The notes under the pieces were generated by a model. The model was not told the DNA's origin and ran no database searches. It saw only the letters and a program-made list of their open reading frames with translations. DNA of 64,000 bases, taken from NCBI RefSeq assembly GCF_000169375.1, contig NZ_AAXY01000003.1:1-64000 (forward strand). Direction: 5' to 3'. Positions within the stretch are counted from its first letter, which is position 1. Each line of letters begins with the position of its first letter. This DNA is from Marinobacter sp. ELB17. GTDB taxonomy: Bacteria > Pseudomonadota > Gammaproteobacteria > Pseudomonadales > Oleiphilaceae. Shown piece after piece: positions 1 to 64,000 of the stretch. Both the position numbers and the translations under genes were made by a program.

Positions 1-278
1 TGCTTCTTAACGAGATTGGCGTACCCTGCGGCCCGATTCAGGATATCGCTCAAGTATTCGATGATCCGCAGGTTCAGGCGCGCGGAATGCAGATAACACT
101 CGATTCCGCTCATGGCCCGGTGAAAGGGGTGGCCAATCCGATCAAGTACTCGAAAACGACGATTGAATACCACAAAGCGCCGCCAGCGCTGGGGGAAGAC
201 ACTAACGCAGTGCTTGAGCGTGTGCTGCAAAAGTCCGCCAGTGAGATAAAAGCGCTAAAAACAAAGGGCGTGGTTTAG
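1..278 (+). CDS. CaiB/BaiF-type CoA-transferase, C-terminal end only
   Basis: The window opens inside this gene; about 91 C-terminal residues are readable in frame from base 3. The segment GVPCGPIQ followed by DDPQVQAR is typical of the C-terminal lobe of class III CoA-transferases, which exchange CoA between carboxylic acids. The catalytic aspartate lies upstream of the window, so the substrate cannot be told. Its stop codon (276-278) is in the same reading frame as the headless gabD that follows, with no start signal between them. This suggests a deletion brought the two together. Confidence 0.8.
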   Translation, partial: LLNEIGVPCGPIQDIAQVFDDPQVQARGMQITLDSAHGPVKGVANPIKYSKTTIEYHKAPPALGEDTNAVLERVLQKSASEIKALKTKGVV

Positions 279-1520
279 CCCCTAAAGCGTTTACGCGCTT
301 GGTTTGAAGCCATCATGGCTCACCAGGAAGACCTCGCCCGACTGATGACCTTGGAGCAAGGCAAGCCAATTGCGGAGTCACGGGGTGAGGTTGCCTACGG
401 GGCCTCCTTCGTAGAATTCTACGCTGAAGAAGCAAAGCGTATGGCCGGCGAAACCTTGCAAAGCCACGGTGTTGATAAGCGTATTCTGGTGTTTCGCGAA
501 TCAATCGGCGTTGTAGCGGCGGTAACGCCCTGGAACTTCCCGCTGGCAATGATTACCCGCAAATGCGCTCCGGCGTTAGCCGCAGGCTGCACAGTCGTGA
601 TCAAACCCGCAGAAGCGACACCCCTGACAGCTTTGGCGCTTGTTCGTTTAGCGGAACTTGCCGGGCTTCCTGCCGGCGTCATTAACGTGATCACGGCCAG
701 CCAGCCGGCTGCCGTGGGCGATGTGTTGACCACCGATCCCCGCGTACGCAAATTTTCGTTCACAGGCTCCACGGCGGTCGGCAAAAAGTTACTCGCCCAG
801 TGCGCGGGTACCGTTAAAAAAGCGTCTATGGAATTGGGTGGAAATGCCCCTTTTATCGTGTTTGATGATGCCGATCTTGATGCTGCTATAGAAGGTGCCA
901 TTGCTTCAAAGTACAGAAATTCCGGGCAGACTTGCGTCTGTACCAACCGTTTTCTGGTTCAGTCCGGCGTTTATGACGCCTTCGTCGAGAAGCTCGCAGC
1001 ACGCGTCAAACAGCTAAAAGTTGGCAATGGTTTGGACGCAGGTGTCGTGCAAGGACCGCTGATCAACCAGGCCGCGGTTGAGAAAGTCAAAGCACATATT
1101 GCTGATGCACTGGAAAAAGGCGGGCGATTAATATGCGGTGGCAAAGCCCATGCCTTGGGCGGCACCTTCTTTGAGCCAAGCATCATTGCAGATGCCACAG
1201 GTGACATGCGCGTGGCCCAAGAAGAGACCTTCGGTCCGTTAGCACCGATATTCCGCTTTGACACCGACGAACAGGCCATCGCTATGGCGAATGCCACAAA
1301 CTCTGGCCTGGCCGCTTACTTTTACGCAAAAGATTACCGGCGTATCTGGCACGTTATGGAAGGACTGGAGTACGGCATGGTGGCCGTGAATGAAGGTATT
1401 CTGTCAACGGAGCTGGCGCCTTTTGGCGGGGTGAAAGAGTCAGGACTCGGCCGTGAAGGTTCCCGCCACGGATTAGACGAGTTTACTGAACTGAAATACG
1501 TGTGCGTGGGCGGCCTCTAA
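279..1520 (+). pseudogene. gabD: 5'-truncated succinate-semialdehyde dehydrogenase
   Basis: NAD(P)-dependent aldehyde dehydrogenase of the GabD type, the second step of GABA breakdown (succinate semialdehyde to succinate). From the first ATG (315) the product has 401 residues. It keeps TPWNFP (71-76), FTGSTAVG (149-156), the catalytic Glu in ELGG (about 173) and the nucleophilic Cys in GQTC (about 207). Family members are about 480-490 residues, so some 70-80 N-terminal residues are missing. Homology starts upstream of the ATG: codons from 279 read like the matching GabD helix (RLRAWFEAI) and run directly back to the stop of the preceding gene. No ribosome-binding site precedes 315. The rest of the frame is open, so the loss may be recent. 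A shortened product cannot be excluded but probably would not fold. Confidence 0.8.
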
Positions 1521-1571
1521 GCATTACTCTCAACTGATAGGGAAAATTTGATAAATAACGCGCTTTAGTGC

Positions 1572-1982
1572 GAATTAAAACAGATGTATGTTGCCAACGG
1601 CGTCGCCAGCGCCGCTACACAGTTTGCGGATCGTACAGAGAATGCCGTAATTTGGAATGTGGGTGGCAATCGCATCATCAACTTTGCCGGGGGTATCGGG
1701 GTATTAAACATTGGCCATTGCCACCCGAAAGTTATGGCGGCGGCTCAGGCTCAGGTGGCACGCCTGATGTACACCTGTCAGACCGTAATTCCCTATGCCG
1801 GGTACGTCAGAGTCGCTGAGGCGGCCATGTGCAGGCTGGCGCGCGCGAAGGGATTGATTCTGATTGCTTGTGGTTTTTACGGCAACACACTTCGTTTCCT
1901 GATGCCGGTCACCGTTGAAGAAGAGGTGCTAGACGAAGGCCTGGCAATCGTCGAGGCATGTCTTGCGGAGCTTGCGGCTTAA
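1572..1982 (+). pseudogene. gabT: 4-aminobutyrate aminotransferase with large internal deletion
   Basis: The first ~80 codons match the N-terminus of GabT, the PLP-dependent transaminase that starts GABA catabolism (FADRTENA, then FAGGIGVLNIGHCHPKV). The frame then jumps to the extreme C-terminus (ARAKGLILIACGFYGN, then a LDEGLAIVE tail). An intact enzyme has about 425 residues; this frame encodes about 135, so roughly 290 residues including the PLP-binding lysine are gone. The original start also seems lost: homology begins before ATG 1584 and a stop lies at 1566. With the truncated gabD just upstream, the GABA-to-succinate route at this locus is dead. Confidence 0.82.
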
Positions 1983-2020
1983 GCTCTCGCACCTATACAA
2001 GCCATTCCAGCGTTAACTAT

Positions 2021-2056
2021 CCGGCTATCACATCTTTTCAGTGATGGCCGGTTTTC
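2021..2056 (+). terminator. intrinsic terminator after gabT remnant
   Basis: An 11-bp stem (CCGGCTATCAC against GTGATGGCCGG, one G-T pair) with a short T-rich loop is followed by GTTTTCG. It lies 38 bases after the gabT stop in the right orientation. Confidence 0.75.
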
Positions 2057-2205
2057 GTTATGACGACGGATAAATGTCGCTTTCACTGATTCCTTCTATT
2101 GATTGTTCAGGGAACGATTAGAAATCGACATAGCTCGTTATGCCAAAGAGCTGCCCTTAATGGCTGCGAACCGGCTATAGTAGGGACTTTTCTCGGAGGC
2201 AAAAC

Positions 2206-2409
2206 ATGAGCATGTCTGAAAGAGGGAGTGGCACCAGTGTTTACTCCTGGAAGATCTCGGCGCTGCTGTCCGTAGCTTCTGTCATTGGCGCAGTGGTCAG
2301 CTTCGGTGATGTCTCGCCAATCATCACAGGCTTGATGTTACTGGCCGCCGTTGGTTGGGCCTTTACCGCCAGGGACAACAGGCGCGAATTGGAAAAAAGC
2401 GAAGCCTAA
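2206..2409 (+). CDS. small two-helix membrane protein
   Basis: A 67-residue protein with a clear ribosome-binding site (GGAGG, 7 bases before ATG). After a short polar N-terminus come two hydrophobic stretches, about residues 15-33 and 38-53, then a charged tail (RDNRRELEKSEA). It is flanked by a terminator upstream and the convergent end of the GGDEF-EAL gene, so it is probably transcribed alone. No family was recognised. The Shine-Dalgarno site and membrane pattern support a real gene. Confidence 0.6.
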   Translation: MSMSERGSGTSVYSWKISALLSVASVIGAVVSFGDVSPIITGLMLLAAVGWAFTARDNRRELEKSEA

Positions 2410-2601
2410 ACGTATTACCTACGCATCAGCTCATCGAACGCCAAGCGAAACGCGCTCATTGCGCTAACCTGCAATTTACTGAATTACCTCGAGCACACCG
2501 GCGATTTCGCCGGACTCCCGCTCAAGCCGTTGAATCTGCCTTGAAGACGAGGTTACTATTTTAGAAATAGTGTCCTCCCATTTTTTATGTGCAAACGAAT
2601 A

Positions 2602-5088
2602 TCAATACGTCTTCAGTGTGGCTTGGGGGATTTCAATGTTTTTTCTACTCTTCAAAAACTCCGTCATCTCCGCTACTGGCAACGGCCGGCACAGCAGGTA
2701 GCCCTGAAGTTGATCACACCCTTCCTCCGCCAGGCGAGCCGCTTGCTCGGGCGTTTCGACACCCTCAGCGGTTGACTGTAACCCCAGACTTTTAGCAATA
2801 AACAGAACAGCCGAAACGATGGCTGCATCTTTCGGGTCTACCAGCATGTCTCGCACGAAGCTTTTATCGATTTTGAGTTTGCCTATGGGCAACTCCTGCA
2901 AAAGGCTCAAAGAAGAGTAACCAGTACCAAAATCGTCCAGTGAAATAGTGACACCTTTTCGACGCATTGCGTTCAAATCGCCGATGACTTCCGGCCGAAT
3001 TCTCATCAGAGCGGTTTCTGTAATTTCGAGCTCCAGCTGCCAAGGGCGAAGCCCGTTATCCTTCAATACCTGGTCAACAATCGTGACAAGGTCTTGGCGC
3101 TGTAACTGTATCGCGGAGACATTGACGGAAACACACGCGTCGGTGAACCCCGCGGCATGCCATGTGCTCAATTGACGCCCCGCCTCACGCAGAACCCACT
3201 CACCCAGCGGCAGGATTAAACCGCTCTCCTCGGCGACAGGAATAAACCTGTCGGGCGGAATAATGCCGTCAAGCGGATCATTCCAGCGTAGCAGGGCCTC
3301 AAGCCCAACAATTTTGCCTGTTCTGGCCTGTACCAGCGGCTGATAATAAAGTACCAGCTCGTTGTTTTTTAATGCACGCCTCAGCCTGCCTTCCAGCGAT
3401 ATGTGTTCGAGCGCCGCAAGGTTGTAGGACGCAGAATAAAACTGAAAATTGTTACGCCCCTGTGACTTGGCCTGGTACATGGCGGCATCGGCGCGCTTTA
3501 TCAGGTCATCCACATCACTACCGTCACTGGGAAACAGCGAAATCCCGATACTGCAACCGCTGTATATTTCATTCTCATTAAAATAAAACGGCAGCTTCAT
3601 GATATCCAAAATACGCGAGGCAACCTTAGCCGCATCCCGGGAGCTGCTAACGTTCGATAGCAAAACAACAAACTCGTCGCCGCCCAGACGAGCGAGCACA
3701 TCCAACGTATTTTGAGAGACTTCCTGGTGGATAACATCTTCCGCCCGCAGAACGACTTGAAGACGGATTGCCATTTCCATGAGGAGTTGATCGCCCACTT
3801 GGTGCCCCAAGGTGTCGTTAACTCGCTTGAAGTTGTCCAGATCAAGGAACAATACGGCCATCCTGCGGCTCTCGCGGTGGGCTAGAGAGATCATGCAGCG
3901 CAAGGTCTCATGAGCGCGAAATCGATTAGGCAAGCCGGTCAGGCTGTCGTGATAGGCCAAACGCTCGACTCTGACGCGTGATTTTTCCAGGTTGCCGGCC
4001 ATCTCTTGAAAACTCAACCCCAACTTGCCCAGCTCGTCGCTGGTCGATAACGCAATCGTGGGTGCCAGGTTTCCACGCCCGATCTCGCGAACGGCGCCCA
4101 TCAACTGTTTTAATGGGCGAACCATAAGAACATTCATGGAAATCAACAGCGCAAAAATCAACAGCACTATGGTGCCAAGTACGATCCAGCCAACACTATT
4201 ACCCAGCCGCTGGCTTTCTTCGAGCAGCTCTTCCTTCGGCAGTATGCCGATCAGCAGCAGGCCCTCGTGCAAGCGCCGGGTCGCTAACAGACTGTCCGCC
4301 TCTTGATAGAGCGTAGGTACAAGCTCCTCGCCTTTCCCTGTCCCTAAAGCCTTCTTCAACAGTGGCGCCGATATGGTCTGGCCCAGCTGGGAGGGGTCAT
4401 GATGGAAAAGAATTTTGCCGTCTGAATTGACGATTAACGTATGGCCATTTTCACCCATCCGGCTGCCGGCCATCTGCTCCGCCATGAAACCCAGCCCCAT
4501 GGTGACTACCAGATAACCTCGCAGCGCCGGCTTGCCGTTTAGCGGGTCTTGAGTAGCCAAGTCGATCAGACGAACGGGCCGCGCGACCTGTAGCGATACC
4601 GTATAACTGTCAGGAGGAGTGGAAACCTGAACAAATGCATCGCCCTTGAACCGGCTGAGTTCTTGAAAGAACGGTGTCTCGCCCTCTTCTTCGGTGATAT
4701 TGGGTATCGGTATCAGGGTGGTACGAGCGTCTTCATAGCCATCGGGTAGCAGGAAGCGGATCTCGGTGTAATCGGGATAGGCGCGCAGATAGCTGGAGAA
4801 CAACTTCAACAACGAAGGCAGCATCAGTACATACCGCTCTTCCTCGTCTTCCGTCAGCGCGTAAGCGCGCATCAGCGAGGCATCGGCAAACAGTTTGGCG
4901 TTCGCTTTGGCAACGTCCTGATGCATCTGGAAATTGCGCGCCATTTGATCCATTAATGTTGTCATCTGGATCGAACTGCGCTCTACCGCCGTTGAACGCA
5001 GCTGATCGTAGGCGAGCCACCCTAATATCAACAGAGGAATAACCGCTAGGGGTACAACAACCAATAGTACCTTGGCGTGAAGACGCAT
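2602..5088 (-). CDS. MbaA-like GGDEF-EAL protein with periplasmic sensor domain
   Basis: An 828-residue inner-membrane cyclic-di-GMP enzyme. Layout: TM helix about 6-27, periplasmic Cache-like region about 30-295, second TM about 299-323, HAMP about 324-375, GGDEF about 376-550 with intact GGDEF at 469-473, EAL about 565-815 with EALLRW at 597-602 and a later DDFGTGYSS. The GGDEF signature lacks the upstream RxxD product-inhibition site (NTLD instead). Both catalytic motifs look usable, so it may make or break c-di-GMP depending on input. It lies 3 bases after the second PotD-like gene and is almost certainly cotranscribed with both binding proteins. Vibrio MbaA has the same architecture and is controlled by the PotD-like NspS. 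Equivalence to MbaA is inferred from architecture and neighbours only. Confidence 0.85.
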   Translation of the reverse strand: MRLHAKVLLVVVPLAVIPLLILGWLAYDQLRSTAVERSSIQMTTLMDQMARNFQMHQDVAKANAKLFADASLMRAYALTEDEEERYVLMLPSLLKLFSSYLRAYPDYTEIRFLLPDGYEDARTTLIPIPNITEEEGETPFFQELSRFKGDAFVQVSTPPDSYTVSLQVARPVRLIDLATQDPLNGKPALRGYLVVTMGLGFMAEQMAGSRMGENGHTLIVNSDGKILFHHDPSQLGQTISAPLLKKALGTGKGEELVPTLYQEADSLLATRRLHEGLLLIGILPKEELLEESQRLGNSVGWIVLGTIVLLIFALLISMNVLMVRPLKQLMGAVREIGRGNLAPTIALSTSDELGKLGLSFQEMAGNLEKSRVRVERLAYHDSLTGLPNRFRAHETLRCMISLAHRESRRMAVLFLDLDNFKRVNDTLGHQVGDQLLMEMAIRLQVVLRAEDVIHQEVSQNTLDVLARLGGDEFVVLLSNVSSSRDAAKVASRILDIMKLPFYFNENEIYSGCSIGISLFPSDGSDVDDLIKRADAAMYQAKSQGRNNFQFYSASYNLAALEHISLEGRLRRALKNNELVLYYQPLVQARTGKIVGLEALLRWNDPLDGIIPPDRFIPVAEESGLILPLGEWVLREAGRQLSTWHAAGFTDACVSVNVSAIQLQRQDLVTIVDQVLKDNGLRPWQLELEITETALMRIRPEVIGDLNAMRRKGVTISLDDFGTGYSSLSLLQELPIGKLKIDKSFVRDMLVDPKDAAIVSAVLFIAKSLGLQSTAEGVETPEQAARLAEEGCDQLQGYLLCRPLPVAEMTEFLKSRKNIEIPQATLKTY

Positions 5089-5091
5089 GTG

Positions 5092-6171
5092 CTAGTACCA
5101 GGTCCAGTTAACGAGGCGCGAAAAAATCTCTGCACGAATTTTTTGCGTTCGGACAGGCAAGCGTTGATTGGTTTCCGACTTTTCCAGCGCCTTATCGTTC
5201 GGGTAGATGACCGGATCGCTCTTGAACTCAGCCGGAAGCAATGCTTCGGCGGCCAGATTCGGCGTGGCAGAATAGACGAACTGCGCCAGCCGCGCAGCGA
5301 TCTCCGGCTCGTTGAGAAAATTGATGAACTGTTTGGCGGCGGCCTTATTGGCAGAGGCACTGAGAACACTTATGTAATCGACCCAGATATTACTGCCCTC
5401 CTTCGGGAGGACAAACGCAATCTCGTCATGGTGTTCCTGGACCATCAAGGCATAGGAGTTATACATCATGCTCATGGCGACCTGGCCATTCACCAAAGCG
5501 GAATTTGCATCCCGGGAAACGGTTTTGTAGGTTTTAACGGCCGGCGCCTGCGCCTGGAGTAGCGCCTCGGCTTCCTTGAGCTCTTGTATGTCGGTGCTGT
5601 TGAGCGAATAACCCAATGCCTTCAGTGCCACGCCAATCAGGTCTCTGGTGCCGCTGATCATCGCCACCCTGCCATGCAGTTCCTCGGCGGGCTGCAACAA
5701 ATCCATCCAGCTTGTAACCGGAAAAGCTACCAGGTCCTGGCGGTAGGCTATGCCCAGCGTTCCCCAGAAGTAAGGCACGCTGTATACTTCGGCCTCCTCG
5801 TGGACAGTGCGCCAGCGCGGATCAATATGTGCCAGGTTGGGAATATCCGTTTCATCAATAGGTTCAAGCCAGCCACGTTTTGCCAGAATCCGAATCGAGG
5901 TGCCGTCGATAATGGCCAGATCAAAGCCTCTACCCCCCGTTCCAAGCAGAAGTTCATCCCGATCGGCATCAGACTCGAAATAGGTTTGTTTCACCGCAAC
6001 GCCGGTGCGTTGCTTGAACTCCTCCAGAATCTGCGGATCCATATAATCCGACCAATTAAGGAATAACAGTTCCGTTAGCTCTGACGCCTGCAGCGGACAG
6101 CTGAGCACAATCAAAGTAAGCGCCAAGCACAAGGCCTTGTATTTGCTCATGCAGGCTTTGTTTTTATTCAT
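5092..6171 (-). CDS. PotD/NspS-like periplasmic binding protein, copy 2
   Basis: A 359-residue family 1 solute-binding protein of the spermidine/putrescine type. A signal peptide (about 1-29, ending LQAS) is followed by LNWSDYMDP, the usual PotD strand 1. Later parts include PYFWGTLGIAYR, LGYSLNST and a C-terminal ATPNLAAEALL. No ABC permease or ATPase is nearby; the partner is the GGDEF-EAL gene 3 bases downstream. That points to ligand sensing rather than import, as in Vibrio NspS. It is a close paralogue of the gene upstream (copy 1, ending at 6204). No good ribosome-binding site was seen at ATG 6171; an ATG at 6150 is an alternative start. Confidence 0.82.
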   Translation of the reverse strand: MNKNKACMSKYKALCLALTLIVLSCPLQASELTELLFLNWSDYMDPQILEEFKQRTGVAVKQTYFESDADRDELLLGTGGRGFDLAIIDGTSIRILAKRGWLEPIDETDIPNLAHIDPRWRTVHEEAEVYSVPYFWGTLGIAYRQDLVAFPVTSWMDLLQPAEELHGRVAMISGTRDLIGVALKALGYSLNSTDIQELKEAEALLQAQAPAVKTYKTVSRDANSALVNGQVAMSMMYNSYALMVQEHHDEIAFVLPKEGSNIWVDYISVLSASANKAAAKQFINFLNEPEIAARLAQFVYSATPNLAAEALLPAEFKSDPVIYPNDKALEKSETNQRLPVRTQKIRAEIFSRLVNWTWY

Positions 6172-6203
6172 AATAACAGGCCAATAAGATGAGGGTTCGG
6201 CGG

Positions 6204-7250
6204 TCAGTAGACAATCCGCGAGAAAATGGCCGCGCGATTTTTATGAGCCCGAGGTGGCAAGCGACGATAGACTTCCGAGTTTTCCAGTGCCTCGCCACTC
6301 GGGTAGATGACAGGATCATTCCTGAAATCCACCGGCAGCAATGCTTCAGCAGCCAGATTAGGAGTCGCATAGTAAACGTACTGCGCAAGCCGCGCGGCTA
6401 TCTCCGGCTCATTGAGAAAATTGATGAACCGTTTGGCTTCAGCCTTTCGGTGGGAGGCGCTAAGAACGCTCAGATAGTCGGTCCAGATATTGCCGCCCTC
6501 TTTGGGAAGTACAAAAGCAATATTGTCGTTATATTCCTGCAACATCCGGGTATCGCCGTTGTACATCATGCTCATGACAACCTGGCCGGTTAACAACGCG
6601 GAATCTTCGTTCAGGGAAAGATAGCGGTAGGTGTTAACCGCCGGAGCCTGTGCTTCCAACAGCGCCTCGGCCTCTTTCATCTCATCCTCGTTGGTGCTGT
6701 TAAGCGAGTAACCCAAAGCCTTGAGGGCAACGCCGATCATATCCGCTCTATCGCCAATCATGCTGATTTTACCGTGCAGTTCCTCTACCGGCTGTAACAG
6801 GTCCATCCAGCTTGAAACCGCGAAGGGAACCAGATCCTGACGATAAACAATCCCAATCGTACCCCAGAAATAGGGCACGCCAAAATCTTCGGCTTTTTCA
6901 AATTCGATGCGCCGACGTGGATCAATGTGCTTCAGATTAGGGACACTCGACTCATCAAGGCGCTCGAGCCAACCGCGTTTCGCCAGAATTCTGATTGAGG
7001 CGCCATTGATGAGCGCCACATCGAAGCCTTTCCCCTCGGTCTCGAGCAGAAGTTGGTCCCTGGCAGTATCGGAATCGAAATAGCTTTGCTTTACCGTGAT
7101 ACCTGTGAGCTGTTCGAATTCCGCGATAATTTCCGGATCCATATAATTTGGCCAGTTAAGGAACACCAGTTTCTTCGATTCTGCCGCTTGCGCAAAAACA
7201 GCGGTAAAGAGCAAAAAAAATGTGATCACTTTAGCCTTACGAAAACACAT
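6204..7250 (-). CDS. PotD/NspS-like periplasmic binding protein, copy 1
   Basis: First gene of the three-gene unit. The start at 7250 is preferred because it gives a compact signal peptide (CFRKAKVITFF, cleavage near AQA) and has GGGGAAGG just upstream; 7265 is also possible. Mature sequence opens LVFLNWPNYMDP and parallels copy 2 almost motif by motif (KRGWLERLDE against KRGWLEPIDE, DLLQPVEELHGK against DLLQPAEELHGR), so the pair arose by tandem duplication. Residues around the expected polyamine pocket differ in places, so each copy may prefer a different ligand. Expected location: periplasm, acting on the sensor domain of the downstream GGDEF-EAL protein. Confidence 0.82.
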   Translation of the reverse strand: MCFRKAKVITFFLLFTAVFAQAAESKKLVFLNWPNYMDPEIIAEFEQLTGITVKQSYFDSDTARDQLLLETEGKGFDVALINGASIRILAKRGWLERLDESSVPNLKHIDPRRRIEFEKAEDFGVPYFWGTIGIVYRQDLVPFAVSSWMDLLQPVEELHGKISMIGDRADMIGVALKALGYSLNSTNEDEMKEAEALLEAQAPAVNTYRYLSLNEDSALLTGQVVMSMMYNGDTRMLQEYNDNIAFVLPKEGGNIWTDYLSVLSASHRKAEAKRFINFLNEPEIAARLAQYVYYATPNLAAEALLPVDFRNDPVIYPSGEALENSEVYRRLPPRAHKNRAAIFSRIVY

Positions 7251-7502
7251 AACCTTCCCCATCAATCACGGGCGACAATACTGTCGTCAACTCATTTCAG
7301 ACAATATTCTAAGTTTGTCTTCAGCCACAATTGGCGACATTCCGCCGTTGAACCTATGGAACCATTATCAGCCATAGTAACCCACACGATCTGAAAAAAT
7401 CAGCGTCTCCTGAAACTTCGCCAATGCCGGCCCGTAGCTGTCAGTAGCACATCCTGACAAGGTTCCAACTGGGTGGGCACAAACAACCGTTAGGAGTACG
7501 CA

Positions 7503-7757
7503 ATGAAAAAGCAAGTACAAACCACCGCACTGATGGCCGCCCTTATTTCTGGCGCACTGACCACCGGCATCGCTCAGGCGGGCAACTATGCCGAAGCCAA
7601 GGTATGGGCAGATAACCAGGCTGTTTCAGAAGGCACTGTGACCGCCAAAAAAGTCACCGCTGAAGCCAACGGCGGGCTGGACTATCGGGATGCCTCGCTC
7701 GGCGGTGGCGAGTTTTATATCCAATTGTTGTGTATTCCAGACCAAGGTTGCCGCTGA
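7503..7757 (+). CDS. small secreted protein, possibly truncated
   Basis: Eighty-four residues with a good signal peptide (KKQVQTTALMAALISGA, cleavage after AQA at about 26) and a ribosome-binding site (TTAGGAG) before ATG 7503. The mature part is short and rich in Ala, Glu and Gly. The last dozen residues change character just where a GGDEF-EAL remnant begins in another frame, so the 3' end may have been replaced by a deletion. No family was recognised. Confidence 0.5.
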   Translation: MKKQVQTTALMAALISGALTTGIAQAGNYAEAKVWADNQAVSEGTVTAKKVTAEANGGLDYRDASLGGGEFYIQLLCIPDQGCR

Positions 7758-8083
7758 TAAACAGTAAACCCGTTATGAGCAGCTGGCGCAGAAGACAGAG
7801 CGACCAAATACTCATGACCATTGGCCAGCGCCTGACCGCTCTGGTCATGCCCAAGGTGACCGTTGCCCGGTTGAATGGAGATGAATTTGGCCTGTTGGTC
7901 CCCGGCTACACCTACCGGAACGACGTCATTCAGCTGGCCGAACAAACTGGCCAGATCGTGCACCTGGGCCTTTGGATTCTCCGGCAAGCCTGCATAGAAA
8001 TAGCGGATTTTATTGCCAGCCGGGAGCAGGCACTGCGATATCTTGCAAGGGTACCTTTTTGCCCGACCAATGCCTTTGGCTGA
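7730..8083 (+). pseudogene. GGDEF-EAL gene remnant
   Basis: A 117-codon frame holds the core of a GGDEF domain (DQILMTIGQRLTAL, then RLNGDEFGLL with the first Gly replaced by Asn). It then jumps straight into an EAL-domain segment (IQLAEQTGQIVHLGLWILRQAC). About 150-200 residues that normally lie between these motifs are missing, as are the start and end of the gene. No ribosome-binding site is present. It is a deletion relic of a third c-di-GMP protein between the NspS/MbaA-like unit and the HD-GYP gene. Confidence 0.7.
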
Positions 8084-8244
8084 ATTGAAGAAGCTGCCAG
8101 ACCTCTTACCGGTCAATACGGCGACATAGAGTAAGCCGTAAAACCGGCTCACTTTTACCGAGCCCATGATTGCCAGCCTTGCGCTCTATCGCCACAAAGC
8201 GACGTGTGCAATTATATGAATACATAAAATATGGGGTTTTTTTG

Positions 8245-9567
8245 ATGCGCGACGAAACCGTAGAACTTGAGATTGACGTCTCTGAGCTTCGGCTGGGCAT
8301 GCGCGTTATTCGTCTTGATTGCGTCTGGGAGGATACCGATTTTCTCTTTCAGGGATTCATTATTCAAAGTCGTGACGAGATCGACGCCCTCCAGACACAG
8401 TGCCGCAAGGTAGTTATCGAAGGTAAGGTGAAACGTGAATTTGACAAGATTCCTCAAGCCCCTTTGGATAAGCCCGATACAGCCTATTTCCAGCGGTTCT
8501 CAACGAATTCCGGGAACACCGGCACCACCAAAAAATCAGGAAAAAAACCACACCCGAACGCCCAGCGCAGCGCCAGGCGCGCTACCTACATCAACAAGGT
8601 GGATGTAAATACCGAAATTCGCACAGTCACCAATCACTACGCTGAAGCAAAATCCGTTGCCGCCGGCATCATGGCCGGCTTGCGAGTAGGGCGAGCTCTT
8701 GATATCAATCGTGCGCGCGAGGTGGTGAATAACTGCGTTGACAGTATTCTGAGAAACAACGATGCCCTGCTGTTGCTGATTAAATTAAAGCAGAAGGATG
8801 ACTACACCGCAGAGCACAGTTTGAACGTGTCGATTCTGTCTGCGGCGTTTGGCAAGCGCCTAGGGTTGCTAGAAGAGGAGATCCGTACGCTCGGACTGTG
8901 CGGTTTGTTACACGACATTGGCAAAACAAAAATACCCCTGGAAATTCTTCAAAAGTCAGGCGGGCTGACACCCCAGGAGTACTGCATAATGCAGAACCAC
9001 GCTAACTGGGGGCGCGACATGTTAATGGCGCTACCAAAAGTGGTTCATGCCACAATCGATGTTGCCTATAACCACCATGAACGTCTGGATGGCCGCGGCT
9101 ACCCTCGCGGCCTGGTGGATTATCAGATCCCCTATAACGCGAAAATCGTAGCCATCGCTGACACCTACGATGCTATCACCAGCAACCGGGCTTATGATAG
9201 CGCCCGTTCATCCATGAGCGCGCTCGAAACTATTCACCGGTTGCGCGGTACGCAGTTTGATTCGGAGCTTGCTATGGAGTTCATCCTGATGATCGGCATT
9301 TACCCGCCCGGCTCCATCGTAGAACTGAAAACCGGCGAAATCGCCATTGTACTCACCAGCAACCCCAAAAACCGGCGCAAACCGCGGATTATACTGGTCA
9401 GAACGGCCGACAAAAAACGTATACCAAAATACGCGACGCTGGATTTAGACCTTCACCCGAAAACCGACAGCGGCGAACTGTTCACCATCTCCAAAGAATT
9501 GCCAGATGGCGCCTTCGGTGTGTTCATTCAGCGTTTTATTGAAAACGGGCTGGTACTTAACTATTAA
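8245..9567 (+). CDS. HD-GYP cyclic-di-GMP phosphodiesterase
   Basis: A 440-residue cytoplasmic protein. The N-terminal ~130 residues match the DUF3391 segment often found before HD-GYP domains (VSELRLGMRVIRLD). The HD-GYP domain occupies about 185-370, with HDIGK near 223-227 and HHERLDGRGYP near 277-287, the metal-binding and signature motifs of c-di-GMP phosphodiesterases. A C-terminal ~70-residue extension follows. The start at 8245 is chosen because DUF3391 homology begins there; the frame is open to 8170. It lies beside the GGDEF-EAL remnant and close to the NspS/MbaA-like unit. Confidence 0.88.
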   Translation: MRDETVELEIDVSELRLGMRVIRLDCVWEDTDFLFQGFIIQSRDEIDALQTQCRKVVIEGKVKREFDKIPQAPLDKPDTAYFQRFSTNSGNTGTTKKSGKKPHPNAQRSARRATYINKVDVNTEIRTVTNHYAEAKSVAAGIMAGLRVGRALDINRAREVVNNCVDSILRNNDALLLLIKLKQKDDYTAEHSLNVSILSAAFGKRLGLLEEEIRTLGLCGLLHDIGKTKIPLEILQKSGGLTPQEYCIMQNHANWGRDMLMALPKVVHATIDVAYNHHERLDGRGYPRGLVDYQIPYNAKIVAIADTYDAITSNRAYDSARSSMSALETIHRLRGTQFDSELAMEFILMIGIYPPGSIVELKTGEIAIVLTSNPKNRRKPRIILVRTADKKRIPKYATLDLDLHPKTDSGELFTISKELPDGAFGVFIQRFIENGLVLNY

Positions 9568-10051
9568 ATCCCAGGTTCGAGCATGTTTTGGTTTCAGGTC
9601 GCACCCCCTGTCTGCCTCTTAGCGAAAGCCGGGTGCCGCTGTAAACGTACTTTCACCCTACACCTTTAATGCGCTCACTTGGTTATCCAGCTCTGCAACC
9701 AGCGGCGGTGGCAACTGAAGACGCGCCGCTACCAAGAAACGATTCCGAAAGTTTATTCATATCAACCATGGCAATAAGCCCCAATGATAACTATTGATGT
9801 AATGGCACAGATTACCGATGCACGTAAACTGCTGCCCACACTGATAAGCGCCAGTGTTCAGTCACCTGTAGCCATATAAGACTGTCAGCTGACGCAGACG
9901 TTCCTGCAACCACACCGTTTTTAAAACGAAAACCCAGACCAGATTTATTTTCCTGCAAATAGATCGGCCCCGGATTAGAATAAATTTGGCGATCTGCCAA
10001 GCTAGATTCTGAACCACTCACACATAACGTTCACACACTCAGGAGCCTGCC
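9568..10051 (+). other. intergenic stretch without a supported gene
   Basis: These 484 bases hold no frame with coding character on the plus strand. A minus-strand frame ending at 9658 reads about 30 plausible residues (RFLVAARLQLPPPLV...) and may be a gene fragment too short to identify. The end of the stretch should hold the promoter of the yaiI-like gene. Confidence 0.5.
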
Positions 10052-10498
10052 ATGTCCATCTGGGTTGATGCCGATGCCTGCCCGGTGCCCATTCGCGACA
10101 TTATCTGCCGCGCGGCAGCGCGCTGGAAGGTACATGCCACGTTTATTGCCAACCACGTTGTTCCATTGCCACCGGGTCCGTTTATTCACACCCGCCAAGT
10201 GATGCAGGGATTTGACGTGGCAGACAATGAAATTATGGATCAGCTCAAGGCCGGGGATTTGGTGATCACACAAGATATCCCCCTGGCCGCAGAAGCCATT
10301 GAAAAGGGGGCAGATGTCTTCAACCCCAGAGGCCAGGCATTCACCAAGGAGAATATTCGCCAACGCCTGGCGATGCGTAATTTTATGGAAGAGATGCGCA
10401 ACGCCGGCCAGGTTACGGGCGGCCCGGCACCTTTCGGCCAGAGCGACCGCAAAGAATTTGCGGACAAACTAGACCGCTGGCTGCAACGTAATCGGTAG
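10052..10498 (+). CDS. yaiI: YaiI/YqxD family (UPF0178) protein
   Basis: A 148-residue protein that matches the YaiI/YqxD family over its whole length: WVDADACPVPIRDII at the N-terminus, the ITQDIPLA motif near residue 75, and a PRG near 91. The fold is PIN-like, and the Asp-rich DADACP motif fits a metal site. The biological role of the family is unknown. Ribosome-binding site CAGGAG precedes ATG 10052. The next gene starts 32 bases on, so the two may be cotranscribed. Confidence 0.9.
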   Translation: MSIWVDADACPVPIRDIICRAAARWKVHATFIANHVVPLPPGPFIHTRQVMQGFDVADNEIMDQLKAGDLVITQDIPLAAEAIEKGADVFNPRGQAFTKENIRQRLAMRNFMEEMRNAGQVTGGPAPFGQSDRKEFADKLDRWLQRNR

Positions 10499-10530
10499 TT
10501 GCTGGTCGAAAAAGTAAACAGGAGACTTCT

Positions 10531-11656
10531 ATGCGAGTTTTACAGCGAGCCGTTATCAGTTTTGTCTTACTGGTCGGAAGCCTGCCACTCGCGTTCGGCC
10601 AGACCTTCCCGTCTAACGCAGGCCCCTTTCAGCTTGAAACCATTGCAGAAGGGCTGGAGCATCCCTGGATGCCTGGCGTTTCTGCCAGACGGCTCGGCTC
10701 TGGTCACCGAGCGGCCCGGAAGATTACGAATAATCCAGAACAGCTCGTTGGCGGCGAAGGCTATTCATGGTGTGCCCGAGGTGGCCGCATCCGGCCAGGG
10801 CGGGTTATTTGACGTCATACTGCACCCGGACTTTGCCAGCAACAACACCCTGTTTCTTAGCTACGCTCATGACTCGTCAGAGGGCATGACCACCCGGGTG
10901 GCACGCGCTGTACTGGACAATAACGAACTCAAAACCCTTAAGGTCATCTTCGAAGCCTTGCCTCGCTCGAACGGCACACGCCACTTTGGCGGGCGCATGG
11001 CTTTTGACAGCAGCGGCTATCTGTACATCGCCGTGGGTGATCGCGGTGACAAAGATCGTGCTCAAGACACCCGCGATGACGCCGGCGGTGTACACCGCAT
11101 TACCATCGACGGCGAACCTGCACCGGGCAATCCAGGTTTGGGAAGCCCGGCTATCCGTGACACGTTCTACACCTGGGGCAACCGCAATATTCAGGGTATG
11201 ACCGTTCACCCACAGACCGGCGAAATCTGGACCCACGAACACGGCCCCCGCGGCGGCGATGAAGTGAATATCCTTTCCGCCGGCACTAATTACGGCTGGC
11301 CAGAAATCACCTACGGCATCGGTTATTCGGGGCTACCGATCACTTCGGATACCCATAAAGAAGGCATGGCCCAGCCGTTGCACTATTGGGACCCGTCCAT
11401 CGCACCGTCAGGTATGGTGCTTTACAGCGGCGAGCTGTTTCCACAATGGCAGGGTGATGTGTTTGTGGGCGCATTGAAACTGCGCAAACTGGTACGACTA
11501 GGGACAAACGGAAATGACAAAGTGATTGCGGAGGAAGACTTACTGACCGACCTGAACGAACGCCTCCGTGATGTTCGGTTTGGCCCTGATGGCGCTTTGT
11601 GGCTGCTGAGCGATGCCCGCCAAGGCAAGCTTTACCGTATGGCGCCCACACAATAG
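10531..11656 (+). pseudogene. PQQ-type aldose sugar dehydrogenase, single frameshift
   Basis: A YliI/Asd-like soluble glucose dehydrogenase (six-bladed propeller, PQQ cofactor, periplasmic). The start at 10531 has a ribosome-binding site (CAGGAG) and encodes a signal peptide ending AFGQ. The frame reads to GLEHPW at 10668. From 10670 the homology continues in another frame as CLAFLPDG, then TERPGRL, GQGGLFDV, GDRGDKD, WTHEHGPRGGDE and a normal C-terminus. One extra base near 10669 explains the break. Everything else is intact, giving about 374 residues if corrected. It could be a real mutation or a sequence error. Confidence 0.82.
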
Positions 11657-11663
11657 TGTGGGC
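11644..11663. terminator. hairpin between convergent genes
   Basis: A perfect 8-bp stem (GCCCACAC / GTGTGGGC) with an AATA loop spans the stop codon of the sugar dehydrogenase and ends 4 bases before the stop of the convergent CIA30 gene. It can serve both strands, though no long T tract follows. Confidence 0.55.
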
Positions 11664-11667
11664 GGGC

Positions 11668-12183
11668 TTATTCCGCCCTGATCCACTCTACCCGCAACTC
11701 GAACTCACCCGCGCGCTTGTCACCCAGTAGCAAGCCAATGGCTTCTACACGTTCAACATCCAGAGGTGGGCCGGAAAGCGCGCGGCCACGAAAACGCGGA
11801 CTCAGCTGGGAAATCGCTATGACCGACTCTGTCCACTCGCCTGCGAGTGTCGGGAACTCGGCGGTGTAAGCAATGGGTGATTGGTCAAAACGGGCGTCGG
11901 TGTACAGCCTAAGCTGGTAACGGCGGCCATCGCCTTTCACCCGCAGTCGCAACGAATGAAAGGCACTCACGTCAAACTGGTGGCCACTGCTTTTCACCGA
12001 CGAAAAACCACCGTTGTTCTCCAGCGATATCTGTCCGGAAAAAACCAGCTGGCCAGCCACAATTGCTGGTCCACCGCGAGATTCGCCACCCATGACGCCG
12101 TCATTAAAGGCGTACCACTCAGGCGCGGGTGAGGTCACAGAAAAATCCACCAAGGTGTAACCACAGTCCGCTTTTGTATTCAC
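11668..12183 (-). CDS. CIA30 family protein
   Basis: A 171-residue protein matching the CIA30 family (complex I intermediate-associated protein 30 fold, a galactose-binding-like sandwich): WYAFNDGVMGG near the N-terminus, FSGQISLENNGGFSSV, then LRVKGDGRRYQLRL. The GTG start at 12183 is chosen because AAGGAG lies 9 bases upstream; an ATG at 12225 is in frame but less well placed. Bacterial members have no settled role. It is convergent with the sugar dehydrogenase. Confidence 0.75.
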   Translation of the reverse strand: MNTKADCGYTLVDFSVTSPAPEWYAFNDGVMGGESRGGPAIVAGQLVFSGQISLENNGGFSSVKSSGHQFDVSAFHSLRLRVKGDGRRYQLRLYTDARFDQSPIAYTAEFPTLAGEWTESVIAISQLSPRFRGRALSGPPLDVERVEAIGLLLGDKRAGEFELRVEWIRAE

Positions 12184-12244
12184 TGGTTTGTGCTCCTTTA
12201 AAAAGATCACTAAAACGCAAAACATACATGCATATCAGCCAGAG

Positions 12245-13009
12245 TCACAGAAAAAGAGCAGTAAGCGCTGAGCAGGCAATCAAGCCCAGCGTCAGCTTGC
12301 GAAACAACTGCTCGGAAGCCAGATGAAACAAACGGCTACCCAACCATGCTCCGAACATCATCGGTATCAACGCGATAGCAGAGAGCGACAACCACGCCAT
12401 TTCAACCCGGCCCTGTTGCACCGTATACAAGGCCACCAGCACGCTATCAATCAGCATGAAATACACAATCAGGGTCGCACGCACCGTAAACGCCGGCGCT
12501 GACGTACGCAGCATCAACAACACCGCAGGTGGCCCGCTCATTCCGCTGATACTGCCAAACAAACCAGACAAACTGCCCGCCAGATAATTCTGCCGTGCAG
12601 TGGCGGCAGTGGGTGCCGCTTTTAGCCGGCTCTGCAGGGCCATTAGCCCCACGAACACCAATACAGTGATGGCTACCAGTGTCGCCAGCGTATCACCGGG
12701 CAACATACGCATCAGAGCAAAACCGGCCAGGCTGCCAAAAATCGCGGCCAACAGCATTTGCCGCACCGTTGCTGCAAGGGCATCTTTATAGACGCTGCGA
12801 ACCAGCGGTAACGAAATCATCAGATCCGTCAGCACCACGACTGGTACGGCGATTACCGGGCCATACAGCGCACTGAACACCGGTGCCATGATCATGACCG
12901 AACCGAATCCGGAAAAACCGCGCACCATACCGGCGACAAAACACACCAATAAAAGCAAAAAAGCGCTGAACCCGGAGTCTGGAAGCGCGTTGGATAAGCT
13001 GAGGAGCAC
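12245..13009 (-). CDS. TSUP family (TauE/SafE) membrane permease
   Basis: A 254-residue polytopic membrane protein with about eight hydrophobic helices. MVRGFSGFGSVMIM at 28-42 and the internally repeated GLFGSISGMSGPP near 153-165 are signatures of the TauE/SafE (TSUP) family, which exports sulfite, sulfoacetate or related organosulfur anions. It lies 10 bases after the AEC permease gene in the same direction, so the two probably form an operon. Substrate unknown. Confidence 0.85.
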   Translation of the reverse strand: MLLSLSNALPDSGFSAFLLLLVCFVAGMVRGFSGFGSVMIMAPVFSALYGPVIAVPVVVLTDLMISLPLVRSVYKDALAATVRQMLLAAIFGSLAGFALMRMLPGDTLATLVAITVLVFVGLMALQSRLKAAPTAATARQNYLAGSLSGLFGSISGMSGPPAVLLMLRTSAPAFTVRATLIVYFMLIDSVLVALYTVQQGRVEMAWLSLSAIALIPMMFGAWLGSRLFHLASEQLFRKLTLGLIACSALTALFL

Positions 13010-13019
13010 GAACTTTGCC

Positions 13020-13934
13020 CTACCAGAGGAAACTAAGAACCAGCGGAATGGACAGCACCGCCAACAGTGTTTGCCCGCTGATGATACCGGCCATCAGCGG
13101 TGCATCACCGCCTAGCTGGCGCGCAAGAATATAAGCCGAGGTGGCTGTGGGCAAGGCTGCCAGCAGAATCATGACCTGCACCAGCAAGAGTTCAAAGCCC
13201 AGAACATAGCCGATGCCCGCGGCAATCACAGGCATCACCAGTAACTTAAGAATTGACGACATCACAAACGGCATCGAAGCGCCGCGCAACACGTTCAGTT
13301 GCAGGCCAGCACCCACCGTCATCAGGCCCATAGGCAAGGCCAGGCTGCTCAGTGGCCCCAGGGTGCCTGCCAACAGCGGATGAAAGCCCAGCTCGAAGTA
13401 ACCCCAGGTGATACCCAGTAGCGACCCGACAATCAATGGGTTGGTAATGATCATCCGCAGCACGGGCAGAAGCTGTATCCGCTGGCCAGCAGTCGTCAGC
13501 GAAAACATAACGATGCACAGCAGATTCAGCATGGGCACCATAATAGCCATCACGATGGCGGTCAGCGCCAGGCCCTCATCGCCCAGCAGCATACCCCCCG
13601 CCGCCAGTGCGACGTAGGAATTGAAGCGGGTGGCGCCTTGAAACACCGACGAGAACACCGGGCCACTCCAGCGCCAGAAGCGCTGGATAATGGCCAGTAT
13701 CAGAGTCATGGATGCCAGTGTTGCACCAACCAGCACGGCAACATCGGCGTAAACCGACGGCGCCATGTGCGCCTGCCCCAACTTGTACACGAGCATGGCG
13801 GGAAACAGAACGTAATAGGTAAAGCGTTCTGCCTGGGGCCAGAATTCAGGCCCGGGGAAATTCCAGCGGCGAAAAAGGTGCCCCAGGGTAATCAGCAGAA
13901 CAACCGGCACCAATGCATTGAAAAAAACGTTCAT
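13020..13934 (-). CDS. AEC family (auxin efflux carrier-like) permease
   Basis: A 304-residue inner-membrane protein with about ten helices. The N-terminus (FFNALVPVVLLITLGHLF), a repeated second half (LPMGLMTVGAGLQL) and the end (LPTATSAYILARQLGGD, then ISGQTLLAVLSIPLV) are typical of the AEC family, many of which carry malate or other organic acids. First gene of a likely pair with the TSUP permease. Substrate cannot be inferred. Confidence 0.85.
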   Translation of the reverse strand: MNVFFNALVPVVLLITLGHLFRRWNFPGPEFWPQAERFTYYVLFPAMLVYKLGQAHMAPSVYADVAVLVGATLASMTLILAIIQRFWRWSGPVFSSVFQGATRFNSYVALAAGGMLLGDEGLALTAIVMAIMVPMLNLLCIVMFSLTTAGQRIQLLPVLRMIITNPLIVGSLLGITWGYFELGFHPLLAGTLGPLSSLALPMGLMTVGAGLQLNVLRGASMPFVMSSILKLLVMPVIAAGIGYVLGFELLLVQVMILLAALPTATSAYILARQLGGDAPLMAGIISGQTLLAVLSIPLVLSFLW

Positions 13935-14120
13935 TGCCCAGCCCTGAAAAATGAAAAAACCAATGCAAAGCTTGCTATAGATTTACAGACAGAACAACCG
14001 GTACCTTTCAAGGCTATTGAATCAGACTGTTATCAAGATGTGCGCTACAACAGAGGATAGCCGTTACTAACAGGCTTTCGTTTTTCAGGGGAAAGTCATC
14101 AAAAAACTCGGCAGGGCTGA

Positions 14121-15098
14121 TTATTCGTCGCTGAATACGGCACAGTCACGACCGCGTTCCTTGGCCAAATAAAGCGCCGTATCTGCACATTTTAGCCAGC
14201 TATCAGCGGTTGTACCCGGCACCCAGGCCGCAACACCAAATGACGCCGTCACTTCTGCTGCATCTGGCGTTTTCAGTTGGTTTTTAATGGCTTCTTGAAG
14301 GTTGCTGATAAACGCACGCTGCTGCTGTGAATCAACGCCGTACACCAACAGCGCAAACTCTTCTCCTCCGTAACGGTAAAGACGATCACCTTTGCGGATA
14401 TTGTTGGTGACAATAGTGACCAGCTTTTTTAGTACTTTATCGCCGACATCGTGGCCATACTTGTCGTTCACCACTTTAAAAAAGTCCAGATCCAACATGA
14501 CCAACGCCTGCTGCACATTGCTGCGTTCAGCATTAGAAAGCGCTGCGGCTATGTCTGATTCCAGGGCCCGACGGTTCATGGCACCGGTCAATGCGTCGAT
14601 GGTATTCAGAATTTCCAGCAAGCGCAGCTGCTTCACACCCTGATTTGCGAACACAAAGGCGCTCATTGATAACATAATGATTGTTGCAACAAAGGAATCT
14701 AACGGGATTACATCAAAAATATCGGACAGGGCCACCAGAGCTATTCCGGCGACAAAATTAATCAGACAAGCCTCGACCGGTTTCACTAAAAAAAACATGG
14801 CCGCAAAGACCGGGTAAACCCACAAAAAACTGCCAACCCCGTTCACGATGGCTATCGTCACCACGCCAACAGAGATAAATATCGCGGCTACAAAGCTCGC
14901 AATTCGGGTTTTTTCGGTGCGCAAAGCATAAGCCACCAGCCCTACAATACCCAGTACCAAGGTCATATCAACCATCGCCGCGACGACGTTTCCTTGAACG
15001 AAGCGTATAACGACGAATGGCAAAACGCCCAGTACAGCTACAATGCCGAGTAGTAACAATGACGATAGACGATATTTTTTTTGCAGCTGTTTAAGCAT
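14121..15098 (-). CDS. membrane-bound diguanylate cyclase
   Basis: A 325-residue protein. About six hydrophobic helices (residues 10-155) are followed by a GGDEF domain with DALTGAMNRR, DLDFFKVVND and intact GGEEF at about 244-248. An RxxD inhibitory site (RKGD) lies five residues before GGEEF, so product feedback inhibition is likely. The start at 15098 is preferred because AAGGG lies just upstream of an ATG followed by a basic stretch; an open frame extends to 15170. No partner gene is obvious. It makes c-di-GMP from two GTP at the inner membrane. Confidence 0.88.
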   Translation of the reverse strand: MLKQLQKKYRLSSLLLLGIVAVLGVLPFVVIRFVQGNVVAAMVDMTLVLGIVGLVAYALRTEKTRIASFVAAIFISVGVVTIAIVNGVGSFLWVYPVFAAMFFLVKPVEACLINFVAGIALVALSDIFDVIPLDSFVATIIMLSMSAFVFANQGVKQLRLLEILNTIDALTGAMNRRALESDIAAALSNAERSNVQQALVMLDLDFFKVVNDKYGHDVGDKVLKKLVTIVTNNIRKGDRLYRYGGEEFALLVYGVDSQQQRAFISNLQEAIKNQLKTPDAAEVTASFGVAAWVPGTTADSWLKCADTALYLAKERGRDCAVFSDE

Positions 15099-15236
15099 AA
15101 CGCCCTTGACATTAATTGCGCCATTACGAATAGCAAAACGACACGTTCGTAAGACGTAAGAGCACCGCACTTGATACCGTGATGGTGGTCAAGCTTTACA
15201 GCGACTCACATTGCATAAAAGAACCCCCAGCGAAAC

Positions 15237-16019
15237 CTACTGGTAACGCTGTACAATCCGCTCCAGTTCGCCCGCGGCGCGGGCTTCGTCCAGCGCTTGC
15301 TGCAGGTCTGCCACAATGGCCGGGTCGGTTTCATTGCTGAACGCCAGGTACATGGGCGTTTCACGGAACGTAAGAACCGGCTTCAAGCCGCTAACGCCAA
15401 ATTCTTTCTTGGCCACCAGTGGGCCAACCAAGCCGTCCGTTACCCAAAGGTCAGCCTGGCCCAGCACCAAGCGGCGAGTATTAACCTCACCCGAGGCTGC
15501 CATAATCACGTTAAAGCCCTGGGCGGTTAAATAATCCGACATAACATCGCCTTTATAACCGGCAATCTGCAGGTCTTTGGCGTCGTTCAGCGAATTCAAG
15601 GTAATGTCAGAATCCGGAGCCGCGAACAAGGTCCACTGAATGGAAGCCAGCGGGCCCACCCACTGGAACTGATTGGCGCGCTCTTCGGTTTTTGCAGTAC
15701 AAAACAACGCGTGATTTTTTCGGCCCTGAACCCAGTTGTATGCGTAATTCCAGGCCCGCATTTTCATCATGTAATCATAATCAACCCGAGCCAGTGCAGC
15801 TTTGACCATGTCAGTACAAATACCGGTGATGTCTTCTTCATTATGGGCAACCGCTTTGCCAGAAAAAGTGTCGTTATAAGGCGGGTATTTTTCAGTAAAA
15901 ATGTACAGTTTCTCAGCACCTACAGCTGTCGCCGTCGCGCTGAATAACAGCAGCGACAATAAGCCGTAGCTAATTCCTTTCACAGCACGAGCGGTCAGAG
16001 AATTCATGGCGGTCGGCAT
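15237..16019 (-). CDS. family 3 extracellular solute-binding protein
   Basis: A 260-residue periplasmic protein with a signal peptide (cleavage near VGA at 35) and the SBP_bac_3 pattern: FTEKYPPYND, a CTDMVKAALARV helix and ALFCTAKTEERANQFQWVGP. Family members bind polar amino acids or act as sensors. No ABC permease or ATPase is next to it, so uptake with a distant transporter or a sensory role are both possible. AAGGACA precedes the ATG by 8 bases. A strong bidirectional terminator lies upstream, so it is probably a single-gene unit. Confidence 0.82.
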   Translation of the reverse strand: MPTAMNSLTARAVKGISYGLLSLLLFSATATAVGAEKLYIFTEKYPPYNDTFSGKAVAHNEEDITGICTDMVKAALARVDYDYMMKMRAWNYAYNWVQGRKNHALFCTAKTEERANQFQWVGPLASIQWTLFAAPDSDITLNSLNDAKDLQIAGYKGDVMSDYLTAQGFNVIMAASGEVNTRRLVLGQADLWVTDGLVGPLVAKKEFGVSGLKPVLTFRETPMYLAFSNETDPAIVADLQQALDEARAAGELERIVQRYQ

Positions 16020-16254
16020 TCAACATGTCCTTATCACTGGTTTTGGCGCACAAGTTGCACCGTAAGTACGTTGGAATTGGACACCGTAACCACTGCTGAT
16101 TGCAACCCAATCCGCCCAAACTTCTGACTCCGATCAAAGAAATGCCGAGCTAAAACCGATAGTTCTAGCTTAAGCACCCGTTAAGGCCGAGGCTGCCGTG
16201 CATACAGTAAGGCTGGCACTGTCGTGTATCCGTCAAAGCGGCCGGTTTTAAACG

Positions 16255-16283
16255 AAAAACACCCCGTTGCCGGGGTGTTTTTT
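16255..16283. terminator. bidirectional rho-independent terminator
   Basis: AAAACACCCCG-TTGC-CGGGGTGTTTT: a GC-rich stem with an A run before and a T run after, so it works on both strands. It separates the upstream end of the solute-binding protein gene from the IS-flanked pseudogene block. Confidence 0.85.
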
Positions 16284-16312
16284 GAGCTCAGCACAGTGCC
16301 GGGGCCGCAGCT

Positions 16313-16611
16313 GGCTACGACGAGAATATCGGTAAAAGCAGGGCTGGCAAAACCTCCAAGGTGCTACGTGACAAGGGAGAAACCCTCGGAGTGAGCGTTA
16401 TTATTCCCAGAAAGAAAAACTCGATCAAGAGCAACAAGGGACTCGACTTGCCGTTGTACAAGCTCAGACATCTGATGAAAAACGCGTTTGCCAGACTCAA
16501 GCATTATCGGGCCGCCGCCACCCGATATGACAAACTGACTCGTCATTATGAGAGCATTGTGTCATTGGCTTGCGCATTTCTCTGGCTGCCGATGTGAATT
16601 GTCAACAGCCC
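16313..16611 (+). mobile_element. IS5-type transposase remnant with right terminal repeat
   Basis: The frame open to the stop at 16597 encodes the C-terminal third of an IS5-family DDE transposase: a GYD start, VSVIIPRKKNS, LYKLRHLMKNAFARLKHYRA (with the final catalytic Glu replaced by Lys or Met), TRYDKL and an ACAFLWLPM end. The 5' two-thirds are missing. Four bases after the stop lies GTCAACAGCCC (16601-16611), the presumed right terminal repeat, followed by CTAG, a target type used by IS5-group elements. The same 11-mer occurs inverted at 17848-17858. Confidence 0.72.
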
Positions 16612-16614
16612 CTA

Positions 16615-16763
16615 GCAAAGTGTTGTGACGAAGTTATACCACTGGAAACCCAACTGGTGATCAGCAAGCAATACGCCAGTGCATTTTTCGGCACGAATCT
16701 GGCCGCAACGCTAACCGCACAAGGCATGGACACTCTGGTACTGATTGGCTGTTCCACCGGCGG
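16615..16763 (+). pseudogene. isochorismatase-family hydrolase fragment
   Basis: About 48 codons directly after the IS remnant match the middle of cysteine-hydrolase/N-carbamoylsarcosine-amidase-like proteins: LVISKQYASAFFGTNLAATL and then DTLVLIGCSTGG, where the Cys is the usual nucleophile. Both ends are lost; the frame runs on into unrelated sequence where a symporter begins in another frame. Confidence 0.65.
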
Positions 16764-17847
16764 CAGTGGCCGTCTCCGTCGCCAGTTGCTTGTTTCTGAT
16801 CCCTTATGCTGCCGTTCAACTGTCTGGCGTAGGCTATCTGATGCAGGGCATGACCGGTGGCGCGATTCCCTTTACTACCGGTCTCATGGTCGCAACCGCC
16901 CTGGCTATCCTGTTTTCTTACGTCGCAGGTATTCGCTCGGTCATGTGGACCGACTCCTTGCAGGCAGTCTTGATAATCGTTGTTTCGACTCTGGTTGCCC
17001 TGTTGGCGATTTCGGAGCTTGGCGGCTTTTCGGGTCTGTTCCACATCCTTGAAACCGAGCATCCGCAGTCCTTGTCGGTCCCCGGCAGCGGACTGTTCAG
17101 CTTCGTAACGTTCCTCGGCCTGACCATTCCCTGGTTCTTTTTCGCACTGACAAACCCCCAAGTCAGCCAGCGTTTGTTTATACCTTCGTCACTGAAAGCC
17201 ATGCGTCAGATGCTAATAGGCTTCTTGGTATTTGGCTTCGTCTACACCCTGGTTTCCATCCTCTGGGGCTTTACCGCGCTGGCAGCCTTTCCAGGCCTGT
17301 CTAACGCCGACATGGCCACGCCAACGCTGCTCGCTTCTGACATGATTCCACCGGTGCTGAGCGTCCTTGTCATGATTGGCATCATGACGGCCGCCGTGTC
17401 GACCATCGACTCCATCATGCTGACGCTGGCGTCCATGTTGTCCCGGGACGTCTATGCCAACGTCAAGCCTGGCACCAGCTTACCATCGGTAAGATCGTCC
17501 TCCCGATCATCGCGGTATTGTCCGTTGCAGCCTCTTCGGGGCTGACAGTCATGGTTCCGGCGATCATTGGCGCCTTCTACTGGCGTCGCCGTACTGCAGC
17601 TGGAGTGCTCGTCAGCGTGATCGGTGCCGGCCTGTTCGTGGTCTATGCGTACATCAATGGCGGCAAGGTACTGGAAATCCCAGCAGGTATCTGGGGCGTT
17701 CCGCTCTCAACGCTGTTGTTTGTTGGTGTCAGCCTGCTCACCGAGGCCCCCACTGCGGTAGCTGACGAGTTCCCAAAGGAGGCCAACAACCATCGCAAAA
17801 CGGCTCAACCTGCAGCAAGTGACAACCCGACGGTTAAGAACGCCTAG
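16764..17847 (+). pseudogene. sodium:solute symporter (SSS family), truncated and frameshifted
   Basis: A frame beginning inside the hydrolase fragment encodes the middle of an SSS-family (PanF/PutP-like) transporter: LFLIPYAAVQLSGVGYL, then YVAGIRSVMWTDSLQ, FFFALTNPQVSQR and STIDSIMLTLASMLSRD. Near 17480 the homology passes to another frame (AASSGLTVMVPAIIGAFYWRRRT) and ends at 17847. The N-terminal part, including the first helices, is missing. It cannot make a working transporter. Confidence 0.78.
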
Positions 17848-17945
17848 GGGCTGTTGACGCTTCATTAAATCGCAGCACTAGCACCTTCGTTTTTAATCTG
17901 TCCGCGAATCTTTTCAATGTCATAACCTATGTCCTGTGCCGAAGT
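17848..17945 (-). mobile_element. second IS5-type remnant, inverted
   Basis: On the minus strand about 25 codons match an IS5-type transposase (GYDIEKIRGQIKNEGASAAI, stop at 17865), followed within 7 bases by the terminal repeat GTCAACAGCCC (17858-17848 read on the minus strand) and CTAG. The last part of the transposase present in the plus-strand copy is missing here. Together the two copies bracket the chimeric pseudogene block with their right ends facing inward. Confidence 0.6.
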
Positions 17946-18033
17946 GACGGGTGTCGTTGGACACAGTTATCCAGCAAGCACCGAAAAATGATGGTGACAG
18001 GCACCGCCACTAAATTAGGTACTCCCTTAGCCC

Positions 18034-18081
18034 GAGGAGCGGAGGAGCGGAGGAGCGGAGGAGCGGAGGAGCGGAGGAGCT
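18034..18081. repeat. 8-bp tandem repeat, six copies
   Basis: GAGGAGCG repeated five times plus a sixth copy ending in T instead of G. The array lies in non-coding sequence between the inverted IS remnant and the end of the lrp-like gene. Octamer arrays of this kind often vary in copy number by slippage. Confidence 0.9.
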
Positions 18082-18136
18082 GGCGATCAGAACGGGAGTG
18101 ACTCGATTGGTGCAAGTACACTGCTTGATCGGACCT

Positions 18137-18625
18137 TTAACTGACCGCTCGGTCGGTCAAGGATTTGATGTCCAGCTCCTGACCTTCTTTACAGGTTTCC
18201 ATAACGATATAGCTGCGTGAGTCCTTAACGCCGGGCAACGCCAGTATCGTCTCACCAAGCAAGGTCCGGTATTGTTCAATATCGGCGACGCGGGCTTTGA
18301 TGAGGTAGTCAAAGTTGCCGGAAACTAGATGGCACTCCTGAATTTCCGGCACGCAGATGGCGGCCTGTTTGAACTGGGCAAACACGTCGGGGCCGGTTCG
18401 GGTCAGACTGACCTCAACAAAGACCACGAGCCCCATTCCCAATCTTCCTGCGTGCAGAGTGGCTCGGTAGTGCTTGATATAGCCATCCCTTTCGAGCTTG
18501 CGAACTCTTTCAAGACAAGGGGTTGGGCTCAGATTTACTCGGTTGGACAACTCATGGTTGGTAACTCGGGCATTGGTCTGCAGTTCGTCTAAAATGGCCA
18601 AATCGATGCGATCGAGTTTTCTCAT
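18137..18625 (-). CDS. Lrp/AsnC family transcriptional regulator
   Basis: A 162-residue protein with an N-terminal winged helix-turn-helix (LDRIDLAILDELQ ... LSPTPCLERVRKLERDGYI) and a C-terminal RAM ligand-binding domain (PEIQECHLVSGNFDYLIKARV). The start at 18625 is preferred because AAGGTGAT precedes it and homology begins there. It is divergent from alanine dehydrogenase with 187 bases between, so it probably senses an amino acid and controls ald, the usual local-regulator arrangement. The C-terminus is slightly longer than Lrp. Confidence 0.88.
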   Translation of the reverse strand: MRKLDRIDLAILDELQTNARVTNHELSNRVNLSPTPCLERVRKLERDGYIKHYRATLHAGRLGMGLVVFVEVSLTRTGPDVFAQFKQAAICVPEIQECHLVSGNFDYLIKARVADIEQYRTLLGETILALPGVKDSRSYIVMETCKEGQELDIKSLTDRAVS

Positions 18626-18812
18626 ATCACCTTGCCTTTCGCTTAGACATAGCTTCAAAGCAGTTAGTCATGCTGTTTTACGTGAAAATAAAGATGAATC
18701 TAGCGGTTTCTGGAGGATAATAAGCATTTAATTCTGCTGCGTCTATATACACTTATACTCTTGCTGTGGCTCATGGGTCACCGGTAAACGTTGCCTGAAT
18801 AGGAGAGTGAAT

Positions 18813-19937
18813 ATGATTATTGGTGTACCAAAGGAAATTAAGAATAATGAATTCCGCGTTGGTTTAGGGCCCGAAGCTGTCCACGAGTTAGTTGCCCACG
18901 GTCATCATGTGGTGGTTCAGGCCAGTGCCGGTGCGGGCATTGATTTTACGGATGAGCAATACCTGGCTGCCGGTGCAAGTCTTGTGGCTTCTGCGGAGGA
19001 AGTGTTTGAGCAGGCTGAACTGATCGTAAAAGTAAAAGAACCCCAACCCAGCGAGCGAGCGTTGCTTCGCTCTCACCATACGTTGTTTACCTACCTGCAC
19101 CTTGCCCCGGATGTTGCGCAAACCAAAGAGCTGTTGGAGAGCGGGGCCACCTGCATTGCGTATGAGACCGTGACCGACGGAAAAGGCGGTTTGCCGTTGC
19201 TGGCCCCGATGTCGGAAGTTGCCGGGCGTATGAGCATCCAAGCTGGGGCTCGGTGTCTGGAAAAATCTCAGAATGGTCGAGGTTTGTTGTTGGGTGGCGT
19301 GCCCGGGGTGCAGGCGGCGACGGTGGCGATCATTGGTGGTGGCGTGGTGGGCTTCGCTGCGACGCAGATGGCGGTGGGCATGGGCGCTCGCGTACTGGTG
19401 CTGGATAAGTCCATGGAGGTGCTAAGACGCTTTGATGCGATTTTTGGAAACCGGGTTCAGACCTTGTTTTCCTGTGCCAAGACGGTTGAGGAAGCGGTAC
19501 TGCAAGCGGATGTTGTCATTGGTAGTGTGCTGATTCCGGGGGCGGCGGCGCCTAAGCTGGTGACTCGTGAGCTGATATCAAGAATGAAGCCAGGTTCAGT
19601 GGTCGTGGATGTTGCCATTGACCAGGGCGGCTGCTTTGAAACGTCAAAACCGACCACTCATGCCGATCCCACCTATGTGGTGGACGGTGTGGTGCATTAC
19701 TGCGTTGCCAATATGCCCGGAGCCGTTGCCCGAACGTCTACTTATGCCCTTAACAATGCGACTCTGCCTTATGTGTTGCAGATCGCCAATAAAGGCCCGC
19801 GCAAGGCCCTGGAAGACAATGAACACCTACTGAATGGGCTAAACGTAGTGAAAGGCCAGCTTACCTGTCCATCTGTAGGCGTTGCGCAAAGCATCGAGTC
19901 CATAAGTCCGACACAGGGACTGAAGTTGATCGATTGA
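18813..19937 (+). CDS. ald: alanine dehydrogenase
   Basis: A 374-residue cytoplasmic enzyme that interconverts L-alanine and pyruvate plus ammonia with NAD. Full-length match: IIGVPKEIKNNEFRVG at the start, the catalytic region around KVKEPQPSE, the NAD-binding GGGVVG near 175, DVAIDQGGCFETSKPTTH and a C-terminal LNNATLPY. The ATG at 18813 is preferred over GTG 18807 because AGGAGA lies 6 bases upstream of it. Divergent from the Lrp-type regulator, its probable controller. Confidence 0.93.
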   Translation: MIIGVPKEIKNNEFRVGLGPEAVHELVAHGHHVVVQASAGAGIDFTDEQYLAAGASLVASAEEVFEQAELIVKVKEPQPSERALLRSHHTLFTYLHLAPDVAQTKELLESGATCIAYETVTDGKGGLPLLAPMSEVAGRMSIQAGARCLEKSQNGRGLLLGGVPGVQAATVAIIGGGVVGFAATQMAVGMGARVLVLDKSMEVLRRFDAIFGNRVQTLFSCAKTVEEAVLQADVVIGSVLIPGAAAPKLVTRELISRMKPGSVVVDVAIDQGGCFETSKPTTHADPTYVVDGVVHYCVANMPGAVARTSTYALNNATLPYVLQIANKGPRKALEDNEHLLNGLNVVKGQLTCPSVGVAQSIESISPTQGLKLID

Positions 19938-19992
19938 GATAGCGCGCTAGTCAAGTAGTGTGACCCACCCGCACCGAGTTCGCTTTCGAGCG

Positions 19993-20027
19993 GTGGGCGC
20001 GCTGCTGGATTGGCTGACAGCGCCCAC
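19993..20027 (+). terminator. candidate terminator after ald
   Basis: A perfect 8-bp stem (GTGGGCGC / GCGCCCAC) 56 bases after the ald stop, followed by GGGTTTGC. The T tract is short, so efficiency is doubtful. Confidence 0.4.
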
Positions 20028-20058
20028 GGGTTTGCTTCAGCCTGGAACTCCCATCTTA

Positions 20059-22106
20059 TTAAGGAATTAACGCCAGCTCGGCATCACGCCCTTCGCGGCT
20101 AGGGCGAAGTTGCGGCAGGCCTTTTTGTTGACGGCGCAAGCCCAACCAGTACAGCAAAGGCGCCGCAATGAAGATCGATGGTTTTTGTCAGATCCAGCGC
20201 AATGGTCAAGGTTGCGGCGGCTGCAAAATGGGATTCAAAGCGAATCCACAAGTAGGCCAACATGCCGGCACCCGCCAGCAGAATCGCCAGAATCGTAGCA
20301 TCGGAAAAACCGCCGCTGACTTTCGGCCCGACCATGTCTACTTTCGGGAATTCGGCCGTTGGCGAAAGAGTGCGCACCGCGGTTTTCAGCGAGTCCACCA
20401 CGCTTTCTACCTTACTATCTGAATCACTCGCTGAATGATTCAGCACAGGCAAGCGCACCAGATACTGGCCTGCATCCGCCGGGCCTGACTCCTGAATCGC
20501 CGCACTGCCCAAGCCTGCAGTGGCCAGAGCCTGGCGCAGCTGCTCTACGCTGGTGTTTTCGGCCCGCACTTCCACCAGGGTGCCCCCGGTAAAGTCCACG
20601 CCGTATTGCAGTCCAGAACCAAAAAACAGCACGATGGAGCCGATCGACAGCAAGGCCGATAACGCCAAACCGATGAAACGGCCGCGCAGAAAATCAACAC
20701 CGCGCTCGGCCAATCGGTCCAGCGTTTTTATGCCTTGAATGGCCAGAGGCTGGCGACCCATGGCCCGCACCCGCCATTCCATCAACAAGCGGGTGACCGC
20801 AATGGCCGTGAACATCGACGTCAACAAACCAATGCCAATGGTGACGGCAAAACCGCGTACCGGGCCGCTGCCGAACATAAACAGTAAGCTGATAGCAATC
20901 AGCGTGGTCACGTTGGAATCCAGAATAGTGCTGTAAGCGCGGCTAAAACCCTGGCGCACCGCCATAGGGGCAGAAAGGCCGTTACGGGTTTCCTCACGGA
21001 TGCGCTCGTTAATCAGAATGTTAGCGTCTACCGCCATGCCAATGGTGAGGATAATACCGGCGATGCCGGGCAAGGTCAGCGTGGCGCCAAGCACGCTCAG
21101 CACACCGAATACCAGGCCTACGTTCACCGCCAGGCCGACACAGGCAATCACGCCCCAGCGGCCATAAAGGCCCAGCATAAAGGCGAATACCAAAGCAGCG
21201 CCCAGCAATCCGGTGCTTAAGCCCATGGCAATGGCATCGCTGCCCAAGTCTGGCCCGACGGTGCGTTCTTCGAGCACTTTTAACGGCACTGGCAAGGCGC
21301 CACCGCGCAGTAACAGGGCCAGGTTGCTGGCTTCGGCGCTGGTAAAACCACCACTAATTTCACCGCTGCCGCCTGCAATGGCACTGCGGATCACCGGCGC
21401 GGTGATCACTTTGCCGTCCAGCACCACCGCCAGCGGCCGGCCGATGTTAGCGCGGGTCATCTCGCCAAACTGGCGCGCGCCATTGCTGTCGAGTTTGAAG
21501 TTCACCACCGGTTGCCCGCTGTCAGAGTTAAAGCCTAGCTGAGCATCGCTAATGTGCTGGCCTTCCATCGCCACCCGCCGTTCCAGACTGTAGCGCTCGC
21601 CTTCCGCGCTGCCCGGCAGATTCATTAGCGCTTCGTTCTTGCCATTGGCAACCCAGTGAAAGGTCATTTTTGCGGTAGTACCGAGCAGTTTGCGAATACT
21701 GCTGGGGTCGGCCACGCCGGGCATCTGCACTAGAATGCCATCGTTGCCTTGGCGGGTTATGCTGGGTTCTACTAGGCCGCTTGCAGCTGCTCCGGCTTCT
21801 TCGCCATAACCACCACTGCGCCACTTTCAGCTTTTGGCCTGACACCGGTCACCCTGCGGCTACCAGCTTCGGCCCAAGCTCCTCCGCAATGGCGCGGGTT
21901 TCGGCATCAAACAGCTCGGCGGTGTCGGCCGCCAGCAACAGATGCGAGCCACCTTGCAAATCAAGGCCTAAAGATATTGTGGTACTGGTGTACCAGGCAG
22001 GAAGTTTAGCAACGGCTTGCGCTGGCAACAGATTTGGCAGCGCAGCTAACAGGCCCAACAGTATAACCAAGCCATAGACCAGAGCTCGGGCTTTCAAAGA
22101 TTTCAT
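20059..22106 (-). pseudogene. secD: SecDF fusion protein, broken by frameshifts and deletions
   Basis: SecD and SecF domains are encoded in one transcription unit. The first 85 codons (from ATG 22106) give TM1 and LGLDLQGGSHLLL, then stop at 21849. Reading resumes in other frames near 21840 (SGAVVVMAKKPEQLQ) and 21765 (VEPSITRQGNDGILVQMPG). It then runs as one 543-codon frame through SecD TM2-6 (IILTIGMAVDANILINERIRE) into the SecF P1 and TM1-2 (GVDFTGGTLVEV, IRFESHFAA). There a deletion removes most of the SecF core. The normal end (IFIAAPLLYWLGLRRQQ) is found in a third frame ending at 20059. At least three lesions. The cell presumably has a separate working secD-secF. Confidence 0.8.
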
Positions 22107-22205
22107 GGCACATCCTCACAGGCGACGCCTGCCGGCAGCTTTAGCAGCGGCGGGCAAGCGTAATAACGGGAATTTCGGGCAGTGCGAAAAACAGTCGTTA
22201 TGGCA

Positions 22206-22580
22206 TTAAGTCAGAGGAGGAGCCCGCAGAATGGGCCAGAAACTGGGGTGATGGCGAACGACATGCGCGGCAACAGGATGGAAAACCACCTCTTGGCTGC
22301 CGGACTGGGGCAATAACAGAGACAGCACTGACTCCCATGCAGAAGGCGTTGGCAAGTTGTCGCCGCTGTCGGGCGCTGGCGCCAAAAACCGCAAGCGACT
22401 GCCCTGATGGCTGGCCACCAGGGCCTGATCACTGTGGTTGATATAACCGAGGTCAGAGTTTGCAGCCGGGGCAGAAAAACCACTCAGCAACAACCCGAGA
22501 GCCAACACCGCCAGCAGCAACGACAACCCGTAACCGAAGCGCGCGGCTGGCAGCAAAGTTTGGGACTGGCGTGGTTGCAT
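22206..22580 (-). CDS. hypothetical protein with N-terminal membrane anchor
   Basis: A 124-residue frame with a hydrophobic stretch at about 17-38 that looks like a signal or anchor, then a polar region with Pro and His near the end (VAAHVVRHHPSFWPILRAP). No convincing ribosome-binding site before ATG 22580 and no family recognised. It lies between the broken secDF and the divergent TlpA gene. It may be a small membrane-anchored protein or not translated at all. Confidence 0.35.
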   Translation of the reverse strand: MQPRQSQTLLPAARFGYGLSLLLAVLALGLLLSGFSAPAANSDLGYINHSDQALVASHQGSRLRFLAPAPDSGDNLPTPSAWESVLSLLLPQSGSQEVVFHPVAAHVVRHHPSFWPILRAPPLT

Positions 22581-22753
22581 GGGGGTGTCTCGCTGGTTCA
22601 GCGACTAATATGGGGCCGGCGCTGTAAATCGTCAACTCATTGTTTTCACCATTGTAATAGAGTTTCGATTAAAGGCGGCTGCATCCAGCGGGGAACTCTC
22701 CGCACCGTTGCGAGTCACACCGCGCCAACTGCTGTCATTTTTGAGGAGTAAGG

Positions 22754-23566
22754 ATGCTTTCCGTAAATCTGGGGCCACTTAGCTTGCCCATGGGCCATCT
22801 GCTGCTGATATTCGCCTTCGTAGTGGCGCTGATAACCGGTGCTATAGCCGGGCGTAAAGAAGGTGTCCCCATCGCTAGCACCTTGGCGGATATTTTCCTG
22901 GTGGCCCTGCTGACAGCGCGCATTGGCTTTGTTGCGCTTTACTTTGAATATTACCGCGATGACCTGCTGGGCATTATTGATATTCGCGATGGCGGTTTCA
23001 GTGTGCTGGCCGGTATTGCCGGAGCGTTGGTGTTTATCGCCTGGCGCATGCGCCGGCACGCGCGAATACGCCGCCCACTGGCCATTGCCATGACAGCGGG
23101 CCTGATCAGTTGGGGCGCAATTGCCGGACTAATCGCCCTGATGGAGCAACAAACCGCCAGCCTGCCCCAAGCCAGCCTCGCCACTCTTGATGGCAAGCCC
23201 GTACAATTGTCTGAACTGGCTCCGGGCACGCCCATGGTGGTGAATCTGTGGGCCACCTGGTGCCCGCCCTGCATTCGAGAAATGCCGGTATTGGAACAGG
23301 CACAGAAAGATAATCCCGGTGTGGCCTTTGTTTTTGTAAATCAGGGTGAACAACCGGAAACGATTCGCCGTTTTATGCAAGAGCAGGGCTTAAGCTTGAC
23401 GAACCTGATGACTGATTTCGGTGGCAGTCTGGGCCGCAATACAGGCAGCCACGGCCTGCCCACTACCCTGTTCTATAACGCCGAAGGCCGCCAGGTAAAT
23501 GCCCAGATGGGCGAGTTGTCTAATGCCACACTGGCCCGCAGGCTCGAACAGTTTGAGGCTCCTTGA
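22754..23566 (+). CDS. Lgt-like membrane domain fused to TlpA-type thioredoxin
   Basis: A 270-residue protein in two halves. Residues 1-130 form about four helices resembling part of prolipoprotein diacylglyceryl transferase (LARIGFVALYFEYY region and DGGFSVLAGIAGAL at 79-92). Residues 138-265 are a TlpA/ResA-type thioredoxin with the redox motif WCPPC at 169-173 and a GLPTTLFY cis-Pro loop. The thioredoxin part should face the periplasm. The catalytic residues of a full Lgt are not all present, so lipoprotein modification is unlikely; the helices may serve to anchor or pass electrons. dsbG follows 39 bases downstream, so a joint disulfide-reductive or isomerase role is likely. GGAG precedes the ATG. 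Confidence 0.85.
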   Translation: MLSVNLGPLSLPMGHLLLIFAFVVALITGAIAGRKEGVPIASTLADIFLVALLTARIGFVALYFEYYRDDLLGIIDIRDGGFSVLAGIAGALVFIAWRMRRHARIRRPLAIAMTAGLISWGAIAGLIALMEQQTASLPQASLATLDGKPVQLSELAPGTPMVVNLWATWCPPCIREMPVLEQAQKDNPGVAFVFVNQGEQPETIRRFMQEQGLSLTNLMTDFGGSLGRNTGSHGLPTTLFYNAEGRQVNAQMGELSNATLARRLEQFEAP

Positions 23567-23605
23567 GCCGTGACCAATCTATCTGACACTTAAGGAGAAA
23601 CCGAC

Positions 23606-24451
23606 ATGGCCTTACCCGTTACCTCTACAAGCGCCACCTATACAGCTCGCGCACTTGCACCCCGGACACCGGGCCGCTGGCAACCATTGTTAGTGTCGGC
23701 TTTGGCCGCAGCCACTCTCGGCGCCAGTGGCATCGCCTTCGCCCAGGAAAGCTACCCGCCTGCGGTGCAGCTGTTGATTGACCGCGGCGTGTCCATTGCT
23801 GACAGTTTCGAAGCACCCGGCGGCCTGACCGGCTACGCCGGCGATATGCAGGGTCGGCCAGTCGCGTTTTACCTGACTCCTGACGGCAACCATATTATTG
23901 TGGGCCCGATGCTGAATGCCAGTGGTGACAACCTCACGGAACCAAAAATACAGGAACTGGTACAGGGGCCGCTGAACCAGAAAGCCTGGGCACAAATGGA
24001 AGATAGCGCATGGGTACTAGATGGCAGCGCCGATGCGTCGGTCATCGTGTATACCTTTACCGATCCCAACTGCCCTTACTGCCACCGTTTCCGCCAAGCC
24101 GCAGAGCCCTGGATTGACGCCGGCAAAGTGCAACTGCGCCACGTGATGGTGGGCATACTGCGCGAAGATAGCCTGTCTAAAGCCGCCACCATTCTGGGCG
24201 CAGACGACCCCCAGGCTGCCCTGCGTGACAACCAGAAAAGTTACAACAACGGCGGCATAGAGGTGAACCGCAAGCTGGTCAGTGCCAACAACAAACGCAT
24301 CACCGCCAACAACCGTTTGATGGGCGAACTGGGGCTGAGCGCCACCCCCAGCACCTATTACAAAGATGAAAATGGCCAAATACAGATGCAACAAGGCTTA
24401 CCACGCCCAGAAGACATGCCAACAGTGATGGGGAGTGCCCAGACCCAATGA
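23606..24451 (+). CDS. dsbG: DsbG-like periplasmic thiol:disulfide interchange protein
   Basis: A 281-residue periplasmic protein: long signal region (about 1-46, ending IAFAQ), a dimerisation domain (VQLLIDRGVSIADSFEAPGGLTGYAG, YLTPDGNHIIVGPML), and a thioredoxin domain with CPYC at 156-159 and an ATPST cis-Pro loop. It repairs or protects Cys residues of exported proteins and needs a reductant. The membrane TlpA-type protein encoded directly upstream is a candidate partner. TAAGGAG precedes ATG 23606. Confidence 0.87.
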   Translation: MALPVTSTSATYTARALAPRTPGRWQPLLVSALAAATLGASGIAFAQESYPPAVQLLIDRGVSIADSFEAPGGLTGYAGDMQGRPVAFYLTPDGNHIIVGPMLNASGDNLTEPKIQELVQGPLNQKAWAQMEDSAWVLDGSADASVIVYTFTDPNCPYCHRFRQAAEPWIDAGKVQLRHVMVGILREDSLSKAATILGADDPQAALRDNQKSYNNGGIEVNRKLVSANNKRITANNRLMGELGLSATPSTYYKDENGQIQMQQGLPRPEDMPTVMGSAQTQ

Positions 24452-24505
24452 CACTGTTAACCGGCCGTAGTAAACTGACCAAAATCCGGAATTTATGAAT
24501 ACCTC

Positions 24506-24550
24506 CGTATCCTGCTCCGCCATACAAAAGGATACGATGGTGTTTTTTTA
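24506..24550 (+). terminator. intrinsic terminator after dsbG
   Basis: An 8-bp stem (CGTATCCT / AGGATACG) followed by ATGGTG and seven T residues, 55 bases after the dsbG stop and ending about 15 bases before the nitroreductase start. It should separate the two units. Confidence 0.65.
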
Positions 24551-24564
24551 ACTTACGAGGCTCT

Positions 24565-25350
24565 ATGACTTCTATCGCACCCATCCCTTCAGAATCCGCA
24601 TCAGCATCGTCCTTCAACCCGGTGCTTGACCTGCTTAGCCGCCACCGCTCCATCCGCAAGTTCACTGACCAGAAAATTCCGGCCGAGCTGCTGTCTAATC
24701 TGCTGCACGCCAGCCAATGCGCCGCAACCTCCAGCCATGTGCAGGCTTACACGCTGATTCACGTGATTGATACCGCCAAGCGCGAGCGTTTGGTAGAGCT
24801 AACCGGTGGTCAAACCTATGTGGCTTCCGCATCGGACTTTTTTGTGTTCTGCGCCGATATGAAGCGCCCGACCGAAGCCGCAGCGCGGGCCGGTGCCGAA
24901 GTGATTACCGGCACCACCGAGCAGTTTTTGGTGGCTAGCATAGACGCTGCGTTGATGGCACAAAATTTGGTGGTGGCGGCGGAATCTGAAGGCTTGGGCA
25001 TCTGTTACATCGGTGGTATTCGTAACGACCCAGCCGCCGTCAGTGACCTGCTGGAATTGCCCGATCAGGTGTATCCGGTATTTGGTCTGTGCTTGGGTTA
25101 TCCAGATCAGGACCCGCAGGTAAAACCGCGCCTGCCGCTCAACGTCATTGTGAAAACTGACCGTTACAGCAGCGAGCAAGACAGCGAACTGATTGATGGC
25201 TTTGACGCCACTATGGAAACCTATTATCGCGAGCGCCTCGGCGGTAACAAAGCCAGCAATTGGTCGCAGCAGCTTAAGCCCCTGTTCACCAGCAAGCTGC
25301 GCCTGCATCTGAAAGAGTTTCTGGAAAAGCGCGGTTTGGGTCGGCAATAG
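24565..25350 (+). CDS. NfsA-like oxygen-insensitive NADPH nitro/flavin reductase
   Basis: A 261-residue cytoplasmic flavoprotein. LLSRHRSIRKFTDQKIP at the start, ASQCAATSSHVQAY, GLGICYIGGIRND and GLCLGYPDQDPQVKPRLP are typical of the NfsA/FRP group of FMN-dependent reductases, which reduce nitroaromatics, quinones or chromate using NADPH. Full length for the family (about 240-260). An intrinsic terminator lies directly upstream, so transcription must start close to the gene. Confidence 0.87.
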   Translation: MTSIAPIPSESASASSFNPVLDLLSRHRSIRKFTDQKIPAELLSNLLHASQCAATSSHVQAYTLIHVIDTAKRERLVELTGGQTYVASASDFFVFCADMKRPTEAAARAGAEVITGTTEQFLVASIDAALMAQNLVVAAESEGLGICYIGGIRNDPAAVSDLLELPDQVYPVFGLCLGYPDQDPQVKPRLPLNVIVKTDRYSSEQDSELIDGFDATMETYYRERLGGNKASNWSQQLKPLFTSKLRLHLKEFLEKRGLGRQ

Positions 25351-25366
25351 GCGGGATGGGAAGATC

Positions 25367-25488
25367 GGGGACAGATTTAAAATCTGTCCCCTTTCAGAAT
25401 AACAGCGTGGCGTCCAGCGACAGGTTTAAAATCTGTGCCCTTGGGAGTGTCGGCGCGGCATCTAGGGACAGGTTTTAAATCTGTCCCT
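25367..25488. repeat. triple palindromic repeat (REP-like), ~48-bp period
   Basis: Three near-identical palindromes at 25367-25391, 25417-25440 and 25464-25488, each with the core GACAG-rTTTaAAA-TCTGT and flanking GG/CC. Related spacers (for example TTGGGAGTgTC and TTGGGAGTaTC) make a tandem unit of about 48-49 bp. The array fills the gap between the convergent nitroreductase and ovoA genes, so it may act as a bidirectional terminator or mRNA 3' stabiliser. Confidence 0.85.
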
Positions 25489-25496
25489 TGGGAGTA

Positions 25497-27677
25497 TCAG
25501 GGCGTGACCTTCTCCCACACTGTCAGTTCCGAGAGGCTGTGCTGATATTTATTGCGGGTTTCACGAATCACGAACGGCAGGCTGCGCGGCGCAGTCATCA
25601 GGCGAAAGTGCGGCGCCAGCAAGTCTTTCAAACCGTCCAGAGTGCTGTAATTTTCACCGTCTTTCTTGTACCCACCGACCCATTTTTCCCGCGGAGTGTA
25701 TTCCTCCAACCAGGTATAGGGTGAGGCAATCACCAGCACGCCATTGTCGTTCAGACGCTCGTGAATGCGAGTCAGAAACTGCGCCGGATCGTACAGGCGG
25801 TCAATCAGGTTGCCAGCCACAATCAGGTCATAGTTATTGAACAACGGTTTCAGGTTACAAGCGTCGCCCTGATGGAACACCACACGCCCGGCGGACTCGG
25901 TCAAGCCCAATTCCTCTAGTGTGCGCTCGTGGTAGCTCACCAGATCGCCCTCTTCCGGGAGGGCGTAGCGAATCACTTTCTGTTCTGCCATCTCTACCCC
26001 TTTCTGGATGAAATTGGCTGAAAAGTCGATGCCATCCACATGTTCGAAGCGAGTAGCCAACTCAAAACTGGTGCGACCACAAGCGCAACCAATATCCAGG
26101 GCGCGACGGTAGCTTACGCCACTTTGATCAGCCGTAGAGCGCTCGTCGAGGGCGGCAATACCCGCCATCGCCAGTTCTTTGGGAAAGTTGGCTTCGCCGT
26201 GCCAGTTTTCGCCGAAATTAAATTCCGAGTACTGGGCAAGAATTACATCGTTTTCGTAATACGCGCTGGGGTGCTTCAATTCGGCCTCCGAGGCCACATA
26301 GCGGAATCCCGCATGCTGGAAGAAATGACGGCGGAACGCATAGCGGGCACTGAGCCGCGCCTCGTTACCGCAAGAAATCCACGACCCACCTTTAATCAGG
26401 TTGTGGCGATTATCAAATGTAGGTGTAGTGAAATCATCGTACAACGGATGCACCTCAAACCCGGCAAACGGGTACATCGGCGTTTCAGTCCATTGCCACA
26501 CGTTACCAACAACATCGAACCACTGGCCGTGGCGGAAGCGGGTAACCGGGCATGAAGACGCGCCATGATCCAGGTGCAAGTTGGCCGCAGCGGGCTCGGC
26601 GCCCAATTCCGCTACCTGGGCCACTTCGGCCAGGCGGTGCCATTCGTCTTCGGTGGGCAGCCGCACAGGGCGGCCGCTATCCACCGCTTTCCATTCGCAG
26701 AAGGCTTTGGCTTCGTGGTAATTCACCTCCGCTGGCCAATCCCACCGCATTTCCACTTCTTCGGTCATCAACCGCAGAAACCATTGATTATGCCACACCC
26801 AGAAAGTGGGGTGACTGGCCTTGACAAATGCACGCCAGCCCAAGCCCTCTTCGCTCCAGTAGGCATCTTCGCTGTAGCCACCGGCTTCAACAAATTCCAA
26901 AAACTCTTGATTACTCACCAGGTATTTTGATGCGTCAAACACGTCTACGCTGGCTTCATGGCTGCCATATTCGTTGTCCCAACCGTAATACTCACCATCA
27001 ACTGGCAGGCCCAGAGCCACATCGCCCGCCGCCACCGGCAGCAGTTCGTTCTGCGGTGCTTGCCCGCTCTGGGTATTGGGCGCCCACTCTGGCTGCGGCT
27101 GCACATACTCCAGCTTTTGCTGGCGAATCAGCACCGATGAGGTTTCCAGATGAATGCGCTCGTGATCGATACCCATCAAAATCGGCCAGAACGGGCTCTT
27201 CCAGCTCACCGGCACCTGCAAAGGCAAGGTGCGAATAAGATCCACCACCATGGCCCGAACTTTTTGGCGATAGGCCATAACCGCCGACACTTTAGGCCAG
27301 ACGTAGTGGTCTTCGTTCAGGTCGTCCCAGCTCATTTCATCCACGCCCACCGCAAAGGTCGACTCCATCGCAGGGTCAATACGCTCGGGCAGAATTTTTG
27401 CCAACACCAACTTATTGACAAAAAAGGTCGCTGTATGGCCCAAATAAAACATCAGCGGATGGCGCAGAGGTATCGACTTCTTAAAATAAGCGTCGTCACC
27501 AGCCAACGTTGTAAACAGGGACTCGTAGGTGTCAAAAGTGTCGCAAAAACAACGCTCGATTTCCTCGCGCTTTTGCTGCACGTCACCTTCGGCCAGATTG
27601 ACCGTGCGGCTAAACGGCTCAGCCGGCTTGGTGGCAGGGTCCGGCGCGGCAGCCAACTCAGCGGTTTTTTCAATCAC
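25497..27677 (-). CDS. ovoA: 5-histidylcysteine sulfoxide synthase / methyltransferase (ovothiol synthesis)
   Basis: A 726-residue cytoplasmic enzyme with the full OvoA layout: an N-terminal DinB-like region with candidate Fe(II) ligands (His in LGHTA near 81 and HERIH at 172-176), a formylglycine-generating-enzyme-like domain about 215-460 (WDNEYG, RLPTEDEWHRLAE, GNVWQWTETP, KGGSWISCGNEARLSARYAFRRHF split over that stretch) and a C-terminal SAM methyltransferase (ALDIGCACGRTSFELA near 535, HQGDACNL). OvoA joins the sulfur of cysteine to C5 of histidine using O2, then methylates the imidazole to give ovothiol A, a redox-active antioxidant. The separate lyase step gene is not adjacent. Single-gene unit, GGAGA upstream of the ATG. 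Confidence 0.93.
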   Translation of the reverse strand: MIEKTAELAAAPDPATKPAEPFSRTVNLAEGDVQQKREEIERCFCDTFDTYESLFTTLAGDDAYFKKSIPLRHPLMFYLGHTATFFVNKLVLAKILPERIDPAMESTFAVGVDEMSWDDLNEDHYVWPKVSAVMAYRQKVRAMVVDLIRTLPLQVPVSWKSPFWPILMGIDHERIHLETSSVLIRQQKLEYVQPQPEWAPNTQSGQAPQNELLPVAAGDVALGLPVDGEYYGWDNEYGSHEASVDVFDASKYLVSNQEFLEFVEAGGYSEDAYWSEEGLGWRAFVKASHPTFWVWHNQWFLRLMTEEVEMRWDWPAEVNYHEAKAFCEWKAVDSGRPVRLPTEDEWHRLAEVAQVAELGAEPAAANLHLDHGASSCPVTRFRHGQWFDVVGNVWQWTETPMYPFAGFEVHPLYDDFTTPTFDNRHNLIKGGSWISCGNEARLSARYAFRRHFFQHAGFRYVASEAELKHPSAYYENDVILAQYSEFNFGENWHGEANFPKELAMAGIAALDERSTADQSGVSYRRALDIGCACGRTSFELATRFEHVDGIDFSANFIQKGVEMAEQKVIRYALPEEGDLVSYHERTLEELGLTESAGRVVFHQGDACNLKPLFNNYDLIVAGNLIDRLYDPAQFLTRIHERLNDNGVLVIASPYTWLEEYTPREKWVGGYKKDGENYSTLDGLKDLLAPHFRLMTAPRSLPFVIRETRNKYQHSLSELTVWEKVTP

Positions 27678-27795
27678 TATTCTCTCCTGATTCCTTTCTA
27701 TTTCTGATTATTTAAACGGCATAGACTTAACCACCGAACTGCCCGCAGGCAGATGCTGATAGGGGGGGATGTACGCTGATGCCGGGAAAACAGCT

Positions 27796-28086
27796 TCATT
27801 CGCCCCGGATTTTTTGCCCCTCGGCCGGATGCCAAGGCTCCAGTAACAGCTTCAGGCCAAGCGCACAATTTATAAGTAACTGGAGGTGAGGGAAAGGTAT
27901 TTCAATACCGGCGTCGTCCAGCGCCTGTTTCACCCGTTCACGCAATTCGGCAATAATGCGCGGCTGCACATCCAGATTGTCTGGGGTAATCCACACCTGG
28001 ATTTTAAGATCGACCGACGACGCGCTGAGGCTGTCCACCATGACCCTCGGCGCCAGCGACTCTTTGCACCAAACTGCGCCAACACC
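27796..28086 (-). pseudogene. MscS-type mechanosensitive channel, C-terminal remnant
   Basis: The frame reads ESLAPRVMVDSLSASSVDLKI, then PRIIAELRERVKQALDDAGIEIPFPH, the alpha/beta C-terminal domain of MscS-family channels. Homology begins near 28086 just after a stop in frame. All of the membrane part (TM1-TM3) is missing. A good ATG (28041) exists inside, but without the pore helix the product could not gate. It lies between ovoA and the peroxidase gene. Confidence 0.7.
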
Positions 28087-28246
28087 GTCAGCAAAAAATC
28101 AGGCCAGGTAAAGTAACGCAGAGCTGTCTGCACATGACCGATCACATAAGCCGCAACCGAGCTCTAGTTAACGTCCCCGGCGCCAAAGGCGCTCAGGGTG
28201 TCGCCCAGATTCTTCCTTAACTGCTCTATAAGGGTGGCACTCAGGC

Positions 28247-28795
28247 TTACAGTACCGATTCCACGGCCTGCGTTACCTGTTTGTCGCCAGGGCGTACACT
28301 GCTGGGGAAAGACTCCACTACCTCGCCGCGATCGTTCAATAGGTATTTCGTGAAATTCCACCGCGGCGGCTGGCTCTGTTGATTAATGTGGGCGAACACA
28401 GGCGTTGCGCCCGCACCGGTGACCGGCCCGGGAGCGATCATGGTGAAGGTGACGCCGAAATTTTTGAAACAGATGGTGGCCGCTTCTTCTTCGGTGTCTG
28501 CCTCCTGCCGGAAGTCGTTGCTGGCAAAACCAACCACCACCAGGCCTTCTTTACCGTAGCGCTGATGCAGCTGTTCAAGGCCTTTGAACTGGTTAGTGAA
28601 ACCGCAAAAACTGGCGGTATTCACCACCAACATTGGTTTCCCAGCAGCCAGTTCGCACAGATTGACGCTTTCGCTAGAGTGAAGTTTCGGCAGATCGTGA
28701 TCCAAAAACGCCGGGCAACCCGCTGTTTCGTCTGCCACAACCGGCGCAGCTCCCCACAGCAAAACCAGTGCAACGCTGATTGGCCATCTGAACAT
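28247..28795 (-). CDS. glutathione peroxidase family protein, exported
   Basis: A 182-residue protein with a signal peptide (residues 1-21, ending VVADE). The GPx core follows: LVVNTASFCGFTNQ with the peroxidatic Cys, GLVVVGFASNDF, then RWNFTKYLLND. The Trp-Asn of WNF belongs to the usual catalytic tetrad, but the usual Gln is replaced (ASNDF rather than PCNQF). The start at 28795 has AGGAG 7 bases upstream. It probably reduces peroxides in the periplasm using thioredoxin-like donors. Antisense divergent to the hydrolase gene. Confidence 0.83.
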   Translation of the reverse strand: MFRWPISVALVLLWGAAPVVADETAGCPAFLDHDLPKLHSSESVNLCELAAGKPMLVVNTASFCGFTNQFKGLEQLHQRYGKEGLVVVGFASNDFRQEADTEEEAATICFKNFGVTFTMIAPGPVTGAGATPVFAHINQQSQPPRWNFTKYLLNDRGEVVESFPSSVRPGDKQVTQAVESVL

Positions 28796-28914
28796 TATGT
28801 GTCTCCTGTTATTCTTGATAATAGTAGACAAAGTTACGCCATGGTGGCCGCAACGGTTTGCTGCGCCGCCGTTCATTGCCGCCGGGGAATCCATAAACGT
28901 TCAGGAGCCAAACA

Positions 28915-29454
28915 ATGACATTACCAATTTTTCACGTATTTCTGTCCCACGGACTGGAAAGTGGCCCCGGCAGTACTAAGATTCAAGCTATGAAAGCGGT
29001 CTCGGAAAAATACCGGGGCGTGGTGGCCGAGGCGGTAGACCATCGCAGCAGTAAAGACCCAACAACCCGCCTGAAGCAGATGCAGGCAGCTATGGAGCGG
29101 GTTGGGGCTGACCCTCAGCGCACCGTTTTAGCAGGGTCCAGCATGGGCGGCTGGGTGTGCGCTCAAACGAGCGCGATGACCCCGGTACTGGGCTGCTTTT
29201 TATTAGCCCCCGCGCTGGCACTACTAAACTATCCACAATCCAGACCGCAGATTTGTGCCACTTTCAGCCAGATTATTCATGGTTGGGAAGATGACGTTGT
29301 TCCGGTAATGCCTGTGCTGGAATTGGCACAACAGCAAGGCATCAGCGTTCTGGTACTGAACGATGGCCACCGGCTCGAAAACAGCGTACAGCGAATAACC
29401 CAAGAGTTTGAACGTTTTTTGAAAACATGTCTGAAAGACCGGAATACGCCTTAA
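28915..29454 (+). CDS. small alpha/beta hydrolase (YqiA-like)
   Basis: A 179-residue alpha/beta hydrolase without lid. VFLSHGLESGPGSTKIQAMK at the start resembles the oxyanion-hole region; GSSMGG near 80 carries the nucleophilic Ser; an Asp in GWEDDVVPV near 127 and the His in NDGHRLEN near 152 complete the triad. Similar proteins (YqiA, UPF0227) are esterases without settled substrates. GGAG lies before ATG 28915. Confidence 0.75.
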   Translation: MTLPIFHVFLSHGLESGPGSTKIQAMKAVSEKYRGVVAEAVDHRSSKDPTTRLKQMQAAMERVGADPQRTVLAGSSMGGWVCAQTSAMTPVLGCFLLAPALALLNYPQSRPQICATFSQIIHGWEDDVVPVMPVLELAQQQGISVLVLNDGHRLENSVQRITQEFERFLKTCLKDRNTP

Positions 29455-29497
29455 TTCCAGCATGCTATTAACCAGGAAAAAGATAGCAAGCGAAGCT

Positions 29498-29519
29498 CAA
29501 GTTTTTATCTGTAAACTTG
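29498..29519. promoter_or_regulatory. inverted repeat upstream of teaA
   Basis: CAAGTTT-N8-AAACTTG, perfect over 7 bp, with AAGCG and CGCTT just outside (offset by 5 bases on the left). It lies 74 bases before the teaA start and 44 bases after the hydrolase stop. It could be an operator for the transporter operon or a weak terminator of the previous gene. Confidence 0.45.
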
Positions 29520-29592
29520 CGCTTCACTCGTTGTTTTGCCAGTCTAAAGGCACAAGAAAAACCAATTCAGAAAAAGAAGCGGAGATTACGCG

Positions 29593-30618
29593 ATGAGCAG
29601 CATGAGTAAATTCAAGAAACTGGCAGGCCTTTCCGCGCTGACGTTTGCGGCCCTGACCGCAGCCAACTCGGTGAACGCTGCCAACTGGCGCTATGCCCAC
29701 GAGGAATACGAAGGCGATGTTCAAGACGTTTTCGCGTACAAGTTTAAAGAGTACATCGAAGACAATTCCAAACACACGGTGCAGGTCTACCGCTTCGGTG
29801 AACTGGGCGAGTCTGATGACATCATGGAACAGACCCAGGCCGGCATTCTGAATTTTGTAAACCAGTCTCCCGGCTTTACCGGTGCCCTGATTCCGGAAGC
29901 GCAAATTTTCTTCATCCCCTATCTGATGCCCACAGACATGGATTCGGTAGTGACTTTTTTCCGTGAAAGTAAGGCCATTAACGAAGACTTCCCTAAGCTA
30001 TACGCAGAGAAAGGCCTAGAGTTGCTGAAAATGTATCCGGAAGGTGAAATGGTAGTCACTCTTGATGAGCCCATTACGACACCGGAAGAGCTGCAAAACA
30101 AAAAAATTCGCGTGATGACTAATCCGCTGCTGTCGGAAACCTATTCCGCCTTTGGTGCCACGCCTACGCCCCTGCCTTGGGGTGAAGTTTACGGTGCCCT
30201 GCAGACCAACATGATTCAGGGCCAGGAAAACCCGATTTTTTGGATCCAGTCTGGCGGTCTTTACGAGGTGTCACCTCACCTGATCTTCACCGGTCATGGC
30301 TGGTTCACCACCGCAATGATGGCCAACCAGAATTTCTACGAAGGCCTGTCGGATGCAGACCAAGAATTGGTGCGCAAAGCATCTGATTTCGCCTTTGAAG
30401 AAATTCTTGACCATATCGACGGCCTGGCCGATGAGGCGTTGGCAAAAATTCAGGAAAGCAGTGATGAAGTCACCGTTACACGCCTGAACGAAGAACAGAT
30501 TGCCGAGTTCCGCAAGCGCGCCCCACAGGTTGAGGCGAAGTTTGTTGAAATGGCTGGCGACAGCGGTCAACAACTGCTGAACCAGTTCAAGCAAGATCTG
30601 GAAGACGTCAAAAAATAA
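29593..30618 (+). CDS. teaA: ectoine TRAP transporter, periplasmic binding protein TeaA
   Basis: A 341-residue DctP-type binding protein with signal peptide (about 1-29, cleaved near VNA). The mature protein closely resembles Halomonas TeaA as I recall it: NWRYAHEEYEGDVQDVFA, VQVYRFGELGESDDIMEQTQ, NQSPGFTG, AQIFFIPYLMPTDMD, KMYPEGEMVV, PTPLPWGEVYGALQT and GQENPIFWIQSGGLYE. TeaA captures ectoine and hydroxyectoine with high affinity in the periplasm and hands them to TeaBC. It heads an operon with both membrane subunits and a UspA protein in the teaABCD order. GGAG lies 8 bases before ATG 29593. Confidence 0.9.
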   Translation: MSSMSKFKKLAGLSALTFAALTAANSVNAANWRYAHEEYEGDVQDVFAYKFKEYIEDNSKHTVQVYRFGELGESDDIMEQTQAGILNFVNQSPGFTGALIPEAQIFFIPYLMPTDMDSVVTFFRESKAINEDFPKLYAEKGLELLKMYPEGEMVVTLDEPITTPEELQNKKIRVMTNPLLSETYSAFGATPTPLPWGEVYGALQTNMIQGQENPIFWIQSGGLYEVSPHLIFTGHGWFTTAMMANQNFYEGLSDADQELVRKASDFAFEEILDHIDGLADEALAKIQESSDEVTVTRLNEEQIAEFRKRAPQVEAKFVEMAGDSGQQLLNQFKQDLEDVKK

Positions 30619-30646
30619 CGGATTGTTATTCTTTTTGCAGCCCCTG

Positions 30647-30672
30647 GCCCCGCGGGTACTTGCCTGCGGGGC
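30647..30672 (+). promoter_or_regulatory. intercistronic hairpin between teaA and teaB
   Basis: GCCCCGCGGG-TACTTG-CCTGCGGGGC, a 10-bp GC-rich stem (one G-T pair) without a T run, 28 bases after the teaA stop. Such hairpins often protect the 3' end of the binding-protein message and lower expression of the membrane subunits. Confidence 0.6.
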
Positions 30673-30744
30673 TCGAAGACTAACCCCGCCCAGCCGGGGC
30701 ATTCCCCCTACCGGCCGGGACTTTGCCACTCCGGAGCATAGCCC

Positions 30745-31335
30745 ATGACCGAGAACTCCCCGGATTTAGACGACACTGGCCATTATGACTCGGGACTACC
30801 CGGTTTCCTGGGAACCATCGATGAGTGGATTGCCAAAACCGAGGCGGTAATGCTTGCCGCTGGCATCATTCTGATGGCACTGAACACCTGCGTGAACGTG
30901 ATTGCCCGCTTTGTATTCGGCGAAGGCATGTTTTTCTCGGGCGAGATCAACCGCATCCTCATCATTCTGGTCACCTTCGCCGGCATTGGCTACGCCGCCC
31001 GCCACGGGCGCCACATTCGCATGTCAGCGATTTACGACGCCATTCCCGCTAGGGGCCGAAAGGTGTTAATGATCATTATCGCTTTGTTCACCGCCGCGAT
31101 GATGTTCTTCTTGTGCTACCACTCCTACGGCTACATCGTTACTTTGTACGATCGCGGTCGGATTCTACCCGCGTTGGGCATAGAGATTTGGATGATCTAT
31201 GTTTGGGCACCCATCGGTTTTGCCGTTACCGGCATTCAATATTTGCTAACCGCCGTCAAGAATTTAACCAGTAAAGGCGTGTACTTATCCACCGGCGTGG
31301 TGGACGGCTATGCAGAGACCGAGACCGAAGTTTAA
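30745..31335 (+). CDS. teaB: TRAP transporter small membrane subunit TeaB
   Basis: A 196-residue DctQ-type protein with four helices (about 33-55, 67-87, 107-130, 150-172). VIARFVFGEGMFFSGEINRILIILVTF and YAARHGRHIRMSAIYDAI (read in parts) are the usual DctQ conserved patches, and the Arg-His cluster near 90 is typical. It joins TeaC in the inner membrane to form the sodium-driven transporter for the TeaA ligand. GGAG lies before the ATG, and the gene is 126 bases downstream of teaA. Confidence 0.9.
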   Translation: MTENSPDLDDTGHYDSGLPGFLGTIDEWIAKTEAVMLAAGIILMALNTCVNVIARFVFGEGMFFSGEINRILIILVTFAGIGYAARHGRHIRMSAIYDAIPARGRKVLMIIIALFTAAMMFFLCYHSYGYIVTLYDRGRILPALGIEIWMIYVWAPIGFAVTGIQYLLTAVKNLTSKGVYLSTGVVDGYAETETEV

Positions 31336-31385
31336 AGCAGCCTGAATCAGACCTGACCCTGAGCAGACCACAAAAGGCAAGAATC

Positions 31386-32672
31386 ATGGCAACAATACTG
31401 ATGGTCATTATGATCGGGCTCCTGCTAATGGGCTTCCCGATGATGATCCCGCTGACAACCGCTGCTGTTGTCGGCTTTGTAATGATGTTCGACGGCTTCG
31501 GCCAGATGGGCACCTTTATTCAGCAGATGATGGGCGGCATTCGCCCCGCGTCGCTGATTGCGGTGCCGATGTTCATTCTGGCCGCAGACATTATGACCCG
31601 CGGCCAGTCGGCTGATCGCCTTATTAATATGGTGATGGCGTTTATTGGCCACATCAAAGGCGGGCTGGCTATTAGCGCAGCCACCTCCTGCACCCTGTTT
31701 GGGGCGGTTTCGGGCTCTACCCAGGCCACCGTGGTGGCTGTGGGTTCACCGCTGCGGCCGAAAATGTTGAAGGCGGGTTATTCCGATTCTTTTACCCTGG
31801 CGCTGATTATTAACGCCAGTGATATTGCGTTTTTGATTCCCCCCAGCATTGGCATGATTATTTACGGGGTTGTCTCGCAAACCTCTATAGCTGAACTGTT
31901 TATCGCCGGCATTGGCCCGGGCCTAATGATTCTGTTCATGTTTTCACTCTATTGCCTGTTCTACGCCTATAAGAACAACGTGCCCACCGAACCTAAGGCT
32001 ACCTGGGGCGAACGCGGGCGCGCCGTGCGCGATGCTCTGTGGCCACTGTTTTTCCCGGTTATTATTGTTGGTGGTATCTACGGCGGTATCTTCAGCCCCA
32101 CCGAAGCAGCCGCGGTATGCGTGTTGTATGCCTTCTTGCTGGAATTTCTGATTTTCCGTTCGCTCAAGCTCGCGGACATTTATCGCATCGCTAAATCCAC
32201 CGGCCTGATCACCGCCGTGGTGTTTATTCTGGTGGCCGTGGGTAATGGTTTTTCATGGATTCTGTCGTTTGCACAGATCCCACAAGCCATTCTGGAATCG
32301 GTGGGTATCCATGAGGCAGGCCCGGTTGGCGTTCTGGTTACCATTTGTGTCGCATTCTTTATAGCGTGCATGTTTGTGGACCCGATTGTGGTAATTCTGG
32401 TGCTGACGCCGATATTTGCGCCGGCCATTCAGGCCACAGGGCTAGACCCTGTGTTAGTGGGTGTACTAATCACCCTGCAGGTGGCCATTGGCTCTGCCAC
32501 ACCACCATTTGGCTGCGACATATTTACCGCTATCGCCATTTTCAAACGGCCCTATATGGATGTGATTCGCGGCACACCGCCGTTCATTGCGATGCTGATC
32601 GCCGCTGCCGGATTGATTATCGCGTTCCCGCAGATTGCATTGTTCTTGCGCGACCTGGCCTTTCCGGCCTAA
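31386..32672 (+). CDS. teaC: TRAP transporter large membrane subunit TeaC
   Basis: A 428-residue DctM-type permease with about twelve helices. Marker segments: GFPMMIPLTTAAVVG, SLIAVPMFILAADIMTRGQS, AISAATSCTLFGAVSGSTQAT, INASDIAFLIPPSIGMIIYG, GIFSPTEAAAV and LQVAIGSATPPFGCDIF. It carries substrate using the sodium gradient. Placed between teaB (50 bases) and the UspA gene teaD (15 bases), so cotranscription is very likely. Confidence 0.92.
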   Translation: MATILMVIMIGLLLMGFPMMIPLTTAAVVGFVMMFDGFGQMGTFIQQMMGGIRPASLIAVPMFILAADIMTRGQSADRLINMVMAFIGHIKGGLAISAATSCTLFGAVSGSTQATVVAVGSPLRPKMLKAGYSDSFTLALIINASDIAFLIPPSIGMIIYGVVSQTSIAELFIAGIGPGLMILFMFSLYCLFYAYKNNVPTEPKATWGERGRAVRDALWPLFFPVIIVGGIYGGIFSPTEAAAVCVLYAFLLEFLIFRSLKLADIYRIAKSTGLITAVVFILVAVGNGFSWILSFAQIPQAILESVGIHEAGPVGVLVTICVAFFIACMFVDPIVVILVLTPIFAPAIQATGLDPVLVGVLITLQVAIGSATPPFGCDIFTAIAIFKRPYMDVIRGTPPFIAMLIAAAGLIIAFPQIALFLRDLAFPA

Positions 32673-32687
32673 TCAGGAGACTGCGGA

Positions 32688-33131
32688 ATGTTCAAACGCA
32701 TATTAGTCGCCGTAGATGGCTCCAAAAACTCAATGAACGCGCTGGACAAAGCCATCGGCTTACAAAGGCTGATTCCTGACGTCGAGATCTTTCTGCTGTG
32801 CGTGTACAAGCACCACAGCCTGTTTGAGGCGTCTTTGTCTATAAACCGTCCAGACAGCATGGACATCCCCGACAAGGTACTTTCGGAGTACGCCAAGGAG
32901 GTTGTGAATCACGCCAAAGAACATGCCAAGGTGCAGAAAGCCACTCATGTGCGCGGTTTTGTCAAAAGCGGGCGGCCGTCCAAAGTGATCGTACAGTTCG
33001 CCCAAGACAAAGAAGCTGACTTGATTGTGGTGGGCACCCGCGGCACCCATAGCGACAAAGACGGCATACTATTAGGCAGCGTGTCGCACCGGGTAACCAG
33101 CCACGCCAAGTGCCCGGTGCTGGTGGTCTGA
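32688..33131 (+). CDS. teaD: UspA-family regulator of the TRAP transporter (TeaD)
   Basis: A 147-residue universal stress protein: FKRILVAVDGSKNSMNALDKAI at the start (in parts), then ADLIVVGTRGTHSDKDGILLGSVSHRV, the nucleotide-binding GxxGx(9)GS(V)S signature, and CPVLVV at the end. In Halomonas, TeaD binds ATP and down-regulates ectoine uptake by TeaABC. The gene order here is the same. CAGGAG precedes ATG 32688. Confidence 0.87.
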   Translation: MFKRILVAVDGSKNSMNALDKAIGLQRLIPDVEIFLLCVYKHHSLFEASLSINRPDSMDIPDKVLSEYAKEVVNHAKEHAKVQKATHVRGFVKSGRPSKVIVQFAQDKEADLIVVGTRGTHSDKDGILLGSVSHRVTSHAKCPVLVV

Positions 33132-33142
33132 CTGGCCCGGCC

Positions 33143-35527
33143 TCAACCGCTGGAAGACACCTCCACGCGGTTGCGGCCGTTTCTTTTCGCTCGATAAAGC
33201 GCCTTATCCGCCAACCCCATCAGCTTTTCTGGATTGAGGGTACTGTCCGGCCAATTGGCCACCCCCACTGACATCGTCAAAGGCCGCAAAGCCACACCCT
33301 CATGCTCAAGCCTGAGGCTCTGTACCCGCTCACACAGCCCCTTCGCTTTTGCCTTCGCCTGGGCACTGCTGGCACCGGCCATAATGATCACAAATTCCTC
33401 GCCGCCGTAGCGGCAAACCACATCGCTTTCGCGAAACGCTGGCGCCAACTCACTGGCAATGCGTTGCAGCACCAGATCGCCAACTTCATGGCCGTAATCG
33501 TCATTGAAGCGTTTGAAGTGGTCCACATCCGCAATCAGTAACGTCAGCGGGCGTTGACTGCGCAGACACACCGCCAGCTCGTGTTTTATCAACCGATCGA
33601 AAAAGCGGCGATTGTGCAGCCCAGTGAGCGCGTCTTCGTAAGAAAATCTTTGTAAATCATCCTGTAATAATACACCGGACAGCGTAAGCCCGATTTTCTG
33701 GATAATCTGATCCATTGAAAAATACAGACGGGCGATGCCATATTCAGTTGTGTTGGCAGAAAAGTATTCCGGCATTTCCAGCTGCAACAAACCAATAGTG
33801 TGACTCCCGCTCTCAGCCTTTTGCACGTTAATCCATAAACACAGGTTGTGCAGAGCGGCGGGCAAATCGGTATCGTCTGACGGCAAGTCGTGGATATCCG
33901 CAAACAGACGAGTGGGCGGCGGCAGGCTTATTAAGCCATCAAACGTCTCTGGCAGCGGTCTGGGGTTGGTGAAAGTGCTGGAAGAGTTAGAGTTGTAACC
34001 CCAGCTCACAACCTGGCGCCAGCAGTCCTCAGGCAGGTAGGTGCATAGCGCATCCGGCTGGTACAGAACACCCCGTAGTGGACTGGTCAAGGCAGGAAGT
34101 TCGAGCACCAGCAATTCCATGGCCTGGGTTAACGAAACGCAGCGCTGCAGGCCCGCGACAACGACATCGGACAGGTGGTTTTTCTCATTTTCAAACGTCA
34201 ACAGCTTTACTCGCCGGCGCTCACGGAGGGTCAGTGCCTCGGCTTTTGCCGTGCGTTCAGCCACCTCCTGTTCAAGACCCGCGTTCATTTGCTGAAGCTG
34301 GATCTGCATATGACGGTAATGCGCCACTGAAATGCTGATAACCGCCAGCAGAAATAACAGAACACCCCAGCTAAAGGGCACTCTTACCCAAGGCAGGAAT
34401 CCGTGAGCCACCGCCATATCGGCCATCAACAAAAGACAGTAAACACCAAATACCGCCAGCAACAGTCTCTGCTCACCAGACATCTGGCGAATGTCGAACA
34501 ACGCCATGGCCGACATGATGATCAAAGACACCAGAAACAGACCGTCAAACACTGGATAGGTAGATGCCAGAGTGACCAGCCCCAAAAGCGATGCCCCCAG
34601 CGCCAGCACCAGGTACAGCAGATGCAGCTGCCACAGCCGTCTGAGCAACCGCGCCGGCCTTGTTCCACGCCACTGCGTCAGCATCACCCCCAAAGCAACC
34701 GGCACCATGTAATAAGAGCCGGCTTCCAGATACTCCCACACTAACGGTTGGTGCCACAGCAGCTGGTTCGCATCAGTGCCGGCGAGCAGCAGGAGTGATG
34801 AGCTGGAGGCAAATAAAGCAATGCCACTAAAGCCCTGATCGTCTTTGCGCACGAACGCAAAAACCGCAGCCAGCAGTGCCAGCAGCGCGCACATTCCAGC
34901 CACGATCAGTGATTTTACCGAATTTTTCAGAATATAGGGCACCAGGGCCTGCTGTTCCATAACAGCCACTTTGCCCCACAAGCCAATATCGATGTAGTTG
35001 GAATAAATTCTGAAATACAGGGGCTTGTCGTGGTAATCCGGTGGCAGTGCAATAGCATGCCAGGGCCAGCCAGCAAACTCACCACGGCCCTCGGCATCGA
35101 ACTCACCAAACTGGTAAATCTGCCGGTCGCCTTGCCAGACCTGCACAATCAGATCAACACTGAATATATAGAGCATCGGATCGTGCCAGTGGCCGGCCGG
35201 CAGTGTTACTCGGTACCACACGTTATTACGACCATTCCGGTTGGGCGGGTTTGAGGGGAAATTGATGGCGGACCACTGATCCAGGGCGGACGTTTCTGTC
35301 CATGTAGGGACACCGTTGGCGCCTATCGGGGAGTCGCCCCAGCGATATTCCCAGCCTTCGGTGACCGGTTGACTGGCAGCAGAGGCAACTGAAGAACCTA
35401 TCGCCAACCAAAACAGGGCAGCAACAATGAGGCACGGGAGTGTCAGGGTCAGGCGGAGAGGTGCCAAGAACATCGAAGAAAGCGGCCTTCCAGCTGTGGC
35501 GATCACATGATTGTAGATCATTGCCAT
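33143..35527 (-). CDS. 7TMR-DISM diguanylate cyclase
   Basis: About 794 residues. A signal/TM segment near 20-50 is followed by a periplasmic 7TMR-DISM type extracellular domain (WSAINFPSNPPNRNG, VWYRVTLPAG, LYFRIYSNYIDIGLWG), then seven helices about 210-400. A coiled-coil with AERTAKAEALTLRERRR follows near 425, then a GAF-like segment and a C-terminal GGDEF domain (DALTGLHNRRFFDRL, ADVDHFKRFNDDYGHEVGD, YGGEEF). An RxxD inhibitory site (RESD) lies five residues before GGEEF. It probably turns binding of a carbohydrate-like or small ligand into c-di-GMP. Start uncertain: ATG 35527 has TAGGTG upstream, but GTG 35536 and later Mets are possible. Confidence 0.87.
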   Translation of the reverse strand: MAMIYNHVIATAGRPLSSMFLAPLRLTLTLPCLIVAALFWLAIGSSVASAASQPVTEGWEYRWGDSPIGANGVPTWTETSALDQWSAINFPSNPPNRNGRNNVWYRVTLPAGHWHDPMLYIFSVDLIVQVWQGDRQIYQFGEFDAEGRGEFAGWPWHAIALPPDYHDKPLYFRIYSNYIDIGLWGKVAVMEQQALVPYILKNSVKSLIVAGMCALLALLAAVFAFVRKDDQGFSGIALFASSSSLLLLAGTDANQLLWHQPLVWEYLEAGSYYMVPVALGVMLTQWRGTRPARLLRRLWQLHLLYLVLALGASLLGLVTLASTYPVFDGLFLVSLIIMSAMALFDIRQMSGEQRLLLAVFGVYCLLLMADMAVAHGFLPWVRVPFSWGVLLFLLAVISISVAHYRHMQIQLQQMNAGLEQEVAERTAKAEALTLRERRRVKLLTFENEKNHLSDVVVAGLQRCVSLTQAMELLVLELPALTSPLRGVLYQPDALCTYLPEDCWRQVVSWGYNSNSSSTFTNPRPLPETFDGLISLPPPTRLFADIHDLPSDDTDLPAALHNLCLWINVQKAESGSHTIGLLQLEMPEYFSANTTEYGIARLYFSMDQIIQKIGLTLSGVLLQDDLQRFSYEDALTGLHNRRFFDRLIKHELAVCLRSQRPLTLLIADVDHFKRFNDDYGHEVGDLVLQRIASELAPAFRESDVVCRYGGEEFVIIMAGASSAQAKAKAKGLCERVQSLRLEHEGVALRPLTMSVGVANWPDSTLNPEKLMGLADKALYRAKRNGRNRVEVSSSG

Positions 35528-35635
35528 GTCTGACACCTACATTTACGACACATAAACGGCTGCGAGTTCGCTTTTGCACTCATCGGCCTGCCCGGCCGCT
35601 ATTGCCACCAGGCAGGCCGCCTATAGCAGGCCAGA

Positions 35636-36676
35636 TTAACGACCTGACTTCAGTTTTTCCCAATACTTGGCGTAAACCTGCATTGCTTCATCGCCAATGT
35701 CGGTCTGGAATTCAGCGTTCACCATGTCTGCCGCCGTGGGGTAGCTGGCGCGATTGTTGGCAACCGCATCGTCTAGCAGCTCACGGGCAGGCAGCACCGG
35801 TGTCGCATAGCCGATATCGGTGCTGATCAGGGCAGCAATTTCCGGGCGCAGCACAAAGCTGATGAACTTGTGGGCGGCATCTGGGTTCTTCGCATTCTTC
35901 GGAATAACGAAGCTGTCGAGCCACACGATAATGCCTTCTTCCGGATACACGTATTCCAGCGATTCCAGGACGTCTTTGCCCATCACCGCTTCACCGTTCC
36001 AGATCATGCCAATGTCCACTTCGCCTTCCAGAAACGGCATGCGCGGGGCATCAGAATTGAAGGTTCTTATCGAAGGCATCAGTTCGGTGAGCTTTTTATA
36101 AGCCTCTTCAATCTGCTGCGGATCGGTGCTATTACCGGAGTAACCCAACACCCGCAGTGCCATGTGGAACACTTCGCGCATGTCGTTGGTCAGAATGACC
36201 CGGCCGTTAAAGCGCTCCTCCCACAAATCCGCCCAGGCGGTGACCGGCTCACCGTCGATGGCGGCGATGTCTACGCCCAGCCCGGTGGTGCCCCACATGT
36301 AAGGCACGCTGTATTCATTGCCCTTATCGATGTCCAGATTGATCAGCTCCGGGTCAAGCTGGTCAAAGCCCTCAATCTTGCTGCGATCAATCGGCATCAG
36401 CAGGCCTTCGTTGCGCATTTTGCTCACGAAGTAGGTAGACGGCACGGCCAGATCGTAGGCGGCGCTGTCGTCCAGCAATTTCAAACGGGCGTACATGGCC
36501 TCGTTGCTGTCATAGGTGGTGTATACCACCTGTATACCGGTTTCTTCCTCGAAGCGGGTCATCACTTCCTGAGGCATATATTCAGACCAGTTGTACAGGT
36601 TCAGTACCTTGGGCTCTTCCGAGCTGCAGCCCACAAGGCCAGCCGTCAATATTCCCGCCAGTGCCAATTTTTTCAT
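35636..36676 (-). CDS. potD: polyamine ABC transporter substrate-binding lipoprotein
   Basis: A 346-residue spermidine/putrescine-binding protein of the PotD type. The start at 36676 gives a lipoprotein signal (LAGILTAGLVGCSS, Cys near 18). Conserved parts: LNLYNWSEYMPQ, YDSNEAMYARLK, PSTYFVSKMRNEG, NEYSVPYMWGTTGLG, FHMALRVLGYSGNSTDP and GMIWNGEAV. The ATG overlaps the potC stop (ATGA), so translation is coupled; AGGAAC lies upstream. Last gene of potABCD. Unlike the two NspS-like proteins earlier in the window, it sits with a complete transporter. Confidence 0.92.
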   Translation of the reverse strand: MKKLALAGILTAGLVGCSSEEPKVLNLYNWSEYMPQEVMTRFEEETGIQVVYTTYDSNEAMYARLKLLDDSAAYDLAVPSTYFVSKMRNEGLLMPIDRSKIEGFDQLDPELINLDIDKGNEYSVPYMWGTTGLGVDIAAIDGEPVTAWADLWEERFNGRVILTNDMREVFHMALRVLGYSGNSTDPQQIEEAYKKLTELMPSIRTFNSDAPRMPFLEGEVDIGMIWNGEAVMGKDVLESLEYVYPEEGIIVWLDSFVIPKNAKNPDAAHKFISFVLRPEIAALISTDIGYATPVLPARELLDDAVANNRASYPTAADMVNAEFQTDIGDEAMQVYAKYWEKLKSGR

Positions 36677-37440
36677 TGTTTGTTCCTCATCAATATCCAT
36701 TGCGACAACAACAGCATCACCAGTGAAAACACCAGTAACAAAGTGCCTAAAGCATTCACTTCAGGTTTCAGGCCCACACGCACCATGGAGTAGATGCGCA
36801 GGGGCAATATTTCGTAACTGGGTCCGCTAACAAAAGTGCTGACGACCACGTCATCCATGGACAGTGTAAAGCCCAGCAGCCAACCCGCCAGCAGCGCCGG
36901 CATAATCACCGGAATCAGCACGGTGCGAGTCATAGTGAAGTCGCTGGCGCCCAAATCCCGTGCAGCTTCCGGCAAACGCTCGTCAAATCCGCTGAGCCGC
37001 GCCATTACGGTAATCACTACAAACGGTAAACAGAAGGTGACGTGGGCCAGCAGTAACGACACATAGCCCAGCTGGATACCCGCCAGCAAAAACAGACCCA
37101 GCAAGGATATAGCCAATACGATCTCCGGGGACATCATCACCACAAACAACATGCCTTTCAGCGCTTTTTTGCCGCGAAAACGATAGCGATGAAGCGCCAG
37201 TGCGGTCAACGCGCCAATCAGGGTAGACACGGTAGCAGCCGTGAGCGCCAGGAACAGCGAGTTGCCCAAGGCTTTCATCATGGCGTAGTTGTTAAACAGC
37301 GATTCATACCAGCGCAGGCTAAGCCCGCCCCAGCTATAGCCTGTGCGTGAATTGTTAAACGAGAACACCACCAACACGGCGATGGGGATGTACAGAAGAA
37401 GGTAGACCAGTGCCAGGTAAGTCCGCGGTAGCCAGCGCAT
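36673..37440 (-). CDS. potC: polyamine ABC transporter permease
   Basis: A 255-residue inner-membrane permease with six helices. FNNSRTGYSWGGLSLRWYESLF near the start (in parts) and the EAA loop EAARDLGASDFTMTRTVLIPVIMPALLAG are typical for PotC/PotI. It pairs with PotB. Its start overlaps the potB stop (TGATG) and its stop overlaps the potD start. Confidence 0.92.
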   Translation of the reverse strand: MRWLPRTYLALVYLLLYIPIAVLVVFSFNNSRTGYSWGGLSLRWYESLFNNYAMMKALGNSLFLALTAATVSTLIGALTALALHRYRFRGKKALKGMLFVVMMSPEIVLAISLLGLFLLAGIQLGYVSLLLAHVTFCLPFVVITVMARLSGFDERLPEAARDLGASDFTMTRTVLIPVIMPALLAGWLLGFTLSMDDVVVSTFVSGPSYEILPLRIYSMVRVGLKPEVNALGTLLLVFSLVMLLLSQWILMRNKQ

Positions 37441-38300
37441 CAGGAACTCTCCTCGCCCAGGCGTTGTTTGCTCAGGCGGTGGGCGAACATCAACAGCGCC
37501 ATGGTCAGGGTCAACACGATGCTGGCGGCCGCACCAAAGGGCCAGTTGCGGGCATCCAGAAACTGATTTTTAATCACGTTGCCCACCAGAAGGTTGCGCG
37601 AGCCACCGAGTATGTCAGGCACAAAAAACAGCCCCATGGCCGGCAGCAACACCAGCATAACGCCGGCCAGAACACCCGGCAGGGTGAGCGGAATAATCAC
37701 ATTTTTGAAGGTGGCAAGGCGCCCTGCGCCCAGATCGTGGGAGGCTAATAGCACGTCCTGACGTAAATCATCAAACACCGCGTACAAGGGCAGAATCATA
37801 AACGGCAGCAGCAGATACACCAGCCCGATAATCACCGCGCCCTGGGTGTACAGCATTTGTAAGGGCTCAGAAATCCAACCCAGCCACAGCAGTGCACTGT
37901 TCAGCAGGCCGTTGGTGGCCAGAATCAGTTTCAGAGCGTAAACCCGCACCAGCGAATTGGTCCAGAAGGGTATGATCAATAAAAATATCAGCAGCATCTG
38001 CTGGCGTTTCTGCACTTTGGACAGCGCCCAGGCAAACGGATAGCCAATCAACAGGCATATCGCCGTGGTCAATGTCGCCATCCACAAGGAGTTTAAAAAC
38101 ACGTCCAGATACAGCGGATTGAACAACTGGCGGTAAGCATCCAGGTTCAGTGGCAAGGCGATAAACGTGGATGGGTCGCGGGTCATCACACTGGCACCCA
38201 CCACCAGCAGGTTGGGCGCCAGCACCAGAAACAGAAGCCAACCCCACACCAGCACCAGAACAGCGGTTTTAAAAGGCTGTAGCCTAATGCTCAGCATCAT
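37440..38300 (-). CDS. potB: polyamine ABC transporter permease
   Basis: A 286-residue permease with six helices: [24 protein letters not shown] (in parts), [18 protein letters not shown] and an EAA loop with [25 protein letters not shown] match PotB/PotH. The start at 38300 overlaps the end of potA by 17 bases, so translation is coupled. Forms the membrane channel with PotC. Confidence 0.92.
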
Positions 38301-39420
38301 CGGCGGCCTGCTCCTCTTCGTCGGTCAGCGGTTGGTCTTGTTCTTCGGCCAACAGCCATTCCCAGCCGTCTACCCAGCTAACCCGCACTTTCTCGCCAAT
38401 GTTGTAATCGAAAGTTGGGTCGTCTTCATCAAAAAACTCGCTGGCCATCACCTGGCTGCCGTCTTCCAGCTCGATCACCGAATCCAGAGTGCTGCCTTTG
38501 TAATTACGTTCGACAATCTCGCCGGCCACGCCTTCGCTGTCGTCTGGCGCCAGCACGCGGATGTCTTCCGGGCGCAGCAGTACGTGCAGTGACTGGTTCA
38601 GGGTGACACGGAAAGAGGGCTTGTTCAGTACCCGCTTCAGGCCGAACACATCCACGCTGATCTCGCGATCGCCAATGCTGGTGACCTGTCCCGGAAAAAA
38701 GTTGGTCTGCCCCACAAAACGCGCGGTGAATAAGTTGGCCGGGCGCTCGTAAACTTCCCGCGGTGTGCCCAGCTGTTGGATATAGCCGTCTTTCAGCACC
38801 GCAATGCGGTCTGACATAGACAGCGCTTCCTCCTGATCGTGGGTCACGAACACAAAGGTAATGCCCAGTTCACGCTGCAGGCGCTTGAGCTCTACCTGCA
38901 TGGTGCGGCGCAGCTTGTAATCCAGTGCTGACAAGGGTTCGTCCAGCAACAGCATTTTTGGACGCTTCACCACCGCGCGGGCGATCGCTACCCGTTGCTG
39001 CTGGCCGCCAGACAACTGATGCGGCTTACGCTTAACGAAATCTTCCAGCTGCACCATCGCCAGAACTTCTGCTACCCGTTCGCGGATTTCCGCCGTTGGG
39101 CGCTTTTCCATTTTCAAGCCATAGGCCACGTTGTCATACACTGACATGTGGGGAAAAAGGGCGTAACTCTGGAATACGGTATTGAGGGGGCGTTGCTCGG
39201 GAGGCTGGTCGGTAATGTCGACTCCGGCGAGGGTAACGGTGCCGTTATCGGGAAGTTCAAAACCCGCCATCATTCTCAACAGTGTGGTTTTGCCGCAACC
39301 GGAGGGGCCTAGTAGCGTGATGAACTCACCGTCAAAAATATCCAGCGTGAGCGAATCCAGTACGGTTTTACCGTCGAACTGTTTGCTGATTGTGCTCAGC
39401 GAAAGTAACGTTTTTTCCAT
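38284..39420 (-). CDS. potA: polyamine ABC transporter ATPase
   Basis: A 378-residue cytoplasmic ATPase. Walker [10 protein letters not shown] near 40, Q-loop [20 protein letters not shown], signature LSGGQQQR, Walker [12 protein letters not shown] and H-loop THDQEEA are all intact, and a C-terminal TOBE domain follows ([17 protein letters not shown]). The start at 39420 is chosen because homology begins at [12 protein letters not shown]; a longer frame to 39510 looks like read-through of upstream DNA. The protein ends in an acidic tail ([12 protein letters not shown]). First gene of potABCD, powered import of spermidine or putrescine. Confidence 0.93.
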
Positions 39421-39558
39421 CAAACCAGCCCAAATCGAAACGGTGTCACCGTGGGTGAACGCAAAAAGCAAAAGGGGCGTGAGGATAATCCACAACGCCC
39501 GCAGTTGCATTCTTTTTAACCAGTCTTTGACTCTGCCAAATCCTGGCGTTCCGCCTGT

Positions 39559-40623
39559 TTATTCGTTAACAACCGAGTTCAGATACGCCTTGTCAGAAAT
39601 GTTAGTCCACTGGCGCACCTGCTTCAGGTACTCCTGCTGGGAAGTAATGATTTCCTTTGCCAACGGATCTGCGGCGCTGGCCTCTTTCAACAGTCTTTCG
39701 GTGACATCGCGCAGAGCGCTGATGACTTCCGGCGGGAAGATTTTGTGGGTAACGTCCGGGTAATCCTGCTGCATACGGCTCCAGGCCACACCGCTTTCAT
39801 GGGTGCTCTGGATGTACATGTCATAGGCCGCAGTGCGCATGGCCACACGCAGAATTTCCTGCAGGTCTTCTGGCAGCTTGTTCCAGGTTTTCTCGTTAAT
39901 CAGAAATTGGACTTCAGCGCCGGGTTCCTGCCAGCCGGAATAATAGTATTTGGCAATCTGGTGGAAGCCCATCTGTAAATCCAGAGCCGGGCCTACCCAC
40001 TCAACGGCGTCGATGGTGCCCCTTTCAAGAGCGCTATAGAGTTCGCCCGGCGGAATGTTGGTTACCGCAACACCCAGCTCTGACATCACTTCACCCGCGA
40101 ACCCCGGGGTGCGCATTTTAATGCCCTTCAGGTCATCCAATGAGGTGATTTCATCACGAAACCAGCCGCCCATCTGGTTGCCGGTGTTGCCACCGGGAAA
40201 CGACAGCAGGCCAAAAGGCTGGTAAACCTTCTGTGCCAGCTCCATGCCGCCACCGTGATAGAACCAGGCGTACTGCTCTGGCGCTATCATGCCAAACGGC
40301 ACGGTGGTGAAGTACATGGCGTTAGGAATGCTGCCCTTATAGTAATAAGAGGCCGTATGGCCCATGTCGTATTGGCCGTTGCGCACCAGGTCAAAAATGC
40401 CAAAAGGCGCTTTGTGCTTATTGGACGAATCGATGCGGATTTTCAGCCGTCCGCCAGACATGGTTTCTGCCATTTCTGCCATGTGTTTGGTGGTGTCCCC
40501 CAATATGGGCGAGCTGGGGCCCCAGGTCTCCGCCAGTCGCAGGTTATAAGTTTCCTCAGCCAATGCTGAGGATGTGGCCAGGGTTGCGGCCAGGGCCAAA
40601 GTGGCCACGATCAGTTTACGCAT
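39559..40623 (-). CDS. TRAP transporter substrate-binding protein, orphan
   Basis: A 354-residue DctP-type periplasmic protein with signal peptide (cleavage near ALA at 22). YNLRLAETWGPSSPILGD, KIRIDSSNKHKAPFGIFDLVR, MGHTASYYYKGSIPNAMYF, GGNTGNQMGGWFRDEI, MRTPGFAGEVMSELG and ERGTIDAVEWVGPALD resemble the TakP/DctP7 group that binds keto acids or other monocarboxylates, with the Arg-Trp region near 150-215 for the carboxylate. No DctQ or DctM gene is adjacent, so it must serve a distant transporter or be an orphan left after loss. Follows potA in the opposite-neighbour sense but 138 bases apart. Confidence 0.85.
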   Translation of the reverse strand: MRKLIVATLALAATLATSSALAEETYNLRLAETWGPSSPILGDTTKHMAEMAETMSGGRLKIRIDSSNKHKAPFGIFDLVRNGQYDMGHTASYYYKGSIPNAMYFTTVPFGMIAPEQYAWFYHGGGMELAQKVYQPFGLLSFPGGNTGNQMGGWFRDEITSLDDLKGIKMRTPGFAGEVMSELGVAVTNIPPGELYSALERGTIDAVEWVGPALDLQMGFHQIAKYYYSGWQEPGAEVQFLINEKTWNKLPEDLQEILRVAMRTAAYDMYIQSTHESGVAWSRMQQDYPDVTHKIFPPEVISALRDVTERLLKEASAADPLAKEIITSQQEYLKQVRQWTNISDKAYLNSVVNE

Positions 40624-40647
40624 TGTTATGTCACCTTATTGTTGTGT

Positions 40648-41128
40648 TTAAACTTTGAAGTTTCCGATCAAATGTTGCAAAGACTCACTCAAACGCGCCA
40701 GCTCGTGGCTGGCCTCGTGGGTCTGACCAACCCCAGTATCGCTTTGCTGGGCCGCATCGACAAGACGCACCACGTTTTGATTTATCTCTTCGGCCACCTG
40801 GCTTTGTTGCTCGGAAACGGTGGCAATCTGGGTGACCTGATCGTGTATCTGCCCAACAGAGATTTCAATGGTGGCTAAAGCCTGAGCAGCATGGCTGATA
40901 CGCTCGATGGTTTCAGCCGAACGCTCCCGCGACTGGTTCATACACTCGGCGGCGGCACGGGATTCGGTCACGATGCAATCTGATCGGTTTCCGAACCCTG
41001 CCGCTGAACCGATGCGCGGGTTTCGTTGGCCACGCTGCTCAGTTCTTCCGCAGCTGAAGCCACCTGATCGGTGGTGGCCGATACTTGGCGAATGGTTTCC
41101 TGGATGTTGATCACAAAGGTATCCTTAC
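40648..41128 (-). pseudogene. methyl-accepting chemotaxis protein, 3' remnant
   Basis: Two frames together encode the distal signalling half of a chemoreceptor: INIQETIRQVSATTDQVASAAEELSSVANETR (in parts), then after a stop near 40984 and a small deletion the other frame continues RAAAECMNQSRERSAETIERI, HDQVTQIATVSEQQSQVAEEINQNV and ends LQHLIGNFKV. The hairpin tip, membrane helices and ligand domain are missing upstream of about 41128. It lies 24 bases from the orphan DctP start, so the pair may once have been a sensory or uptake module. Confidence 0.78.
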
Positions 41129-41169
41129 TTTATAATCGTACGTTAATTTCAGTCGTACTGATAAAGTGC

Positions 41170-42183
41170 TCAGCCTGCAAAGCCAACCGTTTTCAGGTTG
41201 GGCGGGCGATAATCCGGATCGCGACGCCAGCGTTCGCCAACCGACTCGTGAAGTCGGGTTTTGATGTTTGGCACCTGCAAAGGTCGAATTAATGGCCGGG
41301 CAAAACGGAACACATGACGTCGCGAATTATGCAGCTTGGCGCTGGCGCTCGGTTTGAGCGTTTCAACCAGGTGGTTTTCCACCCCCAGGCCCGTGGCCTC
41401 TGCTTCTTTTAACATCCATTCAAGCGGAGAGTCAGCGGCACACAAGCCCTTGTCATCTGGCCCGTAACCACCGCCAATATCACTGTGGGAGCCGGCAAAC
41501 CACACCTGTTGCAAGTCCAGCTTAGGCCGTGGCAACCAGAGCGTCGGTTCAAAGTCTTCACGGCGCTCGTCAATGGCCAGCGCGTGGCGGGCAAAACTCA
41601 CGTTACTACCCAGTTTGGTGTCGTAGAATTCGTCTTTGCTGTCAAACAGACCCATCAGGGAAAAAGGCACACCCAGGGCACCAACCGTATCCCACACGCC
41701 AACAAAACGAACCTGCCGGGACGGATGGCTGTGCGCTGCGCGAAAAGCCAGAGACTCCGCGCCTTCAGGTGCGTAGTCTTTTCCCGACTTTTTGTAGTGT
41801 TCAAATCCCTGCTGAATGCGCGCTGCGTCTACCCGTTTGAGAATGCCGCAGTTGTTGATCAACCCACACAGCGCCCGCACGGTGTAAGCCCCGCGACTGA
41901 AACCGAACAAATAGATTTCGTCACCCGGTGCGTAGTTCTGAACCAAATAGCGATAGCCATCAAGAATGTTCTTGTGCAGGCCCTGGCCCGTTACTCCACC
42001 AATCAGTGCGTTATGATACGAACCTATGCCCCAGTCATAAAACACCTGCTGTGGCAGTCCGTCCGCTGCGATAGGCGTTATCGCTCTGGCCAACCGCAAA
42101 ACGTTGGTTGGAAAATCCTGTTGCAGGTCTTCTTCTGGCCTGTTCCAGGTGCCGTCTGCGCAAATAACAATCCGTTTTGCCAT
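41170..42183 (-). CDS. DUF2235 alpha/beta hydrolase
   Basis: A 337-residue protein of the DUF2235 group (Tle1-like fold): KRIVICADGTWNRPEED at the start, a GxSxG nucleophile elbow in LFGFSRGAYTVRALCGLI near 105, then VRFVGVWDTVGALGVP and WFAGSHSDIGGGY with the usual Asp and His. Some DUF2235 proteins are type VI phospholipase effectors, but no VgrG, immunity or secretion gene is adjacent, and stand-alone members exist widely. The start at 42183 is chosen for GAGGAC upstream. Function unknown; possibly a lipid or ester hydrolase. Confidence 0.8.
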   Translation of the reverse strand: MAKRIVICADGTWNRPEEDLQQDFPTNVLRLARAITPIAADGLPQQVFYDWGIGSYHNALIGGVTGQGLHKNILDGYRYLVQNYAPGDEIYLFGFSRGAYTVRALCGLINNCGILKRVDAARIQQGFEHYKKSGKDYAPEGAESLAFRAAHSHPSRQVRFVGVWDTVGALGVPFSLMGLFDSKDEFYDTKLGSNVSFARHALAIDERREDFEPTLWLPRPKLDLQQVWFAGSHSDIGGGYGPDDKGLCAADSPLEWMLKEAEATGLGVENHLVETLKPSASAKLHNSRRHVFRFARPLIRPLQVPNIKTRLHESVGERWRRDPDYRPPNLKTVGFAG

Positions 42184-42474
42184 AGTACTGTCCTCGTTAG
42201 CCACACGGCGTATACCTGTTATTTAGTATAGTCGGGCTCTGGGTTTTCGCCGTAGCGCGGATCTCGACCCGCAAGGGCGCTGCCCGATACTGAGTGTTTT
42301 GGACAGCGGCAAAGTATTTCGCAGCCAGCACCAGGCCAAACACGCTGGCTGCAACAACTATGTGATTACCCCAAATTTTTTGGAGTCAGGTGCACTTTGA
42401 GTTAAAGGATAAAAGTGGCACAATACTGATTCGTTCAATTTTAGAATAACCTTATTCCAAAACGAGGATTCACC

Positions 42475-42855
42475 ATGAAAACCGTTCACGACCTTGTCGC
42501 CGAGGCCAAATTACACATTCAGGAAACGCCACTGGCCAATGCCGATGAAGCTATCCAGAATGCAGATTTGCTGATTGACGTCCGCGACGGCGACGAGTAC
42601 CGCCAAAGCCACATTCCTCACGCCATGAATATTTCCCGCGGTTTGCTCGAGTTCAAATTCAGCAACGACCCCACACTGGATAACCGTGGCCTGGGCATTG
42701 TGCTTTACTGCAAGAACTCAGGACGCTCGGCTTTGGCAGCCAAGGCATTACAAGAATTGGGCTATAGGAATGTACAGATTATAGAAGGCGGCTTTGAAGC
42801 CTGGCAGGCAGCGGACAAGCCGCAGGCCAAGCCAGAAATGCCCAGCTTCGATTAG
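42475..42855 (+). CDS. rhodanese-like sulfurtransferase
   Basis: A 126-residue single-domain rhodanese: LLIDVRDGDEYRQSHIPHAMNISRG, then the catalytic loop YCKNSGRSA with Cys near 82, and a C-terminal GGFEAWQAADKP. The Cys with the following Arg loop is intact. It can move sulfane sulfur to thiols or cyanide. GAGGATTCACC precedes the ATG. Convergent with the thioesterase gene. Confidence 0.88.
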   Translation: MKTVHDLVAEAKLHIQETPLANADEAIQNADLLIDVRDGDEYRQSHIPHAMNISRGLLEFKFSNDPTLDNRGLGIVLYCKNSGRSALAAKALQELGYRNVQIIEGGFEAWQAADKPQAKPEMPSFD

Positions 42856-42894
42856 CAGCCGGGTGCAGGCAATGGCAGGGTATAACAAGCAGGC

Positions 42895-43320
42895 CTAGCG
42901 AGCCTTGGTAACGGCCATGGTCAGGCGGGAAACGCAGGTTTTTTTACCTTGTTCGTTTTCAATCACTATGTCCCACACCTGGGTAGTGCTGCCAAGATGA
43001 ATCGCTGTCGCAGTGCCGTAAACCCAGCCGTTGGTGACGGGGCGAAGATGGTTCGCATTGATTTCAAGGCCCACCGCCACGGTACCCTGATCGCGCAGGC
43101 AGTGGTTAGCAGCCATGCTACCCAAGGTCTCGGCCAGCAGAACCGAGGAGCCACCGTGCAGAACGCCAAATGGCTGAACAGTGCGCTTGTCAACGGGCAT
43201 ACGGCCCTTTAGGAAATTGTCACCCACTTCCAGAAATTCGATACCCAGGTGGCTGACAGCGGTGTTCTGACAGCTCTTGAGCAGATCTTCTTTGGTCGGA
43301 ATTCGAGTCCATATCGCCAC
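42895..43320 (-). CDS. hotdog-fold acyl-CoA thioesterase (YdiI/PaaI type)
   Basis: A 141-residue protein. HLGIEFLEVGDNFLKGRMPVD, the family motif QPFGVLHGGSSVLLAETLGS with the catalytic Glu near 64, and LEINANHLRP match the MenI/YdiI and PaaI group, which hydrolyse aryl- or dihydroxynaphthoyl-CoA thioesters. An exact substrate cannot be read. It sits away from the aromatic island, so a link with benzoate is not implied. Confidence 0.85.
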   Translation of the reverse strand: MAIWTRIPTKEDLLKSCQNTAVSHLGIEFLEVGDNFLKGRMPVDKRTVQPFGVLHGGSSVLLAETLGSMAANHCLRDQGTVAVGLEINANHLRPVTNGWVYGTATAIHLGSTTQVWDIVIENEQGKKTCVSRLTMAVTKAR

Positions 43321-43490
43321 GGTTTGAGCCTTGTATGAGTGAGTATTTTTATGTTTGCAGGGTTTGGAAGTAGTCTATCCAGATAGCAAGCGAACAGCCA
43401 GACTGCGAGCGCCCACAAGTGCCCGGCAGGCTGACATTAATGCCAGCCAGGGAAGGAACATCATGCGTGCATCAGGATTTTTCATGGCGG

Positions 43491-44873
43491 CTAAACCACT
43501 CGCACCAACGCCTGCTTTAGCCAACCAAGGCGCCCTGTTTCGGTAATTTGACGGCGCATACCGGGCACCGGGCGAATCATGAACAAGTCGCCGTTGCGGC
43601 CCACCAGGGTTTTGGGCACCCCGATTTGCTTCGCCAGCCTTGCGTGCACGGCCATGTGTTCCTCTTCCCCGTGCACCGGAATGGCAACGGCGGGCTGAAC
43701 CCAGCGATACATCGCCTCAAGCTCCTCCTGCGCCGGGTGGCCAGACGCGTGTATCGGTAAGTCGCACTGCTCGGCGGTAATAACCTTAACCCCCATTCCC
43801 TGCAGTTGGCCGATCAACGCGGCGATCAACTCTTCATTACCGGGAATGGCGCGGGCGCTGAAAATCACCGTGTCACCGGCTTCCAGTTCAACATCGGGGT
43901 GACTGCCATTGGCCAGACGGCGCAAGGCCGTGCGCGGCTCGCCCTGGCTACCCGTCGCCACGGCTAATACTTCGTGCGGCGGCAAGTAGCCCAGGTGGGC
44001 AGGGTTGATTAACTCGTCGGCACTGTGCCACAGGCCTGTGGCTTTGGCGGCAGAACTCATATTCACCAGCGATCGCCCCAACAGCCCCATATAGCGCCCG
44101 GTCTCGCGGGCAACCGCCGCCAGGGTGTGCAGGCGGGCAATGTTGCTGCCAAAACACGCCACCACCACACGGCCCTCCGCGCTTTTCACCGCACTTAAAA
44201 GACCTTTATGCAGGGCGCCTTCAGACACCGAATGGCCCTTGACCGTAGCGTTGGTGGAATCACACACCATGGCAGCTACGCCCTCGATCGCCAAATCCGT
44301 GAATGTCTGTTTGCTATAGCCATGGCCAATCAGCGGCTGGTCGTCCAGCTTCCAGTCGCCGCTGTGGAAAATATTGCCCACCGGCGTGCGGATCATCAGC
44401 GCGTTGGGATCGGGTATGGAATGGGTTAACGCCAACCATTGCACGTTGAAAGGCCCGATTTGACGCCGATCATTGGTTTCCATCACCACAATGGGAACCC
44501 GGTGCAGCATATCGAACTCGGCCAATTTGCGACGCAAAATCTCTGCGGTAAAGCGGTTGGTGTAAATCGGGCATTGCAACAATGACCAAAGGTAAGGCAC
44601 GGCACCCACGTGGTCTTCGTGGGCGTGGGTAATCACCAGGCCACAGAGCGTTTCGCGGCGATCGGCAATAAATGCGGGGTCTGCCATTTGTACCGGCGGT
44701 TCGCCGTGATGGTGCATGCTGCCGTCTGCCGCCAAACGGCCCGGTTTTGGGAAGGTTACGCCGCAGTCCACCATTAGCCAACGGCCATCGTGGCCATACA
44801 AATTCAGGTTCATGCCAATCTCGCCGGTGCCACCAAGGGGTAAAAACCACAGGTCATTGGAATCCGGCATCAT
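43491..44873 (-). CDS. RNase J-like beta-CASP metallo-hydrolase
   Basis: A 460-residue protein. FLPLGGTGEIGMNLNLYG and MVDCGVTFP at the start, THAHEDHVGAVPYL (metal-binding HxHxDH near 75-80), LALTHSIPDPNALMIRTP, FHSGDWKLDD, then the beta-CASP region with ARAIPGNEE and a final HASGHPAQEEL / PVHGEEEHM, all as in RNase J. It is shorter than classical RNase J (about 550) and lacks the C-terminal domain; such short members are common in gammaproteobacteria. The start at 44873 has a weak AGAGAG upstream. Likely an RNA exo/endonuclease. Confidence 0.86.
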   Translation of the reverse strand: MMPDSNDLWFLPLGGTGEIGMNLNLYGHDGRWLMVDCGVTFPKPGRLAADGSMHHHGEPPVQMADPAFIADRRETLCGLVITHAHEDHVGAVPYLWSLLQCPIYTNRFTAEILRRKLAEFDMLHRVPIVVMETNDRRQIGPFNVQWLALTHSIPDPNALMIRTPVGNIFHSGDWKLDDQPLIGHGYSKQTFTDLAIEGVAAMVCDSTNATVKGHSVSEGALHKGLLSAVKSAEGRVVVACFGSNIARLHTLAAVARETGRYMGLLGRSLVNMSSAAKATGLWHSADELINPAHLGYLPPHEVLAVATGSQGEPRTALRRLANGSHPDVELEAGDTVIFSARAIPGNEELIAALIGQLQGMGVKVITAEQCDLPIHASGHPAQEELEAMYRWVQPAVAIPVHGEEEHMAVHARLAKQIGVPKTLVGRNGDLFMIRPVPGMRRQITETGRLGWLKQALVRVV

Positions 44874-44976
44874 GATTAAAACTCTCTCAGGTTGAATTTG
44901 CGCCGTTATGGCACAAGCTATAATTGTACGGTGCACACACCGTAACTCACTTATTGCTTAACAAGGGCGGATGTTT

Positions 44977-45660
44977 ATGAATATCCTGATGGTTTTGACG
45001 TCTCACGATCAACTCGGCGACACCGGCAAAAAAACCGGTTTCTGGCTGGAAGAGTTCACCGCTCCTTATTACGTATTCAAAGACGCCGGCGCTCACATTA
45101 CCATTGCTTCGCCCAAAGGCGGCAAGCCGCCAGTCGACCCCGCCAGCGAAACCGAAGGTGCCTTAACAGACACCACAAAGCGCTTTTCAGAAGATGCACA
45201 CGGTAAAGAGTCCCTGGCCAGCACCCGCAAACTCGCCGACGTGGACATGAACGACTACGACGCCATCTTTTACCCCGGCGGCCACGGCCCGCTTTGGGAT
45301 TTGGCCAACGACAAGCATTCCATAGCGCTGATCAAACGCGCCTACGAGCAGGATAAAGTCATCAGCGCGGTTTGCCATGCGCCTGGCGTGTTCAAAAACG
45401 TAGAAGTGAAGCCCAACCAGAATATCGTCGGCGGCCGTAAAGTCACCGGCTTCTCCAATTCCGAGGAAGAAGCGGTTCAGCTGACCAAACTGGTGCCTTT
45501 CCTGGTGGAAGACATGTTGAAAGAAAACACCGGCAATTACAGCTGTGGCGACGACTGGGCACCTTATGTGGTGGTTGACGGCAAACTGATTACCGGCCAG
45601 AACCCGGCTTCCTCCGAGGGCGCGGCCAAGGCTGTGGTACAGACCCTGCTCGAAGGCTAA
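44977..45660 (+). CDS. DJ-1/PfpI family protein (class I glutamine amidotransferase-like)
   Basis: A 227-residue protein with NILMVLTSHDQLGDTGKKTG at the start, GFWLEEFTAPYYVFKDAG, YDAIFYPGGHGPLWDLA and the nucleophile elbow SAVCHAPG (Cys near 136). The Glu near 24 (EE in LEEF) fits the DJ-1 active site. Such proteins act on methylglyoxal/glyoxal adducts or as chaperones. The start at 44977 is preferred; ATG 44971 lies just before it. AAGGGCGG is upstream. Divergent from the RNase J-like gene. Confidence 0.87.
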   Translation: MNILMVLTSHDQLGDTGKKTGFWLEEFTAPYYVFKDAGAHITIASPKGGKPPVDPASETEGALTDTTKRFSEDAHGKESLASTRKLADVDMNDYDAIFYPGGHGPLWDLANDKHSIALIKRAYEQDKVISAVCHAPGVFKNVEVKPNQNIVGGRKVTGFSNSEEEAVQLTKLVPFLVEDMLKENTGNYSCGDDWAPYVVVDGKLITGQNPASSEGAAKAVVQTLLEG

Positions 45661-45799
45661 AGTTCGTAATGCCCAACCCTGGCTTGGCATTTTGCCTCGC
45701 TGGGGAACCCTCACTCCCATAATTTCCCGCCAATTAAGCATTAACATTCGCCAGTCTGTGCTAACGTTTTGACGAAAATCTCAACAGGGTGACTTTTTT

Positions 45800-46528
45800 A
45801 TGAGCAATCCAAAGCATACCCTTTTCTGGATGACGTTTTTTCTGGCGATTGTTGCCGTCGTCGGCGTATTGATTCACCAACCGCTGATAACCGCCTTTAT
45901 GGCCAACTGGGTTTTCAACCTGTTGATTCTTTGCGTACTCATTGTTGGCATCGGCCTCACCTATCGTCAGGTGTTCGTATTGTTTCCCGAGCTGCGCTGG
46001 ATTTCCCAGTTCCGCACTGGCCAATCAGGCCTGTCAGTGCTGGAAGAACCCCGCCTGCTCAAGCCGCTGGCCCGGCAGCTGGGCGAAGATTCCAAACGTG
46101 ACCGTTTTACGCTCTCTACCATGTCACTGCGTACGGTTCTGGATGGCATTCATTCCCGCATGGATGAGCAACGCGAGATCACCCGCTACTTTATCAACCT
46201 GTTGGTTTTTCTGGGGCTTCTTGGCACCTTCTGGGGTTTGCTGGGTACCATCAATGCGGTGGGTGCGGTGATTACCAACCTGGACATGGGCCAGGGTGAT
46301 TTAAGCAAGGTGTTTGCAGACCTCCAGGCCGGGCTGCTAACGCCCTTGCAGGGCATGGGCACAGCCTTCAGCTCGTCGCTGTTTGGCCTTGGTGGCTCCC
46401 TGATACTCGGTTTTCTTGATATTCAGGCCGGCCATGCCCAGAACCGGTTCTATGACGGGCTGGAAGAATGGCTGACCGGCGTTACCAACCTGCTGGACCC
46501 CTTCAACAGCAATGAACGCCAGCGATGA
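45800..46528 (+). CDS. MotA/TolQ/ExbB-type proton channel protein
   Basis: A 242-residue inner-membrane protein with helices near 8-30, 35-55, 133-152 and 185-207. LVFLGLLGTFWGLLGTINAV and QGMGTAFSSSLFGLGGSLILGF are the helix 3/4 proton-channel signatures of MotA/TolQ/ExbB. The gene overlaps the next one (ATGA), which encodes an OmpA-type partner. The pair should form a force-generating or proton-coupled complex that grips peptidoglycan. No flagellar or Tol genes are adjacent and no defence helicase or nuclease is present. Confidence 0.85.
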   Translation: MSNPKHTLFWMTFFLAIVAVVGVLIHQPLITAFMANWVFNLLILCVLIVGIGLTYRQVFVLFPELRWISQFRTGQSGLSVLEEPRLLKPLARQLGEDSKRDRFTLSTMSLRTVLDGIHSRMDEQREITRYFINLLVFLGLLGTFWGLLGTINAVGAVITNLDMGQGDLSKVFADLQAGLLTPLQGMGTAFSSSLFGLGGSLILGFLDIQAGHAQNRFYDGLEEWLTGVTNLLDPFNSNERQR

Positions 46529-47571
46529 TTGGGTCCAGACGCCGTAGCCGAAGCACCACCAACGTGTGGCCGGGGTACGTAGACGCCCTCTCGGCCCTGC
46601 TGATGCTGGTGATATTCATGTTGCTGGTTTACGTGGTAAGCCAGCTTTTCCTGTCGCAGACACTGTCTGACCGCAACTCCGAACTGGCCCGACTGAACCT
46701 GCGACTAAGCGAACTGTCCCAATTATTGGGCCTGGAACAGGGCACAACGGCAGCTCTGGAGCAGCAAATGCTCATCGTTCAAAACAGCTTTAGCGATAGC
46801 CTGGCCGAGAACGAAAACCTACAGCAACAGCTGGAAGCGTCCCGCGACCAGTTAATGCGGCAGACCGCCGATGCCGAAGCCCGGGCTGAAAATCTGGCGG
46901 ACATGAACCAGGAGCTGGGAAACAAGGATGAGCTTTCCAACAGCCAGCAGACCATGATCATGCGACTGTCCAATCAGATTGCGGCGCTTCAAAACCAGCT
47001 GCGACAGATAACCGCTGCGCTTAGACTGCAAAAAGAAATGACCGTTGATCAGGAAGACGAGCTGAAAAGTGTCAGCCGGCGCCTGAACACAATGCTGGCG
47101 GAGCGGATCAACCAGCTGGAGCAGTACCAGTCTGAATTTTTCTCACGGTTAAGAAACATTCTGGCCGCCAATGAAAACATCCGCATAGTCGGCGATCGCT
47201 TCCTGCTGCCATCCGAGTTGCTGTTCGCTTCCGGCTCGGCCCTTCTCGGCGCAGAAGGCAAACGCGAACTCGACAAGCTCGCCGGAGTACTGCTGGATGT
47301 GGTTGAAACCATTCCTGCAGATCTTGAGTGGATTCTGCGCATTGATGGCCATACCGATCGGATTCCCATCAATACACCGCAGTTCCCTTCCAACTGGGAG
47401 CTTTCAACCGCACGCGCTGTCGCGGTAGTGCGCTACCTGGCCGATCAGAGCGTGCCGCAAAACCGCATGGTCGCGGCGGGTTTTGGTGAGTTCTTCCCGG
47501 TTGCTGATGGAACCACACCAGAAGCCTTACAGGAAAACCGGCGCATCGAAATAAAGCTGACCGATCGTTAA
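46525..47571 (+). CDS. MotB/OmpA-like peptidoglycan-binding protein with coiled coil
   Basis: A 348-residue protein: one N-terminal helix about 24-44 (WPGYVDALSALLMLVIFMLLV, in parts), a long coiled coil of about 150 residues rich in Leu, Gln and Glu, and a C-terminal OmpA domain about 215-345 (FASGSALLGAEGKRELDKLA, RIDGHTDRIPI, NWELSTARAVAVVRYL, NRRIEIKL). The OmpA domain binds peptidoglycan; the helix should pair with the channel protein whose gene overlaps upstream. The coiled coil is longer than in MotB, which may set the reach across the periplasm. Confidence 0.87.
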   Translation: MIGSRRRSRSTTNVWPGYVDALSALLMLVIFMLLVYVVSQLFLSQTLSDRNSELARLNLRLSELSQLLGLEQGTTAALEQQMLIVQNSFSDSLAENENLQQQLEASRDQLMRQTADAEARAENLADMNQELGNKDELSNSQQTMIMRLSNQIAALQNQLRQITAALRLQKEMTVDQEDELKSVSRRLNTMLAERINQLEQYQSEFFSRLRNILAANENIRIVGDRFLLPSELLFASGSALLGAEGKRELDKLAGVLLDVVETIPADLEWILRIDGHTDRIPINTPQFPSNWELSTARAVAVVRYLADQSVPQNRMVAAGFGEFFPVADGTTPEALQENRRIEIKLTDR

Positions 47572-47619
47572 TTCGCTAACACCAACTAAGCCGATCATGA
47601 GTATAGCAAGCAGGCCTCT

Positions 47620-48810
47620 TTATTTGCCCTTTTGCTGAACACGAGCAAGGCTTTGACTTAACACCAAGTGACAAGCGTAGCCGATAACCACCCCCCAAAA
47701 GGCAGAAGACAGGCCAAATAAAGACATACCCGATGCAGTTACGATAAACGTAATCAGCGAAGCCTCGCGATCGCTGGGATTTTCCATAGCCGTGAACAAG
47801 TTCCCGGCGATAGCGCCGAGCAATGCCAGGCCCGCAAGCACCGCAACAAACGCTGAAGGCAAGGAGGTGAAAAGGCTGACGATGGTGCCGGCGAACAGAC
47901 CACCGACCAGGTAAAATACACCGTTAAAAACACCGGCGACATACCGCCGTGAAGGGTCCGAGTGGGCGTCTTTTCCGGTACAGATAGCCGCCGTAATGGC
48001 CGCCACCACAATGGTGATACCACCAAAAAAAGCCATCGGTAGCGATGCCAAGCTGGTCACGGTGATAACCGGCTTCGCTTTTATGGAATAGCCCGCCCCC
48101 TGAATAATTGCCATGCCTGGCAAAAACTGTCCACTCAAGCTGACGAGTACCAGCGGAATCGCAAGGCTGAGCGTAGATGCAAACGTCCACTCGGGCTGAA
48201 TGTATTGCGGCAACGCCATATCCCAGCGCACGCCCGACAGTGATGCATCCTCCAAAACCACAGCCAGAATGACGCCCACCACTAACAGCAAAACCAATGT
48301 ATATTTTGGAACAAAACGGCGAAATACAACATAAAATGACAGCATTCCAATGGCCAAGGCCGGCGTAGACTCAATAGCCGTGAAGGCGCCAACTCCGAAC
48401 TGGAAAATAATGCCCGCCATCATGCCAGCGGCGATCCCTTTCGGAATAATTCGTACAAACGCATCAAAAGTGCCAGAAACACCAATAATAAAGATGATAA
48501 TAGCTGCGGTAATATAAGCACCAACAGCTTCATTCAGTGACAGCTCGGGAAACAACGATACAAGCAGAGCGGTTCCGGGCGCAGACCACGCGGTAATCAC
48601 CGGCACTTTTAGCCACAAAGACAAAACAATTCCTGAAACGGCCGCCCCTACAGAAATAGCCCACACCCAAGACGTCATCATGCCTGGCGAAATGCCGGCG
48701 CTTTCACCAGCCTGGAAGAAGATAGCCAGTGGCCCTGAATAGGACACGAGTACAGCGAGGAAGCCCGCAACCACAGCTGGCATAGAGAGCTCTTTTAGAA
48801 ATTTGGACAT
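47620..48810 (-). CDS. benE: benzoate/proton symporter
   Basis: A 396-residue membrane protein with about twelve helices. PAVVAGFLAVLVSYSGPLAIFFQA, SPGMMTSWVWAISVGAAVSG, TAWSAPGTALLVSLFPELSLNEAVGAY and TAAICTGKDAHSDPSRRYVAGVFNGVFYL (read in parts) match BenE, the benzoate importer of the ben regulons. It lies 151 bases downstream of benD with a terminator in the gap, so it may have its own promoter or depend on read-through. Confidence 0.92.
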   Translation of the reverse strand: MSKFLKELSMPAVVAGFLAVLVSYSGPLAIFFQAGESAGISPGMMTSWVWAISVGAAVSGIVLSLWLKVPVITAWSAPGTALLVSLFPELSLNEAVGAYITAAIIIFIIGVSGTFDAFVRIIPKGIAAGMMAGIIFQFGVGAFTAIESTPALAIGMLSFYVVFRRFVPKYTLVLLLVVGVILAVVLEDASLSGVRWDMALPQYIQPEWTFASTLSLAIPLVLVSLSGQFLPGMAIIQGAGYSIKAKPVITVTSLASLPMAFFGGITIVVAAITAAICTGKDAHSDPSRRYVAGVFNGVFYLVGGLFAGTIVSLFTSLPSAFVAVLAGLALLGAIAGNLFTAMENPSDREASLITFIVTASGMSLFGLSSAFWGVVIGYACHLVLSQSLARVQQKGK

Positions 48811-48851
48811 AGGCTTGAATCCATTGTTAGTTATTGTAGATTCGGTTCACA

Positions 48852-48881
48852 AAAAAAGGCCCTCGCACAAAAGTGGGGGCC
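48852..48881 (-). terminator. intrinsic terminator between benD and benE
   Basis: Read on the minus strand: GGCCCCCAC-TTTT-GTGCGAGGGCC followed by seven T residues, about 80 bases after the benD stop. It should end most transcripts from the cat-ben operon before benE. Confidence 0.8.
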
Positions 48882-48961
48882 AAAAAGGGCATGACTAAAT
48901 GTCCGACCCGGGGCGCATCCGTGTTTTAATCAGCTCATCAATAAGGGCGATAACATCCACG

Positions 48962-49741
48962 TCACCCCAGGTCGCCGCCCGCTATTGGGAGTATTGTTCC
49001 AGTGATGTAACTGGCGGCATCCGATGCCAGAAACAGGATAGGATCTGCCTGTTCATCCAGCGTGCCGTAGCGTTTCATTAAACTGGTCGCTTTTGTCTGG
49101 TCAATCAGAGTCTGATACCAGGCTTTGTTTTGCTCACTCTGCTCGTCGTTGTTCCGCGGAGTCAGGCGTGGAGGTGCTTCAGTGCCGCCCGGCGCCGCGG
49201 CATTGACTCGAATGTTGTGCTCCGCGTACTCAAACGCCATATTCACGGTCATGGCATTCACACCGCCTTTAGCCGCGCCATATGGGACACGCATAAGCCC
49301 GCGGGTTGCTACCGATGATACGTTCACAATCACCCCACCCTTCTGCTCCAGCATATAAGGCAGAGCAGCACGGCAGCACCACAGCGTTGTGAATAGTGAG
49401 CGCTGAATTTCCTTTTCAATCTGCTCCGGAGTGTATTGGTCAAAAGGCTGGGCCCAGATTGTACCGCCCACATTGTTGATCAGAATATCAATGCGGCCGA
49501 AGTGTTCTTGGGCCTCTGCCATAACTTTTTCGGCGCCGATCCAGGTCTCCAGGTTGGCCTGAATGGAAACTGCACTCGCGCCCTGCTCACGCAATTCAGC
49601 GGCAACGTCATGCACATAATCGGCAATATCTACCAATAGCAAGCTGGCGCCTTCGGCGGCTGCCCGCTCGGCAACACGTTTGCCAATGCCTTGGGCCGAA
49701 CCGGTAACCACAATTATCTTATTGGTGAAGCGGGCCTTCAT
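48962..49741 (-). CDS. benD: cis-1,6-dihydroxycyclohexadiene-1-carboxylate dehydrogenase
   Basis: A 259-residue short-chain dehydrogenase: cofactor loop VTGSAQGIGKRVAE (TGxxxGxG), DILINNVGG, the catalytic SSVATRG...YGAAKGG (Ser, Tyr, Lys) and EAPPRLTPRNN, as in BenD. It oxidises the benzoate cis-diol to catechol with loss of CO2 using NAD. Its start overlaps the benC stop (ATGA). It ends in GGDLG like other BenD. Past the stop a shifted frame (DVDVIALIDELIKTRMRP) stays open for some 20 codons before the terminator, perhaps chance. Confidence 0.94.
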   Translation of the reverse strand: MKARFTNKIIVVTGSAQGIGKRVAERAAAEGASLLLVDIADYVHDVAAELREQGASAVSIQANLETWIGAEKVMAEAQEHFGRIDILINNVGGTIWAQPFDQYTPEQIEKEIQRSLFTTLWCCRAALPYMLEQKGGVIVNVSSVATRGLMRVPYGAAKGGVNAMTVNMAFEYAEHNIRVNAAAPGGTEAPPRLTPRNNDEQSEQNKAWYQTLIDQTKATSLMKRYGTLDEQADPILFLASDAASYITGTILPIAGGDLG

Positions 49742-50766
49742 GCCACTTTCTCTTCAGGCCCAGGCGCGCTCGGTGTGAATTTCTCATAGTGGAAGGAGTT
49801 CGGCTTAATACCTTGCTCACGGAAGTAGCCGAGCACGGAATCAACCATAGGGGGTGGCCCGCACAAATAGACATCCACATCACCCTCATTAAGTGGCGCT
49901 TTTTCCATGTGATGGGTGACGTAACCTTTGCGCGGATGATTGCTTTCGTCACTGGACACACAGGTAACGTAGCTGAAGTTGTCAATATCCTCAGCGAAGC
50001 GATCCAACGCGTCCAGACACACTAGGTCGTCGTCATTTCTGACGCCGTACACCAAGTGCGTCGGTACGTTGCATTCATTGGCTTTCATGTGTTCCAGCTT
50101 TGCCAACAAGGGCGCCAGACCAGTTCCCCCAGCAAGCATCAATATCGGCCGGTCAACGGGTCGCAGATAGAAGCTGCCCATAGGCCCGGTCAGGGTTAGC
50201 TTGTCACCGGTGCGTGCTTTACCTACAAGCCACGAACTCATCAGCCCGCCCGGCACATTGCGAATCAGAAAACTTAGATCACGGCTGCCAGGTTTTGAAC
50301 TGAAGGAATACGAGCGGGTTTCCTCGGTATCCGGCACCTGAATTTTCACGTATTGCCCCGGCAGGAAAGCTAAGTCTTCGTCTGCTGTGATCTTCAATTC
50401 GATGGTTGTGGGCGAGATCAGGTTCACCTCGGTCACAGTCCCGGTTTTTTTGGCATTACCGGTTTTGCACATGTTGGAAGCCACCGGGACCTCCACCACA
50501 CAATCACCAGAGGGCACCATCTGACAGGTCAACACCATGCCTTGCTCAACCTCTTCTTCAGACAGCGCTTCGTCAAGATACTCCTCACCCAAGTCGAACT
50601 CGCCCTGGTGGCAGGCAGCCTTGCAAGTGCCGCAGACGCCATCCGAGCAGTCCATAGGCAGGTTTATCTTTGCACGGTAGGCCGCATCAAGGACCGTTTC
50701 GCCTTCGTTACAGGACACAAAACGGGTAACGCCGTCTTCAAAGTTAAGCGCGATGTTATAACTCAT
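49738..50766 (-). CDS. benC: benzoate 1,2-dioxygenase reductase
   Basis: A 342-residue electron-transfer protein. N-terminal plant-type [2Fe-2S] ferredoxin with CSDGVCGTCKAAC (about 40-52) and the fourth Cys near 81; FAD-binding domain with RSYSFSSKPGS; NADH-binding domain with LAGGTGLAPLLAKLEHM and the end YLCGPPPMVDS. It passes electrons from NADH to the BenAB oxygenase. Lies 20 bases after benB and overlaps benD. Confidence 0.95.
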   Translation of the reverse strand: MSYNIALNFEDGVTRFVSCNEGETVLDAAYRAKINLPMDCSDGVCGTCKAACHQGEFDLGEEYLDEALSEEEVEQGMVLTCQMVPSGDCVVEVPVASNMCKTGNAKKTGTVTEVNLISPTTIELKITADEDLAFLPGQYVKIQVPDTEETRSYSFSSKPGSRDLSFLIRNVPGGLMSSWLVGKARTGDKLTLTGPMGSFYLRPVDRPILMLAGGTGLAPLLAKLEHMKANECNVPTHLVYGVRNDDDLVCLDALDRFAEDIDNFSYVTCVSSDESNHPRKGYVTHHMEKAPLNEGDVDVYLCGPPPMVDSVLGYFREQGIKPNSFHYEKFTPSAPGPEEKVA

Positions 50767-50786
50767 TGTGATGCTCTCCCCATCAA

Positions 50787-51278
50787 TTACAGGTGATAAA
50801 CGTCCAGCACCTGATGGATGCGATCATTGTTCAGAACAATTCGTTTCTCCCGGATCAACGGTTGTTCACCGGTGATGTCCAAAGTGTAGAAAGAGGTTCC
50901 GAAGAATTCTGACGTTTTCTTGTAACGGTAGGCCTTGGTCAACCAGTTAAACCGTAGTTTCACTTCGCTGTCATTCTGGGACAGGATCTCCAGGTTGCTG
51001 GTGAAGTGCGAGGTACGTGGCTCCGGCATGGAGCTGGCACCAGAACGCTCAGTCTCGATCCGGTAAATCCGATCTTCCAGGCCGTCCTTGTTAGGGTAAT
51101 AGATGAGCGAGATCTCGCTTTGCGGATCTTCGGTTAGCTCCCCATCATCGTCCCAGGCTGGCATCCAGTATGTAACGTCGTCGTGGTAGCATGCCAGCCA
51201 GTTGTCCCATTCACGATCGTCCAGGAAGCGGGCCTCGCGAATGATGAATTGTTCGATGTCGTGATAGTTAAGGCTCAT
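50787..51278 (-). CDS. benB: benzoate 1,2-dioxygenase small (beta) subunit
   Basis: A 163-residue ring-hydroxylating dioxygenase beta subunit (cystatin-like fold). [34 protein letters not shown] (in parts), [21 protein letters not shown] and [19 protein letters not shown] are characteristic of BenB/XylY. It forms the alpha3beta3 oxygenase with BenA. Its ATG overlaps the benA stop (ATGA). Confidence 0.94.
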
Positions 51279-52651
51279 GAGGACTCCTCCTCTGAAGTCA
51301 TTGGAATGAAACGGGCGCGCTCGGCCTCAATGGCACGGGTCATCTCAACCTGCCAGTGTTTGTGGTGGTTCACGTAGAGGCCTTCGTCATCCGGCCTTGC
51401 TCCACTCATGGTCGGCTTCATGTCGATCTGGCTGGCGTTCTCATCCGGACCATCAATCCAATGTGTAGCACCACGACTCATGTCGTTCCAGCGCATGTCC
51501 CTGGCCTCATAACCGACCTGGCAGGCACGAAACTCTTCCATGTCGTCCGGTGTGCCCATACCGGTCACGTTGAAGAAATCCTCATACTGGCGGATACGCT
51601 TGGCGCGCAGTTCCGGAGGCTCGTTCTTCGGGCCAAAGGCATAGATGGTCACTTCCGTCTTGTTGACGTCAATCGGCCGCGTCACACGGATCTGCGTGGA
51701 GAACTGATCCATCAGGAACAGGTTCGGGTATAAGCACAGATTCTTGGTGGTGCGGACAATGGAGTCAGCACGAGCCTCACCGTAGACCTTCTTCAAGCGC
51801 TCCAACTGGCTGAAGATCGGACGTACTTCCGGGTTCAGCAGGCGAGTCCACAACATCATGTGACCGTTCTCGAAGGAATAAAATCCGCCTTCTGCCGACC
51901 AGCTCTTAGCGTCGACCGCCTCAGTGCCGCCCTTGTCGTAATTACGCTGCCCCATGGTGGACAAATAGTTCCAATGCACTGTGCTCACGTGATAGCCGTC
52001 AGCGCCGTTTTCTGCGGTCATCTTCCAGTTGCCGTCGTAGGTGTAAGTCGAGCTCCCCCGCAGGACTTCCAGCCCGTCTTCCGACTGATCCACAATGTTG
52101 TCGATGATCTTAGTAGTTTCACCCAAGTATTCCTCAAGGGACGCTACATCGGCGCTGAGACTGCCAAACAGGAAACCACGGTAATTGCCGAACTTTGGCA
52201 TCTGCTTTAGATCGTGGGAACCATCGGTATTGAACTGCTCCGGGTACCCGCCAACCTTCTGGTCTTTTGCCTTCAAAAGCTGACCGTCATTGCGGAAAGT
52301 CCAGCCGTGGAACGGGCAGGTAAAGGCGGTTTTGTTGCCACGCTTTTTGCGACACAGAGTGGCGCCACGGTGGGAGCAGGTATTCAGGATGGCTTTCAGC
52401 TCGCCATCCTTGGCGCGGGTAATGACCACGGGCTGGCGACCAACGGTCATCGTGTAGTAATCACCCGGCTCTTGGATCTGGCTCTCGTGAGCCAGATAAA
52501 CCCAGTTGCCTTCGTAGATGTACTTCATTTCCAGATCAAACAGTTCCTGGTCGATGAAGATGCCGCGATCGCACTGATATCGGCCGGTTTCCGGGTCGGC
52601 AACCACTGCATTGCGAACCTTGTCTGCGAGCTTTTCGAGTTTGCTGGTCAT
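51275..52651 (-). CDS. benA: benzoate 1,2-dioxygenase large (alpha) subunit
   Basis: A 458-residue Rieske non-heme iron oxygenase. The Rieske ligands are Cys92 and His94 (TCSHRG) and Cys112 and His115 (CPFHGW). The mononuclear iron site lies in [13 protein letters not shown] near 215, with the third ligand expected around 370. It adds O2 to benzoate giving the cis-1,2-diol-1-carboxylate. Start ATG 52651 is 32 bases after the catA stop, so it is in the same operon. A TGATGAG-type ribosome-binding site is weak. Confidence 0.95.
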
Positions 52652-52683
52652 GTCGTTTACTCCGTTTTGTTCTTGGGTGGCGC

Positions 52684-53625
52684 TTAAGCTGTGCCTGTTT
52701 CCAGTGCGCGCGGACGGTTATGGCGCTCCTGAAGTTCAGGCTTGTCTGTGGCGACCAGAGTCACGTTAAACTCAACTTCGGTGATCGGCCCGGTAACACC
52801 GTGCTGGCCCGCAGTTTCTGACTGTTCGACGTGACTGGCAGCAACTACCAGCTCTTCGCGGGTTGCAAAGGCGAAATCATCGTAGGTGTACTTGTCGCCG
52901 GCAATGTTGATTTGCGTGGTCAGGTGCTTATAACCGGGTTTAGACACAAAATAGTGAATGTGTGCCGGCCGCTGGCCGTGGCGACCCAGATGATTCAGCA
53001 ATTTCTGAGTGGAACCTTCCGGTGGGCAACCGTAACCCGAAGGCATGATGCTTTGGGCGGCGTAACGGCCTTCCGCATCGGTGGTAATGCGGCGACGCAG
53101 GTTGTATTCGCTTTGCGACTGATCAAAGTAGGAGTAGGCGCCTTTGGTGTCTGCGTGCCAGATATCCACAACGGCGTGGGCCAGCGGTGCACCGCTTTCG
53201 TCGGTAACTTGCCCCTTGACTAGAACAACCTCAGCCTCTTTGCTGGAACCATCGTCCATGCGGGCAAAGCTGTCGCTGATCGGAGCGCCCGCAACATATA
53301 GAGGCCCCTCAATCGTACGTGGCGTACCTCCGGCCAGGCCCGCCTCTTCGTCTTCGGCGTCTTGGCGAATGTCGAGATAACGGTCCATGCCCAAGCCCGG
53401 CGCCAGCAGGGCAGCTTCACCGTTGGCACCCAACTCACCCACGTAGTAAACCGCGCTCCAGAACTCTTCCGGTGTGACGTCAAAGTCTTCAACGATTTGG
53501 AAAATATCGTGCATAACGCGGTGAACGATTTTTTTCATACGTTCGTTGCCGCCACTCATGTCGAAGCCGGCAACTTTTTCCAGCAGCTCTTTAACTTCAG
53601 CAGATTGCATGGTTTTAACGGTCAT
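52684..53625 (-). CDS. catA: catechol 1,2-dioxygenase
   Basis: A 313-residue intradiol dioxygenase. The start at 53625 is chosen because GAGGAG lies 7 bases upstream and homology begins at [17 protein letters not shown]. The N-terminal helical linker ([12 protein letters not shown]) is followed by the catalytic domain: [26 protein letters not shown] with a Tyr ligand, and the iron ligands in [11 protein letters not shown] (Tyr) and PAHIHYF (two His). It opens catechol to cis,cis-muconate. It lies between catC and benA in one run. Confidence 0.95.
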
Positions 53626-53722
53626 TGTGATCTCCTCATTCTTTTGTTTTTGTTGCTCAATACGCAACATGTTGTGGTTTGCCCAACCAACAGGGCTTGG
53701 CACCGATAACGAATACGCCCAA

Positions 53723-54013
53723 TCAGCTGTCGTCTTCACGAATTGAAGACGGATGACGACACAGAGGCGCAACGGTTATGTCCATGTAAGGAAACAACGG
53801 AAGATTGCTGATTAGGTCCTGCAACTCGGCGTTGTCTGCAACGTCGAAAATACTCACGTTTGCGTAGCTACCGGCCACCCGCCACAAATGGCGCCATTTG
53901 CCATTTTCTTGCAGGCGCTGGGCGTACGCCTTTTCACGGGATTTAATGTCTGCCGCGATATCAGCCGGCATATCGGTCGGCAAGTTCACTTTCATTTCGA
54001 CTTTGAACAGCAT
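53723..54013 (-). CDS. catC: muconolactone delta-isomerase
   Basis: A 96-residue small enzyme, the usual length for CatC. LFKVEMKVNLPTDMPA at the start, KSREKAYAQRLQENGKWRHLWRVAG (in parts) and SNLPLFPYMDITVAPL cover the family. It isomerises muconolactone to 3-oxoadipate enol-lactone; native enzyme is a decamer. Lies 34 bases after catB and 97 before catA. Confidence 0.95.
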   Translation of the reverse strand: MLFKVEMKVNLPTDMPADIAADIKSREKAYAQRLQENGKWRHLWRVAGSYANVSIFDVADNAELQDLISNLPLFPYMDITVAPLCRHPSSIREDDS

Positions 54014-54047
54014 GTCAGATTCTCCGCTTCGTGGTCTTGCAGTGTGA

Positions 54048-55166
54048 TTATTTACGTCTGTAATGCATCAGTTTGTCTTCGTCGATTTCGACTCCCAGGC
54101 CCGGACCTGCCGGCAAATCGACACCGTTGTCATGAAAATTCAGTGGCGTGACGACGATGTCGTCTTTCATCAGTAGCGGACCAAACATCTCGGTTCCCCA
54201 ATGCAGGGTTTCCAAGGTGGACCAGGCATGCAATGACGCGGCGCTGCCAATCGTTCCTTCCAGCAATGTGCCGCCGTATAGGCCGATACCAGAAGCCTGC
54301 GCAACCATTGCCTGCTCCAGCGCACGCGTTGGACCGCCCGCTTTTGCAATTTTCATTGCCACCGCGCCTGAAAACCCTGCAGCTGCAAGTGCGAACATGT
54401 CTTTAGCGTCAGCAACAGATTCATCTGCCAGAATCGGGATGTGAAATTTCTTAGACAGCCGCACCAGCGCAGCAAAATCTTTCATTGGGGTAGGCTGTTC
54501 AACCAAATCTATGCCCGCAGCTTGCAACTCAGCCATTCCTTTAGCGGCCGTTGCTTCATCCCAGGCTTGATTTACATCCACACGAACACTGGCATGGTCA
54601 CCAACAGATTCTTTAATTGCGACCACATGGCGAACGTCATCCATCAAAGCGCGGGAGCCAATTTTCAACTTAAAATCGCGGTGGCGATTTTGGGCCAGAA
54701 TACTGTGCGCTTCATCTATATCTTTTGCGGTATCGCCACTGGCCAGAGTCCACAGAACCGGAATATGCCGATGCAGGGCACCGCCCAACAGATCACAAAG
54801 TGGGCGATTTAGTCGCCTGCCTTGCATATCAAGCAGCGCGGTCTCAATGGCAGACTTGGCAAGATTATTTCCACGAACTGAGCAATTCAGTCTTATTCTG
54901 AGGATATTGATCTGATCCGCTGGCTGATCAATCAATAGTGGTTTGAAATAGGTGTCAATGGTAAGTTTCACGCTTTCCGGACTTTCAGGCCCATAGGCAA
55001 GACCACCAATTGTTGTGGCTTCACCCAACCCCTCAAAGCCATCGCCATCCTTGATGCGCACTATCACCATGGTCTGAACGCCCATGGTTGTCATAGATAA
55101 CTTGTGCGGCCGAATGGTCGGAATATCGACCAGGATGGCTTCGATGGACTGAATGGCTGTGGACAT
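54048..55166 (-). CDS. catB: muconate cycloisomerase
   Basis: A 372-residue enolase-superfamily enzyme that lactonises cis,cis-muconate. The start at 55166 has CGGAGAA just upstream. Conserved parts: PTIRPHKLSMTTM, the KxK catalytic pair in FKLKIGS near 167-169, DVNQAWDE, EQPTPMKD and DESVADAKD (metal ligands), and GGTLLEGTIGSAASLH at the end. First gene after the intergenic region shared with divergent catR. Confidence 0.94.
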   Translation of the reverse strand: MSTAIQSIEAILVDIPTIRPHKLSMTTMGVQTMVIVRIKDGDGFEGLGEATTIGGLAYGPESPESVKLTIDTYFKPLLIDQPADQINILRIRLNCSVRGNNLAKSAIETALLDMQGRRLNRPLCDLLGGALHRHIPVLWTLASGDTAKDIDEAHSILAQNRHRDFKLKIGSRALMDDVRHVVAIKESVGDHASVRVDVNQAWDEATAAKGMAELQAAGIDLVEQPTPMKDFAALVRLSKKFHIPILADESVADAKDMFALAAAGFSGAVAMKIAKAGGPTRALEQAMVAQASGIGLYGGTLLEGTIGSAASLHAWSTLETLHWGTEMFGPLLMKDDIVVTPLNFHDNGVDLPAGPGLGVEIDEDKLMHYRRK

Positions 55167-55235
55167 ATGTTCTCCGAATAGCAGATGAAAATATCTGTTA
55201 TTCACAAAGTACGCAGTTTTACGGACATCAACCAA

Positions 55236-55258
55236 TATTGATTAGGTAACAACCAATA
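55236..55258. promoter_or_regulatory. candidate CatR operator between catB and catR
   Basis: TATTGATT-N7-AACCAATA, an inverted repeat with one mismatch per arm and the T-N11-A geometry of LysR-type sites. It lies 14 bases before catR and 69 bases before catB, where CatR/CatM/BenM bind in other species. Confidence 0.6.
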
Positions 55259-55272
55259 CCCTGGAGGTATGA

Positions 55273-56175
55273 ATGGAACTTAGGCATCTGCGGTACTTTG
55301 TGGCAGTCGCAGAGGATTTAAATTTGACCCGAGCGGCAGAAAAGCTGTTTATCGCCCAACCACCACTAACCCGGGCGATCAAGCAGCTGGAACAGGAGAT
55401 CGGTGCGGAATTGTTCATTCGCAAACCTCGCGGCCTTGAGTTAACCACCGGCGGTGTCTACTTCCTGGAGCAGGCGCGACAAATTTTGGATAAAGTAAAC
55501 GCCGCGGTGAACGACACCAGGCGAATTGCCGAGAATCGAAAAACCGTATTCGCAATCGGATTTGTGCCCTCTGTATTCTATGGGCAGCTGCCGCTAATGG
55601 TGAGACGCCTGCGTCGTAACAAGAACCTCGAAATTATCCTGCATGAAATGAAAACACGGGAACAGGTCGACGCGCTCAAAGCGGGCAAAATCGATATCGG
55701 CTTCGGTCGAATACGCATTGAGGACCCGGATGTAGAGCAAGAACTGCTCTTTGATGAACCACTGATCGCCGCCGTACCTGCAGGCAGCCCGCTCACACGG
55801 CACCCGCCGTCTATGACGGAGTTATCGGAATGGCCGATGATCGCCTTTCCCTCCAGTGCCGGCCCAAACTTTACGGAACTAACTCAAGGGTTGTTTCATA
55901 GACGTGGCTTGCGCATCAATGTGATACAGCGAGTTAATGACTTGCAAACCGCTCTGTCATTGGTGGCTTCAGATATGGGATTTACTCTGGTGCCGGAACA
56001 GGTTAAGCGACTGCAACGAGAGGGCGTCGCCTACATGTCACTTGAAGACGACAACATCAGTGTCCCGGTGATTGCTTCTCGCCGGCAAGGTGAGAATCCA
56101 AACTCGGTAATGCGGCTGGCCAATACGATTTTAGCTGAACTAGTGGAAAATCGGCTTGCCGGACGCTATCCGTAG
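55273..56175 (+). CDS. catR: LysR-type activator of catechol/benzoate genes
   Basis: A 300-residue LTTR. N-terminal helix-turn-helix (ELRHLRYFVAVAEDLNLTRAAEKLFIAQPPLTRAI, in parts), linker helix, and an effector domain with GFVPSVFYGQLPLMVRRLR, DALKAGKIDIGFGRIRIEDP and LVASDMGFTLVPEQV, close to CatM/BenM/CatR. Those proteins respond to cis,cis-muconate (BenM also to benzoate). No separate benR/benM is in the window, so this protein may control the whole catBCA-benABCD run. Ribosome-binding site GGAGG. Confidence 0.92.
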   Translation: MELRHLRYFVAVAEDLNLTRAAEKLFIAQPPLTRAIKQLEQEIGAELFIRKPRGLELTTGGVYFLEQARQILDKVNAAVNDTRRIAENRKTVFAIGFVPSVFYGQLPLMVRRLRRNKNLEIILHEMKTREQVDALKAGKIDIGFGRIRIEDPDVEQELLFDEPLIAAVPAGSPLTRHPPSMTELSEWPMIAFPSSAGPNFTELTQGLFHRRGLRINVIQRVNDLQTALSLVASDMGFTLVPEQVKRLQREGVAYMSLEDDNISVPVIASRRQGENPNSVMRLANTILAELVENRLAGRYP

Positions 56176-56192
56176 TTAAAGGGCCTGCCATT

Positions 56193-56972
56193 TTAATGCG
56201 CCATCTTGCTCACAGCAGCGGCTGCTTTCTGTAACCGGGGAAGATATACATCCACAAGCCTCGCCATATCTACCCGCGCTGCGTTGGTACTGATATTAAT
56301 AGCCCCGAGTAACTCGCCACTTCTCGAAAAAACCGGCACCGCAACGGAACGAAGCCCTGAATCCAGCTCCTGATCTACAATGGCATAGCCATTTTTGCGA
56401 ACTCTGCCAATTTCCTGTTTTAGGGAAGCAGGGTTAGTTATTGAGAATGCCGTAAACGCTTCCAGTTTTACGCGCTCAAGGAAAGCCCCTATATCAGCTT
56501 CCGACAATTGTGCCAACAGTACACGTCCCATGGAGGTGTAAGCCGCCGGCAAGCGAGTACCAACGGAAAGTGTAATGGCCATTAACCGGTGCCGTGCCGA
56601 CGAACGAACGACATAGACCACATCGTCAGCGTCCAACACCGCCAGCGATGATGACTCGCCAAGCTCTTCGGTTATGTCCTCAAGTTGCTGCTGAATAACA
56701 ACTCGATACTGATTCGATGCCTGGTAGGCGTAGCCAAGCTCCAGCACCCGGGGCGTCAGCTCAAACTGCCTGCCGTTTCGCTTTACAAACCCTAGGGCAT
56801 GAAGCGTCAGCAGCAAACGTCGCGCCTTGGCTCGGTCCATCTCGGTTCGGGTTGCCACCTCGCTGAGGGTCATACGGCGGCGCTCAGCATCGAATGCCTG
56901 TAAAACCTCAAGCCCGGAGGCAAGCGCGCCAACATAGTCTCTGTCACCGGGCTTGAGAACCTGGTCGTTCAT
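56193..56972 (-). CDS. pcaR: IclR-family regulator of the pca genes
   Basis: A 259-residue IclR protein: N-terminal winged helix (VGALASGLEVLQAFDAERRRMTLSEVA ... RAKARRLLLTLHALGFV, in parts) and effector domain with DDVVYVVRSSARHRLM, TRLPAAYTSMGRVLLAQL and ELLGAINISTNAARV, as in PcaR/PobR/CatR-type activators. The start at 56972 has AGGAGAA upstream. It is divergent from pcaI, with two matching operators between. It likely activates pcaIJFD in response to 3-oxoadipate. Convergent with catR. Confidence 0.88.
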   Translation of the reverse strand: MNDQVLKPGDRDYVGALASGLEVLQAFDAERRRMTLSEVATRTEMDRAKARRLLLTLHALGFVKRNGRQFELTPRVLELGYAYQASNQYRVVIQQQLEDITEELGESSSLAVLDADDVVYVVRSSARHRLMAITLSVGTRLPAAYTSMGRVLLAQLSEADIGAFLERVKLEAFTAFSITNPASLKQEIGRVRKNGYAIVDQELDSGLRSVAVPVFSRSGELLGAINISTNAARVDMARLVDVYLPRLQKAAAAVSKMAH

Positions 56973-57022
56973 TTCTTCTCCTTCATCGCTCAAAAGACAA
57001 ACTCGCCGCATCTTAGCGGCTC

Positions 57023-57037
57023 GTTCGGTGACCGAAC
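57023..57037. promoter_or_regulatory. PcaR-type operator O1
   Basis: GTTCG-GTGAC-CGAAC, a 15-bp palindrome matching the GTTCG-N5-CGAAC pattern of IclR-type PcaR/PobR sites. It lies 51 bases upstream of the regulator start, suggesting autoregulation. Confidence 0.72.
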
Positions 57038-57072
57038 ATCCGTGCACCTTGCCGTTCGGTGAAAATTTGTAC

Positions 57073-57102
57073 TTGACGGCGGCAAAATCTTCAAGTCATT
57101 AT
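57073..57102 (+). promoter_or_regulatory. candidate sigma-70 promoter of pcaI
   Basis: TTGACG (57073-57078), 18 bases, then CATTAT (57097-57102). GTTCG half-sites lie beside it (57054 and 57103), so regulator binding would touch RNA polymerase. Confidence 0.5.
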
Positions 57103-57121
57103 GTTCGCATATAAAACTTAT

Positions 57122-57136
57122 ATTCGCATTACGAAC
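57122..57136. promoter_or_regulatory. PcaR-type operator O2
   Basis: ATTCG-CATTA-CGAAC, the same pattern as O1 with one base different, placed just downstream of the candidate pcaI promoter and 29 bases before the ATG. Confidence 0.65.
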
Positions 57137-57164
57137 TTTTAAACACCACATTGGAGATAGTGTC

Positions 57165-57980
57165 ATGTCTGAATTTCTCTCCCTTCAGGAGGCTGTGAGT
57201 CGCCACATAAGCAACGGCGATACGGTCTGTATGGAGGGCTTTACACACCTGATTCCTTTCGCAGCAGGCCACGAGATCATCCGCCAGGGCAAACGTGACC
57301 TTACGCTAATTCGCATGACACCAGATTTGGTTTATGACCAGATGATAGGCGCCGGCTGCGCCAAAAAACTTATTTTTTCCTGGGGCGGCAACCCCGGTGT
57401 TGGCTCGCTGCACCGCCTTCGAGACGCGGTAGAAAAGGGCTGGCCGAACAAACTGGAAATTCTGGAACACAGTCATGCCGCCATGGCCTGCGCTTATGAA
57501 GCCGGTGCCGCCGGTCTCCCGCTGGCCGTTATGCGAGGCTACATTGGCAGTGACTTGCCGAAGGTGAACGATCAGATCAAATTCATCGAATGTCCGTTCA
57601 CTGGTGAGCGTCTGGCCGCCGTGCCCGCCATTCGTCCGGACGTGGGGGTGATTCACGCCCAGCGCGCCGACCGGAAGGGCAACGTGTTGGTCGAGGGAAT
57701 TATCGGCGTCCAAAAGGAAGTGGTTTTAGCCGCCAAACGCAGCATCGTGACCGTTGAAGAAATTGTGGATGACCTGGGCGCCGGGGTGAATGCCTGCGTT
57801 ATTCCATCGTGGGCTATCACAGCCATTGTGGAGGCACCGAGAGGCGCCAGCCCTTCCTACGCGCTGGGATATTACGACCGCGACAACGCTTTCTACAAGG
57901 AGTGGGACACCATTGCCCGTGATCGCGACACCTTCGCTGCCTGGCTAGACGACAATGTATTTGAAAAAGGAGCTGCGTGA
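57165..57980 (+). CDS. pcaI: 3-oxoadipate CoA-transferase alpha subunit (CatI type)
   Basis: A 271-residue class I CoA-transferase subunit. LSLQEAVSRHISNGDTVCMEGFTHLIPFAAGHEIIRQG, SWGGNPGVGSLHRLRDAV and IHAQRADRKGNVLVEG (read in parts) match the 3-oxoadipate enzyme. It is longer than Pseudomonas PcaI (about 230), in line with the CatI group. With the next gene product it transfers CoA from succinyl-CoA to 3-oxoadipate. Start ATG 57165 has TTGGAGA upstream. Its stop overlaps pcaJ (TGATG). Confidence 0.92.
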   Translation: MSEFLSLQEAVSRHISNGDTVCMEGFTHLIPFAAGHEIIRQGKRDLTLIRMTPDLVYDQMIGAGCAKKLIFSWGGNPGVGSLHRLRDAVEKGWPNKLEILEHSHAAMACAYEAGAAGLPLAVMRGYIGSDLPKVNDQIKFIECPFTGERLAAVPAIRPDVGVIHAQRADRKGNVLVEGIIGVQKEVVLAAKRSIVTVEEIVDDLGAGVNACVIPSWAITAIVEAPRGASPSYALGYYDRDNAFYKEWDTIARDRDTFAAWLDDNVFEKGAA

Positions 57981-58756
57981 TGAGCCTTGAATTTACCTCT
58001 TCGGAAATGATGAGCGTCACCGCCGCTCGTGCTCTAAATAACAGCATGACCTGTTTTGTGGGCATCGGAGTGCCTAGCGAAGCCGCCAACCTGGCAAGGC
58101 TGACGCACGCACCGGACGTTACCTTAATCTACGAATCCGGCACGTTACAGACCAAACCCGATGTTCTACCCTTATCGATCGGTGACGGCGAGCTGTGCGA
58201 GTCTGCGCTTACAACGGTATCGGTGCCTGAAATGTTCCGCTACTGGCTACAAGGCGGACACATCAGCGTTGGCTTTCTGGGCACCGCCCAAATCGACCGC
58301 TATGCCAACCTCAACACGACCCTGATCGGCGACTATCGCGAACCCAAGGTTCGATTGCCCGGCGGCGGCGGCGCACCAGAAATTGCGACAAATGCAAAAG
58401 AAGTGTTTGTTACGGTGAAACACTCCAAACGCACGTTTGTCAAAGATGTCGACTTCGTAACAACCGTTGGCTTTGGCCGTGACGGAAAAGCCCGGGATAA
58501 CGTGCCCAACATCGGCCAAGGCCCAACCATTGTCATTACCGATCTGTGCATTCTTAAACCAGACCCAAAAACCAAAGAGCTGGTGGTTACCTCCCTGCAT
58601 CCATCGGTTACCCGAAAAGATGTTATTGACGCTACAGGCTGGGGCATCCGCTTCGCAGACGACATCAAAACAACACCGGAACCAACAGCCAAAGAGCTAA
58701 AAGTCTTACGTGACCTTAAAGCTCGTACCCATACCCATCATGCCGGCCAACAATGA
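57980..58756 (+). CDS. pcaJ: 3-oxoadipate CoA-transferase beta subunit (CatJ type)
   Basis: A 258-residue class I CoA-transferase subunit with YESGTL near 50, whose Glu is the likely CoA-accepting nucleophile, then GFLGTAQIDRYANLNTTLIGDY, RLPGGGGAPEIATNAKEV and LHPSVTRKDVIDATGWGI. Longer than PcaJ (about 213), like CatJ. The ATG at 57980 is chosen over GTG 57977; AAGGAG lies upstream. Translationally coupled to pcaI. Confidence 0.92.
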   Translation: MSLEFTSSEMMSVTAARALNNSMTCFVGIGVPSEAANLARLTHAPDVTLIYESGTLQTKPDVLPLSIGDGELCESALTTVSVPEMFRYWLQGGHISVGFLGTAQIDRYANLNTTLIGDYREPKVRLPGGGGAPEIATNAKEVFVTVKHSKRTFVKDVDFVTTVGFGRDGKARDNVPNIGQGPTIVITDLCILKPDPKTKELVVTSLHPSVTRKDVIDATGWGIRFADDIKTTPEPTAKELKVLRDLKARTHTHHAGQQ

Positions 58757-58765
58757 GAAAACAAC

Positions 58766-59968
58766 ATGACTGACGTATTCTTGTGCCATCCGCGCCGCTC
58801 CGCCATCGGCCGCTTCGGTGGAGCGCTTGCCAGTGTTCGGCCAGACGATCTCGCCGCTGATATTTTCAAAGCCGTCCTCAACGAAGCTCCCGACCTGGAT
58901 CCAGCTGCCATCGACGAAGTGATCATGGGGTGTGCCAACCAAGCCGGTGAAGACAACCGCAATGTGGCAAGAATGTCGGCCTTGCTCGCCGGCTTACCCA
59001 CATCCATTCCCGGCACCACAATGAACCGACTCTGCGGCTCGGGTATGGATGCCGTAGGCACCGCTTTTCGCGCTATCCGCGCTGGTGAAATGGAACTGGT
59101 GCTGGCGGGCGGCGTGGAGTCCATGTCGCGCGCGCCCTACGTGATGGGCAAAGCCGACTCTGCGTTTTCGCGTAACCAAAGCATTGAAGACACAACCATC
59201 GGCTGGCGCTTTGTTAACCCGCTGATGCAGCGCCAGTACGGCACCGACGCAATGCCCGAAACAGCCGAAAATGTGGCAGAGCAGTTCAATGTGACACGCG
59301 AAGAACAAGATCTATTCGCTCTGCGCTCGCAGCAAAAAGCAGCTGACGCACAAGAGCGAGGTATCTTTGCCGAAGAAATCGTTGCAATTAGCATTCCGCG
59401 TCGCAAGCAGGACCCGTTGGTATTCGATACCGACGAGCACCCCCGCAGCACCACCCTGGAGAAACTGGCCGCCCTGCCTGCACCGTTCCGTGAAGGTGGC
59501 AGCGTCACCGCTGGCAATGCCTCCGGTGTGAACGACGGCGCCGCCGCCATGCTGGTCGCCAGTGAGAACGCGGTTAAGGCTCATGGGCTGAAGCCAATGG
59601 CCCGCATACTGGGCATGGCCACGGCCGGAGTGGAGCCACGCGTGATGGGCATTGGCCCGGTGCCCGCCGTTCGCAAACTGCTGAAGAAGCAGGGCATCAG
59701 CATCAATGACATCGACGTGATTGAACTGAACGAAGCCTTTGCCGCCCAAGGCCTCGCGGTCCTGCGTGAACTGGGCGTCGCCGATGACGATCCACGGGTG
59801 AATCCGAACGGTGGTGCCATTGCCCTCGGCCACCCTCTGGGCATGTCCGGCGCCCGGTTATTACTGACGGCAGCCCACCAACTCCAGCGTACCAATGGCC
59901 GTTACGCCATGTGCACCATGTGTGTCGGTGTCGGCCAGGGTATTGCTACACTCATCGAACGGGTCTGA
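58766..59968 (+). CDS. pcaF: 3-oxoadipyl-CoA thiolase
   Basis: A 400-residue thiolase: [14 protein letters not shown] at the start, nucleophilic Cys in [12 protein letters not shown] near 90, base residues in [19 protein letters not shown] (His) and TMCVGVGQG (second Cys). [20 protein letters not shown] is typical of PcaF. It splits 3-oxoadipyl-CoA into succinyl-CoA and acetyl-CoA. Directly follows pcaJ (9 bases). Weak ribosome-binding site. Confidence 0.94.
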
Positions 59969-59992
59969 AACAGACCAAAGTAAGGAGAGCAC

Positions 59993-60781
59993 ATGGCATT
60001 TCTCAAACACAACGGCCGCACCATCTGTTATCGCTTGCTGGGTGACAGCGCGAAACCGCTGTTGCTCATGGCGCATCCCCTGGGTATGACCCAGGGCGTA
60101 TGGGACGACATGCTGCGAACATTATTGGGTAAATTCCGGGTACTGACCTGGGACCTGCCGGGGCACGGTGCCAGCAGCGCCTGGACGGAAGATTCCGGCC
60201 AGATCACCCCAGAAGACCTGGCGCAAGAAGCACTCGCGCTGGCCGCAGCTGCCGACGCTGAGAGTTTCCACTTTATCGGCACATCCATTGGCGGCGTGAT
60301 TGGCCAGCAGCTCATCAGCCGGCATTCGGACCGATTGATCTCTACCACGCTCACCAACACCGGTGCCGTGATCGGCACGCATGAGGCCTGGACCAGCCGC
60401 TCGGCGAGTGTCATGAAATTCGGCCTTGATACTATGGCGGTAGACATCGTGCCACGCTGGTTTGGCCCTGCCGCCTGCGATCAGCAGCCAGCTTTGGTAG
60501 AAGGCTGGCGCGTAATTATGGGGCGCGGCGATAAACGGAGCTATGCGTTGCTATGCGAAATGTTGGGCCAGTGTGATTTCAGGAAAAAACTGCAAAACCA
60601 TCGCGCGCCCTTGATGCTGGTGGGCGGGACCGACGATGTCGCGACACCGCCAGAGGCACTGCAAGCCCTGGCCCAGTTCACCGGCGCCGCCGCACCGATC
60701 ATCCTGGCGCAGGTTGGTCACGTGCCCTCCGTGGAATGTCCGGAAAAGCTTAACCAGATTCTGCTTGAAAACCTGGCCTGA
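59993..60781 (+). CDS. pcaD: 3-oxoadipate enol-lactonase
   Basis: A 262-residue alpha/beta hydrolase: LLMAHPLGMTQGVWDDML, LTWDLPGHGASS, nucleophile elbow GTSIGG near 101, GTDDVATPP (Asp) and QVGHVPSVE (His). It hydrolyses the enol-lactone to 3-oxoadipate, linking the cat branch to pcaIJ. TAAGGAGAG precedes ATG 59993. It comes last in the pcaIJFD run although its reaction precedes PcaIJ. Confidence 0.92.
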   Translation: MAFLKHNGRTICYRLLGDSAKPLLLMAHPLGMTQGVWDDMLRTLLGKFRVLTWDLPGHGASSAWTEDSGQITPEDLAQEALALAAAADAESFHFIGTSIGGVIGQQLISRHSDRLISTTLTNTGAVIGTHEAWTSRSASVMKFGLDTMAVDIVPRWFGPAACDQQPALVEGWRVIMGRGDKRSYALLCEMLGQCDFRKKLQNHRAPLMLVGGTDDVATPPEALQALAQFTGAAAPIILAQVGHVPSVECPEKLNQILLENLA

Positions 60782-60790
60782 CCACCAGCC

Positions 60791-60833
60791 CAGAAGCCAG
60801 GCCTCGTCGTCCAGGGTCTGGCTTCTGCTTTTC
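60791..60833 (+). terminator. intrinsic terminator after pcaD
   Basis: A perfect 10-bp stem (CAGAAGCCAG / CTGGCTTCTG) with a 17-base loop, followed by CTTTTC, 9 bases after the pcaD stop. It ends the pcaIJFD operon. Confidence 0.72.
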
Positions 60834-60946
60834 AATCTCGCTTTTCAGAATAAGGACAAACCTCTGCACTCGGCGGATAGATTTGCCGTGCGAAAAACCT
60901 TAGCATTCCTCCACGATGCGAACTAGTGCCCAGTGGAAACAGAATC

Positions 60947-61876
60947 ATGCCCAATACCGTCACCCTTGAACCGGACATCTCTAACCCTGGACCTTCCAAG
61001 CCTCTGGTCTGCGGAGTACTGATTCTAGCAATTGCCAGCTCCGCTGCACTGCTGATCATAGCTGACGATTCGATTCAGGTCGTTCTCGCAGCCCTGACCG
61101 TCGGTTTGGCCGCCACCGCGCTGACACTCTGCGCCAAATTGAAGCCAGTGACGGTTACAATCCGGGAACAAGCGCCTGCCCCGGAACCGATACCCGAACC
61201 GGTGCAAGAGCCGGAGATACAAGCTTCGCCCCCAGCTCTGGAATTACCAGATCCCATGCTGATCAGTCACTTGGATGATCTGCGCAGCAACGTGGAGGTC
61301 ATACTTGCGGAAATGCACGAGGCCGGAAAACTCGCGAAAGCGTCTGGCGCCAAGGTGAGCCAAAGCGCGAACTGCATTTCCGAATCCGAGGCGTCTATCC
61401 GGGAACTGGTCAACTTCATGAGCCGCATTGATGAGGTCTTCACCCAGCTTGGCAAGCAGTCCGAGGAGATCGGCAGCATCGTAGGTAACATTCAAGACAT
61501 TGCAAAACAGACCAACCTGTTGGCTTTGAATGCCTCCATTGAGGCCGCTCGCGCAGGGGAACACGGTCGTGGTTTTGCCGTGGTCGCCGACGAAGTGCGC
61601 AATCTGGCGGTGCGTGCTAACGAATCCAGCGAGAGTATTCGCGCCATCGCTAACAGCCTCAATACAACCTCGGTCGAGGCCGGTAACGGCATGGACAGAA
61701 TCCGGGAATCGTGCAACCAGTGCCTAAGCCAGTCGGGCGAAGCGCTGCAGACGATGAAGGATATTCAGGCCGGAGCGGTGGCTCGTATGGGAGTGGTCCA
61801 GGGCATTACTGACCGGCTGCAGGTTCAGCGCAACCTCACCCGTCAACTTTACACGGACCTCAGCGTAGAAGACTGA
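60947..61876 (+). CDS. short chemoreceptor-like protein without periplasmic domain
   Basis: A 309-residue protein. Two close hydrophobic helices (about 19-38 and 43-62) leave only a few residues outside. A Pro/Glu-rich linker ([16 protein letters not shown]) is followed by a chemoreceptor signalling domain, with the hairpin tip [37 protein letters not shown] (read in parts). It may sense through the membrane helices or from the cytoplasm. The start at 60947 is preferred by the position of the first helix. Placement between pcaD and a Liv-type importer suggests taxis to aromatic compounds or to energy state. Confidence 0.8.
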
Positions 61877-62191
61877 CATGCCGTGCCGATATCGAGGAAT
61901 TTACCACCAGTCAATGGGTAAGCGTAATGGAATAAGGAATACAGCACCCGTTCTGATTACCGGCCTGATACCGGATCAATCCTTGTTAAAGGTCTGTTTG
62001 GGAGCTAAAGATCTACCATTGCGCGAAGAGCTTCTCCGGCTCTTCGCGTTTTTTATTGGCCAACTGGCCAAAATTCAACGTGCCAATGATGCCTTGCAAG
62101 CACCGGACACCGCTGTGCAGAAAACGGATATTTCTGCATCGCTTTCACGCCTCTAATAATGACACTCACAACAATAATCTGAGGTGCAGAG
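61877..62191 (+). other. intergenic stretch with a terminator
   Basis: No supported gene. An open plus-strand frame (61878-62156) lacks a ribosome-binding site and runs through the hairpin at 62021-62055. The last 40 bases should hold leader signals of the binding-protein gene. Confidence 0.6.
62021..62055 (+). terminator. intrinsic terminator after chemoreceptor gene
   Basis: GCGAAGAGC-N7-GCTCTTCGC followed by GTTTTTTAT: a 9-bp perfect stem and a clear T run. Confidence 0.88.
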
Positions 62192-63367
62192 ATGAACAGA
62201 ACCAAAACCCTTGCCCGCGCCATACTGGCAACAACTCTTTGCGCAGGGCTTTCGACCTCTGCTCTTGCTGCTGCTGGAGATCCGATAAAAATTGGCCTTA
62301 TGCTCCCTTTTAGCGGTATCTATGCACAGCTCGGCGAAGCTGGCCGCGACGGTCTAAAACTAGCACTGAAGGAAAAAGTCTCAGAATTGCACGGGTCACC
62401 TATAGAATTTATTGAACTGGATACCGAAGCCAAGCCGTCGCGAGCGCCTGAACTGGCGTCTTCTTTGTTGAATCAACATAAGGTGGATTTTGTAATTGGT
62501 CCTGTTCACTCGGGCGTGGCCATGGGCATGATCAAAATGCTGCGAGGCAAAGACACCATCATGATCATCCCAAACGCCGGCTCAGCAGCCGCAACCGGCC
62601 CACTGTGCGCACCAAATATTTTCCGCACGTCCTTTTCTTCTTGGCAGCCATCTTACCCGATGGGCAAAGTTGCCCTCGAAAAAGGCTACAAGAAAATTTA
62701 CGCCATTAGCTGGAACTATGGTATGGGCCAAGAGAGCCTGGATGCGTTTGAAGAGTCCTTTACCGCCGGTGGTGGTGAGATAGTCAAAAAGGTCCTACTG
62801 CCCTTCCCGTCGACGAACTTCCAACCCAACGTTAGCGACATTGCAGACCAGAATCCTGACGCAGTATTCACTTTCTTTGCCGGTGGTGGCGCTATCAAGT
62901 TCGTGAAGGACTTTGATGCCATGGGACTGCGCGGAAAAATCCCGCTGATGGGCTCCGGCTTTCTCACTGAGGGAACCTTGACAGCCCAAGGCGACGCAGC
63001 CGAAGGCGTTATGACTGGCCTTCACTATGCCGAGCAACTTGATGTTCCCAAAAACCACGAGTTCCGCGAAGCCTTCAACACGGAGTACGGGCACTACCCC
63101 GACATTTATGCTGTTCAGGGCTATGACGCGGGACAAGCGATCACCAACACCGTCAATCTTTTGAAGGGTGATATCTCTGACAAACAGGCCGTCATCAGCA
63201 TCATGGAAGGCCTGATCATTGATAGCCCCAGAGGCGCATTCACGTTCTCAAAAGCCCACAACCCGATTCAGAATATTTACCTGCGCGAAGTGAAAGATGG
63301 CGTAAACGTGGTTCAAAGCATTGCCGCCGAAGCACTGGAAGACCCGGCGCGCGGCTGCAAACTCTGA
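62192..63367 (+). CDS. Liv-type ABC transporter substrate-binding protein
   Basis: A 391-residue periplasmic protein with signal peptide (about 1-26, ending LAAAG) and the Peripla_BP_6 fold: KIGLMLPFSGIYAQLGEAGRDGLKLAL (in parts), ELDTEAKPSRAPELASSLLNQHKVDFVIGPVHSGVAMGM and YAVQGYDAGQAI. Relatives bind branched-chain amino acids or aromatic acids such as benzoate and hydroxycinnamates. Position beside the ben-cat-pca island favours an aromatic or pathway-related ligand, but this is inference. AGGTGCAGAG precedes ATG 62192. Confidence 0.88.
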   Translation: MNRTKTLARAILATTLCAGLSTSALAAAGDPIKIGLMLPFSGIYAQLGEAGRDGLKLALKEKVSELHGSPIEFIELDTEAKPSRAPELASSLLNQHKVDFVIGPVHSGVAMGMIKMLRGKDTIMIIPNAGSAAATGPLCAPNIFRTSFSSWQPSYPMGKVALEKGYKKIYAISWNYGMGQESLDAFEESFTAGGGEIVKKVLLPFPSTNFQPNVSDIADQNPDAVFTFFAGGGAIKFVKDFDAMGLRGKIPLMGSGFLTEGTLTAQGDAAEGVMTGLHYAEQLDVPKNHEFREAFNTEYGHYPDIYAVQGYDAGQAITNTVNLLKGDISDKQAVISIMEGLIIDSPRGAFTFSKAHNPIQNIYLREVKDGVNVVQSIAAEALEDPARGCKL

Positions 63368-63385
63368 TCCCGGACTTTATTATTG

Positions 63386-63407
63386 CTCCCCGGCTTGCGC
63401 CGGGGAG
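63386..63407 (+). promoter_or_regulatory. intercistronic hairpin between binding protein and permease
   Basis: CTCCCCGGC-TTGC-GCCGGGGAG, a 9-bp stem without a T run, 18 bases after the binding-protein stop. Probably stabilises the upstream message. Confidence 0.65.
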
Positions 63408-63468
63408 GTTATCGAAACTGACCTCCCGCACACGCAAAGTAGCCTCCGAATAATCTTTGGATTTCAAT

Positions 63469-64000
63469 ATGTCTGCCGAATTGTTTTTTGTGCAACTCGT
63501 TAATGGTATTCAGTACGGGCTTCTCCTTTTTCTGATTGCCTCTGGTCTCACCCTGATCTTCGGCGTCATGGGCATTCTCAATCTTGCTCATGGTTCAATG
63601 TATATGGTAGGCGCTTATCTTGTATGGTACTTCGCGGCTGTCACCGGCAGTTTTACCGCTGCAGCTGCTCTTTCCGCCGTGATCGCTCTTGGCTTAGGAA
63701 TTCTCATAGAAAGGCTCTTGATACAACGGCTTTACAATCGAAATCACCTGGATCAAGTACTGCTTACGATCGGTATGATCTTCGTATTCAACGCCCTACA
63801 AAGCATTCTCTGGGGTAACGACCCTCACGGCGTCAGCGTGCCGGACGCATTAAGCGGCTCTATTCCCTTTACCGACAACTCAAGCTACCCCATCTATCGC
63901 ATTTTTGCGGCTCTAGTCTGCATCGGCATTGCGGCCGCTCTATATTTTGTCGTCAGCAAAACGCGGCTAGGCATGCTGATACGCGCGGGAGAATCTAACC
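63469..64000 (+). CDS. livH: Liv-type ABC transporter permease, start only
   Basis: The window ends inside this gene. About 177 residues read LFFVQLVNGIQYGLLLFLIASGLTLIFGVMGILNLAHG (in parts), the conserved start of LivH permeases, then AALGLGILIERLLIQRLY-like helix 3 and QVLLTIGMIFVFNALQSILWG, ending TRLGMLIRAGE. It should form the importer with the binding protein 101 bases upstream; LivM and the two ATPases are expected beyond the window. Confidence 0.9.
   Translation, partial: MSAELFFVQLVNGIQYGLLLFLIASGLTLIFGVMGILNLAHGSMYMVGAYLVWYFAAVTGSFTAAAALSAVIALGLGILIERLLIQRLYNRNHLDQVLLTIGMIFVFNALQSILWGNDPHGVSVPDALSGSIPFTDNSSYPIYRIFAALVCIGIAAALYFVVSKTRLGMLIRAGESN

What the first reader, a model, noticed from the sequence alone, without database searches (positions are those of the whole stretch)
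2602..7250. NspS-MbaA-like polyamine/c-di-GMP sensor with a duplicated binding protein
Seen: two tandem PotD-like periplasmic proteins, no ABC permease, and 3 bases on a GGDEF-EAL protein with a large periplasmic domain. Known: Vibrio NspS (PotD-like) regulates MbaA (GGDEF-EAL) in response to norspermidine and spermidine. Inference: this is the same kind of two-part receptor, but with two paralogous ligand-binding subunits that could respond to different polyamines or compete for one enzyme. The GGDEF domain has an intact signature and no RxxD site, so output logic may differ from MbaA. A true transporter-type potABCD is also present in the window for comparison.
Basis: partly seen in the sequence, partly recalled or inferred. 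Interest (0 to 1): 0.72.

Follow-up and report, generated by a model that had tools for sequence, protein, structure and literature searches.

The report
Twin-subunit polyamine sensor for c-di-GMP
In a Marinobacter bacterium, two sister binding proteins that are predicted to catch polyamines are encoded just ahead of a membrane protein that likely makes and breaks the biofilm signal c-di-GMP; one sister lacks an acidic residue of the predicted binding pocket that the other keeps, so the pair would let one receptor read two different signals.

Summary
Confirmed: S2 (6204-7250), S1 (5092-6171) and D (2602-5088) lie in tandem on the minus strand; D is TM-dCache-TM-HAMP-GGDEF-EAL, and no permease gene is adjacent. 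Both binding proteins group with S. meliloti-type NspS, not with transporter-type PotDs (support 100/100), and share residues that transporters lack. The pair meets a published operational criterion for NspS-MbaA. D's sensor is a dCache; SmMbaA's periplasmic part looks like a distant, smaller relative (profile probability 81%, similar predicted topology). Seven of 12 Marinobacter relatives have one copy only; one of them keeps a remnant of S1. The same SBP-dCache module also sits on histidine kinases and SpoIIE-type phosphatases. Counter-evidence: 7 of 42 assessable distant sensors (4 GGDEF-EAL, 3 kinase-type) have no SBP beside them; two more sit at contig edges. Ligands, docking and effect on c-di-GMP are untested. 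A new variant (duplicated, asymmetric ligand subunits) of a known kind.

The parts
6204..7250 (-). S2: PotD/NspS-like periplasmic binding protein with the conserved pocket (348 aa; alternative TTG start at 7265)
5092..6171 (-). S1: paralogue of S2 (65% identical) with an altered pocket (359 aa)
2602..5088 (-). D: membrane receptor, TM-dCache-TM-HAMP-GGDEF-EAL, 828 aa
4342..4989 (-). dCache_1 periplasmic sensor of D (residues 34-249 by Pfam; the model extends the fold to about residue 284)
3985..4125 (-). HAMP of D (residues 322-368)
3448..3957 (-). GGDEF domain of D (residues 378-547), signature GGDEF intact, no RxxD
2683..3387 (-). EAL domain of D (residues 568-802), EALLRW, DDFGTGY, EGVET present
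5452..5454 (-). S1 Tyr240, at the position of NspS Asp236
6552..6554 (-). S2 Asp238 (counted from the TTG at 7265), at the position of NspS Asp236
35636..39510 (-). Comparator: transporter-type potABCD of the same genome, whose PotD falls on the transporter side of the tree

Best explanation
The three genes encode two PotD/NspS-like binding proteins (S2, S1) and a dCache-HAMP-GGDEF-EAL membrane protein (D) that likely work as one polyamine receptor of the NspS-MbaA kind, setting c-di-GMP from the periplasm. Inferred: ligand-loaded S2 or S1 docks on D's dCache domain; the movement passes through TM2 and HAMP and shifts D between c-di-GMP synthesis and breakdown. Shown by sequence: both catalytic signatures are intact; S2 keeps a pocket that is nearly invariant in its arm, whereas S1 has Tyr in place of the pocket Asp equivalent to NspS Asp236 and Gly at the PotD Asp168 position, while keeping Asp at the NspS Asp90 position where S2 has Asn. 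Inferred: S2 is the ancestral-type polyamine sensor, and S1 a retuned subunit that reports a different amine and competes for, or adds to, the same receptor.
Against: No ligand, docking or enzyme data. 4 of the 11 non-own sensors found in the class search carry GGDEF-EAL with no SBP match in the 2.6-6.9 kb held upstream, and 3 of the 33 strong phylum matches have none either, so the sensor may act alone or with an SBP encoded elsewhere. BLAST does not align D's periplasmic part with SmMbaA; a single D sequence (probability 0.5) and a kinase-only profile (1.6) do not detect it, so the relationship rests on one moderate profile match and a similar predicted topology. V. cholerae NspS and MbaA themselves were not obtained; the S. 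meliloti copies come from strain Ak57, taken as the studied genes by adjacency, overlap and length. NspS sits on a long branch. 19 of the 51 S1-arm rows keep the Asp, some of them apparently on one contig with an S2-type copy (inferred from equal contig lengths). S1 could still serve a transporter in trans.
Confidence: 0.77

Rival explanations
1. S1 is not a second sensor but a ligand-independent subunit: having lost the pocket Asp it stays in one state and sets the resting output of D, while S2 alone reports polyamine.
For: Tyr or Gly (once His) in place of the conserved Asp, lost several times, in only one row outside the S1 arm; further changes at the PotD Asp168 and Glu171 positions in the S1 arm.
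Against: Trp41 (43 of 43 readable rows), Trp261 (46 of 47) and Asp263 (47 of 47) equivalents stay conserved in a 47-row part of the S1 arm, and 35 of its 46 readable rows carry Asp at the NspS Asp90 position, which suggests a moved rather than an abolished amine site; S1 evolves under purifying selection.
Confidence: 0.3
2. S1 and S2 are transporter binding proteins that lost or never needed their own permease and feed PotABC in trans; the nearness to D is incidental.
For: PotD-like family; potABCD 28 kb away in the window.
Against: They fall outside the transporter-type PotDs, carry residues shared with NspS and rare in transporters, and gene order with the receptor is kept across 12 Marinobacter genomes and 7 distant gammaproteobacteria.
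Confidence: 0.06
3. D's dCache binds a small ligand by itself, and the SBPs only modulate or deliver it.
For: Many solved dCache domains bind small molecules directly, e.g. the amino-acid receptors; 7 relatives of the sensor have no SBP gene beside them.
Against: An SBP gene is adjacent in 28 of 31 assessable phylum loci, with kinase as well as SpoIIE outputs.
Confidence: 0.2
4. The two SBPs are redundant copies from a recent duplication with no separate role.
For: 7 of 12 Marinobacter genomes manage with one copy.
Against: S1 and S2 are 65% identical, form two arms that each hold Marinobacter and Halomonas-type sequences (names), and differ in the pocket.
Confidence: 0.15

Closest known systems
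NspS-MbaA of Vibrio cholerae and Sinorhizobium meliloti (PMC8079147, PMC8967002, PMC9993111; passages read)
   Same: PotD-like SBP gene directly before a TM-periplasmic-TM-HAMP-GGDEF-EAL gene; pocket residues largely shared (7 of 8 in S1 and in S2); lack of RxxD; PDE motifs present.
   Different: Two paralogous SBPs instead of one; canonical GGDEF instead of SGDEF, EAL instead of the EVL of Vc MbaA; sensor is a clear dCache_1, larger and only remotely like SmMbaA's; S1 lacks the Asp236 equivalent.
Sensor histidine kinases encoded beside an SBP gene, such as AgtS and AruS of Pseudomonas aeruginosa (PMC11113362; title, start of abstract and three passages seen, outcome not read)
   Same: An SBP gene near the receptor gene; the abstract states that many such kinases are activated by SBP binding.
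   Different: Other ligands (the title names gamma-aminobutyrate and 5-aminovalerate) and kinase output. Relatives of the present sensor nevertheless occur on kinases.
Transporter-type PotABCD / PotFGHI
   Same: Same SBP superfamily; pocket Trp and Asp conserved.
   Different: S1 and S2 lie on the other side of a fully supported branch, have no adjacent permease or ATPase gene, and have residues that transporters mostly lack.
dCache receptors that bind ligands directly (e.g. PctA, Mlp24)
   Same: Fold of the D sensor.
   Different: Here two SBP genes precede the receptor, pointing to indirect sensing.

Membership tests
NspS-MbaA system | Published operational criterion: at least 30% identity and 60% coverage to NspS and to MbaA, genes at most 20 bp apart (PMC9993111) | tested here: met
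   S1 36% over nearly all of SmNspS; D 32% over SmMbaA residues 249-769 of 790, i.e. 66%; 3 bases apart. SmNspS and SmMbaA from strain Ak57.
NspS-MbaA system | SBP falls with NspS, apart from transporter PotD | tested here: met
   100/100, 100*; NspS represented by three alphaproteobacterial sequences only, on a long branch.
NspS-MbaA system | Eight predicted norspermidine-contacting residues of Vc NspS | tested here: inconclusive
   7 of 8 in S1 (Asp236 is Tyr) and 7 of 8 in S2 (Asp90 is Asn), mapped through SmNspS; residue list from PMC9993111.
NspS-MbaA system | Receptor periplasmic domain homologous to that of MbaA | tested here: inconclusive
   No BLAST alignment; profile-profile probability 80.6 over the full length, above shuffles and three other receptor families; similar predicted topology.
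NspS-MbaA system | HAMP-GGDEF-EAL output with catalytic motifs | tested here: met
   GGDEF in place of SGDEF.
NspS-MbaA system | Polyamine binding, docking and change of c-di-GMP | not testable with these tools
   needs binding and reporter assays
PotD/PotF transporter SBPs | Gene beside cognate permease and ATPase genes | tested here: not met
   Window. Seven distant loci with an SBP over 400 bits: no PotA, PotB or PotC match in the stretch fetched.
PotD/PotF transporter SBPs | Phylogenetic placement among transporter SBPs | tested here: not met
dCache_1 sensors | Pfam dCache_1 over cut-off and dCache fold | tested here: met
   51 bits against 45; Foldseek and VIA matches to dCache domains.

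The most novel reading that the evidence does not exclude
One receptor with two competing ligand subunits acts as a comparator: S2 reads a fixed polyamine through a frozen pocket, while S1, its pocket repeatedly rebuilt, reads a changing second amine, and the ratio of loaded S1 to loaded S2 on the shared dCache domain sets c-di-GMP. The SBP-dCache pair is a portable input module that bacteria have mounted on GGDEF-EAL enzymes, histidine kinases and SpoIIE phosphatases.
Probability: 0.35. Interest if true: 0.78.

Novelty: new variant of a known kind. Interest (0 to 1): 0.56.

Why it matters
NspS-MbaA is a c-di-GMP circuit with a known outside signal, and how one binding protein tells similar polyamines apart is open. 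A natural system in which the job appears to be split between two paralogues, one frozen and one drifting in the pocket, gives paired proteins for testing ligand discrimination, docking and signal integration. That the same SBP-dCache input recurs on kinases and phosphatases gives a comparative set for finding the docking surface.

Tried and rejected
SBP-receptor fusion: the genome search reported open frames of about 990-1210 aa for six loci, but reading the junctions showed an in-frame stop between SBP and D in each of them; rejected.

D's sensor unrelated to MbaA's: first suggested by BLAST and Pfam, then weakened by profile comparison and predicted topology. A per-locus control planned printed no rows (its filter matched nothing); it was replaced by the three family profiles, of which the third matches D's dCache only weakly (17%).

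Finding Vibrio NspS/MbaA: LuxQ-periplasm domain as a Vibrio marker (recalled) in 369 gammaproteobacterial genomes gave no match over its cut-off; SmMbaA periplasmic part gave 0 of 369, with no positive control, so it shows nothing. The Vibrio SBP found on a plasmid falls on the transporter side.

VIA look at the full-length SmMbaA model was filled by EAL and GGDEF chains and says nothing on its periplasmic part. Promoter scan: 1 site found, 3.9 expected; nothing usable. Chimera scan of single-SBP genomes: an S1-like C-terminal end on an S2-like body rests on one or two columns; not claimed. Three long-branch or unplaced rows (Own_L005, Phyllo_PotD, G261_orph) were dropped before the tree; G261_orph had fallen with the signalling side. 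Four weak phylum matches (58-64 bits, partial) were not fetched. Partial SBPs at contig edges in two phylum loci (L169, L172) were counted as adjacent.
Full report
What is there. Three minus-strand genes: S2 (6204-7250), S1 (5092-6171) and D (2602-5088). S1 and D are 3 bases apart; S2 and S1 32. S1 and S2 are 65% identical. D carries dCache_1, HAMP, GGDEF and EAL. The genome is a Marinobacter by kinship: same-genus genomes in the genome search have contigs of the same lengths as named Marinobacter records.

Gene order. 12 of 124 genomes of the genus (own included) have an SBP at E<=1e-60, and in all 12 D follows directly (in G062 the operon is split over two contig ends). Five of the 12 have S2-S1-D (window, G026, G124, G129, G062); seven have one SBP, and one of these, G106, keeps a 48-residue remnant of S1 between S2 and D. 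A Halomonas record (L029) has three SBPs before D, the first interrupted by an in-frame stop near its start. In 369 gammaproteobacterial genomes, 16 (own included) had SBP matches at E<=1e-60. All 7 non-own SBPs over 400 bits precede a dCache-GGDEF-EAL gene; of the 12 weaker matches (at most 251.3 bits) none does, and 6 of these lie with potABC.

Which kind of SBP. A maximum-likelihood tree of 46 SBPs puts the 26 SBPs of this type with three NspS sequences (S. meliloti strain Ak57; Sinorhizobium K101 and Shinella, which lie beside MbaA-like genes), apart from 16 transporter-type and other PotD-like rows, support 100/100. One unclassified SBP on a very long branch (G261_orph) also fell on the signalling side. 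The split persists with 26 more signalling SBPs. Positions fixed in 52 of 52 signalling SBPs and 3 of 3 NspS but in at most 3 of 12 rows labelled transporter include Arg71, Arg144, Asp146, Pro161 and Gln208 of S1; 7 of those 12 lie beside potABC genes, the other 5 are labelled by their place in the tree. Pocket: of the eight contact residues predicted for V. cholerae NspS (list in PMC9993111, passages read), S1 keeps all but Asp236 (Tyr240) and S2 all but Asp90 (Asn87). Asp70 and Phe131, which none of the transporter-type rows has, are kept in both.

The receptor. Model of the D sensor: pLDDT 86.8, a dCache. SmMbaA aligns with D only from TM2 on by BLAST and has no dCache_1 match. A profile comparison gives probability 80.6 over the whole periplasmic part, transmembrane helices included. 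Twenty column shuffles of the periplasmic columns scored at most 30.4 against 45.7, and three other receptor families gave 0.2, 0.6 and 1.3% (the first two match D's dCache at 97.6 and 98.3%, the third only at 17%). A single D sequence (0.5) and a kinase-only profile (1.6) do not detect MbaA. The predicted helix and strand order of SmMbaA 1-297 follows that of D 1-337, with fewer elements in the membrane-proximal half. I read this as distant homology, not as proven. All 14 D proteins examined keep GGDEF and none has RxxD; 13 of 14 match the four EAL patterns that I searched for, and the distant L033 protein matches two of the four.

The duplication. In a tree of 150 SBP rows (145 different), S1-type and S2-type proteins form two arms (SH-aLRT 96 and 91), each with Marinobacter and Halomonas-type members (names), so the duplication predates that split or moved between them. 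The residue at NspS Asp236 is not Asp in 32 of 51 rows of the S1 arm, 1 of 61 of the S2 arm and 0 of 38 elsewhere; the tree needs 6 changes, and starred branches force at least 4. In the S2 arm the PotD Asp168 position is Asp in 61 of 61 and the NspS Asp90 position is Asn in 58 of 61; a 47-row part of the S1 arm has Asp at these two positions in 26 of 46 and 35 of 46 readable rows. Asp263 is kept in all 150 rows. 19 of the 51 S1-arm rows keep Asp236, so the loss is a tendency of that arm, not a rule. S1, S2 and D evolve under purifying selection (dN/dS 0.07-0.24 in 18 pairwise comparisons of four genomes).

A portable module. In 334 genomes of the phylum, 27 (own included) had sensor matches at E<=1e-15. 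Of the 33 strong non-own matches fetched, 28 have an SBP gene beside the sensor (27 directly upstream on the same strand, two of them cut by a contig edge; 1 divergent), 2 are at contig edges and cannot be judged, and 3 have none. 27 of the 33 have a histidine-kinase match within 200 bases after the sensor; of the six others, five were tested: four carry SpoIIE and one a class III cyclase domain (the cyclase locus is one of the two at a contig edge). In the class search, 7 of 11 non-own sensors had an SBP and 4 had none. Among 116 proteins with this sensor, 14 carry a histidine-kinase ATPase domain by Pfam.

Mechanism. NspS-MbaA gives the template: NspS bound to norspermidine is proposed to associate with MbaA, and norspermidine and spermidine change c-di-GMP in opposite directions (PMC8079147, PMC8967002, passages read). 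Here two ligand subunits share one receptor. That S2 and S1 bind polyamines, dock on D and change c-di-GMP is inference. The genome has an nspC-family match (carboxynorspermidine decarboxylase, name recalled) above its cut-off, so it likely makes spermidine or norspermidine.

Novelty. Searches for Marinobacter with NspS (0 papers), for two periplasmic binding proteins with a diguanylate cyclase (1 paper, on pyoverdine biosynthesis), for SBP, dCache, histidine kinase and polyamine together (1 review), and the listings showed no title or abstract on a duplicated NspS; PMC9993111 mentions neither Marinobacter nor duplication in its main text. Only open-licence papers were searched. Verdict: a new variant of a known kind.

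Noticed in passing
window 7748-8117: Broken remnants of a GGDEF-EAL gene upstream of S2; a relative (G124) has an open frame of 821 aa within L051 10301-13400 that matches these pieces.
   Followed up: partly
window 8170-9567 (+): HD-GYP-like protein (DUF3391 plus HD_5), a possible c-di-GMP phosphodiesterase, next to the remnant and the sensor operon.
   Followed up: no
window 1584-1982 (+): Short frame matching only positions 11-77 of the aminotransferase class III profile behind an aldehyde dehydrogenase gene: probably a truncated gene.
   Followed up: no
L163-L195, several genomes of another class of the phylum: SBP-dCache modules on histidine kinases and SpoIIE-type phosphatases, in several genomes two matches each.
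   Followed up: partly
L090 5113-7256: A frame that by eye looks like a membrane protein with a large extracytoplasmic part and no output domain overlaps a PotD-like SBP gene (no family search was run on it).
   Followed up: no
L029 5540-6585: First of three SBP genes in a Halomonas record has an in-frame stop close to its start; close relatives without it exist.
   Followed up: no
S1 residue 217 and S2 residue 118, window: S1 lacks a Tyr and S2 lacks a Trp that most signalling SBPs have (49 and 48 of 52): possible docking differences between the two subunits.
   Followed up: no
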